64,000 bases of DNA. Origin: Urechidicola croceus (GTDB lineage Bacteria > Bacteroidota > Bacteroidia > Flavobacteriales > Flavobacteriaceae). The stretch spans positions 389,001 to 453,000 of the forward strand of contig CAJIZG010000003.1 in assembly GCA_905181865.1 (NCBI GenBank), in the 5' to 3' direction. Both the position numbers and the translations under genes were made by a program. The notes under the pieces were generated by a model. The model saw only the letters and a program-made list of their open reading frames with translations. It searched no databases and was not told the origin of the DNA. Below are positions 1 through 64,000 of this stretch, one piece after another (positions within the stretch are counted from its first letter, which is position 1; each line of letters starts with the position of its first letter).

Positions 1-1092
1 CTTTAGCAGTTTTTTAGTACGCGCCAATAAATTCAGGGCGTCTGCGTCCAAAACCAAAGGCACCGTATTCTCCTCCAATAACTTTGTAAACCCTCGCAAT
101 GTTTTTTCTGAAGTCCCCATTCCAGGTCCAATACCAATTACGGTAGGTTTGGTCTTGTAATTAAAAAAGTGAAGTTCTTTTTCTGCATCAACTTCTACCA
201 TAACTTCAGGTATCGAAACCTGTAGGATTTGATAACCACTTTTAGGAACATAAGCAGTTACCAATCCGCTTCCCGATTTTAAAGCCGCTTTCGATGCCAA
301 AGCAATAGCTCCAATCTTTCCAAAGCTTCCACCAATCATTAGCGCACGACCATAGGAGCCTTTGTGTGAAAATTTAGTTCTTCGCTTATAAATTGATTGA
401 ATATAATCCTTTTCAATCGTTGAATATAGACCTGAAACTGAATTAATATACTCGCTATCGAGTCCAATATTTAACACTTCCCAAGTCGTAATATATTTTT
501 GATTATCGGGTAGTAAAAAAGCTAATTTAGGTTGCTGAAACGTTAATGTATGCGATGCCTCAATGATAGCCGCTTTCTTTAAATTCGCTCTATCTACAAA
601 TAAACCAGACGGAATATCAATAGCAATTATATAATTCTTCGATTTATTTATATGTAAAATTAATTTGGCCGCAAATCCTTCAACTGCCCGCTTCAGTCCT
701 ATACCAAAAATTGCATCTACAACAATAGCATCCTTTCCTATTTCTGGGAAATCTGCTGATTGTTGTATTAATTTTGGTGATTCCCCACTTTTTAAAAGTC
801 TGTTATAATTAATATCAAATTCTTCCGACCAATTATTTGAAAAATTCACAACATAACAAATTACTTTATAGCCATTTTCAATCAAATGACGAGCAATGAC
901 TAATCCATCACCTCCATTATTACCTACTCCACAGAAAATAATTATTTTCGAAGAACTATATTGAAATTTATTAATAATCCATTCAAAACATTTAATTGCA
1001 GCCCGCTCCATTAGTTCGACTGAAGTAATCTTTTGATTTTTCAACGTTGCCCTATCCGCATTGTATATGTCTTGAGAAGATAAAATTTTCAT
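1..1092 (-). CDS. nnr: Bifunctional NAD(P)H-hydrate epimerase / ADP-dependent dehydratase (3' end outside window)
   Basis: The reading frame opens at an ATG at 1092 and stays open to the window edge, giving 364 visible residues without a stop. The N-terminal half is YjeF_N-like (start MKILSSQDIYNADRAT, then the glycine-rich GVGNNGGDGLVIARHL epimerase motif). The second half is the carbohydrate-kinase-like dehydratase domain (HKGSYGRALMIGGSFGKIGA, and IGIGPGMGT near the edge). Such fusions repair hydrated NADH and NADPH in the cytoplasm by epimerising NAD(P)HX and dehydrating it with ADP. The C-terminal part with the conserved dehydratase aspartate lies outside the window. A terminator hairpin separates it from accA, so it is probably its own unit. 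Confidence 0.93.
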   Translation of the reverse strand, partial: MKILSSQDIYNADRATLKNQKITSVELMERAAIKCFEWIINKFQYSSSKIIIFCGVGNNGGDGLVIARHLIENGYKVICYVVNFSNNWSEEFDINYNRLLKSGESPKLIQQSADFPEIGKDAIVVDAIFGIGLKRAVEGFAAKLILHINKSKNYIIAIDIPSGLFVDRANLKKAAIIEASHTLTFQQPKLAFLLPDNQKYITTWEVLNIGLDSEYINSVSGLYSTIEKDYIQSIYKRRTKFSHKGSYGRALMIGGSFGKIGAIALASKAALKSGSGLVTAYVPKSGYQILQVSIPEVMVEVDAEKELHFFNYKTKPTVIGIGPGMGTSEKTLRGFTKLLEENTVPLVLDADALNLLARTKKLLK

Positions 1093-1107
1093 AACACAAA
1101 TACTTAT

Positions 1108-1134
1108 AAAAAAACCTCTCAAATGAGAGGTTTT
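1108..1134 (-). terminator. Rho-independent terminator of the tgt-accA operon
   Basis: A perfect 10-bp stem AAAACCTCTC / GAGAGGTTTT with a 4-nt loop lies 11 bp after the accA stop. On the minus strand it runs into a T-rich tract, as expected for an intrinsic terminator. Confidence 0.85.
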
Positions 1135-1144
1135 GCAAAATAAA

Positions 1145-2098
1145 TTATTCTTTATAGTCGCCCATATTGGCGTATTTCTCCATCCGATTTTCTACCAACT
1201 TATCCAGCGATAATCTTTTCAAATCTTTAAATGTTTTTAGTATGGAACTTTCTACCAACTTAAACGCTTCCTCTCTGTTATAATGAGCTCCTCCAACAGG
1301 CTCTTTTACAATAGTATCAATAACTTTTAATTTCTTACTATCCTTAGCCGTTAATTTTAAAGCTTCTGCAGCCTGCTCCTTATACTCCCAACTACGCCAA
1401 AGAATTGACGAACAGTTTTCTGGAGAAATCACAGAATACCAAGCATTCTCAAGCATTAAAATACGGTCTCCAACACCAATCCCCAAAGCGCCACCAGATG
1501 CTCCTTCACCAATAACCACACAAATTATAGGTGTTTTTAAACGTGTCATTTCTAATATATTCCTTGCAATAGCCTCTCCTTGTCCGCGTTCTTCAGCCTC
1601 TAACCCAGGGTACGCACCTGGAGTATCAATTAAAGTAACTACAGGAATTCCAAATTTCTCAGCCATCTTCATCAATCGAAGTGCCTTTCTATACCCTTCA
1701 GGATTCGGCATTCCAAAATTTCTAAACTGACGCGTTTTGGTATTATATCCTTTTTGCTGACCAATGAACATAAAACTTTGATCGCCAATTTTACCAAGAC
1801 CACCAACCATTGCCTTATCATCCTTTACCGTTCTATCTCCATGCAGTTCCATAAAAGAATCCCCCGCCAAAGCAGTAATGTAATCCATCGTATAAGGTCT
1901 ATTTGGATGTCTTGACAATTGAACGCGCTGCCAAGCCGTTAAGTCCTTGTATATATCAACACGCATCTTGTCCAATTTTTCCTGAAGATTCACACATGTC
2001 TCAGAAACATCCACATCACTTTCTTTACCAATCAATGTGCATTTTTTAAGTTGCTCTTCTAGCTCTTTAATCGGAAGTTCGAAATCTAAATATTCCAT
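1145..2098 (-). CDS. accA: Acetyl-CoA carboxylase carboxyltransferase subunit alpha
   Basis: This is a full-length AccA of 317 residues, the usual size. It works with AccD to transfer the carboxyl group from carboxybiotin to acetyl-CoA, the first committed step of fatty-acid synthesis. Family signatures are clear: [32 protein letters not shown] and the oxyanion-forming [12 protein letters not shown]. The start ATG at 2098 gives the typical N-terminus [17 protein letters not shown]. It is the last gene of a tight minus-strand group (tgt, LptF/G permease, EamA transporter, accA) and is followed by a hairpin terminator. Nothing is unusual. Confidence 0.97.
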
Positions 2099-2159
2099 TT
2101 TATTTTAGTTGATATTTAATTACAAATATAACAAGTTAATGTTATTCTAATAATAATTC

Positions 2160-3059
2160 TTATTTTTTTTGAAAACGATTTATAAGCATTTCTCTATTTT
2201 TAAAAATAGCATTCAAGAGTACAGACAGTAAAATAATTAGAGTTCCTAAATAAAACTCAAATCCCATTCTTTCCTTTTCTCCAAATACTATTAAAGCTAA
2301 TATAATACCATAAACTGGCTCTAAATTAATACTCAACATTACAGTATAAGGACTTAACACTTTCATTACTTTCAGAGACATCGTAAAAGCATATGCTGTA
2401 CAAATACTCGCTAAAATTATCAGGTAGGTCCAATCTGAACCTGACAAGATAAAAAAGTTATGATTAAATTTACCGGTGACAAATAAAACAATAGTTATAA
2501 ACATCATTCCAAATAATAATTGATAAAATGATATAATTTCTGGATTACTTTTGCGCACATACAGTCCATTAGCCACAGAAAAAATTGCAGATAATAATGA
2601 AGAAATAAGACCATAGATTATTCCCGCTAAGTAATTTCCTTCCACTTGAAGGATCACGTATAAACCAATGACTACTAGTGATCCCAGAAATAATTCTAAT
2701 TTACTAACTCTACGCTTGAAAAAAATTGGTTCTATAAGTGATGTAAAAAAAGCACCTGTACTCATTGCCATTAATGCTACCGAAACATTGGAAGCCTTAA
2801 CCGCTGAAAAAAAGGTTAGCCAGTGCAGTGCAATAATAGTACCTCCTAAAACAAATTTTAACAAGGTCTTTCGATCTACATAAATAGGTTTCTTTTTAAA
2901 AAATAAAAAAATAGCTACAAACAAACTTGCTAGAAGCATTCTATACCAAACTAATGACATCGCTTCTATGGAAATTAAAGCACCTAAGATGGCGGTAAAT
3001 CCCCAAATGAAAATTAAAAGATGTAACTGGATATAGTTTTTTAACTTACTTTCTAGCAT
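2160..3059 (-). CDS. EamA/DMT-family inner-membrane transporter
   Basis: The protein has 299 residues and about ten hydrophobic segments arranged as two EamA halves. The N-terminal sequence IHLL-type 'LHLLIFIWGFTAILGALIS' and the 'ALMAMSTGAFFTSLIEPIFF' segment are typical of drug/metabolite transporters. A lysine/arginine-rich tail ends the protein. The gene overlaps the LptF/G permease gene by 14 bp, so it is translationally coupled within the housekeeping operon. The substrate cannot be told from sequence; members export amino acids, nucleotides or other small metabolites. Confidence 0.88.
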   Translation of the reverse strand: MLESKLKNYIQLHLLIFIWGFTAILGALISIEAMSLVWYRMLLASLFVAIFLFFKKKPIYVDRKTLLKFVLGGTIIALHWLTFFSAVKASNVSVALMAMSTGAFFTSLIEPIFFKRRVSKLELFLGSLVVIGLYVILQVEGNYLAGIIYGLISSLLSAIFSVANGLYVRKSNPEIISFYQLLFGMMFITIVLFVTGKFNHNFFILSGSDWTYLIILASICTAYAFTMSLKVMKVLSPYTVMLSINLEPVYGIILALIVFGEKERMGFEFYLGTLIILLSVLLNAIFKNREMLINRFQKK

Positions 3060-4131
3060 TTAGATACAAATAGATGGCGAGTACTCCAAATACAACATTG
3101 GGCAAACATACTAAGAATAAAGGGCTCGAATCTGGAGAACCACCCAGCACCTCAACAATCTTTAGCATAAACACATAAATGAACATTAATGAGATTCCAA
3201 TTGTTAAATTCATTCCAATCCCTCCTCTTCTCTTTACAGATCCCAGTGTCACTGCAATAAATGTCAAAATATAAGATGATAAAGGCAAACTTGTACGTTT
3301 GTACAACTCAACCAAATACGTATTGAGATTTCCTCTCCCTCTTTCTCTCGATTTGGCTATATATTTAATCAAAGCAGGTGTTTTCATTTCCTGAGCAAAT
3401 GACTTTACATGTAGTAAATCTTTCGGTTTAAAACTGAATACAGTGTCTAGTATACGTCCATGTTCTATTGAATCTCCATCACTAAGTAGAAGTCTTTTAT
3501 AATAATTAAGCAATTTAAAGGTACTATCCTTTGGATCGTATTTAATGGTAGATGCCGTAAATCTTTCTTTTAAATTAATGCCATCATAGCGTTCATAAGA
3601 AAAATCAGAACCATTATTTGTATTCAAACTAAAATGCCGAACATATATATATTCATTACTACTAATTTGAAGGTTAATGTCGTTTACATTCTTTAAATCA
3701 ATTGGTATGTATTTTATATACTTATTGGTAAATTCCGTAAATACTTTACTGCTTTGAGGAACAATAAAATGATTTAAAAATAACGAAAAAATGGTTACAA
3801 TAGTTGCCCCTAAAATATAAGGCTTTAAAAAACGAGTAAACGAAATTTTGGCATTGTGTATGGCAATAATCTCCGTATTCCCTGCCAACTTTGAGGTAAA
3901 AAATAATACTGAAATAAATAACGCCAGTGGTAACACCATATTACCAATATTCACGATAAAATTAACATAGTAATCTTGAATAATATCAACTACCGTTAAT
4001 TCTGGATCACGTAAAAATTTATCTATTTTTTCAGAAATATCAACAGCAATAATTACCGGTATTAATATCAACAGCACAAAAACAAAAGATCCTAAGTACT
4101 TTTTTAATATGTATTTATCAAGTATTCTCAA
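3046..4131 (-). CDS. LptF/LptG-family permease (YjgP/YjgQ)
   Basis: The protein has 361 residues: three N-terminal membrane segments (the first in ILDKYILKKYLGSFVFVLLI), a long periplasmic beta-jellyroll-like stretch (about residues 110-270) and three C-terminal membrane segments. This is the layout of LptF/LptG, which with the LptB ATPase extract lipopolysaccharide from the inner membrane. Bacteroidetes often carry this permease next to tgt, as here, with only 3 bp between the genes. I cannot decide between LptF and LptG. Confidence 0.88.
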   Translation of the reverse strand: MRILDKYILKKYLGSFVFVLLILIPVIIAVDISEKIDKFLRDPELTVVDIIQDYYVNFIVNIGNMVLPLALFISVLFFTSKLAGNTEIIAIHNAKISFTRFLKPYILGATIVTIFSLFLNHFIVPQSSKVFTEFTNKYIKYIPIDLKNVNDINLQISSNEYIYVRHFSLNTNNGSDFSYERYDGINLKERFTASTIKYDPKDSTFKLLNYYKRLLLSDGDSIEHGRILDTVFSFKPKDLLHVKSFAQEMKTPALIKYIAKSRERGRGNLNTYLVELYKRTSLPLSSYILTFIAVTLGSVKRRGGIGMNLTIGISLMFIYVFMLKIVEVLGGSPDSSPLFLVCLPNVVFGVLAIYLYLNARK

Positions 4132-4134
4132 ATC

Positions 4135-5265
4135 TTACAATCTGTTATTCATTTGTTGTACCATTTTATTCTTCCATTCTGTGAAGTCACCGGCTAATAT
4201 ATGCTTTCTTGCTTGACGAACCAACCACAAATAAAAACCTAAATTATGAATTGAAGCAATCTGTTTACCTAACAATTCTTTCGCAATAAATAAATGACGT
4301 AAATAAGCCTTAGAATAATACGTGTCTACTTCTGTAATTCCCATTTCGTCAATAGGAGAGAAGTCATCTTCCCATTTTTTATTCTTAATGTTTATACTAC
4401 CATAGGCCGTAAATAGCATTCCATTACGAGCATTTCTTGTAGGCATAACACAGTCAAACATATCTACTCCTAACGCTATGTTTTCCAAAATATTGATTGG
4501 AGTTCCAACTCCCATTAGATATCGCGGTTTATCTTCTGGCAAAATACTACAAACAACATCTGTCATTTCGTACATTTCTTCCGCTGGTTCTCCAACAGAT
4601 AACCCTCCAATGGCATTAGCTTCTGCACCAACAGAAGCAATAAATTCAGCTGATTCCTTTCTTAAATCCTTATAAGTACTCCCTTGTACAATTGGAAAAA
4701 ATGTTTGACTATAGTCGTATGTATATGGTGTTTTTTCTAAATGAGTAATACATCGTTTCAACCATCTATGCGTCATATGCATAGAACGTTTAGCATACTT
4801 ATAATCGCAGGGATATGGAGTGCATTCATCGAATGCCATAATAATATCAGCTCCAATATCACGCTGAACTTCCATTACATTCTCCGGTGAAAAAAAATGA
4901 TAAGAGCCGTCAATATGACTTTTGAATTTAACCCCTTCTTCTTTTATTTTTCGACGACCCGATAGTGAATAAACTTGGTAACCGCCACTATCTGTCAAAA
5001 TAGGTCGATCCCAATTCATGAATTTATGTAATCCCCCTGCTTTTTTTAAAATTGGAATCTTCGGCCTTAAGTATAAATGATAGGTGTTTCCAAGAATAAT
5101 ATCAGGATTTATCTGCTCTTTCAATTCTGTTTGATGCACACCTTTTACGGTGCCAACTGTACCTACTGGCATAAAAATAGGGGTTTCTATTTTTCCATGA
5201 TCCGTAGTTATTTCCCCTGCCCTTGCCTTACTTTGGAGGTCTTTTCCTTTTAGTTCAAATTTCAT
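4135..5265 (-). CDS. tgt: Queuine tRNA-ribosyltransferase (tRNA-guanine transglycosylase)
   Basis: Tgt exchanges guanine 34 of tRNAs with GUN anticodons for the queuosine precursor preQ1. The 376-residue protein shows DSGGYQVYSLSGRRKI, MAFDECTPYP and the nucleophile region GVDMFDCVMPTRNARNG. The C-terminal stretch that binds zinc through three cysteines in E. coli reads EVDTYYSKAYLRHLF here, so these cysteines are absent. From memory, Bacteroidetes Tgt proteins commonly show this change, and the gene looks functional. It heads the minus-strand operon with the LptF/G permease, the transporter and accA. Confidence 0.96.
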   Translation of the reverse strand: MKFELKGKDLQSKARAGEITTDHGKIETPIFMPVGTVGTVKGVHQTELKEQINPDIILGNTYHLYLRPKIPILKKAGGLHKFMNWDRPILTDSGGYQVYSLSGRRKIKEEGVKFKSHIDGSYHFFSPENVMEVQRDIGADIIMAFDECTPYPCDYKYAKRSMHMTHRWLKRCITHLEKTPYTYDYSQTFFPIVQGSTYKDLRKESAEFIASVGAEANAIGGLSVGEPAEEMYEMTDVVCSILPEDKPRYLMGVGTPINILENIALGVDMFDCVMPTRNARNGMLFTAYGSINIKNKKWEDDFSPIDEMGITEVDTYYSKAYLRHLFIAKELLGKQIASIHNLGFYLWLVRQARKHILAGDFTEWKNKMVQQMNNRL

Positions 5266-5300
5266 CGATGCAAAGATAAAGAATTGTACCCTTACTACTT

Positions 5301-5327
5301 AAAAAAAGCCTTCTTAAAAAGAAGGCT
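5301..5327 (-). terminator. Rho-independent terminator after the MBL-rhodanese gene
   Basis: A perfect 9-bp stem AGCCTTCTT / AAGAAGGCT with a 3-nt loop lies 20 bp after the stop at 5348. On the minus strand it is followed by a run of T. It separates the sulfur operon from tgt. Confidence 0.85.
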
Positions 5328-5347
5328 AAAATTTTATTTTAAATAAA

Positions 5348-6757
5348 TTAACTAAGCGAAGAAGGACAGACATATTCTGTCATTTCAATTCCAATAGTTC
5401 GCATGGCATCGAGGCCTCCTGCCACATCAACAAAATTATGAATTCCTCTACTTTTTAAAATTGAAGCCGCAACGACGGATCTATACCCCGCTTGACAATG
5501 AATAAAAAAAGTATTTTCGGCTGGATAATCAGATAAGTGCTCATTGATTTTATTTAAAGGAGAGTTATTAGCATTTTTTGCATGTTCTGCTAAAAATTCC
5601 CCTTCCTTTCTCACATCAAAAATGGCTAATTCTGGATGTATTCGTTTCTTAAATTCCTTTACAGAAATAGAAGAAACAGTGTCATACTCTTTAGATGCCG
5701 ATTTCCAATTAGAGAATCCTCCTTTCAAATAGCCTATAGTATTATCAAAACCAACACGAGACAATCTAGTTATGGTTTCTAATTCTTTTCCTTCGGGCAC
5801 TACGAGCAAGATTGGTTGACTGACATCTGCAATTAGCGTGCCAACTAACGGAGCAAAGCCTCCACTTAAACCAATAAAGATCGATCTTGGTATATGCCCT
5901 TTTACATATTCATTTTGATGTCGAACGTCTAAAATAATAGCGCCCGATTCATTCACCAATCTCTCAAATTCTGATGGATTCAATGCTCGATCACCTCTAT
6001 CTAACACCTCACCAATATCTGCATAACCTTCTTTATTCAGTTTAACATTCATCGGAAAATATTTAGGTGGTGTTAATAACCCTGCTGTTACTTCTTCAAT
6101 AAACTCTTCCTTTGTCATACGCTCTCGCAAAGCATAATTTGTCTTTTTTTGATTTCCTAAAGAGTCTAATGTTTCTTTCATCATATTTTTCCCACAAGCC
6201 GAGCCCGCTCCATGTGCTGGATATACTATTATATTATCAGATAAGGGTATAATTTTATTTCTTAAACTATCATATAAAATTCCTGCTAACTCCTCTTGTG
6301 TCATATTTGCCCCCTTTTGTGCTAAATCAGGTCTCCCAACATCACCCAAAAATAAAGTGTCTCCACTAAAAAGCGCATAATCTTCTCCTTTTTCATTGCG
6401 CAATAAATAGGAAGTGCTCTCCAGCGTATGACCAGGGGTATGCAATGCTACAATGGTTATATCTCCGAGTCTAAACTCTTGAGTATCTTTTGCTATTAAG
6501 GCTTCAAACGTAGGACTTGCCGTTGGGCCATATACAATAGTTGCCCCTGTCTCTTTAGCCAAAGTAACATGACCACTCACAAAATCTGCATGAAAGTGGG
6601 TTTCAAAAACATACTTTATAATCGCAATATCTTTTTTTGCCCTTTCTAAGTAAGGGCTTACTTCTCGTAATGGATCTATAATTGCAACTTCCCCATTACT
6701 TTCAATATAATAGGCTCCTTGCGCTAAACAACCTGTATAAATTTGTTCAATTTTCAT
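5348..6757 (-). CDS. MBL-fold hydrolase fused to two rhodanese domains (persulfide dioxygenase-like)
   Basis: The 469-residue protein starts with a metallo-beta-lactamase domain carrying the metal motif H54-x-H56-x-D58 and H63 (THFHADFVSGH), then HTPGHT and SGDTLF. Two rhodanese domains follow. The first lacks the active cysteine (LLVVPEGKE) and is probably structural. The second has Cys421 in HCQAGYRS. Proteins of this build are related to ETHE1 persulfide dioxygenases, which oxidise glutathione persulfide to sulfite. The gene is 47 bp downstream of a TauE/SafE sulfite-exporter-like gene, which fits a route of persulfide to sulfite to export (inference). Confidence 0.9.
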   Translation of the reverse strand: MKIEQIYTGCLAQGAYYIESNGEVAIIDPLREVSPYLERAKKDIAIIKYVFETHFHADFVSGHVTLAKETGATIVYGPTASPTFEALIAKDTQEFRLGDITIVALHTPGHTLESTSYLLRNEKGEDYALFSGDTLFLGDVGRPDLAQKGANMTQEELAGILYDSLRNKIIPLSDNIIVYPAHGAGSACGKNMMKETLDSLGNQKKTNYALRERMTKEEFIEEVTAGLLTPPKYFPMNVKLNKEGYADIGEVLDRGDRALNPSEFERLVNESGAIILDVRHQNEYVKGHIPRSIFIGLSGGFAPLVGTLIADVSQPILLVVPEGKELETITRLSRVGFDNTIGYLKGGFSNWKSASKEYDTVSSISVKEFKKRIHPELAIFDVRKEGEFLAEHAKNANNSPLNKINEHLSDYPAENTFFIHCQAGYRSVVAASILKSRGIHNFVDVAGGLDAMRTIGIEMTEYVCPSSLS

Positions 6758-6804
6758 GCTTAAAATATTTGATTCAACTTATATAAATCTTAACATACTT
6801 AAGA

Positions 6805-7611
6805 TTATCTTCTAAATTCATTTATTAGTATGTAAATCCCCATAACTAGCACAAACCAACCAAAGAATTTCTTTAACTTTTTCCCTTTTACAAAATTTCC
6901 CAAATAGACTCCTATAAACATTCCAACTATTGAAAAACTAGTAAACACCAACAAGAAACTCCAATCAATTTGCAAATTTTGAACATCCCCTAAAAATCCA
7001 ATTAAAGATTTGATTGCGATGATTAACAATGACGTTGCCACTGCTCTTTTCATAGATAGTTTTGCCAATACTACTAAGGCTGGGATTATCAAAAATCCTC
7101 CACCAGCACCGACTATTCCTGTTATAAAACCGATCACTATTCCTTCTAATAGGATCATTGGAATATTATATGAAACCAGCACATCCTTTGCTTCTTCACA
7201 ATGCTCACATTTACCTTTAATCATGGAATACGAGGAGAAAATCATGATGAAGGCAAACAATAGCATAATGGCTACATCTTTATTCAAAACAAAATTACCA
7301 ATACTTAAAATATCTTCTGGAATTATAGGGACAATGTATTTTCGAGTAATATAAACAGTCATAAAAGCAGGTAGTGCAAAAAGTACGGTAGTCTTAAAGT
7401 CAACCAGTTTCTTCTTTACATTTTGAATTGCCCCAACCAACGAAGAACTACCAACCACAAAAAGGGAATAGGCTGTTGCTGTGACTGGAGAAAAATGAAA
7501 TAAATACACCAATACTGGAACCGTTAAAATAGATCCTCCTCCTCCGATAAGGCCTAAAGTGACTCCTATTAAAAGAGCACCAACAAATCCAAATATTTCA
7601 ATTACCTCCAT
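6805..7611 (-). CDS. TauE/SafE-family sulfite/organosulfonate exporter
   Basis: The 268-residue membrane protein has about eight hydrophobic segments and the two TauE repeat signatures, GVTLGLIGGGGSILTVPVLV near the N-terminus and GFITGIVGAGGGFLIIPALV in the second half. The family moves sulfite, sulfoacetate or related anions across the inner membrane. It is transcribed with the downstream MBL-rhodanese gene. A 14-bp palindrome lies 49 bp before the start codon and may be its operator. Confidence 0.9.
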   Translation of the reverse strand: MEVIEIFGFVGALLIGVTLGLIGGGGSILTVPVLVYLFHFSPVTATAYSLFVVGSSSLVGAIQNVKKKLVDFKTTVLFALPAFMTVYITRKYIVPIIPEDILSIGNFVLNKDVAIMLLFAFIMIFSSYSMIKGKCEHCEEAKDVLVSYNIPMILLEGIVIGFITGIVGAGGGFLIIPALVVLAKLSMKRAVATSLLIIAIKSLIGFLGDVQNLQIDWSFLLVFTSFSIVGMFIGVYLGNFVKGKKLKKFFGWFVLVMGIYILINEFRR

Positions 7612-7659
7612 TTAAAATAAAACTTTAAACAAAGAAACGGGGAAAAGACAAACTATGCA

Positions 7660-7673
7660 GTAACAATTGTTAC
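7660..7673. promoter_or_regulatory. Palindromic operator candidate of the Crp/Fnr regulator
   Basis: GTAACAATTGTTAC is a perfect 14-bp palindrome, 49 bp upstream of the TauE start and just after the Crp/Fnr gene. A 12/14 match lies 48 bp upstream of the YeeE start (9349-9362). Equal spacing before both units of the same island suggests a site for the resident Crp/Fnr protein; this is inference. Confidence 0.6.
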
Positions 7674-7684
7674 TCAAAAGATAT

Positions 7685-8311
7685 CTATTTTATTCTTATT
7701 CTATTCCGTCGTAATTCTACGATATTATCTGACTCTAAAGTCTTTAATAATCGTGAAATCACCACTCTTGAAGTATGTAATTCATGGGCAATTTCTTGGT
7801 GAGTTGTATGGATGGTTTTGTCCTTTGTTACTGTTGCTTTATCTTTTAAATATTTTAATAATCGCTTATCCATATTAAAAAAAGCAATAGTATCTATAGT
7901 GTCAAGAATTTCCATAAATCTATTGTGATAACTATCAAATACAAAATTCCTCCAAGATTTGTATTTGCTAGTCCATTCTTCCATTTTTTGAATTGGAATC
8001 ATAATTAATTTAGCATCCGTTTCCGCTACCGCTTTAATCTCACTTTTTTTCTGCCCTAAACAGCAAGAAAGTGTCATTGTACAGGTATCACCTCTTTCTA
8101 AGAAATAGAGGAGCAATTCATCTCCTTCTTTATCTTCACGAAAAATTTTGATAGCACCGGAAATAAGTAATGGCATCAAATTAATATATTGTCCAACTTG
8201 AATTAATGTAGAACCCTGAGAAACTTCTTTATATACGCCCACATAATTTATTTCTTGAAGCAAAGCCTCTTCAAATAGATCTCCGTAATTCAATTTCAAT
8301 TCTTCGAGCAC
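7685..8311 (-). CDS. Crp/Fnr-family transcriptional regulator with a cysteine cluster
   Basis: The 208-residue protein has an N-terminal cyclic-nucleotide-binding-type beta-barrel (about 20-130) and a C-terminal winged helix with THQEIAHELHTSRVVISRLLKTLE, the Crp-type recognition helix. Within the barrel, Cys77, Cys83 and Cys84 (GDTCTMTLSCCLG) sit where a sensor site could be. No Fnr-type N-terminal iron-sulfur cysteines are seen. The gene lies between two sets of sulfur-handling genes, 15 bp downstream of the small YeeE protein. I infer that it senses a reactive sulfur species or redox state and controls both sets. The signal itself is unknown. Confidence 0.88.
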   Translation of the reverse strand: MLEELKLNYGDLFEEALLQEINYVGVYKEVSQGSTLIQVGQYINLMPLLISGAIKIFREDKEGDELLLYFLERGDTCTMTLSCCLGQKKSEIKAVAETDAKLIMIPIQKMEEWTSKYKSWRNFVFDSYHNRFMEILDTIDTIAFFNMDKRLLKYLKDKATVTKDKTIHTTHQEIAHELHTSRVVISRLLKTLESDNIVELRRNRIRIK

Positions 8312-8326
8312 AGCAAAAATTTTATA

Positions 8327-8740
8327 TTAATGAGGTAATTTATCTTTTAGTACTCCATATAAAAAAGTTCCAATAATTGCAGCTCCTAAAACTACTATGA
8401 CAGGCAAAAATCCTGCACCTACTAATACATACATTGGTCCCGGACAAGCACCAGCAAGCGCCCAACCTAATCCAAATAAAATTCCACCAATTATATATCT
8501 TTTAAATCCATTTTCTTTCGGTTCAATTACTATTTGCTCCCCAAAAAAAGATTTTATCTTATTTCTTTTTATTAATTGTGTTATAATGATTCCTAATAGC
8601 ACGGCAGAACCAATAATACCATACATTTTAAATGCCCTAAATTGGAACATTTCATAAATTCTAAACCAAGATGCGGCTTCAGATTTAAACAATACAATTC
8701 CGAAAAAGATCCCAACTACTAAATATATTAAACTTCTCAT
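8327..8740 (-). CDS. Small YeeE/YedE-family (DUF6691-like) membrane protein
   Basis: A 137-residue membrane protein of about four hydrophobic segments. Its core GGILFGLGWALAGACPGPMYVLVGAG contains the conserved cysteine seen in YeeE/YedE sulfur transporters, where such cysteines relay thiosulfate. It is the second half of a split pair with the upstream YeeE gene, separated by 3 bp. The pair probably forms one thiosulfate or sulfur-compound channel; the substrate is inferred from the family. Confidence 0.87.
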   Translation of the reverse strand: MRSLIYLVVGIFFGIVLFKSEAASWFRIYEMFQFRAFKMYGIIGSAVLLGIIITQLIKRNKIKSFFGEQIVIEPKENGFKRYIIGGILFGLGWALAGACPGPMYVLVGAGFLPVIVVLGAAIIGTFLYGVLKDKLPH

Positions 8741-8743
8741 ACT

Positions 8744-9301
8744 CTAAAAAATTAATGGAAATAAAACATGAACCATGATAAGTCCTCCAATAAAAAATCC
8801 TACTACCGCTATTAAAGATGGTAATTGCAAATTACTTAGCCCAGAAATAGCGTGTCCAGAAGTACAACCTCCAGCATATCTTGCTCCAAAACCAACTAAA
8901 ATTCCACCTAGAATAAGTATTGACAAAACCTTCATATCTGAAAAAATAGCATTATCAAATAACTCTAATGGTAAATATGCAGAACCAGCACTTTCAAATC
9001 CAAGTGCGTGAAGATCACTTACCGTAGTCGGATTCAATATAACAGCTTCCGATGCTGTTAAAAAATTAGCAGCAATGTAACCTCCTATCAGTACACCAAA
9101 GGCTACAATTAAATTCCAACGCTGAGCTTTCCAATCAAAATGAAAGAATGATATAGATTTTCCTGCACCCCCGATAGCACATATTGTTCTCAAATTAGAG
9201 GACATACTAAACTTCTTACCCAAGAATAAAAGCACAAACAACGTTAGAGATATTAAAGGTCCAGATACATACCATGGCCATGGTTCTAATATAATACTCA
9301 T
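8744..9301 (-). CDS. YeeE/YedE-family sulfur-compound transporter
   Basis: I place the start at the ATG at 9301, giving MSIILEPWPWYVSGPLI (about 185 residues). The frame is open to 9355, but the extra residues do not look like the family. About five membrane segments are present, with GGILVGFGARYAGGCTSGHAISG near residue 140; its cysteine is the conserved relay cysteine of the family. It begins the operon YeeE, small YeeE, Crp/Fnr. A palindrome lies 48 bp before the start. The role is uptake or exchange of thiosulfate-type sulfur (family knowledge, not proven here). Confidence 0.88.
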   Translation of the reverse strand: MSIILEPWPWYVSGPLISLTLFVLLFLGKKFSMSSNLRTICAIGGAGKSISFFHFDWKAQRWNLIVAFGVLIGGYIAANFLTASEAVILNPTTVSDLHALGFESAGSAYLPLELFDNAIFSDMKVLSILILGGILVGFGARYAGGCTSGHAISGLSNLQLPSLIAVVGFFIGGLIMVHVLFPLIF

Positions 9302-9348
9302 ATAAAATATTTTAAATGCAAATAAAGTAAAAATTTCAACTAGCCTTG

Positions 9349-9362
9349 GCGACAATTGTTAC
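9349..9362. promoter_or_regulatory. Second copy of the palindromic operator candidate
   Basis: GCGACAATTGTTAC matches 12 of 14 positions of the palindrome at 7660-7673 and sits 48 bp before the YeeE start. It also lies about 90 bp before the divergent stress-protein gene, so one bound regulator could act on both directions. Confidence 0.5.
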
Positions 9363-9426
9363 ACAAAGGATTTGTCAAGTCAAAAATAGTAATTAATTAA
9401 ATCAAAAGGCAAACCCAAAAAATGTT

Positions 9427-9434
9427 TATTTTTG
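9427..9434 (+). promoter_or_regulatory. -7 box TATTTTTG upstream of the stress-protein gene
   Basis: TATTTTTG fits the Bacteroidetes -7 consensus TAnnTTTG and ends 18 bp before the ATG at 9453. No clear -33 TTTG is visible at the usual distance, so support is moderate. Confidence 0.4.
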
Positions 9435-9452
9435 TCTTCAAACCTATTCTAT

Positions 9453-10247
9453 ATGAAAAACATACTCGTTCCTATTGGTTCATCAGAAAATGCTCCCAAC
9501 ACCTTGCAATATGCAATTGAGTTAGCAACTCAACTACACGCAGAAATTTATGTTTTTAGAGCCTATAAGGTTTTGAGTAAAGCAGGAACTATGATTAGTG
9601 TCGATAAAATTATTGAGCGAGAAACAAACCTATATATTCGAAGTGTTGTCAATTCTGTTGACAGAAAAAATATTTCGGTAAAAATGATTACTGCAAAGGG
9701 CTCAGCGATTGAAACTATCAAATCAATTAATAAAAAGTTAGGTATTGATCTTATCGTATTAGGGCCAAAAAGTAATTCTATTAATGAACAACTTTTTCTA
9801 GGGAGAACTTCTGGAAGTATTATTAAACAAACCAAAATCCCCGCACTTATTGTTCCAGAAAATTACGTTTTCAAACCGATAAAAAGTATATTAACGGCGT
9901 TTAGGTCTGGAAAATTAAAAAAAGAAAACGTTTTAAATCCGTTAAATACATTTTTACAAAGTTTCAATGTAAAAACTAATTTACTGTTGGTGAAAACTCC
10001 TGGATATATTGATGAAGACTTAATTATAGATGATCAACTAAAATTAATAGAATCTTCACTAACCATTTCTGAAAGTGCTACTACTTTTCAAGGAGTTTTG
10101 ACACATTTTTTAACACAAAATCCAGATATGCTTTGTGTATTTAGAAGAAAACGTGGTTTTTTCAAAAAATTATGGGAGAAAAATAGCATCACTAAAAGTG
10201 AATTTAATTGTACAATTCCGTTACTTATTTTAAGCGGAAAGCAATAA
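9453..10247 (+). CDS. Universal stress protein (tandem UspA-like domains)
   Basis: The ATG at 9453 gives MKNILVPIGSSENAPNTLQYA, the normal UspA start; a TTG seven codons upstream is rejected. The 264-residue protein has one well-formed Usp domain (about 1-140, ending IKQTKIPALIVPEN with the preceding ATP-loop-like GRTSGSIIKQ) and a degenerate second one. Usp proteins act in the cytoplasm under stress or starvation. It is divergent from the sulfur operon and ends in a shared hairpin terminator. Confidence 0.88.
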   Translation: MKNILVPIGSSENAPNTLQYAIELATQLHAEIYVFRAYKVLSKAGTMISVDKIIERETNLYIRSVVNSVDRKNISVKMITAKGSAIETIKSINKKLGIDLIVLGPKSNSINEQLFLGRTSGSIIKQTKIPALIVPENYVFKPIKSILTAFRSGKLKKENVLNPLNTFLQSFNVKTNLLLVKTPGYIDEDLIIDDQLKLIESSLTISESATTFQGVLTHFLTQNPDMLCVFRRKRGFFKKLWEKNSITKSEFNCTIPLLILSGKQ

Positions 10248-10266
10248 CCTTTAAAATCTAATTTAT

Positions 10267-10314
10267 AAAAACACAAGAGACCAACATTCTAAGAGTGTTC
10301 GTCTTTTGTGTTTT
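10267..10314. terminator. Bidirectional terminator between convergent genes
   Basis: AAAACACAAGAGAC pairs with GTCTTTTGTGTTTT (one G-T position) around a 20-nt loop, with A and T runs on the two flanks. It lies between the stress-protein stop (10247) and the barrel gene stop (10348), so it can serve both strands. Confidence 0.75.
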
Positions 10315-10347
10315 AAACGTGTATGATGTTAATTATAATTACATCCT

Positions 10348-13077
10348 TTAACTTCTTCTTCTTCTTCTATTATTTCCGCTACTATTTGATCCCTTTGGCC
10401 CTTTATTTCCATTTAAATTATATGTTATACTGAACATGTAATAATTGCCTAAAACATCTCTATTTACTTCTTCAAAATAATTTCCAGAACTCGTTCTTTC
10501 CAAACCAATACTTTCGTTTAATATATCTAATGCAGATATCATGACCATTAAACTTTTAGATTCTGTTAAACTATAAGACACTGTTGCATTCCAAATTGGA
10601 ACAGCCTCATCAGTTTCAAAACTACTATCACTATAAATATCATATTTAAATTGTGAATTCACATTAAATCTATTGGAAACATTCCAATCTATTTTTGTAT
10701 AATAAGATTGCTGTAAAAAATCTCTATCAGCATTATTTCCAGATGAAAAGGTTGTATTATCCTTAGTCAATCTTACCCCCACCGAAGCATCAATATTATC
10801 CTTTTTATTGTTTTCAAAGGATACATCTAAATATCCATTCTTTGTTTGCGTTTCGTTAATTATATTATTAATCAATGAAAAGTACTCTCTATAGTTGGCA
10901 CTCAGTCTAATTCTATAGCGCACTCCTAAAACCTTTAATCTGTTTCCAAGGCTAAGATAGGTTCCTAAGTCATTCTTATTCCCTAAGTTTTCATAACTAG
11001 AAGTTCTAACGCGCAACTCATTGGTGTTTTGAGAATTTCCTATACTGTTTTCTGTAAAATTATAACTCAATCGAGTAAAAAAACTAAAACCTGAGGCAAA
11101 ATCATGTTTGCCATACAATCCGTATATTGAATAATTGTCCTCTGGAGTTAAATCTGGATTTCCTTGTCTAATATACAAAGGATTAAAGTCGTTAATTGCT
11201 GGACTCAATTCACTTGAACTCGGTAAGTTTACTCTTTTTTGTGATCTAAATCGAAAAAATTCACCTCTTTTAGGATTATAACGAATGCTTAATTCTGGAT
11301 TCACATTCGTATAACTATTCTTAAACGTATTCGTCGGTTCGTTTTCTAGTCCAAAATCCTGAGTTTGCTCTATTAACCTTGCTCCTGCGGAAAGTGTAAA
11401 TTTATCATTGTCATACTTATAACTCATCTTACCAGAAACATTTGTTTCCCTATAATACTCGCTATATACTAAAGGATCCTGCAGAACGTCATTTTCATAT
11501 TTCGACTGATTCACATCTTCTTCATTTGAGTTATACGCTAAATCTCCATTAAACTCTATCAAATGATTATCTGTCAACGGTTCTGTATAATCCAATTCAT
11601 ATTCAAACGACGTATTACTTCCGTCTTGTGTCTTAACTATTTCTTGCTTTGAATCAAATGCTGTCACCGGATTAGAAACGTTAAATTTATTAAATTGATC
11701 GTTATTACTAATACTATTACTATTTGAAGCATTGACCCTGCCTTCGGTAGAAATATTTCTTTTACTTCCTTCTTTAAAACGTTTTGTGTAGTCAAAATCA
11801 AAACTTCCGTTACTACTTTCACTATCACTATTTGAATTTCCAACACTTTGTAAATCTAAACCCCCATCACCATTGTATCTATCAACAGAATTTAAACTTT
11901 TCCCGTCGTTTCTTGAACTCCCAACTTTACCTCGTAACTCTAAAGAATATACTTTACTTGATCTATCTCTGTAACTAAAGTTTGCATTATTTCTATTTGA
12001 AATATTTTCAGAGGAACTATTACTTCGTGTAAGAAGTTCTATATCATCAATATACTCTGTTCTAATACTTTCTACATCTCCAGAAGTTCTACCAGAATAA
12101 TTGTAAAAATAATCTCCATTTAAATTTTGATCTTTCTTAAATTCATATCCCATATTCACTCCTCCAACACCCGTAGTTAAGAATCCACCAGCATTAGATC
12201 CGCCTCCACGCCCCCCATTAAATTGAATAATTTCTGAAATATCTGAACCCGATGTGTTAACATTATTGTATTTTCCAATTAAAGAAGTTTGTAATTTTGA
12301 TGAAAACCGATTGTAACTTAAACTTGTTAAATAGCGATCATCCGTGCCGTACCCTCCTTGAAATTTTCCAAAGTCATTTACTTTACTATCATCTTTCAAG
12401 GTCAAGTTTATTACTTTAATTCTTTCAGAGTCGCCTACCCCAGAAACTCTTGATTGTTCACTTCTCTCATCAATAACCTCTATTGTTTTAATTGCATCTG
12501 CCGATAAGTTTTTGGTAGCAATGGCGGGATCTCCACTAAAAAACTCTTTTCCATCAACATAAATTTTTGTAATATCCTCTCCTTGGGCAGTAACTTTTCC
12601 TGAAGCATCTACTTCAACTCCAGGTAATTTCTTCAATAAATCTTCGACATTGTCATCTACTCTAATTTTAAAGGCATTGGTATTGTAAGCTACTGTATCC
12701 TTTTTTATAGAAATTGGCGAAATAACAGTAACAATCACTTCCTCTAATTGATTGTCATCTTCTAGGGTAATACTCCCCATATTGATATCTTCATTTTTAA
12801 ATTCAATATTTTTTTGAAATGTTTTAAAACCTATTAAATGAACCTGAAAGATAATCTCTCCGCCTTTTATATTTACCAATTCAAATTCTCCCAACGCATT
12901 TGTACTGGCATAACTTATTAAAGTAGAATCTATCGGTTTTATTGCGGCAACAGCAACAAATTCTAGCGGGGTAAGGGCTCCATCCTGAACAGAACCTGTA
13001 ATCTTTTGCGCCCAACTTACTGATGGAATTAAAAAAGCAAGAGTTAGTATTAATTTAATTCCCTTAAAAACATGCAT
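10348..13077 (-). CDS. Outer-membrane beta-barrel protein of the TonB-receptor superfamily
   Basis: The 909-residue protein has a signal peptide (cleavage near VSWAQ), a carboxypeptidase-regulatory-like beta-sandwich (about 25-110), a plug-like part (LEEVIVTVISP to IKVINLTLKDD, about 115-225) and a long barrel with many alternating strands. Members are outer-membrane proteins and often called OMP_b-brl_3 or TonB-dependent-receptor-like; no SusD partner is adjacent. The C-terminus is a basic tail NNRRRRRS rather than the usual terminal aromatic, which is odd. It is divergent from the GntR/gal operon and has a good promoter of its own. Confidence 0.85.
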   Translation of the reverse strand: MHVFKGIKLILTLAFLIPSVSWAQKITGSVQDGALTPLEFVAVAAIKPIDSTLISYASTNALGEFELVNIKGGEIIFQVHLIGFKTFQKNIEFKNEDINMGSITLEDDNQLEEVIVTVISPISIKKDTVAYNTNAFKIRVDDNVEDLLKKLPGVEVDASGKVTAQGEDITKIYVDGKEFFSGDPAIATKNLSADAIKTIEVIDERSEQSRVSGVGDSERIKVINLTLKDDSKVNDFGKFQGGYGTDDRYLTSLSYNRFSSKLQTSLIGKYNNVNTSGSDISEIIQFNGGRGGGSNAGGFLTTGVGGVNMGYEFKKDQNLNGDYFYNYSGRTSGDVESIRTEYIDDIELLTRSNSSSENISNRNNANFSYRDRSSKVYSLELRGKVGSSRNDGKSLNSVDRYNGDGGLDLQSVGNSNSDSESSNGSFDFDYTKRFKEGSKRNISTEGRVNASNSNSISNNDQFNKFNVSNPVTAFDSKQEIVKTQDGSNTSFEYELDYTEPLTDNHLIEFNGDLAYNSNEEDVNQSKYENDVLQDPLVYSEYYRETNVSGKMSYKYDNDKFTLSAGARLIEQTQDFGLENEPTNTFKNSYTNVNPELSIRYNPKRGEFFRFRSQKRVNLPSSSELSPAINDFNPLYIRQGNPDLTPEDNYSIYGLYGKHDFASGFSFFTRLSYNFTENSIGNSQNTNELRVRTSSYENLGNKNDLGTYLSLGNRLKVLGVRYRIRLSANYREYFSLINNIINETQTKNGYLDVSFENNKKDNIDASVGVRLTKDNTTFSSGNNADRDFLQQSYYTKIDWNVSNRFNVNSQFKYDIYSDSSFETDEAVPIWNATVSYSLTESKSLMVMISALDILNESIGLERTSSGNYFEEVNRDVLGNYYMFSITYNLNGNKGPKGSNSSGNNRRRRRS

Positions 13078-13101
13078 GATTAGTGGTTTTATACTTTTTT
13101 A

Positions 13102-13132
13102 CAAAAGTAATTATTGTTACCCTTTGGACAAA
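13102..13132 (-). promoter_or_regulatory. Bacteroidetes-type promoter of the barrel gene
   Basis: On the minus strand TTTG (13129-13132) is followed after exactly 19 bp by TACTTTTG (13102-13109), which matches the -33 / -7 consensus TTTG-N19-TAnnTTTG. It lies 25 bp before the ATG at 13077. Confidence 0.8.
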
Positions 13133-13206
13133 GTTCTTTTTATTTAGTTTGAAATGGTTTTCTTAAAAAAACGTTAAAATTATTACTGAAAAACCTTGAT
13201 AAAAGA

Positions 13207-13247
13207 CCTACTAGTACCTACTAGTTGTTATTGTTTTTATATCTTTG
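13207..13247 (+). promoter_or_regulatory. Operator candidate and -7 box of the GntR-galK-galT operon
   Basis: CCTACTAG is repeated in tandem (13207-13224), each copy carrying the palindromic core ACTAGT or CTAG, followed by TATCTTTG at 13240-13247 (TAnnTTTG). The repeat overlaps the expected -33 region, a common place for an autoregulating GntR protein to bind. Operator assignment is inference. Confidence 0.55.
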
Positions 13248-13272
13248 CAATCTTAAACGTTAAAACTCAATT

Positions 13273-14265
13273 TTGATCTTTATCCAAAAACATAGTTCCA
13301 TTCCAAAATATAAGCAAATTATAGCATCAATAGAATTGGCCTTAGAAAATGGAAAACTAAAAAGAGGTGATCAAATACCCTCTGTAAATAAAATAAGTAC
13401 AGCGTTTTCTCTTTCAAGAGATACTGTTCTTCAAGGATACAACGAATTAAAAATGAGAGGAGTCATCCGTTCGGTTCCTGGAAAGGGTTATTACGTAAAA
13501 AGTCAAAATACAAAGGTAAGACAAAAGGTTTTTTTATTATTTGATGAATTGAATGCCTTTAAGGAAAACCTATATAATTCTTTTATTGCTGGTCTAGATA
13601 ATTCCATAGAAGTAGATATTTTTTTCCATCATTTTAATCCAGAAGTTTTTAATGACTTAATATATAATAATGCCGGTAATTATAATTATTATGTTATCAT
13701 GCCAGCAAATATATCCGATACTGTTATTGCGATCAACACACTCCCAAAAAAACAAGTATATATTCTAGATCAATTTCATGAAGATCTATCAGAATATTCC
13801 GCTATTTACCAAAACTTTAAAGAAGACATGTATCATTTTTTAAATAAGGTTAATAGCTCCATAAAAAAATATAAGAAATTTGTCTTTATCTATGATAAAA
13901 ATAAGCAACCAGACGACATGTTGTATGCCTTTCAAAAGTTTTGTACTGATTTTTCGATGGAACATGAAGTTATTCAAACTGTAAATAATCACGAAATAAA
14001 AAAAGGAACTATTTATTTAATTCCAGATGATCGAAATTTAATTCTAATCATCAAAAAAATAAAAAAAACAAATTTTACCATAGGAAAAGACATTGGCATC
14101 ATATCCTATAACGAAACCCTATTAAAGGAGATTGTTGATAATGGGATTACAACAATCTCCACCGATTTCGAATTTATGGGAAAACGATTGGCAGCAATGA
14201 TTCAGAATAAAGAAAAAATACAGATTAAAAATCCGAGTTCGATAATTATTCGAAACTCACTATAA
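13273..14265 (+). CDS. GntR-family transcriptional regulator with sugar-binding-type domain
   Basis: The frame can only open after a stop at 13261, and the TTG at 13273 is the best start (MIFIQKHSSIPKYKQIIASI). Residues about 10-75 form the GntR winged helix (KRGDQIPSVNKISTAFSLSRDTVLQGYNEL). The rest resembles a periplasmic-binding-protein-like effector domain, ending with IGIISYNETLLKEIVDNGITTIS. It is 330 residues long. galK follows after 13 bp, so it most likely controls galactose use, responding to galactose or a phosphate of it (inference). Confidence 0.85.
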   Translation: MIFIQKHSSIPKYKQIIASIELALENGKLKRGDQIPSVNKISTAFSLSRDTVLQGYNELKMRGVIRSVPGKGYYVKSQNTKVRQKVFLLFDELNAFKENLYNSFIAGLDNSIEVDIFFHHFNPEVFNDLIYNNAGNYNYYVIMPANISDTVIAINTLPKKQVYILDQFHEDLSEYSAIYQNFKEDMYHFLNKVNSSIKKYKKFVFIYDKNKQPDDMLYAFQKFCTDFSMEHEVIQTVNNHEIKKGTIYLIPDDRNLILIIKKIKKTNFTIGKDIGIISYNETLLKEIVDNGITTISTDFEFMGKRLAAMIQNKEKIQIKNPSSIIIRNSL

Positions 14266-14278
14266 ATTACGCTTTACT

Positions 14279-15430
14279 ATGACAAACGAATTAATCAAAC
14301 AAATACAAGAGCGTTTCGAAACTACATTCAATAAAGAACCACTTACTATTAATTCTCCTGGACGAATTAATCTTATCGGTGAGCATACAGATTACAACAA
14401 TGGTTTTGTATTACCCGCGGCTATCGATAAAGGTATTATTACAGCCATTCAAAAATCCAATAATAATTTTTGTACAGCCGTTGCCTTTGATTTAGATGAA
14501 ACCTATGATTTTTCTTTGAATGAAATTATTCCTTTAGAAAAAGGAGGATGGAAGAATTATATTATTGGTGTTGCTGCTGAAATTCAAAAATATGGCAAAA
14601 CGATAACGTCTTTTAATATGGTGTTTGGAGGTAATATTCCAAATGGTGCGGGTTTATCTTCCTCAGCAGCTATTGAAAACGGACTCGTTTTCGGATTGAA
14701 TGAATTATTTAATCTTAATCTGTCAAAAAAAGAAATGATTCTAATATCACAAAAAGCAGAACATAATTTCGCACTCGTAAATTGTGGTATCATGGATCAA
14801 TTTGCTAGTATGTTTGGTAAAAAAGATACGGCGCTTATCTTGGATTGTAAAACATTTGACTCTTCAGAATTCAAAATTAATTTTGGTAAGTATCAGTTGT
14901 TGCTAATCAACACCAATGTAAAGCATAGTTTGTCTGAAAGCGCGTACAACGACAGAAGATCTGTTTGTGAAAAAGCAGCAAGTTCAGTTAGCAAAGAATC
15001 TCTTAGAGAAGTTACTGACGAAGATTTGAATATTTTAAAAACAACGCTCTCTATAGAAGATTTTGAAAAGGTTTTATATGTCTCACAAGAAAACTCAAGA
15101 GTTCAAGAAGCCTCAAAGGCAATTACAAATAATGACATACAAACTTTAGGAAGTTTATTATATCTATCTCATCAAGGTCTTCAGCACTTATACAAAGTAA
15201 GTTGTGATGAATTGGATTTTTTGGTTGATTTTTCAAAAAATCACAGTGAAGTCATCGGAGCAAGAATGATGGGTGGTGGATTTGGGGGTTGCACTATCAA
15301 TCTCATTGAAAAAAACGCTGTTCCTTCATTCTCAAAGAAGGTAATAGAGGCCTATTCAAAACAATTTCACAAGGAATGTTCTATTTATGACATCGTATTA
15401 TCAGAAGGAACACATATTCACAAAAATTAA
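14279..15430 (+). CDS. galK: Galactokinase
   Basis: GalK phosphorylates alpha-D-galactose to galactose-1-phosphate, the first step of the Leloir pathway. All signatures of this GHMP kinase are present in 383 residues: SPGRINLIGEHTDYNNGFVLP near the N-terminus, the ATP loop NIPNGAGLSSSAAIENGL, and MMGGGFGGCTINLI near the C-terminus. It sits between the GntR regulator and galT in one operon. Confidence 0.96.
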   Translation: MTNELIKQIQERFETTFNKEPLTINSPGRINLIGEHTDYNNGFVLPAAIDKGIITAIQKSNNNFCTAVAFDLDETYDFSLNEIIPLEKGGWKNYIIGVAAEIQKYGKTITSFNMVFGGNIPNGAGLSSSAAIENGLVFGLNELFNLNLSKKEMILISQKAEHNFALVNCGIMDQFASMFGKKDTALILDCKTFDSSEFKINFGKYQLLLINTNVKHSLSESAYNDRRSVCEKAASSVSKESLREVTDEDLNILKTTLSIEDFEKVLYVSQENSRVQEASKAITNNDIQTLGSLLYLSHQGLQHLYKVSCDELDFLVDFSKNHSEVIGARMMGGGFGGCTINLIEKNAVPSFSKKVIEAYSKQFHKECSIYDIVLSEGTHIHKN

Positions 15431-15448
15431 GAATTTTAAGTAACTATT

Positions 15449-16471
15449 ATGACGACACATTTAGAGGATTACTCACATAAAAGATTTAATATATTAATAG
15501 GTGAATGGGTATTAGTTTCACCTCACAGAGCGAAAAGACCATGGCAAGGGCAAGAAGAAACAATTTCATATGAAAAAAGACCTTCTCATGATGAAAAATG
15601 TTTTTTGTGCGCTGGTAATACACGAATAAGTGGAGATGTTAATCCCGACTATAAAGGTTCGTTTGTATTTACCAATGACTTCGCAGCACTGCAAAAAGAT
15701 AGTCCAGATTTTTCTGTAAATGATGGATTATTAAAAGCGGAAAGCGAAAAAGGAATTTGTAAGGTAGTCTGTTTTAGTCCAGATCATTCTAAAAGTTTGG
15801 CAGAGATGTCTACAGAAAATGTTCGGAAAGTTATTGTGACTTGGATTCAAGAATACAACGAACTTGGAAATACAGAAGGCATTAATTATGTTCAAATATT
15901 CGAAAACAAAGGAGCCGTTATGGGGTGCAGTAATCCGCATCCTCATGGTCAAATTTGGACCCAATCTAGTTTACCAAATAAGGTTGTAAAAAAAGACATC
16001 AATCAGAGAAACTATTTTTCTGAAAATAAAAAATCACTTTTAGGATCCTATATTACTCAAGAATTAGAGGCTAAGGAACGAATTATTTTCGAAAACAACT
16101 CTTTTGTAGTGCTTGTTCCGTTTTGGGCTGTTTGGCCATTTGAAGCGATGATCGCTCCTAAAAAGCATCAAACATCAATTTCTGATTTATCAGAAGAAGA
16201 ACAATTAGCATATGCCGAGGCAATCTCAATACTTACAAAAGCCTATGATAAATTATTCAATTGTTCTTTCCCTTACTCAAGCGGGATTCATCAAGCACCG
16301 ACCAATGGAGAAAATAATGACCATTGGCATTGGCATATGAGTTTTTATCCTCCGTTATTAAGAAGTGCTACGGTTAAAAAATTTATGGTAGGCTACGAAA
16401 TGTTTGGTTCACCTCAGCGTGACATTACCGCAGAAACTGCAGCTCAAAGAATAAAACAATGTGTTTCTTAA
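15449..16471 (+). CDS. galT: UDP-glucose--hexose-1-phosphate uridylyltransferase
   Basis: GalT transfers UMP from UDP-glucose to galactose-1-phosphate. The 340-residue protein has the zinc-ligand motif CFLCAGN near residue 51, and the nucleophilic histidine motif GCSNPHPHGQIW. A C-terminal HxHxHMSFYPP segment (DHWHWHMSFYPP) is also typical. It is the last gene of the galactose operon. A decayed sulfatase on the opposite strand ends only 10 bp beyond its stop. No galE or mutarotase gene is in the window. Confidence 0.96.
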   Translation: MTTHLEDYSHKRFNILIGEWVLVSPHRAKRPWQGQEETISYEKRPSHDEKCFLCAGNTRISGDVNPDYKGSFVFTNDFAALQKDSPDFSVNDGLLKAESEKGICKVVCFSPDHSKSLAEMSTENVRKVIVTWIQEYNELGNTEGINYVQIFENKGAVMGCSNPHPHGQIWTQSSLPNKVVKKDINQRNYFSENKKSLLGSYITQELEAKERIIFENNSFVVLVPFWAVWPFEAMIAPKKHQTSISDLSEEEQLAYAEAISILTKAYDKLFNCSFPYSSGIHQAPTNGENNDHWHWHMSFYPPLLRSATVKKFMVGYEMFGSPQRDITAETAAQRIKQCVS

Positions 16472-16481
16472 AACAGAAGTA

Positions 16482-17831
16482 CTAATTCTCTAAACTATTG
16501 TTGAAATCTTGAAGCTGTTGCTTCAATTTTTCAACAACCTCTGGGTATTGTGTCGCAACATTATCTTGCTCTCCAATATCACTTTCTAGATTGTATAACG
16601 ACACTGGAAAATCTCCATCTCTTTTTTTATTCCAACCCCTAGCCTTAGAAACATGTAATTTCCATTGTCCCCAATCTTATTGCTTCCAAAGTTCCATCTC
16701 TGGAGAAAAAATAAAATGGATGATCCTTTGTTTCTATCACGTCGGTCTTTCCAAAAATTCGGTGATATCACGACCATCCAATACATTGTTTTTTACTAAC
16801 GAAGCGCGAGAAACGTTTGCGCATAGTAGGAAATAAATCTAGCGATGAAACAAAAGCATCACTAACAATTCCCTTTCGGAATTTTATTTGGCCAAGTAAT
16901 TATCGCAGGTACGCGTTGCCCACCATCCCAAGTCTCCGCCTTTTTTCCTCGCAAAGGTTTTGCCGAGCCAACTCGAGGTCCATTATCAGAAGTAAAAACA
17001 AATATGGTATTATCGAATATCCCTTCTTCTTTTAATGTCTTTATAATTTCACCTGCACTCCAATCCAATTCCATAATTACGTCGCCATACAATCCCTAAT
17101 TCACTTTTTCCCTTAAAGTTTTCAGAGGCATATAAGGGTGTATGTGGCATATTATGGGCAACATATATAAAAAATGGTTTTTCCTGATCTCTGTTTTTAA
17201 TTTGACTCACCGTTTCTTCTGTATACATTTTGGTCAAATAGCGTTGATCTAATCCCTCACCAATTACTATTGTATCTCTATAAAAAGGCAAAGGCGGCGA
17301 TTGAAAATCATTGTGTTTGTAGTAATGACTATCCATGTCATTCGAATATGGTACGCCGTAAAACGAATCAAAACCTTGATCATTTGGCATAAAACCCGCT
17401 TCATGTCCCAAATGCCATTTACCAACGATAGAAGTAGCATAGCCCTGTTCTTTTAATAGTTCTGCCAACGTAATTTCTTTAGGATCTAATCCATGTGTTG
17501 AAAAAGGAAAAATAACACTTTCGTGCAACCCAACACGCTTAGGGTATTTACCGGTCAATAATGCTGCTCTAGAAGGGGTACAAACCGTTGCTGCCACATA
17601 AAAGTTCGTAAATCGAATACCTTCTGTAGCTAATTTATCTAAGTTCGGAGTTTCAAAACCTTCTGCTCCATAGACTCCGACATCAGCATAGCCTTGATCA
17701 TCGGTAAAAAAGATGACAATGTTTGGTTTTTTTTCGTTTGATTTACTACTACAATTGGATAAAAATCCAATACATAGAAATCCGAAACTCAATAATTTAA
17801 AAACTATCGTTTTTATTTGAAATTGGTTCAT
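16482..17831 (-). pseudogene. Frameshifted S1 sulfatase (lipoprotein)
   Basis: The N-terminal 260 codons (17831 to 17049) encode a lipoprotein signal (LSNC, Cys27) and a type-I sulfatase domain with CTPSR at 84-88, the cysteine that becomes formylglycine, followed by GKYPKR and GKWHLG. At about 17095 the frame shifts and continues as LYGDVIMELDWSAGEI to WPNKIPKGNC, which stops near 16862. Later pieces in other frames still read as sulfatase: LDGRDITEFLERPT, WKLHVSKARGWNKKRDG and VEKLKQQLQDFNNSLEN before a stop at 16482. At least three frame breaks make it a pseudogene of recent age. Confidence 0.9.
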
Positions 17832-17858
17832 TATTATTATTTTAAATTATAAATTATT

Positions 17859-19132
17859 TTAAAATTTATTCACATAAAAATATCGAATCCTACAGGCATT
17901 TCCAGAACTGCGATCATCTTTTTTATCATGTATGCGAATTTCTAATTTGTGCTCTTTTTCAGAAAGTCCACTTGCCAATGTGTAATACCAAGGAAGGTGT
18001 AAATGTTTACTCCATTGCGTAAATAAATTCAGTTCAATCCAATCATTCTTATCAATTCTGTATTCAATAATACCCGCATCCTGACCAGCTGCAATGGCAA
18101 TACCCAAAGCATTACCGTGAAACTTAAATTGTAATTTACTCCCTGGGTTTTCACTAATTAACATTGGAACGTTTGTATAATTTGAACGCGTGCCAGTTCC
18201 ATCTTCTGGTTTCCAAGATAGATTAACCCTCCATCCTTTCATTTTCTTGACATTCGAAATATCGATTAATTTTCCGTTGTCATAACTTTCATTATTTAAT
18301 TTAGAAGGTAAGTATTCGATCTATAATTTTATCGTGATCATCCAAGTGACTTGAATAGCTATTTTCTAAAAATTCAAGCATTGAATGCGCATAAATCCCT
18401 TGACCAAAAGGAGATGGATGTAAATTTTTGAAATCGTCTTTCCAAGTAAATTCTCTAGCATCAATTCTATCCGTAACTTCTTTTGCCAAATTGATAGTAG
18501 ATACATTGTAATGCTTTGCACACTGAATTATGATTTTGAATCACCGCTGGCTCTTCTCCCCCTCTATATTCTTTCATTTTACTCGGATCTACAAAATGCA
18601 TCATCACAACTCATCTGCCGCAGGGTTTGATTGTTTTACATGTCTCACTATTCCTTCCATCGCCTTGACTTGCTCCTCATTCGTTCTTCCATTGGTTGCA
18701 TCATTAACAGCTGCTTCTTCAAACAACAAATCAATAGAACCTTTGGAAAGAATATCTCTTTCCAATCTAAATGCGCCAGGAGTACTTCCCGTAGATGAAA
18801 TACCAGCAGCAATAAATTCAAATTTAGTTTCTGGAAAACGATGCTCTAAGTAATTTACAATACTATCTCTCCATCCACCATTGTAGGTTATAGAACCTCC
18901 CAGGAAAGCAACTCGACCTACTTTCTTCTTTTCAAATTGAATGTATGAATTCTTTAAGCCCGCTCCTATTTCATGATATTTAGAAGAAACCAACTTTGGC
19001 TTTGCCAACTTGGTATTATATTTAATAAAATCTGCCGCCAGTTGAGGTGTCTCCAAGGGGAAATGATGGCCGTTTAACGTTTGTTCACCTTGCGCACATG
19101 GAACAACAGTTGTGTATGTAGTCAAATAAAAA
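17859..19132 (-). pseudogene. Frameshifted SGNH/GDSL hydrolase, 5' end cut by an IS element
   Basis: Three pieces in different frames make one SGNH esterase. The first (19132-18604) holds the nucleophile block GRVAFLGGSITYNGGW and the later block AVNDATNGRT. The second (about 18600-18301) holds FVDPSKMKEYR and the catalytic block FKNLHPSPFGQGIYAH. The third (18300-17859) is a C-terminal beta-rich domain ending ACRIRYFYVNKF. The 5' end is replaced by the IS3 element at 19133, so signal peptide and start are lost. The intact gene was probably an acetyl esterase of the glycan locus (inference). Confidence 0.82.
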
Positions 19133-19177
19133 TGAACTTTTTCGCTCAAAATTTAAGAGAGGTTTCTGCTAATTTAG

Positions 19178-20143
19178 TTAAAAATTTTGATACTGTTTTT
19201 TTCTAGCTTTCAAAGTGCTATTTTTTGTCATTTTGCGTTTTCTTAATTTTCTTTCGGCTGTTCCAAAATATACTTCTGCTGGAGTTACATTTTTCAAAGA
19301 TTCATGATAGCGTTCATAATTGTAATACTGAACAAATTCTTTCATTTTTTCTTCTAATTGTCCAGGGCTAAAGTAATTATCAAGTTTTACAATGTTTTTC
19401 ATTGATCTATGATAACGTTCAATTTTGCCCTGAGTTTGAGGATGTAATGGTCTTCCTCTGATATGTTTCATATTTTTCTCTCCGATATAGTCTGCTAACT
19501 CGTGTGAGATGTAACAAGACCCATTATCTGACAACAACCTAGGCATTGATTTTTCATTAACTCCAGAAAATGCAATAGCTGCATCGATTGTATTGGTGAC
19601 ATCTTCTGCTCTCATTGTTGAACAAAGCTTCCATGTAACAATGTAACGACTGTAATCATCCAAAATAGTTGATAAATAATACCAACCCCAACCAAATATT
19701 TTGAAATAAGTAAAATCAGTTTGCCACATTTGATTCACGGCAGTTGTTTTATCGTGAAAACTATCCGAAGCACTCATTATTCTAAATGAAGGCGATGATA
19801 TGAATCCATTTTCCTTTAAAATCCGATAGACACTTGACTCGCTGATATAATAGTTGTAATTATCCGTAATATGCCAAGCAACCTCCCTAGAAGATAACTC
19901 AGGCTTTTCTAACGCAATTTCAACTACTTTGTCTCTATCGACGATATTTATCTTATTCCACGTCCCAACTCTCTCTGATTTCTTACGAGCTAGACCTTCA
20001 AAGCCTTTTTGGGTATATAAATTATACCAATTATAAAAGGTTGTCTTATTGATTTTAAGCTCTTTGAGTGTTCGGTTTATTCCAAGATCAGACTGCTCAA
20101 CAAGTTGTATCATTTCGTACTTTTCTGATTGACTATAGTGCAT
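19178..20143 (-). CDS. IS3-family transposase OrfB (DDE integrase domain)
   Basis: The 321-residue frame has an N-terminal helix-turn-helix (NRTLKELKINKTTFYNWY), a second HTH_21-like part (SSREVAWHITDNY) and the rve integrase core. The catalytic residues are D in WQTDFTYF, D in LLSDNGSCY and E in GKIERYHRSMK with the expected spacing. The frame is open upstream of the annotated ATG to the A-rich slippery site, so the active product is expected to be an OrfAB fusion made by -1 frameshifting. Confidence 0.92.
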   Translation of the reverse strand: MHYSQSEKYEMIQLVEQSDLGINRTLKELKINKTTFYNWYNLYTQKGFEGLARKKSERVGTWNKINIVDRDKVVEIALEKPELSSREVAWHITDNYNYYISESSVYRILKENGFISSPSFRIMSASDSFHDKTTAVNQMWQTDFTYFKIFGWGWYYLSTILDDYSRYIVTWKLCSTMRAEDVTNTIDAAIAFSGVNEKSMPRLLSDNGSCYISHELADYIGEKNMKHIRGRPLHPQTQGKIERYHRSMKNIVKLDNYFSPGQLEEKMKEFVQYYNYERYHESLKNVTPAEVYFGTAERKLRKRKMTKNSTLKARKKQYQNF

Positions 20144-20157
20144 ATACTTCTCTCTTT

Positions 20158-20508
20158 TTACTCGTCTCCACGTAAGTTTTTTTTCAGAAACCGAACTTCT
20201 AGAGAAAGCTCTGCAACCAACTCTTTTAAAGTACCATTCTCACCTTTGAGTTCGTGAACCTCCGATGTGTTAGCTTCTCGCATCGTATCTCCATTTAGCC
20301 TGCGCTTTCCTGCTTCCATGAAATCTTTGGACCATTTGTAGTAATTAGCTTGATGGATGCTTTCTTTTCGACACAATTCTGCAATGGTCGTTTCACCACG
20401 CATTCCTTCAATAATAATCCTGATTTTGTCTTCTGAATTGTAAGCTTTTCTTGTCTTACGTTTTAAGTCGCTAATTAAAGCACTGGCACTTTTCTTGTTT
20501 TTCATCAT
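20158..20508 (-). CDS. IS3-family transposase OrfA
   Basis: The 116-residue protein has a basic N-terminus, a helix-turn-helix (TTIAELCRKESIHQANYYKW) and a leucine-zipper-like C-terminus (ELKGENGTLKELVAELSLEVRFLKK) used for multimerisation in this family. It stops 14 bp before the OrfB ATG, but the OrfB frame overlaps it in the -1 phase. An upstream second ATG directly precedes the chosen one (MM). Confidence 0.9.
   Translation of the reverse strand: MMKNKKSASALISDLKRKTRKAYNSEDKIRIIIEGMRGETTIAELCRKESIHQANYYKWSKDFMEAGKRRLNGDTMREANTSEVHELKGENGTLKELVAELSLEVRFLKKNLRGDE
20176..20182 (-). other. Programmed -1 ribosomal frameshift heptamer A_AAA_AAC
   Basis: In the OrfA frame the codons AAA AAA AAC end with the heptamer A-AAA-AAC, the standard X-XXY-YYZ slippery form. 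OrfB is in the -1 frame and is open from just before this point. This is direct from the sequence; frameshift efficiency is unknown. Confidence 0.8.
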
Positions 20509-20573
20509 TTAAGATTTAAAGGTTTGTAAAAATAATAAAACCTATCTCTTATATTAAAGTGATAATTAGTTCA

Positions 20574-20793
20574 CTTTTTGCTGACGTTATACACACTAAG
20601 CGACAAAGCAACATCGGATTTATTACACAAAGAATTGGAAATATGGGAAACGGGATTAATGGAGCCACTTTGGGATGAAGGCGGATGGATGCCGGTTACC
20701 TTTCATATACAGCAAAGATTAATGCAGAACAAGCCACTGTTATACAATACACCGGGTTCTCGAAAAAAGTATTTAGAAAACACCTCAAAATAA
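20574..20793 (+). pseudogene. C-terminal remnant of an S1 sulfatase, truncated by the IS
   Basis: The frame reads LYTLSDKATSDLLHKELEIW, a tryptophan-rich middle (MEPLWDEGGW), and ends QNKPLLYNTPGSRKKYLE, with a stop at 20791-20793. This matches the tail of S1 sulfatases. The 5' nine-tenths are missing because the IS3 end lies directly before it. Nearly the same tail, with a one-base deletion, recurs after the next sulfatase (22388-22446). Confidence 0.7.
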
Positions 20794-20797
20794 TATT

Positions 20798-20908
20798 ATG
20801 ATAAAATACTTGCTTTATAGTCTTGCCTTATTGCTAGGGCTTGGTGAGTTGATATTTACTCAAAAATTGGATAATGGCGTATTGCGCAAGTGTAACCATA
20901 TTAAATAA
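20798..20908 (+). pseudogene. Signal-peptide remnant of a sulfatase
   Basis: The 36-codon frame MIKYLLYSLALLLGLGELIF is a close paralog of the first 20 residues of the sulfatase at 22447 (MKKYLLFSLVLLLGFSKFIF). After TQKLDNG the similarity is lost and a stop follows. It is the start of a second copy of that gene, almost wholly deleted. Confidence 0.6.
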
Positions 20909-20918
20909 AGAAATATAG

Positions 20919-22385
20919 ATGAAAACAAACCTTTTAAAAATTAGCTTTATATTCGTTGCAATTATTTTATATAGTTGCTCGAATACATCGAAAGAATTAA
21001 AAATAGCGGAGTTCATAGAGAAACCCAATATTATTTTATTTGTAGCCGATGACCATGGAACAGATGCACTGGGTTGTTATGGAAATCCAGTAATTAAAAC
21101 ACCAAATTTAGACAAATTAGCTTCAGAAGGAACAATGTTTAATAATGCTTATTGTACAACTGCTAGCTGTGCCGCAAGTAGATCTGTAATTTTATCTGGA
21201 AAGTTTGGTCACGCTACAGGTTCTTATGGCCACGTGCACGATTATCACCATTTTAGTACCTATGATAATGTAAAATCTTTACCTGTTATATTGGAGAATG
21301 ATGGATATGAAACTGCACGCGTTGGAAAATATCATGTTGCTCCAGAAATAGTGTATCATTTTAATACTGTATTAGAAGCCAATCCCAGAAATACTGTTGA
21401 AATGGCTGAACAGTGCAGAACTGTTTTAAATTCTGAGAAACCATTCTTTTTATATTTCTGCACAGATGATCCACATCGCGGACATCCTTTTGAGCCAGAT
21501 CCTTGGAATACCCCAAATAGTTTTGGAAATAAAGTGGAAGGTTACACCGGAATTGAGTCGGTAACATATGATCCAAAAGATGTGTTGGTACCTCGTTTTT
21601 TGCCTGACACTAAAGAAAGTAGAGAAGAAATTGCGCAATATTATCAAAGTGTTTCTAGAATAGATCAAGGTTTTGGAAAATTGATGAAAATGTTGCAGGA
21701 ATCAGGAAAAGCAAATAACACCATTGTAATGTATATTTCAGACAACGGAATGGCATTTCCAGGAGCTAAAACAACGGTTTATGAGCCCGGAATTAAACTT
21801 CCTTGTATTATTAAAGATCCAACAAATTCGACAAAAGGAATTACAAACAATGCGATGATTTCATGGGTAGATTTAACACCTACTATTTTGGACATGGCAA
21901 AGGTTGACTATAATGAAAAGGATTTTCATGGGAAATCTTTTAAAAATATTGTAGAAAAAGAAAACCCAAAAGGATGGAACGAAATTTACGCATCACATAC
22001 ATTTCATGAAATAACAATGTATTATCCTATGCGAGTCGTTAGAAGCGATAATTACAAATTGATTTGGAACATCGCTTGGCGCTTAGAATATCCTTTTGCA
22101 TCTGATTTATGGGCTTCTTCAACTTGGCAAGGAATTCATAGAAATAATGTCGCCGCTTTTGGTCCGAAAAAAGTAAAAGACTTCTTGTTTAGACCAGAGT
22201 TCGAGTTATATGACTTAGATAAAGACCCTAAAGAATTAAATAATTTAGCGATACAAACAGGTTTTGAAAAAGTTTTAGAGACCATGAAAACTAAGATGAA
22301 AACGTATCAAACTAAAACGGTAGACCCTTGGAATATTATGTGGGGCCACGACACATCATTGCAGGGAACAGGCGTGAATCTTTAA
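20919..22385 (+). CDS. S1-family sulfatase, lipoprotein (sulfamidase-like)
   Basis: The 488-residue protein has a lipoprotein signal with the lipid cysteine at residue 20 (LYSC) and an alkaline-phosphatase-like sulfatase domain. The formylglycine motif is C84-AASR (C-x-A-x-R), and metal-binding parts include FVADDHG and YISDNGMAF. The C-terminus ELYDLDKDPKELNNLA is typical of secreted polysaccharide sulfatases. The CAASR form and the overall order resemble the heparan N-sulfatase-like branch, but the substrate here is more likely a sulfated algal sugar (inference). It is the first intact gene of a five-gene operon. Confidence 0.9.
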   Translation: MKTNLLKISFIFVAIILYSCSNTSKELKIAEFIEKPNIILFVADDHGTDALGCYGNPVIKTPNLDKLASEGTMFNNAYCTTASCAASRSVILSGKFGHATGSYGHVHDYHHFSTYDNVKSLPVILENDGYETARVGKYHVAPEIVYHFNTVLEANPRNTVEMAEQCRTVLNSEKPFFLYFCTDDPHRGHPFEPDPWNTPNSFGNKVEGYTGIESVTYDPKDVLVPRFLPDTKESREEIAQYYQSVSRIDQGFGKLMKMLQESGKANNTIVMYISDNGMAFPGAKTTVYEPGIKLPCIIKDPTNSTKGITNNAMISWVDLTPTILDMAKVDYNEKDFHGKSFKNIVEKENPKGWNEIYASHTFHEITMYYPMRVVRSDNYKLIWNIAWRLEYPFASDLWASSTWQGIHRNNVAAFGPKKVKDFLFRPEFELYDLDKDPKELNNLAIQTGFEKVLETMKTKMKTYQTKTVDPWNIMWGHDTSLQGTGVNL

Positions 22386-22387
22386 TA

Positions 22388-22446
22388 TACAATACCCCAG
22401 AATATCGAAAAAATATTTAGAGAACAGCCCAAAACAAAATAATATC
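22388..22446 (+). repeat. Degenerate copy of a sulfatase tail between two sulfatase genes
   Basis: The sequence encodes YNTPEYRKN then a stop, and matches the coding tail at about 20738-20793 (YNTPGSRKK) at nucleotide level with a one-base deletion. The start of the next gene also matches the remnant at 20798. So this junction and the one at 20738-20870 are two copies of the same ancestral sulfatase-sulfatase junction. Confidence 0.65.
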
Positions 22447-23823
22447 ATGAAAAAATACCTTCTTTTTAGTCTCGTCTTATTGCTGGGTTTTAGTAAATTT
22501 ATATTTGCTCAAAATTCAGATTCAAAAAAACCAAACATTATTTACATCATGCTCGATGATGCTGGTTATGGCGATTTTAGTGCTTTTGGTTCTAAACATA
22601 TTCAGACACCTACCTTCGATAAAATTTGCGAGGAAGGCATCAAGTTTACCCAACATTATTCGGGCTCGGCAGTTTGCGCTCCAACAAGAAGTGTGTTAAT
22701 GACGGGGCTTGACACTGGACATACACCACGTAGAGATAATACCGAAAAATCAAACACCAAAGAACTTATTAAAAAAAATGGTAGACCTTTAGTGTTCTTA
22801 GAAGATGAACATTTAACGGTTGCGGAATCCTTGAAAGAAGCGGGGTATACCACTGGTGGAATTGGAAAATGGGGCCTTGGGAATCCAGGATCTGATGGTG
22901 TTCCAGAAAAACAAGGATTTGACTATTGGTTTGGATATTTAGATCAGGTGCATGCGCACGATCATTTTCCAGAAGAAATTTGGGATGGTGGAAAAATGAT
23001 GCCTCTTGAAGGAAATAAAAACGGTAAAAAGGAAGACTACGTTCCTTATCTGCAAAAAGACAGAACGTTAGAATTTATTGAGAAAAATAAAGACCAACCA
23101 TTTTTTCTATATCTAGCCTATACCCCACCCCATGGTGATTATATCATTCCAGAAACCGATCCCTTCTTTAAACAATATGAAGGATTGCCCGGAGGTGAAA
23201 AAGTACAACACTATGCAGCTATGGTGTCGAGAACAGATCATACCGTTGGTAAGGTTATGGATCTTCTTAAAGAATTAAACATCGATGACAACACCATTGT
23301 ATTTTACACATCAGACAATGGACCCAATTCTTTATTTGCAAAAAACATTAATAGCGGCGCCGGCCTGCGCGGTATTAAACGTTCTCTATATGAGGGTGGA
23401 ATAAGAGCCGCAATGACGGTGCGCTGGCCAAATCATATTAAACCCGGAACAGAGAGTGATTTTATTTGGGACATGCGGGATTTCTTTCCAACGGCTTGTG
23501 ATATTGCGGGTGCTAAAATTCCAGAAGGCTTAAGTGGACAATCGGTTTTAAAAACTTTAAAAGGAAAAAAACAAAAAGAACGAGTATTTAATTATTGGGA
23601 AATTCATTCTCCATTTCAGCAAGCAGTTCGCATGGGAGATTGGAAAGCTTTTAGAAAAGGTACTAAAGAACCTTTAGAACTTTATGATCTAATAAAAGAC
23701 CCCAGCGAGAAACGAAACGTAGCTGCACAAAATTCAAAAATCGTAATAAAAATTGAAAAATTTCTAGAAACTGCAAGAATTCCATCTCCTTATTTTCCAG
23801 AAATAGAATATGCTAAAAAGTAA
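22447..23823 (+). CDS. S1-family sulfatase (arylsulfatase A-like), secreted
   Basis: The 458-residue enzyme has a Sec signal peptide (cleavage near FIFAQ) and the motif C77-APTR, then LMTGL. Other conserved parts are MLDDAGYGD at the N-terminus, GGIGKWGLG, and FYTSDNGPNS with the metal-binding DN. The C-terminal part ends with LELYDLIKDPSEKRNVA. It hydrolyses sulfate esters in the periplasm or outside (family knowledge). It is the second gene of the plus-strand operon, 61 bp behind the first. Confidence 0.92.
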   Translation: MKKYLLFSLVLLLGFSKFIFAQNSDSKKPNIIYIMLDDAGYGDFSAFGSKHIQTPTFDKICEEGIKFTQHYSGSAVCAPTRSVLMTGLDTGHTPRRDNTEKSNTKELIKKNGRPLVFLEDEHLTVAESLKEAGYTTGGIGKWGLGNPGSDGVPEKQGFDYWFGYLDQVHAHDHFPEEIWDGGKMMPLEGNKNGKKEDYVPYLQKDRTLEFIEKNKDQPFFLYLAYTPPHGDYIIPETDPFFKQYEGLPGGEKVQHYAAMVSRTDHTVGKVMDLLKELNIDDNTIVFYTSDNGPNSLFAKNINSGAGLRGIKRSLYEGGIRAAMTVRWPNHIKPGTESDFIWDMRDFFPTACDIAGAKIPEGLSGQSVLKTLKGKKQKERVFNYWEIHSPFQQAVRMGDWKAFRKGTKEPLELYDLIKDPSEKRNVAAQNSKIVIKIEKFLETARIPSPYFPEIEYAKK

Positions 23824-23908
23824 TTAAAACAAGACAATTTGAACATACTGATTTTAAATTGTAATAATTATGATTCTTTAAATTTAACGAAAGATTACAA
23901 CATAAAAA

Positions 23909-25438
23909 ATGATAAAAATTCAAAAAATTAATTTAATTCTAATTGCCTTTATTGCGATGACCAGTGCTGGGTGCGCGCAAAAAGAAAACAAAGTAGTACA
24001 GCCAAATATCCTTTTTATCTTATCTGAAGATATGAGTATTGACTTAGAATGCTATGGTATGGAAGCTGTTAAAACGCCCATATTAAATGAACTCGCAGCA
24101 ACAGGAATTCAATTTATGAATGCTTATGGAAATAACTCTATTTGCTCCCCCAGCCGATCCAATATGATGACGGGTGTACACCAAAACATTATCAATGCAC
24201 AACACCATAGATCTAATAGAGAAATTCCATTGACTGCTCCTTACAAACCAATCACTTCGTATTTAAGAGATGCAGGTTATACGTGTATTATTGGCAACAA
24301 TACGGTCAAGGGTAATGGAGCCAAAATAGATGTAAATTTTAAACACAGCGCTATTGGCAGTTACGATGGAGTAAATGAGTTTGGTCTTTTTGACAAAAAA
24401 GACGCTTTTACCAAAGAAGACGAACCATTCTTTTCTCAGATTACGCTGAATGTTACCCATAGAGGTGGTTGGTGGAATCAGGTAAGCAATCAATCAACGC
24501 ACAGGGTTAATCCAGCAGATGTCGTATTACCTCCGCATTATGCAGATACACCAGTTATTCGAGAAGATTGGGCTAAGTATCTAGATCAAATAGAATATAT
24601 GGACAATGAAGTGGGGCTTTTACTCGCTGATCTAGAAAAGAAAGGAATGCGCGACAATACCATCATTATCTTTATTGGAGATAATGGGCGCTGTAACATT
24701 AGAGGAAAAGGATATTTATACGAACCAGGCCTTCATTTACCTCTAATCGTAAACTGGCCTGCCGGAATTACCGGAGGTAAGAAAGATACGCGCTTGGTGG
24801 CTTCTGTAGATGTTGCTGCAACTATTTTAGAAGTTGCGGGTGTTGAACTACCAGATTATATGACGGCGAGATCCATAATTAATGAAGATCCAAATCCGAG
24901 AAAATATATTTATTCTGCACGTGATTTATGGGATGAAATATTAGAGCAATCAAGAGCTATTACGACAGATAAATACCGATATATAAAGAATCATATTACA
25001 GATCAGTCGCATGATGCGCATCAGGCTTATTTGGAATTTTACAGACCTGCAGTTCATATTATGAGAACGCTAAATAAAGAAGGTAAACTTACAGAACTTC
25101 AGCAAAAATTCTTTGCGAAAAATAAAGAGTCTGAAGAGTTATTTAATATTGTGAACGATCCTTTCGAAATGAATAATTTAATCAACAATCCAGATTTCAA
25201 CGATGTAGCCAATGAAATGAGAGGTCATTATAATGACTGGAATTCTAAAAATAAAGATCACGGTTTAGATCCGATAAACTGGGAAAATGCTCCGCCTCCA
25301 AATGCTACAGAAGTCATTGAATGGTTAGAAAAGGAAAGACCTGAAGTTATTGAACAAATGAAACTAGGTATTGAGCCTGGTTTTGGAAAATTAATGAAAG
25401 AATATAGAACTCAAAATAAAAAAAGTAATCAAAAATGA
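23909..25438 (+). CDS. S1-family sulfatase, lipoprotein (sulfamidase-like)
   Basis: The 509-residue lipoprotein (lipobox TSAGC, Cys22) carries the motif C79-SPSR. LSEDMSIDLECYG is the metal-binding N-terminal loop and FIGDNGRCN the later one. The histidine-rich NAQHHRSN stretch and the long C-terminal region beyond NDPFEMNNL resemble N-sulfoglucosamine sulfohydrolase-type sulfatases. Its stop overlaps the ATG of the next gene in ATGA, which couples their translation. Confidence 0.9.
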   Translation: MIKIQKINLILIAFIAMTSAGCAQKENKVVQPNILFILSEDMSIDLECYGMEAVKTPILNELAATGIQFMNAYGNNSICSPSRSNMMTGVHQNIINAQHHRSNREIPLTAPYKPITSYLRDAGYTCIIGNNTVKGNGAKIDVNFKHSAIGSYDGVNEFGLFDKKDAFTKEDEPFFSQITLNVTHRGGWWNQVSNQSTHRVNPADVVLPPHYADTPVIREDWAKYLDQIEYMDNEVGLLLADLEKKGMRDNTIIIFIGDNGRCNIRGKGYLYEPGLHLPLIVNWPAGITGGKKDTRLVASVDVAATILEVAGVELPDYMTARSIINEDPNPRKYIYSARDLWDEILEQSRAITTDKYRYIKNHITDQSHDAHQAYLEFYRPAVHIMRTLNKEGKLTELQQKFFAKNKESEELFNIVNDPFEMNNLINNPDFNDVANEMRGHYNDWNSKNKDHGLDPINWENAPPPNATEVIEWLEKERPEVIEQMKLGIEPGFGKLMKEYRTQNKKSNQK

Positions 25439-28017
25439 AATTAAATCAAATTATTAAATATTCGCTTATACTTCTTGTTATTTCGAGTTGTACTGGTGAA
25501 TCTGTTGAAAGAAATTATGACTGGACTCATGTTGTTAATAGGGCTTGGGCTGGAGAAAACTTTTGGGCCAATCGTTTACAAGATTGGGAAGTTGCAGATG
25601 GCAAATTAGTTTGTACGGAGTCTTCTGTAAAAAAACCCATGAGAACCCTTCATTCTGTGACCTCTCGACTTACAAATAAAGGGGCATTTAAAATGAGTGT
25701 ACAAACCGGAACAACGACGTCTAATAAAAAATTTAGTAAAGAAACTGCTTCTGGATTTTTAATAGGAGCTGGTGCTTCTATCGATTATCGAGCAGCAGCA
25801 CTAATTCATCATAGCCCGGGTCAAGAAGGGGGTTACTTCGTTGGGGTTACTGCAAACGGAATCCTTTTTATTCAAGATTTTAATACGAAAGAAATGAATA
25901 TTTTGGCTGAGAATACCATAGGATCGCTACCAAAAAGTTATATAATAAATGTTTCAGGTACTCAAAACGAAAGTGACTATCAACTAACTTTAAGCGTCAC
26001 AAATGATTCCAAAAAGATAATTGGCGAACTTACCTACACCATTGAACAAAACAAAGTCAATGGAAATGTCGCTTTGGTTTCTCATCCTGGAACGGGCAAA
26101 AACGCAGGTGCTTTTTGGTTTAACAACTGGAAACTTTCTGGTGAAAAATTTAACTATAATGCTTCACATACGAGTGGTCCTATTATTTCTGCGCAACACA
26201 CGTTATCTAACGAAATATTAAAAATAAACGCGCAATTAATGCCTCTTGGCAAAGACGATAATTCTTCCGTAAAATTAGAAATAAAACCAAATGAAACTTG
26301 GGAAGAAGTTGGAATTTCGAAAATTCAAGATCTTTCCTATAATGCCCTTTTTAGAATTGAAAATTTCAATTACAAGAACAACGTGCCTTACCGATTGTCG
26401 TATGATTTAAAAGACAACAATGAAACTTTTTATTACGAGGGAACTTTTAAACAAAACCCTGTTGATAAAGAAACAATTGTAGTTGCTGGATTTACTGGAA
26501 ATCATAATTTAGCAAAAGGTGTTGAAAGAGGTCCTTTTAACTGGAAAGAACAAATCTGGTATCCTCATACCCAATTAATAAATAACGTAGTAAAACAAGA
26601 ACCAGATGTATTGTTTTTTAGTGGTGACCAAATCTATGAAGGTGCCAGTCCAACTTTTCAAGATTTTAATAATAAATATGAAGATTATATGTACAAATGG
26701 TATCTATGGTGCTGGGCATATGCAGATGTTACCAAAGATTTACCAACGATAACCATTCCCGACGACCATGATGTATTTCAAGGAAATGTCTGGGGTGCCG
26801 GCGGAGGTGAAATTGATATCGATACAAAAGGCGGATACGTTCATGGAATCGAATTTGTAAAAATGGTAGAGCGTACACAAACGAGTCACTTACCAGATCC
26901 TTTTGACCCTACTCCTATTAAAGGTGGAATTGGCGTTAATTATGGTACCTTTAATTATGGAAGAATAAGTTTCGCCGTTATAGAAGATAGAAAGTTTAAA
27001 TCGGGACCCAACGGATTGGTAACGCCTACAAAATCGGGAAGACCAGATCACGTAATTGATCCTAATTACACGTATGAAATGGCAGATATACCCGGTGCAA
27101 AACTTTTAGGAGACAGACAGTTAAAATACTTAGATTACTGGGCTACAGATTGGAAAGGCGCTGATATGAAAGTAGTTTTATCTCAAACCATTTTTGGAAA
27201 TATGGCAACACACCACGGTCCAACATTAAATCATTTATATATGGATTTTGATTCAAATGGATGGCCTCAAACTGGCAGAAACAAAGCCCTGAGTTCTATT
27301 AGAAAAGGATTTGGATTTATGCTTGCCGGTGATCAACATTTGGCTACCATTGTAAATCATGGAATCGATGAACAAAACGATGCAGGATGGTCTTTTTGTG
27401 TTCCATCTATTGCTAATTTCTACCCGAGAGCCTGGAAACCAACCGAAAAAAAGGGTGCTAATTATATTAATGGCTTACAAGATTTTACGGGTGAATACCT
27501 TGATGGATTGGGAAATAAAGTGAACGTATATGCTCATACAAACCCTGGACCAAAATCTGGAGTTACCCCAAAAGCACTGCATGATCGTATGCCAGGTTAC
27601 GGAATTGTAAAATTTACCAAAAGTAGTCGTGATATTACGATGGAATGTTGGCCAAGATATGTCGATCCGACTGATATATCTACAGGAACACAATACCCCG
27701 GTTGGCCCAAAACCATTAACATGGAAGACAACTATGCGAAAAAAGCATACAAATGGTTACCAACTATTCATTCTGATTATAAAAACCCAGTAGTACAAGT
27801 AATTCACGAAGCCACTAATGAGATTATATATACGTTGAGAATAAACGGAATACACTATAATCCAAAAGTATTTAAAGAAGGCGCCTATACTGTAGTTGTG
27901 AGTGATCCAGACTCAAATATAGAAAAAGTTCTCAAAGGATTAACACCAACAAAAACTATGAGTGAAGAATCATTAGATGTTCTTTTAAAAAAATATTCAA
28001 AAAATGGAAATAACTAA
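25435..28017 (+). CDS. PhoD-like metallophosphoesterase lipoprotein with extra N-terminal beta domains
   Basis: The 860-residue lipoprotein (VISSC, Cys19) starts with a concanavalin/LamG-like stretch (about 40-225) and a linker, then a PhoD-type metallophosphatase domain. Metal motifs are FFSGDQIYEG, TIPDDHDVFQGN and LAGDQHLATIVNHG. PhoD enzymes are phosphodiesterases, and PhoD-like members also occur in flavobacterial sulfated-glycan loci. The gene overlaps its sulfatase neighbours on both sides (4 and 14 bp), so it is made with them and probably acts on the same glycan. The exact ester it cuts is unknown. Confidence 0.85.
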   Translation: MKLNQIIKYSLILLVISSCTGESVERNYDWTHVVNRAWAGENFWANRLQDWEVADGKLVCTESSVKKPMRTLHSVTSRLTNKGAFKMSVQTGTTTSNKKFSKETASGFLIGAGASIDYRAAALIHHSPGQEGGYFVGVTANGILFIQDFNTKEMNILAENTIGSLPKSYIINVSGTQNESDYQLTLSVTNDSKKIIGELTYTIEQNKVNGNVALVSHPGTGKNAGAFWFNNWKLSGEKFNYNASHTSGPIISAQHTLSNEILKINAQLMPLGKDDNSSVKLEIKPNETWEEVGISKIQDLSYNALFRIENFNYKNNVPYRLSYDLKDNNETFYYEGTFKQNPVDKETIVVAGFTGNHNLAKGVERGPFNWKEQIWYPHTQLINNVVKQEPDVLFFSGDQIYEGASPTFQDFNNKYEDYMYKWYLWCWAYADVTKDLPTITIPDDHDVFQGNVWGAGGGEIDIDTKGGYVHGIEFVKMVERTQTSHLPDPFDPTPIKGGIGVNYGTFNYGRISFAVIEDRKFKSGPNGLVTPTKSGRPDHVIDPNYTYEMADIPGAKLLGDRQLKYLDYWATDWKGADMKVVLSQTIFGNMATHHGPTLNHLYMDFDSNGWPQTGRNKALSSIRKGFGFMLAGDQHLATIVNHGIDEQNDAGWSFCVPSIANFYPRAWKPTEKKGANYINGLQDFTGEYLDGLGNKVNVYAHTNPGPKSGVTPKALHDRMPGYGIVKFTKSSRDITMECWPRYVDPTDISTGTQYPGWPKTINMEDNYAKKAYKWLPTIHSDYKNPVVQVIHEATNEIIYTLRINGIHYNPKVFKEGAYTVVVSDPDSNIEKVLKGLTPTKTMSEESLDVLLKKYSKNGNN

Positions 28018-29395
28018 GTTAATTCTCTGTGTATTTCTTTTTGTTCCATTGAGCATACTGGCACAAAAAAAGGATGCTCCTAATATCATCATTATTTTAA
28101 CAGACGATCAAGGCTATACAGATGTTGGGTTTAATGGAAGTACTGAAATTCCTACTCCAAATATTGATAGAATTGCAAAAAATGGTGTTGTTTTCACAAA
28201 TGGATATGTTAGTTATGCAGTTTGTGGACCAAGCCGTGCAGGATTGATGACGGGGCGTTATCAAGATCGATTTGGTTTTGGAAGAAATCCATTATTAGCT
28301 CCAAATGATATTGATCAAGGAGTACCTGTTGAAGAAGAAATGATTTCTGAAGCATTGAAAAATGTCGGCTATAATACGCTGGCCATTGGAAAATGGCATT
28401 TAGGAGCGCATAAAGACCAACGACCATTACAACAAGGTTTTGATGAACATTTTGGTTTTTTAAGTGGAGGACATCGTTATTTTCCTGAAGATTGGAAATT
28501 AAATGACCTTACAGAAATTAGATCGCAGAATGACGGCTATATAACCAAGTTATTACACAACGGAAAACGCATAAATGAAACGGCCTATTTGACCGATGCA
28601 CTATCTCGAGAAGCGGTGAACTTCATTAAAAAGAAACGTAAAGGTCCTTTCTTTATTTATTTGGCCTATAATGCCCCTCACTCTCCATTACAGGCAACTA
28701 AAAAATATTTAGATCGTTTTCCAAATATTGAAAACAAAAAACGAAAAATCTATGCTGCCATGGTAAGTGCAGTTGATGATGGTGTCGGAAACATATTAGA
28801 TGCTTTAGATGAAATGGCTATTTCAGACAATACTATTGTTTATTTCTTATCAGATAACGGCGGACCATTGCATAATGGTTCAAATAACGATCCTCTTAGA
28901 GGTAAAAAAGGAAATGTATATGAAGGTGGAATTAGAGTCCCATTTGCTATGCAATGGCCAAAAAATATAAAAGCTGGTCAAACTTATGCCAAACCAGTCA
29001 TATCACTTGATATTTTTGCAACGGCCGCAGAATATGCTGGGTTCACTCCCAAAAGTAAAATTGATGGTGTTAATATTGTTCCTTTCTTAAATGCTAAATC
29101 GAATGAAACTCCACATAATTATTTGTTTTGGAGGAAATTCGATCAAGAAAAAATTGGGATAAGATCGGATGACTTCAAACTAGTCAAGGAAGACAATGGA
29201 GTTCTTGAATTGTTCAATGTTACGAAAGATATCTCTGAAAAAAATCCATTGTATAATAAAAACCATTTTAACAAACTTCATAACGAATATGAAATTTGGT
29301 TAAAAGAAATGTTAGATCCTATATTTTTTGGACTTCTTCATAATACAGAATATTCTAAGTCTCATCCGAATAGATTTCTAATTAAAGAGGAATGA
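28004..29395 (+). CDS. S1-family sulfatase, secreted
   Basis: The 463-residue enzyme has a signal peptide (cleavage near LSILAQ), the motif C74-GPSR followed by LMTGRYQDRFG, then AIGKWHLGAHKDQRPLQQGF and YFLSDNGGPLHNGSNN. The sequence NDPLRGKKGNVYEGGIRVP is typical of many marine exo-sulfatases. It is the last gene of the operon and overlaps the PhoD-like gene by 14 bp. A long-stem hairpin follows at 29411. Confidence 0.93.
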   Translation: MEITKLILCVFLFVPLSILAQKKDAPNIIIILTDDQGYTDVGFNGSTEIPTPNIDRIAKNGVVFTNGYVSYAVCGPSRAGLMTGRYQDRFGFGRNPLLAPNDIDQGVPVEEEMISEALKNVGYNTLAIGKWHLGAHKDQRPLQQGFDEHFGFLSGGHRYFPEDWKLNDLTEIRSQNDGYITKLLHNGKRINETAYLTDALSREAVNFIKKKRKGPFFIYLAYNAPHSPLQATKKYLDRFPNIENKKRKIYAAMVSAVDDGVGNILDALDEMAISDNTIVYFLSDNGGPLHNGSNNDPLRGKKGNVYEGGIRVPFAMQWPKNIKAGQTYAKPVISLDIFATAAEYAGFTPKSKIDGVNIVPFLNAKSNETPHNYLFWRKFDQEKIGIRSDDFKLVKEDNGVLELFNVTKDISEKNPLYNKNHFNKLHNEYEIWLKEMLDPIFFGLLHNTEYSKSHPNRFLIKEE

Positions 29396-29410
29396 ACAAT
29401 TTAATGGATT

Positions 29411-29464
29411 TTAAGCGTTTCTTATCTTTTTAATTTTTTTTATGAGAGACATAGAAACGCTCAA
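29411..29464. terminator. Possible hairpin terminator after the sulfatase operon
   Basis: AGCGTTTCT (29414-29422) pairs perfectly with AGAAACGCT (29453-29461), with partial extension on both sides and a 30-nt T-rich loop. No clear T tract follows, so it may be a stabilising 3' hairpin rather than a terminator. Confidence 0.35.
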
Positions 29465-29639
29465 TTTAAATAGTGCACGTTTACATCTACCTTCGGAATA
29501 AAATAGATCTCATAACTTAATATGATTATATCATTTACTGATAATTTTTAACAGATATAAGATAGAAAATGAAAGAAGACATACAGAATTGGTAAATAAA
29601 ACTCCGAATTCTAAATTTAATCAATATAAATTGACTTAT

Positions 29640-30646
29640 AACCTGAGTTCGATTAATAAAAAATTAACTGATTAGACGCTACTTTTTGATATTTAATGGA
29701 AGGTTTTTTAGGCAGAAAACTATATGCAATAGACCCTACAACTATATTTGATAAGAAGTTAGTAAAACGTCTATGTCTAGAATGTTCAATTTGACAACTA
29801 TTTTTAAGTTCATCATGTACCGTTTCAATAATAGAACGTTTTCTAAGTAATATTTTATCGCTCATAGTCATTAAAGAATTCTTTATATTATTTTTAATAT
29901 GAGTAATCAAATGTAATCCGTCAGCAAAAAGCAGTTGCATCAAATCCTTACCAATATATCCTTTGTCAGCATATAATTTTCCGTAGATTTTATCTAAAAC
30001 TTTTCTTTTCTAATGGTGTTCTGTCATCAATATTGGCTTGAGTAATGGTGAAATTCAGGATTTCTCCCTTGTCATTTATAATACTCTGAAGTTTGAATCC
30101 GCGAAACCACCCCATAATAGATTTCCATTAGTAGCAATATTTTTACATACTTTATTATTTCTAATTCGTTTGGGTTTACAAACTCTAATAGGTGCAGAAT
30201 CTACAAAAGAAATACCTGTAGAATCACCCAAACAGCGGGTTTTTAAAAACAAAGTCATCGCCATTAAATTTTGACCAACGAGCTCTGTAAATCTGTTGTA
30301 AGAAACCGTTGAAGGAAAATCACCTTTCATCCATTTTTGAACATAAAAAATACAGAAATGTTTGAACGTTCTAAAACCACTTAACTGAAATAGAATACAG
30401 TGTGTAATCACCTCACTTTTACTCATTATAGACGGTCGTTTTTATGGATTTCCTAAAAGAGATGCATCAACGACTTTATCATATTCTTTGCAGAATTCGT
30501 CAACAATATAAAATATTTCTGTAATTTTAGAATAGATTAACATAGATAGCTTTTTAGATTAATAAATTGATATTCAAAATCTTAATTTAATGAAAATCTA
30601 TCTTTTACCCAAAAAATTGAGCCTAAATATTAATCGAACTCAGGTT
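29640..30646 (-). mobile_element. Decayed IS982-family insertion sequence (about 1.0 kb)
   Basis: The element is bounded by perfect 19-bp inverted repeats, AACCTGAGTTCGATTAATA at 29640-29658 and its reverse complement at 30628-30646. The internal transposase gene is broken. Flanks are an operon end on the left and the DUF5916 gene region on the right. The same terminal sequence occurs as a 53-bp mini-element at 60487. Confidence 0.85.
29653..30543 (-). pseudogene. IS982-family transposase, inactivated
   Basis: The N-terminus at 30543 ([20 protein letters not shown]) meets an in-frame TAA about 33 codons later, where a lysine codon is expected (NP-stop-KRPSIMSKSEV). The middle part is open to 30076 (GFRTFKHFCIFYVQKW, SFVDSAPIRVCKPKRI). 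A frame break around 30000 precedes the C-terminal part (LLRKRSIIETVHDELKN, QIEHSRHRRFTNFLSN). These blocks are classic IS982 transposase. With one stop and one frameshift it cannot act by itself. Confidence 0.85.
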
Positions 30647-30713
30647 GTTAAATTTAACCGTCTTAAAAAGGGGGAGTAGCATATTGAGTTGTATATTTAA
30701 TATCAGTAAAAAG

Positions 30714-30750
30714 TGAACTTTAAAAGGGTTAAATCTAAGAGATAGATTTG
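30714..30750. repeat. Solitary end of the IS3-type element
   Basis: TGAACT at 30714 is preceded by AAAAAG and followed 20 bp later by TAAGAGATAG, as in the right end of the IS3 element at 19133-20573 (CAGCAAAAAGTGAACT on its minus strand). No transposase remains here. It may be a deletion scar of a second copy. Confidence 0.45.
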
Positions 30751-30808
30751 GAGTCTTATAAAAGGTTAAAAAAACCTAAATTTTACTCTTCCATCTAATT
30801 TAAAACCA

Positions 30809-33007
30809 ATGACAAGAACAATTCTAGTTCTATCCATACTTTTTTTTACAATTTTTTCCTTCGGACAAAGTGAAAATAAAAGTTTTGTGGTAAAACATAC
30901 CATGGCAATTATAGAACCTGATGGTGCCCTTGACGAACCAATTTGGGAAACTACCAAAAGTACTAGTGCCTATAATCAATATTTTCCGCTCGATACCGTA
31001 CAAGCACAAAACCAATCAGAAATTAAAATTTTGTATGATGATGAAAACCTGTATATAGGTATAAAAGCTTACTCTATTGGCAAGAACTATGCATTACAAT
31101 CGTTAAAGCGCGATTTTAGAGGGAGTGGTAGTGACAGCTTTTCATTACTTTTTGATACCTACAACGATGGCACCAATGCATTTTTATTTGGTATTAATCC
31201 GCAAGGTGTGCGCAGAGAAGCACTCATTTCGAACGGAGGTACTGACATCAGTAATTTTAATCTTTCTTGGGACGTAAAATGGCAAGGAGACTCCAAAATT
31301 TACGATGACTATTTTACTGCCGAAATGATCATACCATTAACCTCTTTAAAATTTGAGGAAGGGACAATCAAATGGAGATTAAATAGCTACAGAATTGACA
31401 CTCAATCAAATGAGCGCAGTAGCTGGATTAGAATTCCACAAAATCAATTGATTTTCAATCTAGCATTTATGGGTGAAATGGTTTTCGAAAAACCCCTAGG
31501 GAAATCTAGAAGTCCGCTTGCCATTATACCATATATCAATACCATATCGCAAAAATATTTTGAATCCAATGAAGATTTCGATAACTTAAAAGTAGGTGGG
31601 GATGCCAAGGTTGCTATTGGTAATAATTTGAATTTAGATTTGACATTAAATCCAGATTTTTCACAAGTAGAAGTCGACGATCAAGTAACAAATTTAACTC
31701 GCTTCGAAGTTTCGCTTCCTGAGAAAAGGCAGTTTTTTATTGATAATAGCGATCTATTCGCAAGTTTTGGAGATGAACGCGATGCGAATCCGTTTTTCTC
31801 TAGACGCATCGGTATAGCTATAGATACGGCAGGTAATTCCATAGAAAATAAAATTATTGGTGGTGTTCGTTTAAGTGGCAAATTGACGAAAGACCTGAGA
31901 GTAGGTATTTTGAATATTCAGACAGCCAAAGATGAAGAAAATGAAATCCCCTCCAATAACAATACCATGATAGCCCTTCAACAAAGAGTTTTTTCGAGGT
32001 CAAATATTGGAGTGTTCTATATCAATAAGCAATCATTTGAAAAGAATGCCTTTGTTGATCGTAAAGATGAATACAACAGGGTGGTTGGCCTTGATTATAA
32101 TTTGGCATCTAAAGATAATAAGTGGACTGGTAAAATGTATACCCACGCGTCTTTTCAGCCCGATGATAATATAGGTAATTTATCTGCCGGAGCAATTCTT
32201 AGATATCAGTCTAGAAAATATAACTTCTACGTTAAAGGAATTTCGATAGATGAAGATTTTTCATCTGATTTGGGCTTTATCAGAAGAACAGGAATTTTCA
32301 AAGGCATTGTAAGTGCTGAACGCGTTTTTTGGCCAAAAAAAGGCATCATTCAAAATCACGGATTTCAATTTTTCCCTATTTTTTTATGGGATCCTAGCCT
32401 GGATTTTAAAAATACCGATTATGACCTTATGAGTACTTGGGAAGTAACCTTTAAAAATCAATCACAGTTGGAGATAGGCATAACGAATAGTTTTACCTTT
32501 CTATTTAACAACTTTGACCCTACCAATACGGATGGCGCATTAGAACTTCCTGGAGATCAAGGCTATCATTATAATAGTGTGAAATTTGGCTATCAATCAG
32601 ATAAGCGAAAACTTTTTGCTTTTAAAGTGGGCTCTGACGTTGGTAGTTTTTACAACGGAAAACGTTTTTCTTTAGAAAGTATGATGATCATGCGCTTTCA
32701 GCCAAAAGTCTTTCTTTCCCTAATCTTAAATTATGATCAAATTACATTACCAGAACCATACACAAGCGCTGACATTTGGTTGATAAGTCCAAAAATTGAT
32801 GTCACTTTTAGTAAGTCTATTTTTTGGTCCACATTAATTCAGTATAGTAATCAACGAGACAACTTAGGGTTGAATTCAAGATTACAATGGCGTTTTGCAC
32901 CGCTCTCAGATTTGTTCATTGTCTATAATGATAATTACTTCGTGAATAGTTTTCAGCCTAAAACCCGATCTATCAATTTGAAATTAACCTATTGGTTAAA
33001 TATTTAA
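30809..33007 (+). CDS. DUF5916 outer-membrane protein with CBM9-like domain
   Basis: The 732-residue protein has a signal peptide (cleavage near FSFGQ), an N-terminal CBM9-like domain (about 30-220: IIEPDGALDEPIWE, FLFGINPQGVRREALIS, SWIRIPQNQ) and a C-terminal barrel-like region of alternating strands ending NLKLTYWLNI. This is the DUF5916 family, common in Bacteroidetes and of unknown function; an outer-membrane or surface role is likely from the barrel. It is separated from the sulfatase operon by the dead IS982 element and has its own start region. Confidence 0.85.
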   Translation: MTRTILVLSILFFTIFSFGQSENKSFVVKHTMAIIEPDGALDEPIWETTKSTSAYNQYFPLDTVQAQNQSEIKILYDDENLYIGIKAYSIGKNYALQSLKRDFRGSGSDSFSLLFDTYNDGTNAFLFGINPQGVRREALISNGGTDISNFNLSWDVKWQGDSKIYDDYFTAEMIIPLTSLKFEEGTIKWRLNSYRIDTQSNERSSWIRIPQNQLIFNLAFMGEMVFEKPLGKSRSPLAIIPYINTISQKYFESNEDFDNLKVGGDAKVAIGNNLNLDLTLNPDFSQVEVDDQVTNLTRFEVSLPEKRQFFIDNSDLFASFGDERDANPFFSRRIGIAIDTAGNSIENKIIGGVRLSGKLTKDLRVGILNIQTAKDEENEIPSNNNTMIALQQRVFSRSNIGVFYINKQSFEKNAFVDRKDEYNRVVGLDYNLASKDNKWTGKMYTHASFQPDDNIGNLSAGAILRYQSRKYNFYVKGISIDEDFSSDLGFIRRTGIFKGIVSAERVFWPKKGIIQNHGFQFFPIFLWDPSLDFKNTDYDLMSTWEVTFKNQSQLEIGITNSFTFLFNNFDPTNTDGALELPGDQGYHYNSVKFGYQSDKRKLFAFKVGSDVGSFYNGKRFSLESMMIMRFQPKVFLSLILNYDQITLPEPYTSADIWLISPKIDVTFSKSIFWSTLIQYSNQRDNLGLNSRLQWRFAPLSDLFIVYNDNYFVNSFQPKTRSINLKLTYWLNI

Positions 33008-33085
33008 TCAATAGGGCTTTAACAACGTTGAGTTCAAATAATAAGTACAACACACTTATTACTTGAACTTAGAAATACATAAACG

Positions 33086-33361
33086 ATGAAAACTATAAAA
33101 AATAGACTCCTAATCTCTTTTGTTTCAGCATCAACGCTCAACGTAATTGCACAGGACTATTCCAAACAAATAAATACTTTTAAACAAAGTTTTACCGAAA
33201 AAAGTACAGAAAAATTAAATACTTTTTTAAGTTCTTTGCTAAAATTCAATCCAATTCCTGCGTTAAATACACAACGATAATTACAAATATTGTCAAGTAA
33301 TTAGCAAAATCAAATAATTTAATTATTGTAGAAAGTGATACCGGAAAAGGCAAAGTAAAAT
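33086..33361 (+). pseudogene. Remnant of a small secreted protein gene
   Basis: Starting at 33086, MKTIKNRLLISFVSASTLNV is a signal peptide and is followed by QDYSKQINTFKQSFTEKSTE. A stop comes at 33280. Downstream the sequence still encodes IIVESDTGKGKVKYDF in another frame near 33326-33365. The pieces look like one small secreted protein of about 120-150 residues that has lost its frame. The family is not firmly recognised. Confidence 0.5.
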
Positions 33362-33598
33362 ATGATTTCAAACCCTTTTGGAGTCGTTTTAAGAGACAAT
33401 CTAAACTGCCTGAATAAGGAACAAACAGTATACTCATTCAGTCATATAGACGCAATAGGAATCTTTAAAAGAATAGGTTTATTAGCCAAGTTACAGAAAG
33501 TAATGAGACATTCTACTATAAATATAGATTTAACTTATTTACGAGGTTTAGAGGTCGCTCAATTAACAGAAAATGATATGCCTATGGTTTCGTTTTGA
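33362..33598 (+). pseudogene. C-terminal fragment of a tyrosine recombinase
   Basis: The 78-codon frame has KEQTVYSFSHIDAIGIFKRI and MRHSTINIDLTYLRGLEVAQ, then TENDMPMV. This matches the end of Bacteroidetes phage-type integrases: the HxxR box, here degraded because the usual SFRH reads SFSH, and the box with the nucleophile tyrosine (LTYLRGL). The catalytic N-terminal half is missing. It marks a past integration or excision event. Confidence 0.6.
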
Positions 33599-33787
33599 AG
33601 TTTATAGACATGCATGGTTTTATTTAAAAAAGGAGGTGTTTATTTTAATGAAATTATGACAAGACGTACCGTGCTGAGATCATGATATTTCCATAAATTT
33701 GGTCTGTAATTTATAAAATGAATTTACGCTATCGAGTTTAAATTTATTGTACTAAGTTTATAAAACAACAAATAGCATTTTAGCCAT

Positions 33788-34408
33788 ATGGATTTATTTG
33801 ATCAGACACCAAAAAAAAGAGAATTTAAAAAATTCAAATTAAAAGACGGAGAAGTGTGGTACATGGAAAATTTTATTCCATTAGATAAAGCGAACGGCTA
33901 TTTCAAGACTTTCAGAGATCAAATAAATTGGAGACAAGAAGAAATTAAGATGTATGGAAAAACACATCCTGTACCGCGCAAGACTGCATGGTATGGATAT
34001 GAAGGCTTCACTTACACATATTCAGGAATTTTATGTAACCCAGAACCTTGGACTAAAGAATTATTAGGTGTCAAAAGAGTTATTGAAAGTTTTTTACCTG
34101 ATTCAGATTTTAATAGTGTGTTATTAAATTTATACCGTGATGGTAGTGACAAAGTAAGTTGGCATGCTGATGATGAAAAAGGATTGGGAAAAAATCCTCT
34201 AATTGCATCGGTAAGCCTAGGAGCAAAGAGACGTTTTGATCTAAAACATAAAACTGATTCCGAAGAAAAACTCCAATTAGAGTTAGTTCCCGGGTCATTG
34301 GTTATTATGAAAGGAACTCTGCAACATAACTGGCTCCATCAAATTCCAGTTCAGAAAAGAATTTTAAACCCAAGGATAAACCTGACATTTAGAACCATCG
34401 TGAGCTAA
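33788..34408 (+). CDS. alkB: AlkB-type 2-oxoglutarate/Fe(II) dioxygenase (DNA repair)
   Basis: The 206-residue protein demethylates alkylated bases in DNA or RNA. It shows the iron-binding H-x-D in SWHADDEKGLG and the second histidine in LQHNWLHQIP, followed by the arginine pair in RILNPRINLTFR that binds 2-oxoglutarate. The substrate-lid motif TAWYGYEGFTYTYSG is also typical. It sits among gene fragments but is itself intact. The next small frame starts inside its stop codon (TAATG). Confidence 0.93.
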   Translation: MDLFDQTPKKREFKKFKLKDGEVWYMENFIPLDKANGYFKTFRDQINWRQEEIKMYGKTHPVPRKTAWYGYEGFTYTYSGILCNPEPWTKELLGVKRVIESFLPDSDFNSVLLNLYRDGSDKVSWHADDEKGLGKNPLIASVSLGAKRRFDLKHKTDSEEKLQLELVPGSLVIMKGTLQHNWLHQIPVQKRILNPRINLTFRTIVS

Positions 34409-34545
34409 TGAGTAGATATAATCATCTCGTAAAAGCGCTCGATGATTTAAATGATGGGGAACTAGAAATAAAGGCGTATTTGCGTTCGTTAAAACCATAT
34501 GTAAAACAACTAAGGGCTTCAAATAGACTGAATTTCTATGGATAG
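34408..34545 (+). CDS. Small hypothetical protein coupled to alkB
   Basis: A 45-codon frame starts at the ATG that overlaps the alkB stop (TAATG). It encodes a basic, probably helical peptide (MSRYNHLVKALDDLNDGELE, then KAYLRSLKPYVKQLR). I do not recognise a family. The stop-start overlap favours real translation, but it could also be the 5' scrap of a deleted gene. Confidence 0.35.
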   Translation: MSRYNHLVKALDDLNDGELEIKAYLRSLKPYVKQLRASNRLNFYG

Positions 34546-34571
34546 AGACCTAATTCAGACTAACCCAATTA

Positions 34572-34808
34572 TCATGTGAAAGTATCCCAGATATACTTCC
34601 TAATGATATACCCCGTAATGCGCTTCAATGGATCTCCTGTTTCTGGATGATAACCGAAAGAAGTGAAAAAATCATATTCCTTTCCACTATTCTTCCCATA
34701 CCAAATTTCAGCGATCCTATTAGCTTTAATAAATTCAGTCAAACAATTCCGGTCTATTTCCCTAAAATTGCTACTTCATTTTTCGTGTACTAATTTTAGA
34801 TTTCCTTC
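34572..34808 (-). pseudogene. C-terminal fragment of an unrecognised protein
   Basis: On the minus strand one frame reads EGNLKLVHEK, a stop, then REIDRNCLTEFIKANRIAEI and WYGKNSGKEYDFFTSFGYHP before a stop at 34572. The well-ordered codons and the internal stop indicate a decayed gene. From here to 35765 there is no other convincing gene; the stretch is AT-rich and carries only a weak 66-codon frame. Confidence 0.45.
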
Positions 34809-35323
34809 GGAATAACTTACTTCATCAAATTGTAATTCAACATATCAATCACCCTCCCAAATCATCCATTTCTGAACACTCGATATCATTACTGAGATAA
34901 ACAAAATTAAAATTAAAACTTTAAAATATGAAACCTCATAATTTCAAGGTTTACATTACGTGTTTTTGAATATTGCAATAAAATTGATTCTGGAGAAATC
35001 AAAAACCTTCAAAATCTTAATTACTCAAAACAAGTTTTTACAATCAGTTTTCCCTTCTACAAAAAAGTTTACTCAATTACTAATCATGAATCTCTGTTGA
35101 TTATAACTTGTAGCGTTTATTTTCCTAAAATCCTTGAATATAATTATATGTAAAAAAACCCGTTGTGCATTTAAACAATATTGACTTTTAGATTGTTTAT
35201 ATTCCTGTTAAAAACAAACTTGTTAATGTATTGAATGATTGTTAATGCTGTTAATTTTGAGAGAATCCTTGTTTTAAAGCCTTCAAAAGTTTTCGCATAA
35301 TTGCTGTTTTTTATGAATTAAAT

Positions 35324-35524
35324 ATGGTAAATAGCTGCTCCTTGCTTATTGTACTATTTTTATGGATTTTTACATTTCTTTCTTTTGTACCACTCCACCA
35401 TAAAATTTCTGAAGGAAATACAAATCAAACCCTTTTACTACTGTTAATTCGTAGAAATTGGATTCGGACTTTCTTCTGGTCCTTTTTATTCATTGTTCAT
35501 CTCATAGGATACATCTCTATATGA
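35324..35524 (+). CDS. Possible small two-segment membrane protein
   Basis: A 66-codon frame with two hydrophobic segments (SLLIVLFLWIFTFLSF and FFWSFLFIVHLIGYISI) separated by a basic loop. No family is recognised. AT-rich intergenic DNA often yields such hydrophobic frames by chance, so this is a weak call in a 1.2-kb gap without clear genes. Confidence 0.2.
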   Translation: MVNSCSLLIVLFLWIFTFLSFVPLHHKISEGNTNQTLLLLLIRRNWIRTFFWSFLFIVHLIGYISI

Positions 35525-35765
35525 TAGAGAAAAGTTTTTATAACGCTCTATAAAAAGTGCAACCCTCTAATTTTAAATAAAATGGAATCTTTGGTAGGGA
35601 AATAAACATACTATTTACGTCCATAGCATTCACTTCTTCTGGTTATCCATTGCATGTCTTTTGGATATAGGCAAGTTCTAATTGTTTTCATTTCATACAC
35701 TTGATTTTGTGTATCGCTATTTCAGGACAAGACATCTTGTATAAGATAATCAAAATTCTCCTTTT

Positions 35766-36818
35766 TTACATCGAATTTCCGATCCCAACCAACACTACAG
35801 ACAATAAGATCACAACAATTCCGATAGTTATGGTCCATTTAGTTTTAGTTGCCACACCTTTCCATTCCTTGCGGTAAATTCCCCACATATTTGCGGTTAA
35901 AATTATGGTTGACATATGCAGAATCCAAGAACTAGCACCGTTGCCTAATTTGCTTTCTCCCATTCCGTAGAAAAAGAATTGTAAAAACCAGATTCCTCCT
36001 GCCAAAGCAGAGAATAGTATATTCTTTGCAATAGGGGTGGACTTGTTTGTGAAATCGGAATACGATTTATTTTTGATACTCAAAATTGTAGTCCAAATTA
36101 AATTGGTGGTGATTCCTCCCCAAAGAATGACTACAAAAGTTACGTTGTTTTGATACAGTGGATTAAAACCTGCTTCTACTGCAGCATCTGCTAAAGGCTT
36201 TCCTGCTTCTATTCCAAAATTAAAAAAGGAACTCAGAATTCCAGAAAGTACGGCAATAGCAAGTCCTTTGTATAAACTGAATTCAGCAATCGTTTTTTTC
36301 TTTTCGGCTTCAGAAAGTTCATTCTCCTTCATCATTCCCGCTTTACCAGAAATAGCAATACCAATCAAACAAACCAGCACCCCTAAAAGTACCAATTGCC
36401 CACCAGATGTTGCCATCATATCTGTAAATGAAATTTTCCCCTCCGTTGGATTCAGATTATAATAAATTGACGGAACGATTGCACCAAATGCTGCGCAAAA
36501 ACCAAGTACTACGGAATTCCCTAAAGACATTCCGAGATATCGTATCCCTAATCCATAACACAATCCTCCAACTCCCCAAAGTAATCCCATGAGAAAGGTA
36601 AACGTCAAGATATCATTAGAGCTTGCTGCAATAATATCCATAAAACCTGGCACTGTTAACCAGGCTGCCAATGGTGGCACTATGAGCCAAGAAACGGTAC
36701 CTCCTACCATCCAGTAACTCTCCCATGCCCATTTTTTTACTTTGTTGTATGGCATGTAAAAACTACCCGCTGCTAAACCTCCCAATGAGTGGAATAGAAC
36801 TCCTAATATTGCTTGCAT
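35766..36818 (-). CDS. rhaT: L-rhamnose/proton symporter RhaT
   Basis: The 350-residue membrane protein has ten hydrophobic segments and clear RhaT features: GLAAGSFYMPYNKVKKWAWE near the N-terminus, the segment WMVGGTVSWLIVPPLAAWLT and GLCYGLGIRYLGMSLGNSVV. It imports rhamnose with a proton. It is the last gene of the minus-strand rhamnose set and has a 185-bp upstream region that holds a shared regulatory block, so it may also be transcribed separately. Confidence 0.93.
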   Translation of the reverse strand: MQAILGVLFHSLGGLAAGSFYMPYNKVKKWAWESYWMVGGTVSWLIVPPLAAWLTVPGFMDIIAASSNDILTFTFLMGLLWGVGGLCYGLGIRYLGMSLGNSVVLGFCAAFGAIVPSIYYNLNPTEGKISFTDMMATSGGQLVLLGVLVCLIGIAISGKAGMMKENELSEAEKKKTIAEFSLYKGLAIAVLSGILSSFFNFGIEAGKPLADAAVEAGFNPLYQNNVTFVVILWGGITTNLIWTTILSIKNKSYSDFTNKSTPIAKNILFSALAGGIWFLQFFFYGMGESKLGNGASSWILHMSTIILTANMWGIYRKEWKGVATKTKWTITIGIVVILLSVVLVGIGNSM

Positions 36819-36840
36819 ATAATTTTGTTATTAATATAAT

Positions 36841-36900
36841 CTCTAGGTACTATAACTATGTCCTGTAACGTATGATTTTAAAATTACCCTTAAAAAAAAA
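36841..36900 (-). promoter_or_regulatory. Upstream block of rhaT shared with two glycan-locus genes
   Basis: About 60 bp with CTCTAGGT, AACGTATGA, TTTAAAA and ACCCTTAAAAAA in that order (plus strand). The same order occurs at 55047-55106 before the TonB-plug gene and at 57728-57785 before a transglutaminase gene, always 5' of a minus-strand gene. A shared operator or promoter is likely. Confidence 0.55.
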
Positions 36901-36963
36901 GTACATTTGTAAAATTAGCAACCCGAAATTCTGTAATTATTTACAATAAACTTTGAGGGACAG
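36892..36963. repeat. 72-bp repeat, inverted relative to 40113-40184
   Basis: From the A9 run onward the 72 bases match the reverse complement of 40113-40184 with four mismatches. The two copies face each other around the isomerase, mutarotase, dioxygenase and AraC genes. The other copy adjoins an IS3 OrfA remnant, so both may be IS scraps. Confidence 0.75.
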
Positions 36964-37003
36964 TAAACTATAAAGTTAGTATCCTGTATTGTACTGCTTC
37001 AGA

Positions 37004-37318
37004 TTAATCCAGATAAAACACTTCTTCTAAGGCTATTGTAACAGGAGAATTGTCTTTATTCACTTCCATAATAACCGACATAAACTTCCACCATTTTTTT
37101 ACAATTTCTGTTTGTCCTAAATCTTGCGAACCTCCATCTCCGGTTACTTTCTGAAAAGCGAATAAGATATTTGTTTCTTCATCTAAATAAATAGAATACT
37201 CACATACACCAAATTCTTTGAGTAATCGTTTTAGTTCGGGCCAAATTTCATCGTACCGTTTTTTATAGGCTACTTTTTGCCCCTCATTGAGTTGCATTTT
37301 AAAAGCGATTCGTTGCAT
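37004..37318 (-). CDS. rhaM: L-rhamnose mutarotase
   Basis: The 104-residue protein matches RhaM throughout: KKRYDEIWPELKRLLKEFG, EYSIYLDEETNILFAF, KKWWKFMSVIM and LEEVFYLD. RhaM interconverts alpha and beta anomers of L-rhamnose for the catabolic enzymes. Position 22, a histidine in the E. coli enzyme (general acid), is a tyrosine here (TAC), so activity may be altered. It lies between the isomerase gene and rhaT. The motif AGTATCCTGTA occurs on both sides of it, at 36978 and 37373. Confidence 0.93.
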   Translation of the reverse strand: MQRIAFKMQLNEGQKVAYKKRYDEIWPELKRLLKEFGVCEYSIYLDEETNILFAFQKVTGDGGSQDLGQTEIVKKWWKFMSVIMEVNKDNSPVTIALEEVFYLD

Positions 37319-37395
37319 TTACGATAGTTTAATTTTCCTATAATGAGCAATAAACTAAAAATATAAAAAACAAGTATCCTGTACTGTCTTACTTT

Positions 37396-38229
37396 TTACG
37401 GTCTTTTATTGATAACCTTAGAAAATTTTTCTTTCAATAGGTCTTTCATAAAAACATTTATATCCCATTGACTTGAAACAGGTTCGTTATCATTCAGTTT
37501 TACCCACATATAGGGTGGTGGTCCAAACTCTGGAGTTATAGTGAACACCTCAGTTCCAATAGACTGTTGTCTCTCAAGTATTCGTGCCCATATTTTTAGA
37601 AAAAAATCAACCTCTCTTTCCCAATATGAATTTCTAGGATCTGAAATTTGTGGCCCTTCCGTAAATCCAACTCGTGCATGAATATGCTCCGTCCTTTTAA
37701 TGGCTTCATCAAGTTCTTTTTCAAAATCCTCCAAATAACTTTCCGTAACACAAACCCAATGAGAAAAGTCAGCAGTTATTTTCATTTTTGGACGCATTCC
37801 AAATAATTCTCTTGAATTAACAGGCCCAAAACCTATCCTACCTCGGTGGGTTTCATGGGCAACTCGAATGGTTTTTTTAACTGCAAAATTTTCAGCAGTA
37901 TCTATGACCCGAAGTTGCTCGTCGAGTGTGAAACAATCTTTTCCAGAATGTGAGTTGATAAGGATGGGATTACTTTCTAAAGATAGGTTTAAATAATATT
38001 CGAACGATTTGCAAAATTCATTAATCGTTTGTCCTTTTGCCTGATGCTGATGACTTACCATTGATAAATCATATTCACTTAACAAGCGCACAAATCGATT
38101 TCGATCTTTTTGAGATTCTGGAACCCATGTATCTACTCCGTCATAACCTGCATCTTTAACTTTAGCAAAGAACGCTTCTGCGTCCAGATGCTCCTGACCC
38201 CATTGTGGGCAAAGTATTTTTATTTCCAT
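37396..38229 (-). CDS. TIM-barrel sugar isomerase/epimerase family protein
   Basis: The 277-residue protein starts MEIKILCPQWGQEHLDAEAF and has AP-endonuclease-2-like TIM-barrel strands, with metal-ligand candidates in VSHQHQ, AHETHRGR, ITADFSHWV and HIHARVGF. Such proteins isomerise or epimerise keto-sugars or their derivatives. The place between a PhyH-type dioxygenase and rhamnose mutarotase suggests action on rhamnose or a derivative. It is 7 bp from the dioxygenase gene, so they are co-transcribed. Confidence 0.85.
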   Translation of the reverse strand: MEIKILCPQWGQEHLDAEAFFAKVKDAGYDGVDTWVPESQKDRNRFVRLLSEYDLSMVSHQHQAKGQTINEFCKSFEYYLNLSLESNPILINSHSGKDCFTLDEQLRVIDTAENFAVKKTIRVAHETHRGRIGFGPVNSRELFGMRPKMKITADFSHWVCVTESYLEDFEKELDEAIKRTEHIHARVGFTEGPQISDPRNSYWEREVDFFLKIWARILERQQSIGTEVFTITPEFGPPPYMWVKLNDNEPVSSQWDINVFMKDLLKEKFSKVINKRP

Positions 38230-38236
38230 GTATATT

Positions 38237-39052
38237 TTACTTTTTATAAATCAGAGGGTTCTGTGCATCATCATTCAACAAATCCCCGATTTTCAATTTC
38301 GCAACCTGTTCATCAGTAAGAATATTTTTAACACCATTAAAGACTGCCCCATCTGGCATGTAAGCACAAGTCATTGCACGCCTAAAACCATTGGTCATAT
38401 TGGCACCTGCCCCATGAACAGTTAAACCATTATGAAAAGAGCAACTACCTGCCTTCATTGGTACTGCTACTGACTTTGAACTTTTAAATTGCGGATAGAA
38501 TTCAAAAATGACATCCATATTTTTACCAATCCCTGGGTTTTCGAAAGTTGTTTTGTTGTTAGATCCAGGAATAAAATACAAGCAGCCGTTTTGATAAGTT
38601 GCATCATCCAAAGCAACCCAAATCGACAGGGCACGTCGGTCACTGAATGACCAGAAAGGGGTATCTAAATGCCAAGAAGTTGGATTGGCCCATGGGCGTT
38701 TTATTAGCGCCTGATCATGCCAAATACGGGTTCCATCCCAATCGGCCAATTGAGCCACCATTTTACCGAGTTCCTCATTTACCATCATTTGCTTTACCTT
38801 GTCATTGGTTTGCCAAAGGTTTAGCATTTGATCAAAAACTTTATTGTAATAATCAGCGTCTTCATTGATTCCGTCATCTTCGCCAAGTTTTATATCACTA
38901 CCCGGCATTTTTTGTCCAGCCCTTCCCTTGATGGCTTCCGTCACTGACGATCGCCAAAATGCGAGTTCTTCGGGATCTAAAAAATCTTCAATAAGTAAGA
39001 AGCCTTCCTGTTGAAACGTTTGCATTTGCTGTTGTGAAAGTGTTGTTTTCAT
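38237..39052 (-). CDS. Phytanoyl-CoA dioxygenase (PhyH)-family protein
   Basis: The 271-residue enzyme shows the 2-oxoglutarate/Fe(II) facial triad: H-x-D in TSWHLDTPFW, the distal histidine in GLTVHGAGAN, and an arginine in GFRRAMTCAYMP for 2-oxoglutarate. In Bacteroidetes sugar clusters these enzymes are frequent but their substrates are mostly unknown. It is the first gene of the operon with isomerase, rhaM and perhaps rhaT, and it is divergent from the AraC regulator. Confidence 0.87.
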   Translation of the reverse strand: MKTTLSQQQMQTFQQEGFLLIEDFLDPEELAFWRSSVTEAIKGRAGQKMPGSDIKLGEDDGINEDADYYNKVFDQMLNLWQTNDKVKQMMVNEELGKMVAQLADWDGTRIWHDQALIKRPWANPTSWHLDTPFWSFSDRRALSIWVALDDATYQNGCLYFIPGSNNKTTFENPGIGKNMDVIFEFYPQFKSSKSVAVPMKAGSCSFHNGLTVHGAGANMTNGFRRAMTCAYMPDGAVFNGVKNILTDEQVAKLKIGDLLNDDAQNPLIYKK

Positions 39053-39097
39053 AATATCTATCCTATGTTTTGAAATTCATAAATTGTTCGGAATCTA

Positions 39098-39164
39098 CAA
39101 ACATATACCAATCCCTAATTGAAAGAAATAGACATTTTGTCTAATTAAACACCTTAAATGTCTA
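39098..39164. promoter_or_regulatory. Dioxygenase promoter and AraC operator candidate
   Basis: On the minus strand TATGTTTG (39098-39105) fits the -7 box, with TTTC 19 bp upstream. Directly upstream lies TAGACATTTTGTCTA (39129-39143), and AAATAGACATTT (39126-39137) has a perfect inverted copy AAATGTCTATTT at 39156-39167. Centres are 30 bp apart, three helical turns. The place upstream of the -33 region suits an AraC-type activator. Confidence 0.65.
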
Positions 39165-39173
39165 TTTTTGAAA

Positions 39174-40037
39174 ATGGATAATTTTTTTCACTATTTATCA
39201 GAAGAATCACAGGCAGAGAATTGGGGAGTGCATGTACCTACTTGTGGTTATCAGCACATCTACCCTGGAGATACCTATCCTTTGGAGGGGCATCCAGAGA
39301 CTCATGATTTTGATGAAGAAACAGGTAGAGTTTTACCTGGGTGCTATCTCATCTATATTCCTACAGGTAAAGGATTACTTGAAACCAAATCTAAGCAATG
39401 GGAAGTAAATCCTGGTGATCTGATGGTGTTGGCTCCTGGAGAATGGCACAATTACAAGCCTTCTGAGACAACGGGTTGGGAAGAATATTGGATTGGAATT
39501 AGAGGGGAGTTTTTGTCGAATAAGATGTTACAAGATTTGCTTCCTGACAAAACCTCTTATGTCAAACACATGGGTTATCAAGAGGAGTTGATTTTTTTAT
39601 TCAACCAATCTTTAACCCTTGTGAAACAAAATAGTTCGGGATTTAAGAAAATTCTCGCAGGTATCGTTGTGCAGTTGGTCGCCTATGTCGCTTCTTATGA
39701 AACAAAAAAAGTGGAGACTAGAGAAGAAGGGCTCTCTCAACAAACTATTGACTATATTCTACAAAATCTAACACAGGAAATAGATTTTAAAAAACTAGCC
39801 AGCGAACATCATCTCAGCTACAATCGCTTTCGAACCATTTTTAAAAACGAAACTGGTGTTTCTTTGCAACAGTATTTAATTCATGAGCGTTTGGAAAACG
39901 CAAAGCGACTTATTATCAATACAGACCTATCTCTAAAAGAAATTGCTTTTAAAACAGGATTCAACTCTTTGTTTTATTTTTCAAAAGTATTTAAAAACAA
40001 AATGGGCTATTCCCCAGGGCAAAGCAGAAGGAAGTAG
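39174..40037 (+). CDS. AraC-family transcriptional regulator with cupin sensor
   Basis: I take the ATG at 39174 (MDNFFHYLSEESQAENWG) over the TTG two codons upstream. The N-terminal half is a cupin-like arabinose-binding-type domain (HIYPGDTYPLEGHPETHDF, YIPTGKG, VNPGDLMVLAPGEWH). The C-terminal 100 residues hold two helix-turn-helix motifs (DFKKLASEHHLSYNRFRTIF and LKEIAFKTGFNSLFYFSKVF). It is divergent from the PhyH-rhamnose operon and most likely activates it with rhamnose as signal (inference). A TAnnTTTG box ends just before the ATG, so the mRNA may be nearly leaderless. Confidence 0.9.
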   Translation: MDNFFHYLSEESQAENWGVHVPTCGYQHIYPGDTYPLEGHPETHDFDEETGRVLPGCYLIYIPTGKGLLETKSKQWEVNPGDLMVLAPGEWHNYKPSETTGWEEYWIGIRGEFLSNKMLQDLLPDKTSYVKHMGYQEELIFLFNQSLTLVKQNSSGFKKILAGIVVQLVAYVASYETKKVETREEGLSQQTIDYILQNLTQEIDFKKLASEHHLSYNRFRTIFKNETGVSLQQYLIHERLENAKRLIINTDLSLKEIAFKTGFNSLFYFSKVFKNKMGYSPGQSRRK

Positions 40038-40112
40038 AATTTTTATCCGAGGAATTAAATTTAGCTACAACAACTTTCTTATTATCACTTTTTAGTATTA
40101 AAACCAAATTGG

Positions 40113-40184
40113 CTGTCGTTCAAAGTTTATTGTAAATAATTACAGAATTTCGGGTTGCTAATTTTATAAATGCACTTTTTTTTT
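40113..40184. repeat. 72-bp repeat, inverted partner of 36892-36963
   Basis: This copy has 68 of 72 positions identical to the reverse complement of 36892-36963. It overlaps the 3' end of an IS3 OrfA remnant (A9 slippery-like run included). The rest of the 310-bp gap between the AraC and GH95-like genes holds only this and the remnant. Confidence 0.75.
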
Positions 40185-40352
40185 CAGTGTTTCATTTTCT
40201 AATGAAAGTTCCACCGTTAATTCCTTCAAATTTTTGATTTCTATTTCAATAGCAACTCTAGAATTATCTCCTTCAAAATGCTTTCTAGCAGCCCCAATAA
40301 ACTCATATTTCCATCTATAATACAAACTTTTATGTATTCCTAACTTTTTAAT
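40164..40352 (-). pseudogene. IS3-family OrfA remnant
   Basis: On the minus strand the frame reads IKKLGIHKSLYYRWKYEFIG and later ELTVELSLENETLKKK, then VHL and a stop after an A9 run. This is the helix-turn-helix end and leucine-zipper of an IS3 OrfA. The N-terminus and OrfB are missing. It abuts the 3' end of the first GH95-like gene. Confidence 0.65.
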
Positions 40353-42903
40353 ACGTTATCTCTTTTATTGAAATACTTTCTAAAGGATGTTCCCTTCTTT
40401 CAAGCACATAAATATGCCCAGTTTTGGTTTTAAAATCCAAGATCTCGTCTTCAGAAACATTTTTCTTCAATACTATTTTTCCTGAACTTAAATCCCTGAT
40501 CTGTACATTGGCACTTGCACCGAAACATTGTACCAACTTACAATCATTACCTACCAAACTTTGGATTAGCACATAAGGAATTTTTCTATCCCTCATTTCT
40601 GAACTTACTAAAAAGGCACCTCTTGCCCTAAGAGAATGAAAAGCATAGTGACCTTCAAGTGGGTTTGCTGGAAAAACACGGATATCTCCACCCTGCGACT
40701 GCAATAATGATTCTGTAATTATACCTGATGGGAAAGAACTTGCAGGGTCAACCGAAAACCAAGAATCCCATAATAATTTTTCAAATTCTCCTCCATCCCA
40801 AAGGTACCCTCCTTCAAGTAGTTCGTATTGTATCTTGTAGATCTTTTTCATGTACTCGCGATCTCCCATCCTGGCTGCTGTTATATAACTAGTCGATTTA
40901 TCCCAAGCTTCAGGGTCGTCACCAAGAAAATAATCATAGGAGGCCTTTGCTTGTTTACGCAATTCCTCTGGTCCATGCCAAGCATCCACCATATCGGCCA
41001 TGGCTATGGGATAGGTTTGGCTATTAGAGTCCATGTTTTTAGAATAATCGTACGATTCGTTATCCCAAGAAGCAAGCCACACCCCGTCTTTATCGGTTTT
41101 AAATGGGCGCAAATTGTCTTTCGCTTCTTGCCATTTCTTAAGCAATGAGACATCAACTCTCAATATTTTGGCAGCCTTAATGGCATTTTCAAAAACCATA
41201 TGAAACATCGAAAGATCTGTTATTGAGGTATTGAGAAAGTGAAGCATTTCTGTCCAGTAGGATGGGGAAATATAATAGTTCCCATTTTTGTCCTTTTGCA
41301 AATAATCAAGATAAAAATTTGCCACTCCCTTGAGCAAAGGATAAGTTACTCTTTTCAAAAATTCTTTATCACCTGTAAAATCATAATAGTCCCAAGCATA
41401 TTTAATTGCCTCCCCAGAGGTTCCTACGTTAAGTGGCGTAATCCTATAAGGTGTAAGAGTTCCTCTATAGGACATAGAATGAGGATAATGGAGGCCTTTC
41501 ATTTTAAAATAATCCTGAGTTTGCCTTCGCATTACTTCTTTGGTATTATACGCAAGTGCTGCAGCAGGTTCAACCAACTCACTACGATTATTGGGCAATA
41601 CTCCCATAAGATGCTTTAACTCTTCATAGTTAAAAATATAATACCCCCAAGAGCCCTGATTGTTATTTCTCCACGGGCCACCATATCCAGGAAGCACTTT
41701 GCCGGGTCTCTGGGCAGAAGCTGCTTTATACATAGACCAGTACCAAGGATGTTCGTCTTGCTTGTCGGGAAGTGTAACAAATCCTCTTTGCCAGTAGTTT
41801 GCCCACCAATCGGCATGGGTTTTCCTAACCTCAGGATATCCTTTTTGAAGTGCTTTTCGGATTCTTTTTTTGGCTACAGAAACGATATCCTCATCTTTTA
41901 TTCGTTCATCGCTCCACTTTCCTTGTACATCATTGTTACTAACCAATGTAATATAAAAAGTTACGGGACCTGGAGCCGGACGAAAACTGCCATAGGTATC
42001 GGAACCAACAATAGAAGCTTGCATGTTTGGAGCATCACATCCCATCATCATTACATATTTATCGGGACCAAATTCATTACCTCCTCCTAACTCCATATCA
42101 AACCAAATCAATCCATCGCTCATTTTTGGCTTAACTGCAAAAATGGAGTCATACTTCTCACCAGTAATATCAACTACAGTATTTCCACTACCGTGCCATA
42201 TACCCTCATATCTTTCTATAGCACCACGGTAAAACTCGAATTTAAGCTTTCCTAAAAGAGATGTACTCGACCCTCCACTTGCATGGATCACTAATACTTC
42301 ATCTTCCCTTGAAACAAAAGATTCTATTTTACCTGCATTGTACGCAATGGACGAAATACCCGTTGAAAGATCTAACTTCTCTTTTACCCTATGAAAAGTA
42401 GACGATTCTTGTAATTTTAAACGAAACTTTCCAGCAGTGGTTTCATTTGGAAGTGGTGGATCCATTTTTCGTTCTTGACTTATCTCTTTAATAACGTCTT
42501 TGGCCTCTCCATTTTCTAATCGTTCTCGTAGGGTAGCGAAAGGAATTTTTGGATATCCCTCATCACTTTCCTTATTAAACAGCCAAAGATCATTTTTACC
42601 AATATGAAACGTCAAATTATCAGGATACCCATGTACAGTTGCACCAAAATCCCCATTCCCAATGGGCATACCCTGTCTCCAGTCTAAAACGCTTCTATCA
42701 CGATGGAATGATTGCCATTCGGCTCGTTTTACAGGATCAACTTTAAAACGAAGGTATTGCTCTGTCATTACCTCAACAGATTTACTTTTTATAAGCCCTG
42801 TAGGTAAATTATCCTGAGCACAAAGTAGGGTCGAATTGAGGAAACTTCCCAATAATAGTATTGCCAGTAATCGTATTTTATTCATGGATTTTAACATAGA
42901 TAG
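40346..42903 (-). repeat. 2.55-kb direct repeat, copy A
   Basis: This segment holds the whole first GH95-like gene. It is nearly identical to 51003-53551 in coding sequence, including the stop and the bases before the start (ATAGATAG). A is about 9 bp longer through small indels. Beyond the left end the copies diverge at once. Confidence 0.9.
40348..42897 (-). CDS. GH95-like glycoside hydrolase (copy A)
   Basis: The true start is probably the ATG at 42897 (MLKSMNKIRLLAILLLGSFL), a signal peptide shared with copy B; the open frame runs on upstream to 43131 only because a gene remnant is fused in frame. The 849-residue protein shows GMPIGNGDFGATVHGYPDNL and IGKNDLWLFN (the N-terminal domain of GH95-like/DUF5703 proteins), then an alpha/alpha-barrel region (YGGPWRNNNQGSWGYYIFN, HYPHSMSYRGTLTPYRITPL, WLASWDNESYDYSKNMD). 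GH95 members remove alpha-L-fucose or alpha-L-galactose; the exact substrate is unknown. Confidence 0.8.
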   Translation of the reverse strand: MLKSMNKIRLLAILLLGSFLNSTLLCAQDNLPTGLIKSKSVEVMTEQYLRFKVDPVKRAEWQSFHRDRSVLDWRQGMPIGNGDFGATVHGYPDNLTFHIGKNDLWLFNKESDEGYPKIPFATLRERLENGEAKDVIKEISQERKMDPPLPNETTAGKFRLKLQESSTFHRVKEKLDLSTGISSIAYNAGKIESFVSREDEVLVIHASGGSSTSLLGKLKFEFYRGAIERYEGIWHGSGNTVVDITGEKYDSIFAVKPKMSDGLIWFDMELGGGNEFGPDKYVMMMGCDAPNMQASIVGSDTYGSFRPAPGPVTFYITLVSNNDVQGKWSDERIKDEDIVSVAKKRIRKALQKGYPEVRKTHADWWANYWQRGFVTLPDKQDEHPWYWSMYKAASAQRPGKVLPGYGGPWRNNNQGSWGYYIFNYEELKHLMGVLPNNRSELVEPAAALAYNTKEVMRRQTQDYFKMKGLHYPHSMSYRGTLTPYRITPLNVGTSGEAIKYAWDYYDFTGDKEFLKRVTYPLLKGVANFYLDYLQKDKNGNYYISPSYWTEMLHFLNTSITDLSMFHMVFENAIKAAKILRVDVSLLKKWQEAKDNLRPFKTDKDGVWLASWDNESYDYSKNMDSNSQTYPIAMADMVDAWHGPEELRKQAKASYDYFLGDDPEAWDKSTSYITAARMGDREYMKKIYKIQYELLEGGYLWDGGEFEKLLWDSWFSVDPASSFPSGIITESLLQSQGGDIRVFPANPLEGHYAFHSLRARGAFLVSSEMRDRKIPYVLIQSLVGNDCKLVQCFGASANVQIRDLSSGKIVLKKNVSEDEILDFKTKTGHIYVLERREHPLESISIKEITY

Positions 42904-43131
42904 TTTTTTATAGATTGAAGCCCATGGCTCAAGCATTTTCCTGATAAGTATACTGTTGGATTTATCCTTATTTAAAATTTGTTTTGTTTTTGGATCCCAC
43001 TCAAGATCTTGATTCAGTTTCATCGCAACATTACCAAAATGCGACATAGTGATTGATCTATGAACTATTTCGGCAGGAGCAACTGAACTTCTTTTTAAAA
43101 AACCTCTTTTACTTTGATTTTTATTATTCAA
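42898..43131 (-). pseudogene. Internally deleted Gfo/Idh/MocA-family oxidoreductase fused to copy A
   Basis: The frame begins with NKNQSKRGFLKRSS, a Tat-type N-terminus, and jumps directly into APAEIVHRSITMSHFGNVAM and WDPKTKQILNKDKS, the C-terminus of secreted Gfo/Idh/MocA oxidoreductases. More than 300 residues between are deleted. No stop lies before the GH95-like signal peptide, so a 927-codon frame exists, but the fused part makes no sensible enzyme. Confidence 0.7.
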
Positions 43132-43242
43132 CTGATACTCTTTTTGTTTGATCTTTTATGCTCTAAACGGCACTAATCCACAATAATTTCGTCAATAAGA
43201 ACTTTACTGACTTTAACAAAGTTCTAATTTAATATCTAATTT

Positions 43243-44787
43243 TTATTCCACTTTTTTCCACCAGTTCGGTTCCCACCTTTTGGGCGGGAGGCCTTCCGCC
43301 GCCGGATTTGTAGTAACCAATGGTTCAGCCGCACTCTGGATATAAAACTCCAACCTTTTGCTTAATTCCTTGAATTTTTCAGGATATTTATCCTTCAGGT
43401 TATTTTTTTCCTCTGGGTCTTTAACCAAATTAAACAACTCGTACCTATCAGCTTTTCCTTCGGCAATGGTTTCAGTTGGTCCCAAATTGCCATTTTTAAC
43501 CAATTTCCAGTCACCAACCAGGATAGCACTTGAACGGTCTTCGCGGGCATTCAAAACGATTTCGTTATGAGGCGATGGTTTACCCTCGGTAAGTGATGCC
43601 CAAATATTTTTCCCATCCAAAGGGTGTAATTGTTGCAAGGATGCCCCTGAAAGTTCTAACAAAGTTGGGTACAAATCGACTACGTGCAAAGGTTCATCCA
43701 CAACCGTTCCCGGCTTTATATGATTGGGAAAAGAGACAGCTGCCGGAGTGCGCACCCCCCCCTCATAAAGTTCAGTTTTATACCCGCGGAATGGGTCGTT
43801 GTTAGCCCCCCCCCAAGAGAGTCCGCCGTTATCGGAGAAAAACATAACCAGTGTATTTTCCGTCATTCCCTGCTTTTCGAGAGCATCAAGAATTTCGCCA
43901 ATGGCATGATCCATGTTTGTTACCATAGCAGCAAAATAGCGTCTTGCATTTAGAGCCCCCTCTTTGTTTTCCGTATTCATTTGACGGTTTTGAAGCATCA
44001 TTTCCTTTCCTTGGTACATATCCACATATGTATCAGTAGCCTGCAATGGAATATGCGGCGCAGTAAAGGGTACATACAAAAACAAAGGTTTCGCTTTATT
44101 ACGCCCGTTTATAATTTCTACCGCTTCGTTTTGAATAAGATCAGTAACATACCCTTTTTCGTAACAAGGTTTTTCATTACGGTACCAATCGTGTCCTAAA
44201 ATGTCGTCCGATGGTTTTTCCAACTCATCCAAGACAACCAATTGGGGACCCAAATCTAATTGATGCCTGGCATGGGTCACATAATCAATCATTCCGGTAT
44301 AACATCCGTATTGGTGATCGAAACCACGATAAGATGGAAGATATTCTGGTTTGGCCATTCCTAAGTGCCACTTTCCGGTGATTGCCGTTTCGTACCCCAC
44401 CTCTTTTAAGGCTTCCGAAAGCAATCTTTCATCTAGCGGTATTCCATGTTTATGACGTGGTTTAACGACGGTAATTTGCATGCCATAACGCATCGGATAT
44501 CTTCCGGTTAATAAACTTGCCCGTGTTGGTGTACAGGCAGGCATAACATAAAATTGGTTTAAGCGGGCACCCGATTGTGCCAAACGGTCGATACTTGGCG
44601 TCATAATATCACTGCCGTGAAACCCAACATCTTTCCAACCTAAATCGTCAGCTACCAAAACTACAATATTGGGTTGCTTTACTTCTGTTTTATTCTTATT
44701 CGAACAGCTGCTTAAAACAAGGCCTAAAGTAAATAATAAAATAAACCTTAAAGGTTTAAGAATATCCAATGAAAATTTTATTACCAT
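43243..44787 (-). CDS. S1-family sulfatase, lipoprotein (arylsulfatase B-like)
   Basis: The 514-residue lipoprotein (lipobox LSSC, Cys28) has the motif C85-TPTR followed by ASLLTGRYPMRYGMQ. Further family parts are LVADDLGWKDVGFHGSD, AITGKWHLGMAKPEY and FFSDNGGLSWGGANND with its metal-binding DN. The layout resembles arylsulfatase B-like exo-sulfatases. The coding strand carries two poly-G tracts, G9 in SWGGAN and G8 in YEGGVR, which could slip. It is followed downstream by the Gfo/Idh remnant and GH95-like copy A. Confidence 0.92.
   Translation of the reverse strand: MVIKFSLDILKPLRFILLFTLGLVLSSCSNKNKTEVKQPNIVVLVADDLGWKDVGFHGSDIMTPSIDRLAQSGARLNQFYVMPACTPTRASLLTGRYPMRYGMQITVVKPRHKHGIPLDERLLSEALKEVGYETAITGKWHLGMAKPEYLPSYRGFDHQYGCYTGMIDYVTHARHQLDLGPQLVVLDELEKPSDDILGHDWYRNEKPCYEKGYVTDLIQNEAVEIINGRNKAKPLFLYVPFTAPHIPLQATDTYVDMYQGKEMMLQNRQMNTENKEGALNARRYFAAMVTNMDHAIGEILDALEKQGMTENTLVMFFSDNGGLSWGGANNDPFRGYKTELYEGGVRTPAAVSFPNHIKPGTVVDEPLHVVDLYPTLLELSGASLQQLHPLDGKNIWASLTEGKPSPHNEIVLNAREDRSSAILVGDWKLVKNGNLGPTETIAEGKADRYELFNLVKDPEEKNNLKDKYPEKFKELSKRLEFYIQSAAEPLVTTNPAAEGLPPKRWEPNWWKKVE
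43755..43814 (-). repeat. Two homopolymer G tracts inside the sulfatase gene
   Basis: On the plus strand C8 lies at 43755-43762 and C9 at 43806-43814, 43 bp apart, both inside codons for paired glycines. Slippage at either would shift the frame and cut off the C-terminal third of the sulfatase. Confidence 0.7.
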
Positions 44788-44948
44788 TTCTTTTCTTTTA
44801 ATTTGAGTTCATATATTATTAGCGAGCACTTAAAACCCACTGATTATTAATTGTTTATTTATTTATTCTTTGACATTTTTGCAATCGTATTTCGTAATCA
44901 ACTCTATTTCAAAAGATTACTGTAAAAATACCATACGTGACATTTTCT

Positions 44949-45077
44949 TTAGAGAGATAAATGAGTCTCTGGGAATGACATTAAATGATATTTTATTTCA
45001 TAATAAACCGGCTTCCTGCCGTTTTGTATAGCCCTTATTAAAATAATAAGAAACAGAACAATAATATTTTTTTTCAT
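44949..45077 (-). CDS. Possible small frame in a 350-bp gap
   Basis: The stretch 44788-45137 lacks a clear gene. One 42-codon frame starts MKKNIIVLFLIILIRAIQNG, a signal-peptide-like start, and ends ETHLSL. It may be the remnant of a secreted protein or chance. The rest of the gap is AT-rich upstream DNA of the sulfatase at 44787. Confidence 0.2.
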   Translation of the reverse strand: MKKNIIVLFLIILIRAIQNGRKPVYYEIKYHLMSFPETHLSL

Positions 45078-45137
45078 AACACATTCAGTTATTGACAACC
45101 CGAATTCATTTTTATTAACCAATTAAAATAAAAGTAC

Positions 45138-47642
45138 TTATTTCGCTAAAATAGATTTTATTGGTAATCGCCATTCAGCACTAAACGCCAGTTCAGGATC
45201 ACCCCGGCGTTGCATTGTTTCACAAAGTACCCTCAAATCAGGATGAAGTTTACGTTTAAAAGTTTGACCATTTAATTCAAGCACCACCGGTTTATTAAAA
45301 TCGATAAGCCTGTTATCCATCAGGATAGATGCCTCAGACAGATCGGTTATTGCTGTCAGGTGATTACCCTGGCAGGAAACGTTAAATTTTTTGCCCCGTT
45401 CCGGATTTGATGTATGTAACCAGAAAAAATCCGAGATAACTTTGTCGGTCAGGCGCCACGTCAAATCGCGGGGGACAGGATTCCGCACATTCGGATACAT
45501 TTCTGCAATTTTATCGCGGTCGGGAAGTCCCGAGTGCGGATGGTCAGCTATAATCTGAACAGTTACCGGATAAATATCATGTCGTCCGTTCTTTAGTTTC
45601 TGAATATTATTTTGAAATCTTAATACATGGTCGTAACGGCCATGGTCAGTATCTTTACTGCCTAACATTGTGGTAAATACAGTATTTCTTAGCGTAATTG
45701 GGCTGGCCCCGTCAGCAATCGATGCCGCACTGGAATGGATAGCAGCAAAGTAATCAGGCATTTTGGGGCCAATGGCAAATGCGCCGTAACCACCATGTGA
45801 GTAGCCCATAATAAATTTCTTGTTAGGATCAATATCTTCAAAAAGCATAAACTGGCGGAGCAGGTTTTGAATGAGCGGATAAGTATAAGCAGTATATAAA
45901 CCATTCCAAGTATTATCGGGAGCACGCAATGCCAAATACATATAACCTCCGGCTTCCGGATGATCGCGGTAGTAAATCTGCATGTGGCGCCACTGTCTAT
46001 CATTAAACTCCTGTGTTGTTCCACCACCGCCGTGCATGGCAATAAACAATGCCCAGCCATTGGGAGGCCGTGTACCAACCGTTTTTACTGTATAAGGACT
46101 CATATGATCTCCAAAACGTACTATCCTTTCATCAAAATCATGTTTGAGCGCGTCATGAACAGGTGCATTACGATATGCATCCCAAACGGCCTGTCGAACC
46201 GCAGGTTCATTATCATTAAGCAGCTTTTGAAGTTTCCGTGAAAATTTCCAGCTTTTTTGTTGCGCATTTGGTGCATAAAAATAGGCATTCAGTTCCTTGC
46301 GAAGGTTAACGCTGTCATTTACCGATAAAGGATTAGCGACTTTCGGGGGCGAGTAAGATGGGGCCAGGGGAAGCGGTACTTCCGGAATGCCACTCAAAAA
46401 AACAGATAATTTATCTTCGTCTTTGCTACCTGTGGTGTAATACTGACTAATTTTTTGATTTTTATATACTGCCTTAATTATATAGGTGCGATTTTTAGGC
46501 AACTGAAAAAACAAATGGTCATTCATATCGGCAGTTTCACTTTTACTAATGCCATTAAATTTTACTTCAGTATCTGAAGCATCGGTAATTGTAACATTCG
46601 CTGGCACCCTCTCTCCAACAGGCTTGTCAAAAACGTCCAATTTCAACTTTAACCCGGCACTCTTTTCCGGTTTGGCAAGTTCAGTATACCGATCGGTAAC
46701 ATTAACGGCGCTGACATCGTGTACATCGCGCGCCCAAACCATGGGAAATAAAGTACCGGTTTTTTTGAAACTGGCAGCGTAAATGGCTTTTCGAGGGATA
46801 TCTTTAACGGCCTTTGAAGCATTACCTACGAACCAACCCAGATTAAATCCTTTGGGGTTCTGTTCGGCCGCACCGGTGAAATACCATTTTCCATCCCATA
46901 TTTCCACCCATGTGTGATTTCCACTATTATTGTACCAAAGCGGTGTACCCACAATTCGTGCGGGCACTCCAACAGAGCGACAGGCATCGACAAGAAGAAT
47001 GGACAATCCTGTGCAGGTTGCTACTCCAGTCTCCATCGTTTCAAATGGCCCCTGATCAGCTGCACGACGCTTTGTTGAATACTTTACATTGAGGAACTTG
47101 AAAATCTTTTCATTCAATATTTTAGCTGCTTCCTTCGAAGTCTGGCAATCCTTTACTAGCGGCTGACAGATTTCATACAACCGCTTTCGCCAATTATCCC
47201 GCGATTCAGTTGCATTTGTATAAGGTAATATATCATTCAGAAAAATAGCCTTGGAAATACGATTGCCCCAAGGGGTTTCCTGTAACACTTTGTAAGCCCT
47301 AGTGGTATTTTCCAACAAAAAATCGGCTGAAAGAGACTGAAGATCTCTTTGCGGCATGTTATCAATTAAAAACTGAAGTCCCTCTCTCTGATCAAAAGGA
47401 ATATGTGCAAGTGCATTTATCAATTCCTGTCGATTATCGCCTGATTGATCCAGTGCAGATTCAGTAGTATCGGACCACCATTTTTCCACCGGCTTTTCAT
47501 TTCTCGTTTGGGATGATATATTTCCGTAAAAGAAAAGCGTTAACAATACTAAAAAAAGTCCTCTTTTTAAGTATTGTTGAGAAGTGTAACTTGATCTTAT
47601 AACAGATATAATTTTTCTCTTTGTAAAAGTAAATTGTAACAT
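45138..47642 (-). CDS. Transglutaminase-core protein fused to an alpha/beta-hydrolase (esterase) domain
   Basis: The 834-residue secreted protein has a signal region (ending near GNISSQ), an all-helical part with FDQREGLQFLIDNMPQRDL, and a transglutaminase-like core with cysteine in ETGVATCTGLS, histidine in SGNHTWVEIW and DGKWYF (about 200-260). A beta domain follows (about 330-420). The C-terminal third is an alpha/beta-hydrolase: AMHGGGGTTQEFND and nucleophile serine in MGYSHGGYGAFA, with TDHGRYDH and ADHPHSGLPDRD as later acid/base candidates. It resembles PHB-depolymerase/feruloyl-esterase-type esterases. The N-terminal half is paralogous to the protein at 56150. The function of the transglutaminase core in a glycan locus is unknown. 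Confidence 0.82.
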   Translation of the reverse strand: MLQFTFTKRKIISVIRSSYTSQQYLKRGLFLVLLTLFFYGNISSQTRNEKPVEKWWSDTTESALDQSGDNRQELINALAHIPFDQREGLQFLIDNMPQRDLQSLSADFLLENTTRAYKVLQETPWGNRISKAIFLNDILPYTNATESRDNWRKRLYEICQPLVKDCQTSKEAAKILNEKIFKFLNVKYSTKRRAADQGPFETMETGVATCTGLSILLVDACRSVGVPARIVGTPLWYNNSGNHTWVEIWDGKWYFTGAAEQNPKGFNLGWFVGNASKAVKDIPRKAIYAASFKKTGTLFPMVWARDVHDVSAVNVTDRYTELAKPEKSAGLKLKLDVFDKPVGERVPANVTITDASDTEVKFNGISKSETADMNDHLFFQLPKNRTYIIKAVYKNQKISQYYTTGSKDEDKLSVFLSGIPEVPLPLAPSYSPPKVANPLSVNDSVNLRKELNAYFYAPNAQQKSWKFSRKLQKLLNDNEPAVRQAVWDAYRNAPVHDALKHDFDERIVRFGDHMSPYTVKTVGTRPPNGWALFIAMHGGGGTTQEFNDRQWRHMQIYYRDHPEAGGYMYLALRAPDNTWNGLYTAYTYPLIQNLLRQFMLFEDIDPNKKFIMGYSHGGYGAFAIGPKMPDYFAAIHSSAASIADGASPITLRNTVFTTMLGSKDTDHGRYDHVLRFQNNIQKLKNGRHDIYPVTVQIIADHPHSGLPDRDKIAEMYPNVRNPVPRDLTWRLTDKVISDFFWLHTSNPERGKKFNVSCQGNHLTAITDLSEASILMDNRLIDFNKPVVLELNGQTFKRKLHPDLRVLCETMQRRGDPELAFSAEWRLPIKSILAK

Positions 47643-47724
47643 AAATTTGTGTTTAAATAAGTTTTTTTTGATTTGAGAATACCCTTAATGGATATTCGAT
47701 TTCGTGGATATGAGCACCTGGACA

Positions 47725-50700
47725 TCACTTTTTGGATTTAGACAGGAATTGATACCTGCCAGAGTTCAGTTTGAACACAGCCAGGTCATTTTCCATCCTT
47801 AAAAAGGTGATCCCTTCTACCTCGTCGGCAGGCAATCCGCCTTCGGTTATATTTTTACCTGGAAGGTAAACCCTTGCGGTACTATTTGCCGGTACCGTAA
47901 CATTAACTTCATATTTCCCTTTCTTCCGTTTCCACTCCACAGCTATGCGCCCATAAGGAGAGTTATGGTGAGCCTTCACCCAATTAATGTCTTCCACAAA
48001 CATGGGCTTAATCAAAAAATGCTTGAATCCCGGATATGCTAAATCAGAACGAATGCCGGCCAGTCCGTAATAGAACCAGTTTTCACAGGGACCACCCAGA
48101 TTAACGATATTCTGCACCCCATCGCCATTCCAAAATTCGGGTATGGTGGTGCGCCCGTCTTTTATCATTCCCCACCAACTTGGTTCATCCTCCTGGTTGG
48201 CAATTGAATAGGCCATTTCGGGATCTATTTCAGTGAGTACCTTCATCAGGGCCTGGGTACCGTTAAAACCTGTATTCAGATGCCCATTGTCCCGCTTCAC
48301 CTCATCTTTAAGGTGCTGCTGCACTTTTGCCTTATGTTTCTCTGGCACCATTCCCAGTAACAAAGGAAGGGCATATGCGGCCTGAGATTCCACTCCATAA
48401 CTGCCTGTTTCAACATTCAGGAATTTCTTATTAAATGAATCACGAATGGTATTTGCCAGTCTATTATATTCCCCGGCATCCTCGCTTTTCCCCAGAAGTT
48501 CAGCTACCTGAGCAACGATGTTGGTGAGATTATAAAAAGCAGTTGTATTGAACAGATTTTTCGGGGTGTGCTTAACAGAGCCCCAATCACCTAAACCCCA
48601 ACTAACAATATAGTCCTCAGAAGTACCATGGATGAAATCCACGCTGGCCTTCATGTGTGGGTATAGCTCTTCGAGAAGAGCTTTGTCTCCCCTGAACTGA
48701 TATAGAAACCAGGGACCATAGGTCATGGCGCCCCCCCACCATGGACAGGACATGCATTCGGGCTGATCCCAGTTACCCCAGTTGGGGGAAGGGCATACAG
48801 GAGGCACGTGGCCGTTCTTTTCCTGGCCGAGTTTCATGTCTCTGAACCAGAACCGGTCATTCAGAGCCATATCAAAATTGTAATAGGATGGTTCCGAAAG
48901 TTGCCATGAGTCCTGGGTCCAACCCAGACGTTCACGTGCAGGATCACGCGGACGATGATGCACATAGTTCAACAGCGAATGGGTTATTACAGTATGTAAA
49001 CGGTTAAACTTTTCGTTGGAGCAGGCAAAATCACCAATCTGTTTTGGATCAGTGTGAACCATCACCCCAACCATGTCATCCAGCGACGGTTTTTCTTCCA
49101 GTCCTTCCACCTGTACGTATTGAAAACCATAATAGGTGAAGTGGGGCTCGTAAAGATCACTCTTTTTCCCGCTGAGAATGAGTTCTCCTGTTTGATAGCG
49201 CCCGTATATATAGCTCGAACTCCAATTACTATGGTCTATCAATCCATCCGAATTAAGAATTTCAGAAAAATTTAGCTGAAGCTTCTGACCACTTTTACCA
49301 GAGGCCTTGAATTTCGCCCATCCGGAGAAATTCTGCCCCATATCATAGACGTATATTCCTGGGGAAGGCTCCATAATCTTTACAGGCCTAACTTCCTTAG
49401 TTCGCCTTATCGGTACATGTTTCTGCGATTCAAGACGACCTTGAGGCGCGATGAGCGGTACCACAGGTTTCCACTTACTGTCGTTAAATCGAGTCTGTTT
49501 CCAACCTGCCTGGGTTTTGCGCTTATCTATGGACTCCCCTCCACGCCAGCTGTTATACACGATTTCTCCATTTGAGAATTTCCAGTCAGGATCTGATACA
49601 ATGGTCTGTTTCGTCCCATCTGCAAATTCCAGTTCAATCTGCAGTAAAAGTTTCTTGGGTCCAATCCAGGCAGCACCTTCCAAATCCCATGTATCCCGGA
49701 AATTAATATCATACAATCCGTTCCCCAGTAAAACGGCAAGCGCATTTTGCCCCTCTTTAAAAGTCTCGGTAACATCATGTACTACATACATCACTCGTTT
49801 CCGGTAATCTGTATCGGCCGGATCCAGCTTATGATCGTTTGGCTTATTCCCATTGATATAAAGTTCACTCATTCCCAGGCCACACATATAGGCCGTGGCA
49901 CGAACCGGTTTCTCTTTTACATTCACCTCTTTGCGCAACATCAGGGCCTTAGATCCTGCTGTTTCAAAATAGGAAGTCAGGTTTTGTTTACCCCACTCGT
50001 CAGTTTCTACACTTTCAGAAGCACTTACCTTTTTGGATGCTGCAACATTGCGTCCGGTTGGAGTCATGACCTGAATTTCTTTCATCCCATACCAATAATT
50101 CCCCTTCTCATCAGCACGCATTTTCGTTGCCGTAAGCCTTAAATAACGTCCTTTCGTATCCTTGATATTGAATTTCTTATCCTTGGCAAGGAATGGCACA
50201 CGGAATTTCGGATGACTTGGGACGGTGAAATCTTCCTTCGAGAAGTCAACCACCCGCTTTGCATTTTTCATCTCCGGATTATCTGCCACTTCGATGTAAA
50301 AACGGAGAGGAAAACCATGATTACCGGTTACATTGGGTTTTTCCGGAAATCTCTTTATTGTATAGATAAAGAGTGCGTTTATGGATTCCTCTTTCCCTAG
50401 ATCTATCTGCACCCATTTGGTGGTATTGGCAGAAGTGGCATTGCGGGACCGAAATCCCTGCCCCATGTCGGAAAGTGCTGTCTCATTTCTTCCTCCAATC
50501 CACTGGCCCTTCCACTCAGAAGAATGAAGTATGCCCATCGACCACTTAGCTAGTGCCGACCAGGCTGAGGCCTGTCCGTCCTTATCCCATAGCTTCACCT
50601 TCCAGAAATACTGCTGACGCGACTTCAAAGGTTCCCCTTCATATACAACATTCAGCGAATGATCTGAAAGTACCTTGCCGCTATCCCAGATATCGCCTAT

Positions 50701-50967
50701 ATTTTTGTTCAGGTTCTGTTCCGAGCTGGCAACCAACAGGCTGTAACCGGTTTGCTTTTGACCACGCTGGTCAGTTTCAAGCTTCCAGCTAAGTCTGGGC
50801 TTGCCCACTTCAACACCCAATGGATTCTCCCGATACTCACATGTAAGTGATCTGATTTTTAGATTTTGTTCCTGCCCGTATAAGCTTCCCGTGCTGATAA
50901 GTGCGAGAAATAAACTGAAAAACAGCATAAAACAATTATGTCTAAATACTCGTATTTGTAATTTCAT
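47725..50967 (-). CDS. GH78 alpha-L-rhamnosidase with discoidin-like domain insert
   Basis: The 1080-residue enzyme has a signal peptide (ending SLYGQ), a fibronectin-like Bac_rhamnosid N domain, then an inserted F5/8-type-C-like stretch (about 170-310: TTKWVQIDLGKEESINALFI, GRYLRLTATKM). The rhamnosidase domains follow: YINGNKPNDHKLDPADTDYR, YDMGQNFSGW, and the (alpha/alpha)6 core with RDPARERLGWTQDSW, which contains the general acid region, and TTIPEFWNG with the probable catalytic glutamate. It hydrolyses terminal alpha-L-rhamnose. The gene also carries a G7 tract at 48731-48737. Confidence 0.92.
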   Translation of the reverse strand: MKLQIRVFRHNCFMLFFSLFLALISTGSLYGQEQNLKIRSLTCEYRENPLGVEVGKPRLSWKLETDQRGQKQTGYSLLVASSEQNLNKNIGDIWDSGKVLSDHSLNVVYEGEPLKSRQQYFWKVKLWDKDGQASAWSALAKWSMGILHSSEWKGQWIGGRNETALSDMGQGFRSRNATSANTTKWVQIDLGKEESINALFIYTIKRFPEKPNVTGNHGFPLRFYIEVADNPEMKNAKRVVDFSKEDFTVPSHPKFRVPFLAKDKKFNIKDTKGRYLRLTATKMRADEKGNYWYGMKEIQVMTPTGRNVAASKKVSASESVETDEWGKQNLTSYFETAGSKALMLRKEVNVKEKPVRATAYMCGLGMSELYINGNKPNDHKLDPADTDYRKRVMYVVHDVTETFKEGQNALAVLLGNGLYDINFRDTWDLEGAAWIGPKKLLLQIELEFADGTKQTIVSDPDWKFSNGEIVYNSWRGGESIDKRKTQAGWKQTRFNDSKWKPVVPLIAPQGRLESQKHVPIRRTKEVRPVKIMEPSPGIYVYDMGQNFSGWAKFKASGKSGQKLQLNFSEILNSDGLIDHSNWSSSYIYGRYQTGELILSGKKSDLYEPHFTYYGFQYVQVEGLEEKPSLDDMVGVMVHTDPKQIGDFACSNEKFNRLHTVITHSLLNYVHHRPRDPARERLGWTQDSWQLSEPSYYNFDMALNDRFWFRDMKLGQEKNGHVPPVCPSPNWGNWDQPECMSCPWWGGAMTYGPWFLYQFRGDKALLEELYPHMKASVDFIHGTSEDYIVSWGLGDWGSVKHTPKNLFNTTAFYNLTNIVAQVAELLGKSEDAGEYNRLANTIRDSFNKKFLNVETGSYGVESQAAYALPLLLGMVPEKHKAKVQQHLKDEVKRDNGHLNTGFNGTQALMKVLTEIDPEMAYSIANQEDEPSWWGMIKDGRTTIPEFWNGDGVQNIVNLGGPCENWFYYGLAGIRSDLAYPGFKHFLIKPMFVEDINWVKAHHNSPYGRIAVEWKRKKGKYEVNVTVPANSTARVYLPGKNITEGGLPADEVEGITFLRMENDLAVFKLNSGRYQFLSKSKK

Positions 50968-51002
50968 GTAAAATTAAATTAAGATGTGTTTTAAAAATTA
51001 AG

Positions 51003-53551
51003 TTTTAATATGTTATCTCTTTTATTGAAATACTTTCTAAAGGATGTTCCCTTCTTTCAAGCACATAAATATGCCCAGTTTTGGTTTTAAAATCCAAGAT
51101 CTCGTCTTCAGAAACATTTTTCTTCAATACTATTTTTCCTGAACTTAAATCCCTGATCTGTACATTGGCACTTGCACCAAAACATTGTACCAACTTACAA
51201 TCATTACCTACCAAACTTTGGATTAGCACATAGGGAATTTTTCCATCCCTCATTTCTGAACTTACTAAAAAAGCACCTCTTGCCCTAAGAGAATGAAAAG
51301 CATAGTGACCTTCAAGTGGGTTTGCTGGAAAAACACGGATATCTCCACCCTGCGACTGCAATAATGATTCTGTAATTATACCTGATGGGAAAGAACTTGT
51401 AGGGTCAACCGAAAACCAAGAACCCCATAATAATTTTTCAAATTCTCCTCCATCCCAAAGGTACCCTCCTTCAAGTAGCTCGTATTGTAGCTTGTAGATC
51501 TTTTTCATGTACTCGCGATCTCCCATCCTGGCTGCTGTTATATAACTAGTCGATTTATCCCAAGCTTCAGGGTCGTCACCAAGAAAATAATCATAGGAGG
51601 CCTTTGCTTGTTTACGCAATTCCTCTGGTCCATGCCAAGCATCCACCATATCGGCCATGGCTATGGGATAGGTTTGGCTATTAGAGTCCATAGCTTTAGA
51701 ATAATCGTACGATTCGTTATCCCAAGAAGCAAGCCACACCCCGTCTTTATCGGTTTTGAATGGGCGTAAATTGTCTTTCGCTTCTTGCCATTTCTTAAGC
51801 AATGAGCCATCAACTCTCAATATTTTGGCAGCCTTTATGGTATTTTCAAAAACCATATGAAACATCGAAAGATCTGTAATTGTGGTATTGAGAAAGTGAT
51901 TCGTTTCTGTCCAGTAGGATGGGGAAATATAATAGTTCCCATTTTTGTCTTTTTGCAAATAATCAAGATAAAAATTTGCCACTCCCTTGAGCAAAGGATA
52001 AGTTACTCTTTTCAAAAATTCTTTATCACCTGTAAAATCATAATAGTCCCAAGCATATTTAACTGCCTCCCCAGAGGTTCCTATGTTAATTGGTGTAATT
52101 CTATAAGGTGTAAGAGTTCCTCTATAGGACATAGAATGAGGATAATGGAGGCCTTTCATTTTAAAATAATCCTGAGTTTGCCTTCGCATTACTTCTTTGG
52201 TATTATACGCAAGTGCAGCAGCAGGTTCAACCAACTCACTACGATTATTGGGCAATACTCCCATAAGATGCTTTAACTCTTCATAGTTAAAACAATAATG
52301 CCCCCAATTGACAAAATTGTTATTTCTCCACGGGCCACCATATCCAGGAAGCACTTTGCCGGGTCTCTGGGCAGAAGCTGCTTTATACATAGACCAGTAC
52401 CAAGGGTGTTCGTCTTGCTTGTCGGGAAGTGTAACAAATCCTCTTTGCCAGTAGTTTGCCCACCAATCGACATGGGTCTTCCTAACCTCAGGATATCCTT
52501 TTTGAAGTGCTTTTCGGATTCTTTTTTTGGCTACAGAAACGATATCCTCACCTTTAATTCGTTCATCGCTCCACTTTCCTTGTACATCATTGTTACTAAC
52601 CAATGTAATATAAAAATTTACGGGACCTGGAGCCGGACGAAAACCGCCATAGGTATCGGAACCAAAAATAGAAGCTTGCATGTTTGGAGCATCACATCCC
52701 ATCATCATTACATATTTATCGGGCACCGATTCATTACCTCCTCCTAGTTCCATCTCAAACCAAATCAATCCATCGCTCATTTTTGGCTTAACTGGAAAAA
52801 TCGAGTCAAACTGCTCACCAGTCATAGGATAATGAGAACTTTCACTACCTTCTATAGCACCACGGTAAAACTCAAATTTAAGCTTTCCTAAAGGTGATGT
52901 ACCTCCGTCTCCATCAGCATGGATCACTAATACTTCATCTTCCCTTGAAACAAAAGATTCTATTCTAACTCTACTGCCTCCTCCCCAGCACGCAATAGAA
53001 GAAATACCCGTTGAAAGATCTAACTTCTCTTTTACCTGCCAAAAAGTAGACGATTCTCGTAGTTTTAAACGAAACTTTCCAGCAGTGGTTTCAATTGGAA
53101 GTTGTGAATCCATTTTTCGTTCTTGATCGATCTCTTTAATAATGTCTTTGGCCTCTCCATTTTCTAATCGTTCTCGTAGGGTAGCAAAAGGAATTTTCGG
53201 ATATCCCTCATCACTTTCCTTATTAAACAGCCAAAGATCATTTTTACCAATATGAAACGTCAAATTATCAGGATACCCATGTACAGTTGCACCAAAATCC
53301 CCATTTCCAATGGGCATACCCTGTCTCCAGTCTGCAACGGTTCTATCACGATGGAATGACTGCCATTCGGCTCGTTTTACAGGATCAACTTTAAAACGAA
53401 GGTATTGCTCTGTCATTACCTCAACAGATTTACTTTTTATAAGCCCTGTAGGTAAATTATCCTGAGCACAAAGTAGGGTCGAATTGAGGAAACTTCCCAA
53501 TAATAGTATTGCCAGTAATCGTATTTTATTCATGGATTTTAACATAGATAG
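51003..53551 (-). repeat. 2.55-kb direct repeat, copy B
   Basis: It is the partner of 40346-42903 and the two copies are nearly identical along their whole length; differences are scattered substitutions with a few clustered changes near 52300, 52740-52860 and 52970. The flanks differ: GH78 downstream here, IS3 remnant downstream at copy A. Confidence 0.9.
51005..53545 (-). CDS. GH95-like glycoside hydrolase (copy B)
   Basis: The start MLKSMNKIRLLAILLLGSFL at 53545 is preferred over the ATG at 53590 because only the former matches copy A. The 846-residue product has the same domains as copy A (GMPIGNGDFGATVHGYPDNL, WRNNNFVNWGHYCFNYEELK, HYPHSMSYRGTLTPYRITPI). Substitutions are concentrated in a few patches near residues 130-270 and 420, which could alter substrate fit. 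It lies between a GH78 gene and a Gfo/Idh remnant, in the same order as copy A with respect to the remnant. Confidence 0.82.
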   Translation of the reverse strand: MLKSMNKIRLLAILLLGSFLNSTLLCAQDNLPTGLIKSKSVEVMTEQYLRFKVDPVKRAEWQSFHRDRTVADWRQGMPIGNGDFGATVHGYPDNLTFHIGKNDLWLFNKESDEGYPKIPFATLRERLENGEAKDIIKEIDQERKMDSQLPIETTAGKFRLKLRESSTFWQVKEKLDLSTGISSIACWGGGSRVRIESFVSREDEVLVIHADGDGGTSPLGKLKFEFYRGAIEGSESSHYPMTGEQFDSIFPVKPKMSDGLIWFEMELGGGNESVPDKYVMMMGCDAPNMQASIFGSDTYGGFRPAPGPVNFYITLVSNNDVQGKWSDERIKGEDIVSVAKKRIRKALQKGYPEVRKTHVDWWANYWQRGFVTLPDKQDEHPWYWSMYKAASAQRPGKVLPGYGGPWRNNNFVNWGHYCFNYEELKHLMGVLPNNRSELVEPAAALAYNTKEVMRRQTQDYFKMKGLHYPHSMSYRGTLTPYRITPINIGTSGEAVKYAWDYYDFTGDKEFLKRVTYPLLKGVANFYLDYLQKDKNGNYYISPSYWTETNHFLNTTITDLSMFHMVFENTIKAAKILRVDGSLLKKWQEAKDNLRPFKTDKDGVWLASWDNESYDYSKAMDSNSQTYPIAMADMVDAWHGPEELRKQAKASYDYFLGDDPEAWDKSTSYITAARMGDREYMKKIYKLQYELLEGGYLWDGGEFEKLLWGSWFSVDPTSSFPSGIITESLLQSQGGDIRVFPANPLEGHYAFHSLRARGAFLVSSEMRDGKIPYVLIQSLVGNDCKLVQCFGASANVQIRDLSSGKIVLKKNVSEDEILDFKTKTGHIYVLERREHPLESISIKEITY

Positions 53552-53644
53552 CAACTTTAACTTTTGTGATTTCGATATAATAAATTTCATAAATATTATG
53601 CTCCAAATATTTATGACTTAACAGTATTTATTTTGGTTAAATAA

Positions 53645-54061
53645 CTAAACAGTATATTTTTTATAGACTGAAGCCCATGGCTCACGCATTGTCCTGGTAA
53701 GCATACTGTTGGCTTTATCGTTATTTAAAATTTGTTCTGTTTTTGGATCCCACTCAAGATCTTGATTCAGTTCCATCGCAACATTACCAAGATGCGACAT
53801 AGTGATTGATCTATGAGCTATTTCTGCAGGAGCAATGCCAAAATGCTTCGCATCATACCACACCGTTTTTTGACCCGAATCAAGTTTGCTGCTCTTCATT
53901 TCAATTGAGTCGGGTTCAGAAGTATCTAGTGGATTTTTGAAGGCTTCTTTTAGTTTATCATCAGTTTGAGATGTGCATGACAGCATTGCGGTTATTAAAA
54001 AAATTAAAATACCGGTAAAGCTGATAATTCTTCTGAAATTGGCTAAAAATATTCTTTTCAT
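53645..54061 (-). pseudogene. Truncated Gfo/Idh/MocA-family oxidoreductase with foreign N-terminus
   Basis: The 138-codon frame starts with a lipoprotein signal (ITAMLSC), then a short linker (PLDTSEPDSIEMKSSKL), and joins VWYDAKHFGIAPAEIAHRSI and HLGNVAMELNQDLEWDPKTE, the C-terminus of secreted Gfo/Idh/MocA oxidoreductases. The Rossmann and catalytic parts are absent. It is paralogous to the remnant before copy A, so the ancestral pair was oxidoreductase plus GH95-like enzyme. Confidence 0.65.
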
Positions 54062-54070
54062 ATATATCTT

Positions 54071-54175
54071 AAATATCTAATTTGAAAAATTTATAGCGAA
54101 TATAGTTCGGTCTCAGTGCAAGAACTATTCATCCGCCAGTGGTGGATAGGATTCCGGTCAAATTAGTATAACTCC
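54071..54175 (-). promoter_or_regulatory. Nested-palindrome leader, copy 1
   Basis: ATATCTAATTTGA at the left and TCAAATTAGTATAACTCC at the right enclose GCGAATATAGTTCGG, an imperfect inner palindrome. A 19-bp insert with its own small palindrome (ATCCGCCAGTGGTGGAT) distinguishes it from copies 2 and 3. It lies about 10 bp upstream of the minus-strand remnant gene at 54061. Confidence 0.65.
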
Positions 54176-54266
54176 TGCAGTGAACACTTGGTATGCCCTT
54201 GCCTTGTCGGGGAAAATATCCCTGTTTTTATTGGATGCGTATATGTATTTATCTACTGACCTCTAT

Positions 54267-54935
54267 TTATTTTAATTCTATTTCAAGGACACCATTCCCC
54301 CCCCTCGTTCCATATCTTGACGCCGCTGGACCATCCAGATAACGAATGGACTTCACATTCAAAGGAACAACATACGATAGATCATCGACTATTGTTCCGT
54401 CAACTACATAAAGTACCGCTAGGCTGCCACCCGCAGAAGAGCTCGATTTCATGGTCTCTACCGATGTGCCACTTACTTTAACAGTAGGTATCTCACCGGA
54501 GATCAGATTATAAATAGTAAGATATCTTGAATAGTCTTTTTGCCCTTTTAAGGGATACTTAACAATTGCCTCTTCGAGTAACTCTTCCCTAATATACCCG
54601 TTTTTAATCGCGGCTTTAAAGCTTGTATTGGTATTGCTGTAAATGAGATCAATCTTTAGATTGTCAATTTTTTTTACTCTTACTTTTTTACTATCAAATC
54701 CGGATGCAACTATTTTTATTACATCTTTTTCTGTACAGTTTATTGAGAATGTCCCCAGAGAATCGGAATAAACAACTTCTCCTGATTTTGAAGCAGTAAT
54801 TTGGACCTTATTCAGGGGAATCACTTTAAACGTAGTCACTGTTCCGGTGACGACTTTTTTCTCCTGAGCATTAAGCGAAAGGCTTTGAATCTGAATAAGC
54901 ACAATTGTAGATAAACATATTATTCTTGTTTTCAT
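54267..54935 (-). CDS. Short TonB-plug protein with carboxypeptidase-regulatory-like domain
   Basis: The 222-residue protein has a signal peptide (ending SLNAQ), a beta-sandwich CarboxypepD_reg-like domain (VVTGTVTTFKVIPLNKVQIT, about 25-100) and a plug-like part (GGSLAVLYVVDGTIVDDLSY, SIRYLDGPAASRYGTRGGNG, VLEIELK). It stops where a receptor barrel would begin, so it is a stand-alone plug or a transducer-like protein. A G8 tract (C8 on plus strand, 54297-54304) lies in the TRGGNG codons. A shared regulatory block lies 35 bp upstream. Confidence 0.75.
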   Translation of the reverse strand: MKTRIICLSTIVLIQIQSLSLNAQEKKVVTGTVTTFKVIPLNKVQITASKSGEVVYSDSLGTFSINCTEKDVIKIVASGFDSKKVRVKKIDNLKIDLIYSNTNTSFKAAIKNGYIREELLEEAIVKYPLKGQKDYSRYLTIYNLISGEIPTVKVSGTSVETMKSSSSAGGSLAVLYVVDGTIVDDLSYVVPLNVKSIRYLDGPAASRYGTRGGNGVLEIELK

Positions 54936-54969
54936 AATTATAAATTTAATTTAGCCATCCCCTGAAAAA

Positions 54970-55127
54970 AACAAATAGCATACCGTTAAGTTATTATTTC
55001 ACTAGTGTTTTAGATTGATTTAAAATTGGAAACCTGTTTAATCTAACTTCTAAGTGTTGTAATTATGACTTAAAAACGTATGACTTTAAAAAAACCCTTA
55101 AAAAAAGATTAAAAAAAATTATAATTC
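54970..55127 (-). promoter_or_regulatory. Shared upstream block of the plug gene
   Basis: About 158 bp match 57647-57806 at high identity (ACAAATAGCATACCGT, TTGATTTAAAATTG, AACGTATGAC, AAAAAAACCCTTAAAAAA). The 3' 60 bp also match the rhaT upstream block. Together with the following AT-rich DNA it fills most of the 546-bp gap 54936-55481. Confidence 0.6.
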
Positions 55128-55306
55128 CTTAAATCCGCAGATTAACTTCAAATCCTCATAATTTTTATCAAAGAGCATATTTTAGACTTATTTTGAGATA
55201 GATTTGAGAAATAAAATAGTTTTTCGCTTATCTGACTATTTTTTAAGTCACTCTTTTTTCCTCTTTGTACTTAGAAATTTTACTGATTTCACAAAATGAA
55301 AAGGAC

Positions 55307-55343
55307 AATTCATAAATAACTAACAAGTAGCTGTTTATGAATT
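55307..55343. terminator. Hairpin in the gap after FISUMP gene 1
   Basis: AATTCATAAA and TTTATGAATT form a perfect 10-bp stem with a 17-nt loop. No T run follows on either strand, so a terminator role is uncertain. Confidence 0.3.
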
Positions 55344-55481
55344 TTAAGGCAACTATTTAGAGCATACTTATTCTATGGAATTTCAAAAAGAGATTGTTTT
55401 TTTCAAAATCTGAGTTTATTTGGTTAAAGCAGTTATATATAGGAAAAATAAGTACCAAAAATGGCCGGTGGAAATACGGTT

Positions 55482-56141
55482 TTAATCCTTGACACAACGA
55501 ACGCTAAAACCGTACTCCTCGTAGGTGTAGTAACGGAATATGGTCGTGCGATCGCAACGCAGGTACCGGGACAATGCGGTTGACGTAGCGTACACAGTAG
55601 CACTCCACCAGACGCCGGTGCTGCCCATAGTGATGAAACTTCCACCGGGGTAGCGGTAACCGCCCGGAAGACCCGAAAATCCGTAGTCATCGGTGCCATT
55701 TCCATTATCAATCCAACCGCTCGTTGCTTTTAATTTGGTGCCTTCGTTTGTACCTCTCCAGCCTGTATCTTCTGCTTCGATTTGGCCCATACCTATTGCC
55801 TTTTCCATTTGTTTCCATTCATCATCGGTAGGTAAGTGCCATCCAGCCGGGCAGGCTTTTTTTGCTGCTTTCCATCTGTATAACCTACCGTAGGTTTTTA
55901 CATTGCTTTCATCGCTGTTGTATGCCCAAGAACCATCACCAACATCGTAAGCGAGATTTTCTGCCATCCACCATTGTTCACCAATTTTTACGGTTTTGTA
56001 AGTTTTGCCATCGCGCGAATCCGTAATTGTACCGGTTTCACCAGTATTATTGTCATCTTTATTTGCTTTTTGTGAAAAGGCAGGATTTGCAATTAGTATT
56101 CCTGCAATAATTGTAATGGCTAAAAAAATGGGCTTTTTCAT
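55482..56141 (-). CDS. FISUMP-domain secreted protein 1
   Basis: The 219-residue protein has a signal peptide (ending PAFSQ), then the FISUMP (Fibrobacter major paralogous) domain: ITDSRDGKTYKTVKIGEQWW, MAENLAYD, CPAGWHLPTDDEW, GGYRYPGGSF and VRCVKD at the end. The domain is C-type-lectin-like and found in surface proteins; a binding role is inferred. It is 8 bp after the transglutaminase gene, so the two are co-transcribed. A close paralog lies at 58018. Confidence 0.88.
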   Translation of the reverse strand: MKKPIFLAITIIAGILIANPAFSQKANKDDNNTGETGTITDSRDGKTYKTVKIGEQWWMAENLAYDVGDGSWAYNSDESNVKTYGRLYRWKAAKKACPAGWHLPTDDEWKQMEKAIGMGQIEAEDTGWRGTNEGTKLKATSGWIDNGNGTDDYGFSGLPGGYRYPGGSFITMGSTGVWWSATVYATSTALSRYLRCDRTTIFRYYTYEEYGFSVRCVKD

Positions 56142-56149
56142 AATCTAAA

Positions 56150-57436
56150 TTAGTTTTTTAATACCAGATTAAAATCAGGGGAAGAATCTGTTCCGGTATA
56201 AATTGTAAATGATTGGTCAATTTTATTTTTCGGATGGCTTACAACTACTTTGTATTCCGTTTCTTTTTTTAGTTTGAATTGCAAGAACTGGTTCATGTCA
56301 TCGGTTACACGAGGCGAATAGCCAAAATCCACTTTTTTGTCCCCTGCAAAAATATCGACCCTGCAACTTAATCTGGATTCGCTTTTCGAGGTGTTTTCAT
56401 CTTTAAAAACTACAAATTTTGCAATTAGTTCATCCTCCTTTAATTTGCTGTTTTTAATCGATTCCTGATATAAATCGATATATTTTTGAGTGACATTAAT
56501 TCCCCAGATATATGGTTCTTCTGCTTTTACTTTAGAAGATTTCATTTGTTCGTAGCGTTTTCGCATGTTCTCCGGCAAAACATCCAAATCAATTTTATCG
56601 GCAAGTAGCCTTGCTCCACCTCCGGCATAATAAGGCATTCCGGTAGGTTTGTACGACGCAGCGTAAATCCAATGCAACATATTGTCAGGGTCAGCTTTCC
56701 CGGCATTGCCTAAAAACCACGATTTATTTAACTTCTCGGGATAGTACTCAATAAATTGCCATTTGTCATCTACGAAAACTTCGCTCCAGGTGTGGTTTCC
56801 TGTGTAGTTTGTCCACATGGGGGTTCCAGCTAAGCGCGATGGAATTCCCACAGCACGAAATGCATCAGTTAAAATAATTGATAAGCCGGTGCAAGTGGCC
56901 ATATTTTCAGCCATCGCTTCTTTTGGGCTCGAATCAACTATCGAGCGATTTGTGTTGTATCCAACATTAACCTCTTTATTAATTGGGCGTGCTATAGCAA
57001 AAATTGCATCAAATAAATTGTCTTTGTCGTCTACATATTTTGCAAAACGTTCGAAGAAATCTTTACGCCAAGGGTCGCGCGTTTCCGAAATATTTGCGTA
57101 AGGCAAAACTTCGTTAAAGAAAATGGAGTCAGGTAGTGCAGCACACCACGAATATTTTTCGCGGGCTTTGTACGCATACGCTGCATTTTCAAGCAAGAAA
57201 TCAGCCGAAAGGGATGTTAAATCGCGTTTAGGCATGTAACTAATTATAAATGCCATTCCCTCTTTTTGTTCTTCGGGTGCTTCTGTAAGAGCTTTTTGTA
57301 ACTCAAGTGAATTTTCACCTGCCTTTGAGAAAGCTGAATCTAAATGCATGTTGTATGATTCGGGAACTCCGGGATATTTGGATTGACAACTCGCAAAAAC
57401 GAAAATTATTAGTGCTAATGAAATTAGTTTATTCAT
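56150..57436 (-). CDS. Transglutaminase-core lipoprotein
   Basis: The 428-residue lipoprotein (VFASC, Cys17) has a helical N-terminus (EEQKEGMAFIISYMPKRDLT) and a transglutaminase-like core with cysteine in MATCTGLSII, histidine in TGNHTWSEVF and DDKWQFIEY. A C-terminal beta domain (about 345-428) follows. It matches the N-terminal half of the fusion protein at 45138 but lacks the esterase. Upstream are a nested-palindrome leader and the shared upstream block. Such cores may act as proteases or transferases; the target is unknown. Confidence 0.83.
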   Translation of the reverse strand: MNKLISLALIIFVFASCQSKYPGVPESYNMHLDSAFSKAGENSLELQKALTEAPEEQKEGMAFIISYMPKRDLTSLSADFLLENAAYAYKAREKYSWCAALPDSIFFNEVLPYANISETRDPWRKDFFERFAKYVDDKDNLFDAIFAIARPINKEVNVGYNTNRSIVDSSPKEAMAENMATCTGLSIILTDAFRAVGIPSRLAGTPMWTNYTGNHTWSEVFVDDKWQFIEYYPEKLNKSWFLGNAGKADPDNMLHWIYAASYKPTGMPYYAGGGARLLADKIDLDVLPENMRKRYEQMKSSKVKAEEPYIWGINVTQKYIDLYQESIKNSKLKEDELIAKFVVFKDENTSKSESRLSCRVDIFAGDKKVDFGYSPRVTDDMNQFLQFKLKKETEYKVVVSHPKNKIDQSFTIYTGTDSSPDFNLVLKN

Positions 57437-57471
57437 ACTGTTCTATTTTTTGTTATTAAAATATTAACTTA

Positions 57472-57555
57472 TATATCTAATTTGAAAAATTTATACCGAA
57501 TATAGTTCGGTCAGAGAGCAAGTTCTATTCAATTCCTGTCAAATTAGTATAACCC
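57472..57555 (-). promoter_or_regulatory. Nested-palindrome leader, copy 2
   Basis: CTAATTTGA and TCAAATTAG form a perfect 9-bp outer inverted repeat, and ACCGAA-TATAG-TTCGGT is a perfect inner one. It starts 36 bp upstream of the transglutaminase ATG at 57436. No convincing -7 box falls at a fixed place inside it. Confidence 0.7.
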
Positions 57556-57646
57556 CAGCCCTTAGCCAGGATATAAGTAGAAAATGAATTTAGGTTTATT
57601 CTTCTATAAATCTAAAATTGTTCAACGTGATTTCATTGTTAAAAAC

Positions 57647-57806
57647 TAAAAACAAATAGCATACCGTCAAGTTGTTATTTCACTCGTGTTTTGGATTGAT
57701 TTAAAATTGAAAAACTGTTTAATCTAACCTCTAGGTGTTGTAACTACTGCTTAAAACGTATGACGTTAAAAAAACCCTTAAAAAAGATTAATAAAATTAT
57801 AATTGT
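57647..57806 (-). promoter_or_regulatory. Shared upstream block of the transglutaminase gene
   Basis: Partner of 54970-55127 and, in its last 60 bp, of 36841-36900. It lies about 210-370 bp upstream of the transglutaminase start, with leader copy 2 in between. The 581-bp gap 57437-58017 is filled by leader copy 2, this block and a GH32 fragment. Confidence 0.6.
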
Positions 57807-57837
57807 AAAAATAACAACCCAGTTGAGCGACTATTTT

Positions 57838-58010
57838 TTATTCAACACAAAGATGACTCGGCTTGGGATACATAGCCAACGGCAAATCCTCCCTGTGAAT
57901 CAAATCTGTACTTACGGCATGCCCCCAATGCCAACGGTAATCTTCAGGCAGAATGGCCTGATAAAAGAGGTGCCAACGCCCCTGCCTGAAACACAATCCG
58001 TTGGTTAGTC
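57838..58010 (-). pseudogene. N-terminal fragment of a GH32-like glycoside hydrolase
   Basis: On the minus strand the frame reads NGLCFRQGRWHLFYQAILPE and later RWHWGHAVSTDLIHREDLPL before a stop at 57838. This is the first blade of GH32-type enzymes (the nucleophile motif NDPNG, then WHLFYQ, HWGHAVS and DLPLA). The NDPNG part is damaged by a stop and a frame break. The remaining four blades are absent. Confidence 0.6.
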
Positions 58011-58017
58011 AACCAAA

Positions 58018-58677
58018 TTAATCCATGACGCACCTAACACTAAATACGACAGCCTTTTTGTCGCTGTGCCGGCTTACTCCAGGTTTAGTGCAATACAGGG
58101 TCCGGTACCATACGGTATACGGAGAGTACTCAGTCGCACTCCACCAGGCTCCGCTGCTGCCAATGCCGTAGAAATTCCCACCGTAGGTGCGGTAACCGCC
58201 CGGAAGACCCGAAAAGCCGTAGTCATCGGTGCCGTTTCCATTTTCGTTCCAACCGCTCGTTGCTTTTAATTTGGTGCCTTCGTTTGTACCTCGCCAGCCT
58301 GCATCGTCTGCTTCGCTTTGGCTCATACCTATAGCCATTTCCATTTGTTTCCATTCGTCATCGGTAGGTAAATGCCATCCAGATGGACAGGCTTTTTTTG
58401 CTGCTTCCGATGTGTATAACCTACCGTAGGTTTTTACATTGCTTTCATCGTTGTTGTATGCCCAAGAACCATGACCAATATCGTAAGCGAGATTTTCTGC
58501 CATCCACCATTGTTCACCAATTTTTACGCTTTTGTAGGTTTTGCCATCGCGCGAATCCGTAATTGTGCCTGTTTTAACAGTATTATTGTCATCTTTATTT
58601 GCTTTCTGTGAAAAGGCAGGATTGGCAATTAGTATTCCTGCAACAATTGTAATGGCTAAAAAAATGGTTTTTTTCAT
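58018..58677 (-). CDS. FISUMP-domain secreted protein 2
   Basis: The 219-residue protein is a close paralog of FISUMP protein 1, with the same signal peptide and core (SVKIGEQWWMAENLAYD, CPSGWHLPTDDEW, VRCVMD). Differences cluster in the last 60 residues (GNFYGIGSSGAWWSATEYSP, TKPGVSRHSDKKAVVF), the stretch likely to form the ligand face of a C-type-lectin-like fold. It follows a truncated isomerase gene and precedes the GH32 fragment. Confidence 0.87.
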   Translation of the reverse strand: MKKTIFLAITIVAGILIANPAFSQKANKDDNNTVKTGTITDSRDGKTYKSVKIGEQWWMAENLAYDIGHGSWAYNNDESNVKTYGRLYTSEAAKKACPSGWHLPTDDEWKQMEMAIGMSQSEADDAGWRGTNEGTKLKATSGWNENGNGTDDYGFSGLPGGYRTYGGNFYGIGSSGAWWSATEYSPYTVWYRTLYCTKPGVSRHSDKKAVVFSVRCVMD

Positions 58678-58738
58678 AATCTGAGTTTATTTTGATTCAT
58701 ATAATATTTAATCCTACCCTTCTTCTGCAAAAGCACAG

Positions 58739-58893
58739 TTACTGCTCTTCTGCAAAGCGCCTTTGATAATCCTGCCAGGTTTCCATTGTTTGGGTAAGCG
58801 TTTCAACAACATCGCCTTTAAGGTTATAACATTGTATTCCAAAAGGACCATCGTAACCATTATCTTTAAGTGATTTTACAAGTCCATAAGTCT
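58739..58893 (-). pseudogene. C-terminal end of a TIM-barrel sugar isomerase, cut at a GC-rich junction
   Basis: On the minus strand the frame reads VKSLKDNGYDGPFGIQCYNL, then WQDYQRRFAEEQ and a stop at 58739. This is the last helix-strand unit of a xylose-isomerase-like TIM-barrel protein. It ends abruptly at about 58893, where composition changes to GC-rich DNA that belongs to the acetylesterase gene. Confidence 0.65.
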
Positions 58894-58977
58894 AAAGCCC
58901 TTCCTTGCTCATTCCGCTATGCAAGTCGCAATCCCTACGGACGATGCGTTCGGAAGGGGCCAGCGGGCAGGCCTTCT

Positions 58978-60387
58978 TTATTTATGAGGTTTGGCTGGGC
59001 TACCTGGTCCCAGGCGAATCTTGCTTCGAGTCGGTTTGGCGATTGCGTCGCTGGAGACAACAATGGTGATGCCGTCGATCACGGCTTGGGCCTTGACGAA
59101 TTTCCCGTCTTCGCCCGCGATCTCAAACCAGTCGAGGGGCTTGGCGTCGCGCGAGGCGAGGCCGCTTCCGGTATGGTCGAAACTCAGGCGAATCTTGCCG
59201 GCTTCGATAGCCATCGAATTATAGAGGGGACCGGAGTAGACGAGGTCATCCTGGCCATAGTCTTTCGCAAGAGCCCAGAGCGCGAGGCGTTTCCCAACGT
59301 CTAGCTTGTTGCTGGGATGGATGTTCGCTACATTACCGATGTCCGAGATGACTGCCATGCCGGTGTGGGGAATGGCCAGAGCGGCGCTCTGGGCCTCCCA
59401 GAGCAGGGGGAGAGTGCCTTGACCGTCGCCGTAGGGAGCGACGTAGCGATAGGGGGCGATCTGCACAAAGTAGAAGGGGGCGTCGGGGCGCAGAAAGACG
59501 TTGCGCCAGGATTGGATGAGCGCCTGCATTTTATCGAAGTAGAGCATGCCGTCGCCATTGTTCGATTCGCCCTGGTACCAGGTGGCGCCGCGTATGGCGA
59601 AGGGAACGATGGGATTAATCATCGCGTTGTAGAGCAGCGTGGGATGTGCATGTGAGGTTCTGGAAGATGCCGGGTCGTGGAGAATATCCTGGATTTCGGC
59701 GATACGTTCCAACATGTCGGGCAGGCGCGAGATTTCTTCGTGGCGCGTCCAGGCTTCAATGATCGATCCGCCCCACGAGGAGTTGATGAGTCCGACAGGC
59801 ACTTCGATGGACTGGTGGATTTCGCGTCCGAAGTAATAAGCGACGGCCGAAAAGCCCCCGATAGTCTCCGGCGAACAGGCTTGCCATTGGCCGACGATGT
59901 CGTCCTGCGGATCGATGGCGATGTCGCGCGGAACGGAAAAAATCCGGATGTTGGGGTGCTTGGCTGCTTTAAATTCGGAGCTGCTAACGGCCATTTCCAT
60001 GTTGGATTGGCCCGAGCAGAGCCAAACCTCGCCCACGAGGATGTCGGTGAGTTGGATGGTCTCTTGCCCTGCCTTAACTGTCATCGTCAGCGGACCTTTG
60101 CCGCTTCCGAGGGGCGGCAGGGTAACGCGCCAGCGCCCTTCCGCGTTCGCGCGGGTGCGGGCGGAGTGCGGGCCAACCTCAACAGTGACAGTGCGGCCGG
60201 GCGCGGCCCAGCCCCAAATAGGCAGGGGCTGGTCGCGCTGGAGAACCATGTGGTCGGTGAAGATGTTAGCCATTCGGAATGTGGGCTGCAGCTCAGCGGC
60301 GTACAGGCGATGGCCTGCAGTGCCGCCAAGTAACAGGGCGGCCATCATTATAGTTAGGATTGCTTTTCGTAATATGATGTTTTTCAT
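58978..60387 (-). CDS. Sialate O-acetylesterase-like SGNH esterase, C-terminal frameshift (copy 1)
   Basis: The 469-codon gene has a signal peptide (ending RLYAAE), a beta domain (GWAAPGRTVTVEVG), and an SGNH core with the nucleophile Ser128 in CSGQSNMEM, then GLINSSWGGSIIEAW, GATWYQGESNN and the late DIGNVANIHPSNK block. A one-base insertion relative to copy 2 changes the end to KIRLGPGSPAKPHK. The old frame would give RFAWDQVAQPNLINKEGLPA and stop at 58935. GC content is far above the neighbours except in the first 15 codons. Such enzymes remove acetyl groups from sugars. Confidence 0.85.
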   Translation of the reverse strand: MKNIILRKAILTIMMAALLLGGTAGHRLYAAELQPTFRMANIFTDHMVLQRDQPLPIWGWAAPGRTVTVEVGPHSARTRANAEGRWRVTLPPLGSGKGPLTMTVKAGQETIQLTDILVGEVWLCSGQSNMEMAVSSSEFKAAKHPNIRIFSVPRDIAIDPQDDIVGQWQACSPETIGGFSAVAYYFGREIHQSIEVPVGLINSSWGGSIIEAWTRHEEISRLPDMLERIAEIQDILHDPASSRTSHAHPTLLYNAMINPIVPFAIRGATWYQGESNNGDGMLYFDKMQALIQSWRNVFLRPDAPFYFVQIAPYRYVAPYGDGQGTLPLLWEAQSAALAIPHTGMAVISDIGNVANIHPSNKLDVGKRLALWALAKDYGQDDLVYSGPLYNSMAIEAGKIRLSFDHTGSGLASRDAKPLDWFEIAGEDGKFVKAQAVIDGITIVVSSDAIAKPTRSKIRLGPGSPAKPHK

Positions 60388-60486
60388 TTTTAATTGATTT
60401 TTTTGTGAATCTTTCTTTGCGTAACGACCTGAATATAAACAATTAACATCGCTTTTACTTGCTTTTAATTTACATTTTTAAGTACT

Positions 60487-60539
60487 AACCTGAGTTCGAT
60501 TAAAACTCTGAGGCTAATATTTTTAATCCAACTCAGGTT
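60487..60539. mobile_element. 53-bp mini-element with IS982-like ends
   Basis: AACCTGAGTTCGATTAA at 60487-60503 and TTAATCCAACTCAGGTT at 60523-60539 are inverted repeats that match the ends of the IS982 element at 29640 (one mismatch on the right). Only 19 bp lie between. It is either a deletion derivative or a MITE-like unit, and it may also form a hairpin after the rhamnosidase gene stop (60541). Confidence 0.7.
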
Positions 60540-60540
60540 A

Positions 60541-63207
60541 CTATTCTATCGATATTTCATAACTCCCTGACACAAGATTTAGAGTATAGATTCCACTTTC
60601 CGGCTCCTTATCATATTCTATGCCAATATCAGAAATATTTTTTGCCCTAAGTTTTAGTGTTGCGGTACTATTTGCAGGTATTGTGACACTGTACAAAACC
60701 TTGCTGTTAGATCTCTTCCACGAACTTACAATTTCGCCGTAAGGGCTATTGTGTTTTGCTTCAAAGTGTTCTAGTCCGTCAACAAAATGAGGTTCTAAAA
60801 GGATGTTTTTAAAACCGGGCTTCGATGGATCCGGTTTTATTCCTCCCAATGCTTTATAATACCATGCACCTATCTCGCCAAACATTATATGATTACGCGA
60901 CGAAGCTCCTTTCCAATCTTCGAATAGCGTGGTTGCTCCGTTAACAATCCACCATCCCCACGATGGGAATGTTTCTTGCGAAGCCACCTTGTAGGCCAAA
61001 TCAGCATATCCATTTTCACTCAATGCATTTAAAATTGCTTTACTTCCCAACAATCCAACATCAATATGATTACCATCAGCAACTACCTTTTTGGCAAGAT
61101 TATCAGCCACTTGCTTACGAGACTCTTCGGGCACTATACCCCAGAAAAGAGCAGTACTTAGTTCTGTCTGAAAGCCACTTCCATAAATCCCGGTATCTTT
61201 ATTAAAATATTTTTTGTTGATTGCAGCTTTAATATTATTGGCCAATTCGGCATAGTTTACATAGTCAGACTCATTACCTAATAGTTTTGCTGTCTTCGAG
61301 AGAATTGTTGCATCAACAAAATAATAGATTGAAGATGTAAACTCTTTAGGTGTTCTTGATTTTACGGGTACCCAATCTCCTAATCCCCAATCTGTAATAT
61401 ACTCCGGACTTATTTCCGAAATATGATCGACGTACCGTTTTATATTGTCATAGCAATCTGCGAGCAGTTTGGTGTCGCCATAAAAGAGATAGATATTCCA
61501 TGGTATTATCGCGATTGTGCTTGTCCAGTCGGGACCATTTCCCCATGCATATCCCCAATCGCTCGAAGGAATTATTGATGGTAGTACTCCATTAGATTGT
61601 TGTTCGTCTCTGTGATCTGCCAACCATTTTTCGTAAACTGTAATTCCATCAAAATTATAGAGCCCGGTTTCAATGGCGATATGCGCATCTCCTGTCCAAC
61701 CATTCTTTTCGCGTTGTGGACAATCGGTAGGATAACCAAACAGATTAGATAAATAAGCACTATTAGTAGCTTTCCATAGCTTGTTTAATGTTTTATTAGA
61801 ACTATTAATAGTTCCCGTGGGGGGAACATCGCTATGCATAAAAATTCCTGTCAAACTATTTTCTGTCAGGTTAATTGGCTTGTTACTAACAACTTCTACA
61901 TACTGAAATCCTTTGTAATTAAACTTTGGAACAAAAGTCTCAAGCCCTTCGCCTTTTAATGTATAGATATCTGTTTGAAATGGATCTTTATCGTCAGTAG
62001 GCCTGTAATGAGCAATTATATTTGAAAGATCTATATCTCCTTTATCATCAATTAACTCCGAATGTGTTACTCTCAGTTCAGTTCCTGCATCACCTTTCAG
62101 ACTAATTTTAGTTACTCCTGCAATAGTTCTACCCAAATCAAACACATATTTCCGGCTATTAACTTTACGTATACTAACGGGAGTAATCTGTTCTACATCT
62201 CTAATAGGATGCATAAGCTGTGAGACAATATTTTGGGAAGGCGCAGCCGTATTTATACTATTCTTCCAGCCGGAATCATCAAAACCTGCATTATTCCATC
62301 CGGGCTGCTCTAAACGTGCATCGTAGTGCTCGGCTGTATAAATGCTGTTAAAGACAACAGGGCTTAGGGATGTTTTCCAATCTCTATCAGTCGATATTGT
62401 TTCTACAGTTCCATCCTCATAAGTAATCCTTAAATCCATACAAAATTTTGGCCGTGCCCGCCAAGGAGCTTCGTGAAAGAACCAAACTGCTGTAGATTGA
62501 TGATTATACCAACCATTTCCAAGAAGAACACCAACTGCATTGTTTTTTTCCAAAAGATCTGTAATATCGTGTGTAAGATATAAGTTACGGCGATCGAATC
62601 TGGTGTAATTGGGGTCAAGGCGATGATCTCCAACGCGTTTACCATTAATATACAGTTCGTAAAGACCCCCAACAGCAATATATGCCTGTGCCTTTTTAAT
62701 TTTTTTCTTTGCTTCAAACTCCTTCCTGAAATATGGAGCAGGCTTTAAATCAAGATTTCTGGTATCACTTATCCATGCTCCTTTCCAGTTTGTCATCTGC
62801 ATCATGCCGGTTTCAAAATTAGCAACTTTCGAAGCATCACTCTCTTTTTTATCCTTATCCCAAACCTGAACAGTCCAGTAGTATTTTGTAAAAGGTTTAA
62901 GTGGCTTACCCCGGTAGGTAACAAGCGTAGATTCATCTACAACTTTTCCGGTATTCCACATATCTCCTGAACCATTTAAAACCTCTTCTAAGTCAGTTCC
63001 TACTATTATTTTGTAGGCGTTTTGAGTAGCGCCCTCTCTTTTGTCGGATATTTGCCATCTAAATCTCGGGTTCTCCGAATCTACACCAATTGGATTGCTT
63101 AGATACTCGCATAATAAATGTTTAGGGAGGCATTCATTCGTTCTATTGTTACACGAAAAAAGCAGTGCAATAAACAGAACTGCAATAACAGATTTCAGTA
63201 TTTTCAT
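60541..63207 (-). CDS. GH78 alpha-L-rhamnosidase, lipoprotein
   Basis: The 888-residue lipoprotein (LLFSC, Cys19) has fibronectin-like and Bac_rhamnosid domains: CEYLSNPIGVDSENPRFRWQ, YINGKRVGDHRLDPNYTRFD, VLLGNGWYNHQ, FDLGRTIAGVTKISLKGDAG, and the (alpha/alpha)6 core with DCPQREKNGWTGDAHIAIE (general acid) and TTLFEDWKGASSRNHIMFGE. It lacks the discoidin insert of the GH78 protein at 47725. It cleaves terminal alpha-L-rhamnose at the cell surface or in the periplasm. A nested-palindrome leader precedes it. Confidence 0.93.
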   Translation of the reverse strand: MKILKSVIAVLFIALLFSCNNRTNECLPKHLLCEYLSNPIGVDSENPRFRWQISDKREGATQNAYKIIVGTDLEEVLNGSGDMWNTGKVVDESTLVTYRGKPLKPFTKYYWTVQVWDKDKKESDASKVANFETGMMQMTNWKGAWISDTRNLDLKPAPYFRKEFEAKKKIKKAQAYIAVGGLYELYINGKRVGDHRLDPNYTRFDRRNLYLTHDITDLLEKNNAVGVLLGNGWYNHQSTAVWFFHEAPWRARPKFCMDLRITYEDGTVETISTDRDWKTSLSPVVFNSIYTAEHYDARLEQPGWNNAGFDDSGWKNSINTAAPSQNIVSQLMHPIRDVEQITPVSIRKVNSRKYVFDLGRTIAGVTKISLKGDAGTELRVTHSELIDDKGDIDLSNIIAHYRPTDDKDPFQTDIYTLKGEGLETFVPKFNYKGFQYVEVVSNKPINLTENSLTGIFMHSDVPPTGTINSSNKTLNKLWKATNSAYLSNLFGYPTDCPQREKNGWTGDAHIAIETGLYNFDGITVYEKWLADHRDEQQSNGVLPSIIPSSDWGYAWGNGPDWTSTIAIIPWNIYLFYGDTKLLADCYDNIKRYVDHISEISPEYITDWGLGDWVPVKSRTPKEFTSSIYYFVDATILSKTAKLLGNESDYVNYAELANNIKAAINKKYFNKDTGIYGSGFQTELSTALFWGIVPEESRKQVADNLAKKVVADGNHIDVGLLGSKAILNALSENGYADLAYKVASQETFPSWGWWIVNGATTLFEDWKGASSRNHIMFGEIGAWYYKALGGIKPDPSKPGFKNILLEPHFVDGLEHFEAKHNSPYGEIVSSWKRSNSKVLYSVTIPANSTATLKLRAKNISDIGIEYDKEPESGIYTLNLVSGSYEISIE

Positions 63208-63229
63208 TTTTTTAGCTTTTATAACTTAA

Positions 63230-63313
63230 ATATCTAATTTGAAAATTTATACCGAACATAGTTCGGTCAGAGTGCAAGAACTATTTAATTCCGGTCAAAT
63301 TAGTATAACTCCG
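63230..63313 (-). promoter_or_regulatory. Nested-palindrome leader, copy 3
   Basis: It has the same outer CTAATTTGA / TCAAATTAG arms and inner ACCGAA / TTCGGT palindrome as copy 2. It begins 23 bp upstream of the GH78 start at 63207. A GC-rich tract belonging to the second acetylesterase gene begins about 10 bp beyond. Confidence 0.7.
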
Positions 63314-63372
63314 GTCATAAATACTTCCGTGTAGAGCGGTTCGCTACCTCGCCGCTACGCCAATCGTAAGCC

Positions 63373-64000
63373 CTACGGGCGATGCGTTCGGAAAGGACCG
63401 GCGGGCAGACCTTCTTTATTTATGAGGTTTGGCTGGGCTTCCTGGTGCCAGGCGAATCTTGCTGCGATCGGTTTGTCGACGGCGTCGCTGGAAACAACAA
63501 TGGTGTTGCCCTCGATCACGGCTTGGGCTTTGACGAATCTTCCGTTTTCACCAGCGATTAGAAACCAGTCGAGGGGCTTGCCATCGCGCGAGGCGAGCCC
63601 GCTTCCGACATGGTCGAAACTCAGGCGAATCTTGCTGCCTTCGATAGCCATCGATTTATAGAGGGGACCGGAGTAGACGAGGTCTTCCTGGCCGTAGTCC
63701 TTGGCGAGAGCCCAGAGCGCGAGGCGCTTGCCAACGTCTTGTTTGTTGCTGGGATGTAACCAGTTGCTCTTGACGATGTCCGAGATGACGGCCATGCCGG
63801 TGTGCGGAATGTCCATAGCAGCGGTCTGGGCCTCCCAGAGCTCAGGGAGAGCGAATTCATTGCCGCCGCCGTAGCTATAGGGCGCGATCTGCACAAAGTA
63901 GAAGGGGGCGTCGGGGCGGAGGAAGACGTTGCGCCAGGATTGGATGAGCGCCTGCATTTTGTCGAAGTAGCGCATGCCGTCGCCGTGGTTCTGCTCGCCC
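63373..64000 (-). CDS. Sialate O-acetylesterase-like SGNH esterase (copy 2, 5' end outside window)
   Basis: The frame is open across the window edge: GEQNHGDGMRYFDKM precedes the internal ATG at 63975, as in copy 1 (GESNNGDGMLYFDKM). The visible 209 residues hold the C-terminal part of the esterase with VKSNWLHPSNKQDVGKRLAL and end with the normal family C-terminus NLINKEGLPAGPFRTHRP, which copy 1 has lost. Composition is again GC-rich. The two copies flank the GH78 gene in the same orientation. Confidence 0.87.
   Translation of the reverse strand, partial: GEQNHGDGMRYFDKMQALIQSWRNVFLRPDAPFYFVQIAPYSYGGGNEFALPELWEAQTAAMDIPHTGMAVISDIVKSNWLHPSNKQDVGKRLALWALAKDYGQEDLVYSGPLYKSMAIEGSKIRLSFDHVGSGLASRDGKPLDWFLIAGENGRFVKAQAVIEGNTIVVSSDAVDKPIAARFAWHQEAQPNLINKEGLPAGPFRTHRP

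Follow-up and report, generated by a model that had tools for sequence, protein, structure and literature searches.

Insertion-sequence ends as putative outward promoters in a glycan-degradation locus of Urechidicola croceus

Mobile promoters and a repeated leader

Insertion sequences (IS) with an outward-reading end are a well-known kind of mobile DNA. In Bacteroides fragilis, mobile promoter regions (IS1186 and others) reportedly lie upstream of cfiA as single insertions in clinical isolates. The locus described here resembles that case—by description, not by sequence—in having Bacteroidota repeats, with near certainty IS ends, upstream of genes to which they may supply a promoter; unlike the cfiA insertions, these are old ends repeated within one locus. 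That IS ends can carry outward promoters is well documented (PMC9330008), and the families IS3, IS4, IS5, IS6, IS481, IS982, IS1380, and ISL3 are named there as having complete ones. Our element shares with these IS an end placed just upstream of genes in the read-out sense, multiple copies, a terminal inverted sequence, and target duplication. It differs in that its promoter is putative and its copies in the U. croceus genome are mostly solo ends in a single glycan locus, not whole elements preceding resistance genes.

A sequence-only reading of the window (the whole 64,000-nt stretch of U. croceus DNA that was analysed) had pointed to three copies of a nested-palindrome leader on the minus strand, and a sequence check bore this out. 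Repeat comparison placed these copies, which we refer to as R ends, at 54068..54172 (copy 1, g443), 57469..57553 (copy 2, g446), and 63225..63311 (copy 3, g452). When copy 3 served as the query, the other two were recovered at E = 1.9e-27 and 4.9e-20, and the repeat is therefore far above chance. All three show perfect pairing of the outer arms (CTAATTTGA/TCAAATTAG). As to the inner arms, formerly read as being of ACCGAA/TTCGGT type throughout, palindrome searches on the minus strand confirmed perfect pairing in copies 2 (57495..57511) and 3 (63251..63267), while the palindrome of copy 1 (54095..54111) has one mismatch (ACCGAA/TTCGCT); this copy also carries an insert of about 20 additional nt between its arms. 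Allowing up to three mismatches, the inner palindrome gave four matches against 0.39 expected, two of the four being a single site seen on both strands. A two-arm pattern with a gap of 20–50 gave no match because the arms are in fact farther apart, at 53 nt in copy 2. The R unit exceeds 85 bp: from a sharp edge at ...TATTTAAG, about 90 bp are well conserved, and similarity reaches inward to about 150 bp in three genomes; in copy 1, similarity to other genomes extends to ~54234.

From copy 1 to copy 3, the element edge lies 6 bp (ATG at 54061), 32 bp (57436), and 17 bp (63207) from the start codon of a minus-strand gene. The names given earlier to these genes stood up to domain matching: ORF and domain searches identified a remnant GFO/IDH/MocA oxidoreductase of 138 aa (53645..54061), a transglutaminase-like protein (56150..57436), and a GH78 alpha-L-rhamnosidase (60541..63207).

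Partner end, target duplications, and distribution

The same reading had judged the leader unlike an IS end. Evidence from the Bacteroidetes metagenome-assembled genome bin.700 overturned this view. It contains eight R ends and nine copies of a partner (L) end, all near-identical and each within 140 bp of a contig end. One R/L pair, with the termini CTTAAA...TTTAAG, splits atpZ (R end in L039, L end in L082), and the 5-bp duplication TTTTC flanks both; once rejoined, the frame matches PF09527 over positions 2–53 of 54, as opposed to 2–43 before joining. An M23 gene is likewise interrupted by the element. For four of the eight R ends in bin.700, the flank matches that of an L end at exactly 5 bp, and for none at 4 or 6 bp, compared to a mean of 0.17 and a maximum of 2 in 394 shifted controls; ends from bin.586 were excluded from this count as belonging to another genome. 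Terminal inverted sequences are present at the two ends (CTTAAATA... and CTTAAAAATG...), with a match of 6–8 bp. Given the partner end, the 5-bp target duplication, and the insertions within genes, we are highly confident that this leader forms the R end of an IS whose termini are CTTAAA/TTTAAG and which generates 5-bp duplications. Random placement, as of a MITE, which the earlier reading had regarded as speaking against its proposal, is indeed found in bin.700, where the copies occupy unrelated sites, including within genes, and are located anywhere; it is not found in the window's genome. As a warning, what looks like a leader shared by unrelated genes can turn out to be a transposon end; a related genome can reveal this through partner ends, target duplications, and breaks between contigs.

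The same findings bear on a reading as attC-like recombination sites of a cassette array, with which the uniform orientation, the single element between successive genes, and the abutment of several copies on an upstream stop codon would agree. Insertion within atpZ and the M23 gene, the 5-bp duplications, and the different partner end are at odds with integron attC sites, and we give this reading a negligible probability.

An L end of the same element is also present in the window (60406..60482; E 2.6e-23, 91% in the L-end search), reading inward on the minus strand; it is identical to the bin.700 sequence at 65 of 77 ungapped positions and forms the leader of a minus-strand gene for a SASA-type carbohydrate esterase (58978..60387; ORF and domain search). 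Between this L end (60482) and the R end of copy 2 (57469) lie the esterase gene and a Fib_succ_major gene.

The element may represent a MITE-like form. As in MITEs and mobile insertion cassettes, the units seen are short and show no transposase, and the two genes between L and R are placed as passengers might be; unlike in those systems, the flanks of this L/R pair (TACTA versus TTAAT) show no duplication, and R copies in the window's genome mostly occur without an L end. Neither of the two L ends in this genome shares a 5-bp duplication with the adjacent R end. Assemblies break within the repeat, with no full-length copy and no transposase seen between the ends, and the pieces that were tried yielded no assignable family. 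Two transposase candidates were rejected: an rve_3 fragment lying upstream of the L085 R end was weak (E 0.0011, below the cut-off) and has surroundings different from those of the other copies, and a transposase gene at the locus edge (L026:15172-15882) had no TTTAAG within the 1.5 kb examined.

Genome surveys found the element in very few genomes; copy counts from these surveys are lower bounds, with at most two candidates scored per genome, or three in the L-end search. Thirteen genomes of the same genus contain only 19–25 bp pieces of it, and searches of plasmids, phages, and viral contigs returned no match. L-end matches at E ≤ 0.01 occurred in 81 of 296 relatives and, judged by coordinates, are short AT-rich pieces outside the window's genome; the best of them (G022) was discarded, lying beside a terminator-like hairpin without an R end. 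Of 20 loci, nine that share only the 18-bp palindrome (from Rhodococcus, Antrihabitans, Clostridia, Saccharofermentans, and Flavobacterium petrolei) were dropped, leaving 11. Searches of the open-licence literature turned up no description of the element.

RNA folding and promoter signals

The suggestion that the leader acts as an RNA structure fared poorly. In a covariation alignment of 13 sequences, which did not include a diverged relic from L022, none of 15 pairs showed two-sided change and pairing did not exceed that of shuffles; in the window's genome, the outer left arm is missing from three of the eight copies. With no compensatory changes and no Rfam family match within the window, we rejected a structured RNA leader or riboswitch. 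A transcription terminator or RNA switch, in which a hairpin with a T-rich stretch after it would act in the transcript, could draw on the terminator-like scores that copies 2 and 3 obtain for their inner hairpins and on the folding of the window copies, which is better than that of shuffles (z −3.3, −2.8, and −2.5). Moreover, the L022 relic (~14076-14141) still pairs perfectly in its hairpin even though the sequence there differs (GCCGGATAAAATCCGGT), which hints at a role for the stem. On the other side, the relic has no T tail, other copies fold at z 0.25, −1.8, and −1.1, the 13 sequences show no covariation, and a plain terminator right before a start codon would leave the sense orientation unexplained; we hold this alternative to be scarcely credible.

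Promoter scans gave a weak consensus, with TTG and TAnnTTTT spaced 25–26 bp apart, and sigma-70-like sites occurred at chance level (21 versus 23.5). At spacing 25, the consensus was present in seven of 177 upstream regions versus 0.9 expected, and six of the 14 such sites on the minus strand of 161 kb are the element itself. The consensus is likewise in excess at spacing 15 (9 versus 0.7), with two to three of the ten minus-strand sites falling in the second leader. Because these scans are weak, the promoter role is one that we infer. We lean slightly towards an outward promoter in the R end that selection has kept after transposition; if R ends are promoters, RNA 5′ ends would be expected within or just behind TATAAATTTTT.

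Retention of R ends in the glycan locus

All eight clear R copies of the window's genome lie within one 85-kb minus-strand stretch of a glycan-degradation locus, and each precedes a gene in its sense orientation, at an edge-to-ATG distance of 6–144 bp in the seven copies where it could be measured. Random orientation would place eight of eight in sense with a probability of 1/256, although orientation is not independent of the locus, whose genes run nearly all one way. The earlier notion of a regulatory unit before genes is, on this evidence, still plausible in the window's genome.

Three R copies are trimmed, with the upstream stop codon 13 (g473), 29 (g525), and 17 nt (g527) from the palindrome, and all retain the hairpin core. 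A point against our favoured account is that the solo R units of L027, L045, and g443 all start at one inner position (AAAAACAGGG), a coincidence not accounted for by random decay. Outside this genome, single old copies likewise precede genes, namely for a GH29 (L027), a GH3 (L045), and a 258-aa protein (L043).

An alternative view is that the copies are nonfunctional IS debris, with R ends surviving in a duplicated, decaying locus where only intergenic insertions are tolerated. Remnant genes and repeated units are abundant here, promoter scans are weak, and bin.700 copies show no preferred location, all of which would fit; the gene sense of all eight copies, the end of three independent prunings at the same core, and the position of the single old copies before genes would not, and we consider debris unlikely while still giving it some weight. 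Conversely, a host sugar-regulon promoter-operator might have come first and been captured by an IS as its end, with the glycan-locus copies as the original regulon. Old copies in five genomes do precede genes, several of them for glycan enzymes, and have a common inner boundary without an L end. But the narrow distribution of the element, reduced to short pieces in same-genus genomes, and the fact that copies in the window's genome stop at the IS edge make such a capture very improbable.

We regard it as probable that IS R ends were inserted and then kept as outward promoters of glycan genes. The R end, with its presumed transposase-binding repeats (three TGACCG copies) and putative outward promoter, would have inserted repeatedly upstream of genes in the glycan-degradation locus, and copies so placed may have been retained for driving or tuning expression of the gene that follows. 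The remainder of each element would have been lost, with three copies trimmed to the core beside an upstream stop codon. It is doubtful, by comparison, that one regulator reads the palindrome in at least eight reused R ends and wires much of the 85-kb region, as in a regulon assembled by IS-end transposition with the rest pruned. If the ends are promoters, they would provide a countable case of a Bacteroidota glycan locus gaining co-expressed genes, in which the switch comes from an IS end and the remainder is removed by deletion.

The initial proposal that the leader travels with expression units is correct as far as movement goes, but the movement occurs through transposition of the element and partly through unit duplication. 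Local duplication is ongoing in the glycan locus. The full-length copies of the window's genome are 93–97% like the bin.700 sequence, and the copies in this genome are 83% alike on average among themselves, a star-like divergence.

The repeated leader and its partner end

The three leader copies reported in the window by a sequence-only reading were borne out: their 9-bp outer arms are perfect in all three, start codons follow closely, and the inner palindrome, ACCGAACTATRTTCGGT, is perfect in two copies and has one mismatch in the third. That reading had also held that the leader does not look like an insertion sequence end, a view contradicted by a partner end, a 5-bp duplication and cut genes in bin.700, a Bacteroidetes MAG with many ends of the element. 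The repeated leader is the end of a transposon, hereafter its right (R) end.

An 18-bp palindrome scan of genome contigs returned 20 loci, of which 11 contain the element, and seven of these 11 are bin.700 contigs ending 12–75 bp before the palindrome. Searching bin.700 itself yielded eight R copies, every one at a contig end and with 98–100% identity to the query within the alignment; at a sharp edge, ...TATTTAAG, the resemblance stops and unrelated sequence follows. At L039 this edge falls within atpZ (contigs C20/C552), and a search with atpB led to C552, which opens with 36 bp ending in ...ACATTTTTAAG and then encodes the final AtpZ residues that had been missing. TTTTC flanks the insertion on both sides, and removal of the element together with one TTTTC leaves an open frame matching positions 2–53 of 54 of PF09527, compared with 2–43 before. 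An M23 peptidase gene (C613) is also interrupted, its fragment at the element covering only positions 44–96 of 96.

The 34-bp partner, or left (L), end occurs nine times in bin.700 and once in another genome, bin.586, in each case free of mismatches and close to a contig end; it was absent from four other genomes searched. For four of the eight bin.700 R flanks an identical 5-bp flank was found in an L flank, with no pairs at 4 or 6 bp (394 shifted controls: mean 0.17, maximum 2). A sense start codon lies within 150 bp of 4/8 R ends and 2/9 L ends in bin.700, where some copies cut genes; these copies look young and placed anywhere.

The distribution of the element is rare and patchy, like that of a mobile element. 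In overlapping surveys, matches were found in seven of 60 relatives (E ≤ 0.01; U. croceus, G000, counted), exceeding 25 bp in G000 and G019 only, in 4/397 genomes of the family survey (E ≤ 0.001; two across merely 23–28 bp), and in 5/395 and 2/395 of the order and phylum surveys (E ≤ 1e-4), spanning just 26–35 bp outside G000. Behind the R end, L027 has a GH29 fucosidase gene, L045 a gene for a GH3 enzyme and L043 a 258-aa gene that had no Pfam match; the corresponding gene in L044 is masked.

Right and left ends in U. croceus

The window corresponds to C3 389001–453000 of the U. croceus genome (G000). Of the 20 matches (E up to 10) to the third window copy in the whole genome, eight are strong (E ≤ 3e-10), one is a 30-bp fragment (E 9.5e-4) and the other eleven are only 14–27 bp long; the best nine are confined to the minus strand of C3 443068–527339. 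An nhmmer search over 161 kb recovered the identical eight R copies (E ≤ 1.3e-15) plus weaker remnants, one of which (C3 ~513505–513540) has lost half of the palindrome and is followed ~11 bp further on by a start codon. All eight copies lie before genes and in gene sense, with edge-to-ATG gaps of 6, 32, 17, 11, 42, 24 and 144 bp in the seven with a measurable edge; the edge of the eighth, g473, is decayed.

These copies are called old because of their mutual identity of 67–94% (mean 83%). Five full-length copies are 93–97% similar to the bin.700 sequence and three truncated ones 79–87%, a star pattern that suits separate insertions better than a duplication chain; a 270-bp stretch common to copies g522 and g524 (87% alike) marks one local duplication. 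R units in L027, L045 and window copy g443 begin at an identical AAAAACAGGG, ~150 bp from the edge, and this common inner start leaves room for the element being a shorter, MITE-like unit.

The transposon's L end is also present in the window, at 60406–60482, where it makes up the leader of an esterase gene, 58978–60387 (E 2.6e-23; 65/77 identical, ungapped). Another L end, the older of the two, occupies C3 471390–471466 (E 8.9e-13), and ~325 bp inward of it is a diverged R-like stretch with a perfect hairpin of different sequence, GCCGGATAAAATCCGGT, whose pairing is kept with changed letters; the whole relic spans L022 ~14030–14466 (C3 471030–471466). For either L end the 5-bp flank had no match to that of a neighbouring R end, so rearrangement or loss would have come after insertion. 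An esterase at C3 ~491.3 kb has TTAGTACTTAAAAATG in common with the window L-end junction, as would follow from loss of the L end by deletion between a pair of TTAAAAATG repeats, or from duplication of esterase units. A plus-strand transposase gene (DUF772, DDE_Tnp_1; L026 15172–15882) at the locus edge was rejected as a candidate, showing no sign of belonging to the element and no TTTAAG within the 1.5 kb inspected.

Promoter and RNA readings of the right end

The truncated copies g473, g525 and g527 start beside the stop codon of the upstream gene, at stop-to-palindrome distances of 13, 29 and 17 nt, respectively, and retain sequence extending across the palindrome and a TAnnTTTT box. Deletion has run up to the R-end core and halted there, which suggests that the core is kept. 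On the simplest reading, we infer, the R end would work as an outward promoter for the gene behind it, a known property of insertion sequence ends according to section 10 of PMC9330008. A passage in PMC9723704 gives TAnnTTTG as the flavobacterial –7 box. TTG and TAnnTTTT lie 25–26 bp apart in R ends; a spacing of 25 occurs in 7/177 upstream regions vs 0.9 expected, but the element itself accounts for six of 14 minus-strand sites spaced this way in the 161 kb. A sigma-70 scan remained at chance level.

An RNA structure, as the sequence-only reading had also proposed, fared poorly. Among 13 aligned sequences, none of 15 pairs had a two-sided change and pairing was not above shuffles (92.9% of cells vs a shuffled mean of 93.0); with no Rfam match within the window either, a structured RNA leader was rejected. 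Fold-energy z-scores were –3.3, –2.8 and –2.5 for the window copies and 0.25, –1.8 and –1.1 for three others. The relic hairpin in L022, outside this alignment, is the sole hint of a conserved stem.

The surrounding glycan-degradation locus

From C3 443 to ~548 kb nearly all genes are on the minus strand. Pfam annotation of 16 proteins (additional GH genes were recognised by eye) identified SusD, TonB plug/SusC-like, FecR, GH78 (2), GH32 (2), GH20, GH92, sulfatase, SASA esterase, sugar transporter, transglutaminase-like and Fib_succ_major proteins, and a GFO/IDH/MocA oxidoreductase and its remnant. Counted from 443 kb, the genes behind the eight R copies encode the oxidoreductase remnant, transglutaminase, GH78, GH32, GH78, GH32, the GFO/IDH/MocA oxidoreductase and the sugar transporter.

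A second repeated leader of ~175 bp occurs on the minus strand of this locus, at window 54967–55126 and 57646–57820 and at C3 470569–470742, 475129–475199, 477472–477644 and 493984–494120, its copies being 89–95% alike where near full length. A 52-bp portion (81%) is found again at C3 547953–548004, ~36 bp before the fecR-like gene, so this leader may represent a promoter region belonging to the locus itself.

Gene copies are also found within the locus: two closely similar 219-aa genes (window 55482–56141 and 58018–58677, the latter matching Fib_succ_major) diverge most in their C-terminal stretch. Several SASA-type esterase genes and a remnant (window 58978–60387 and 63373–63975; L023 8978–15309) have in common a GC-rich 3′ stretch of ~60–86 bp that recurs five times, and L-end or R-end pieces are found in their leaders.
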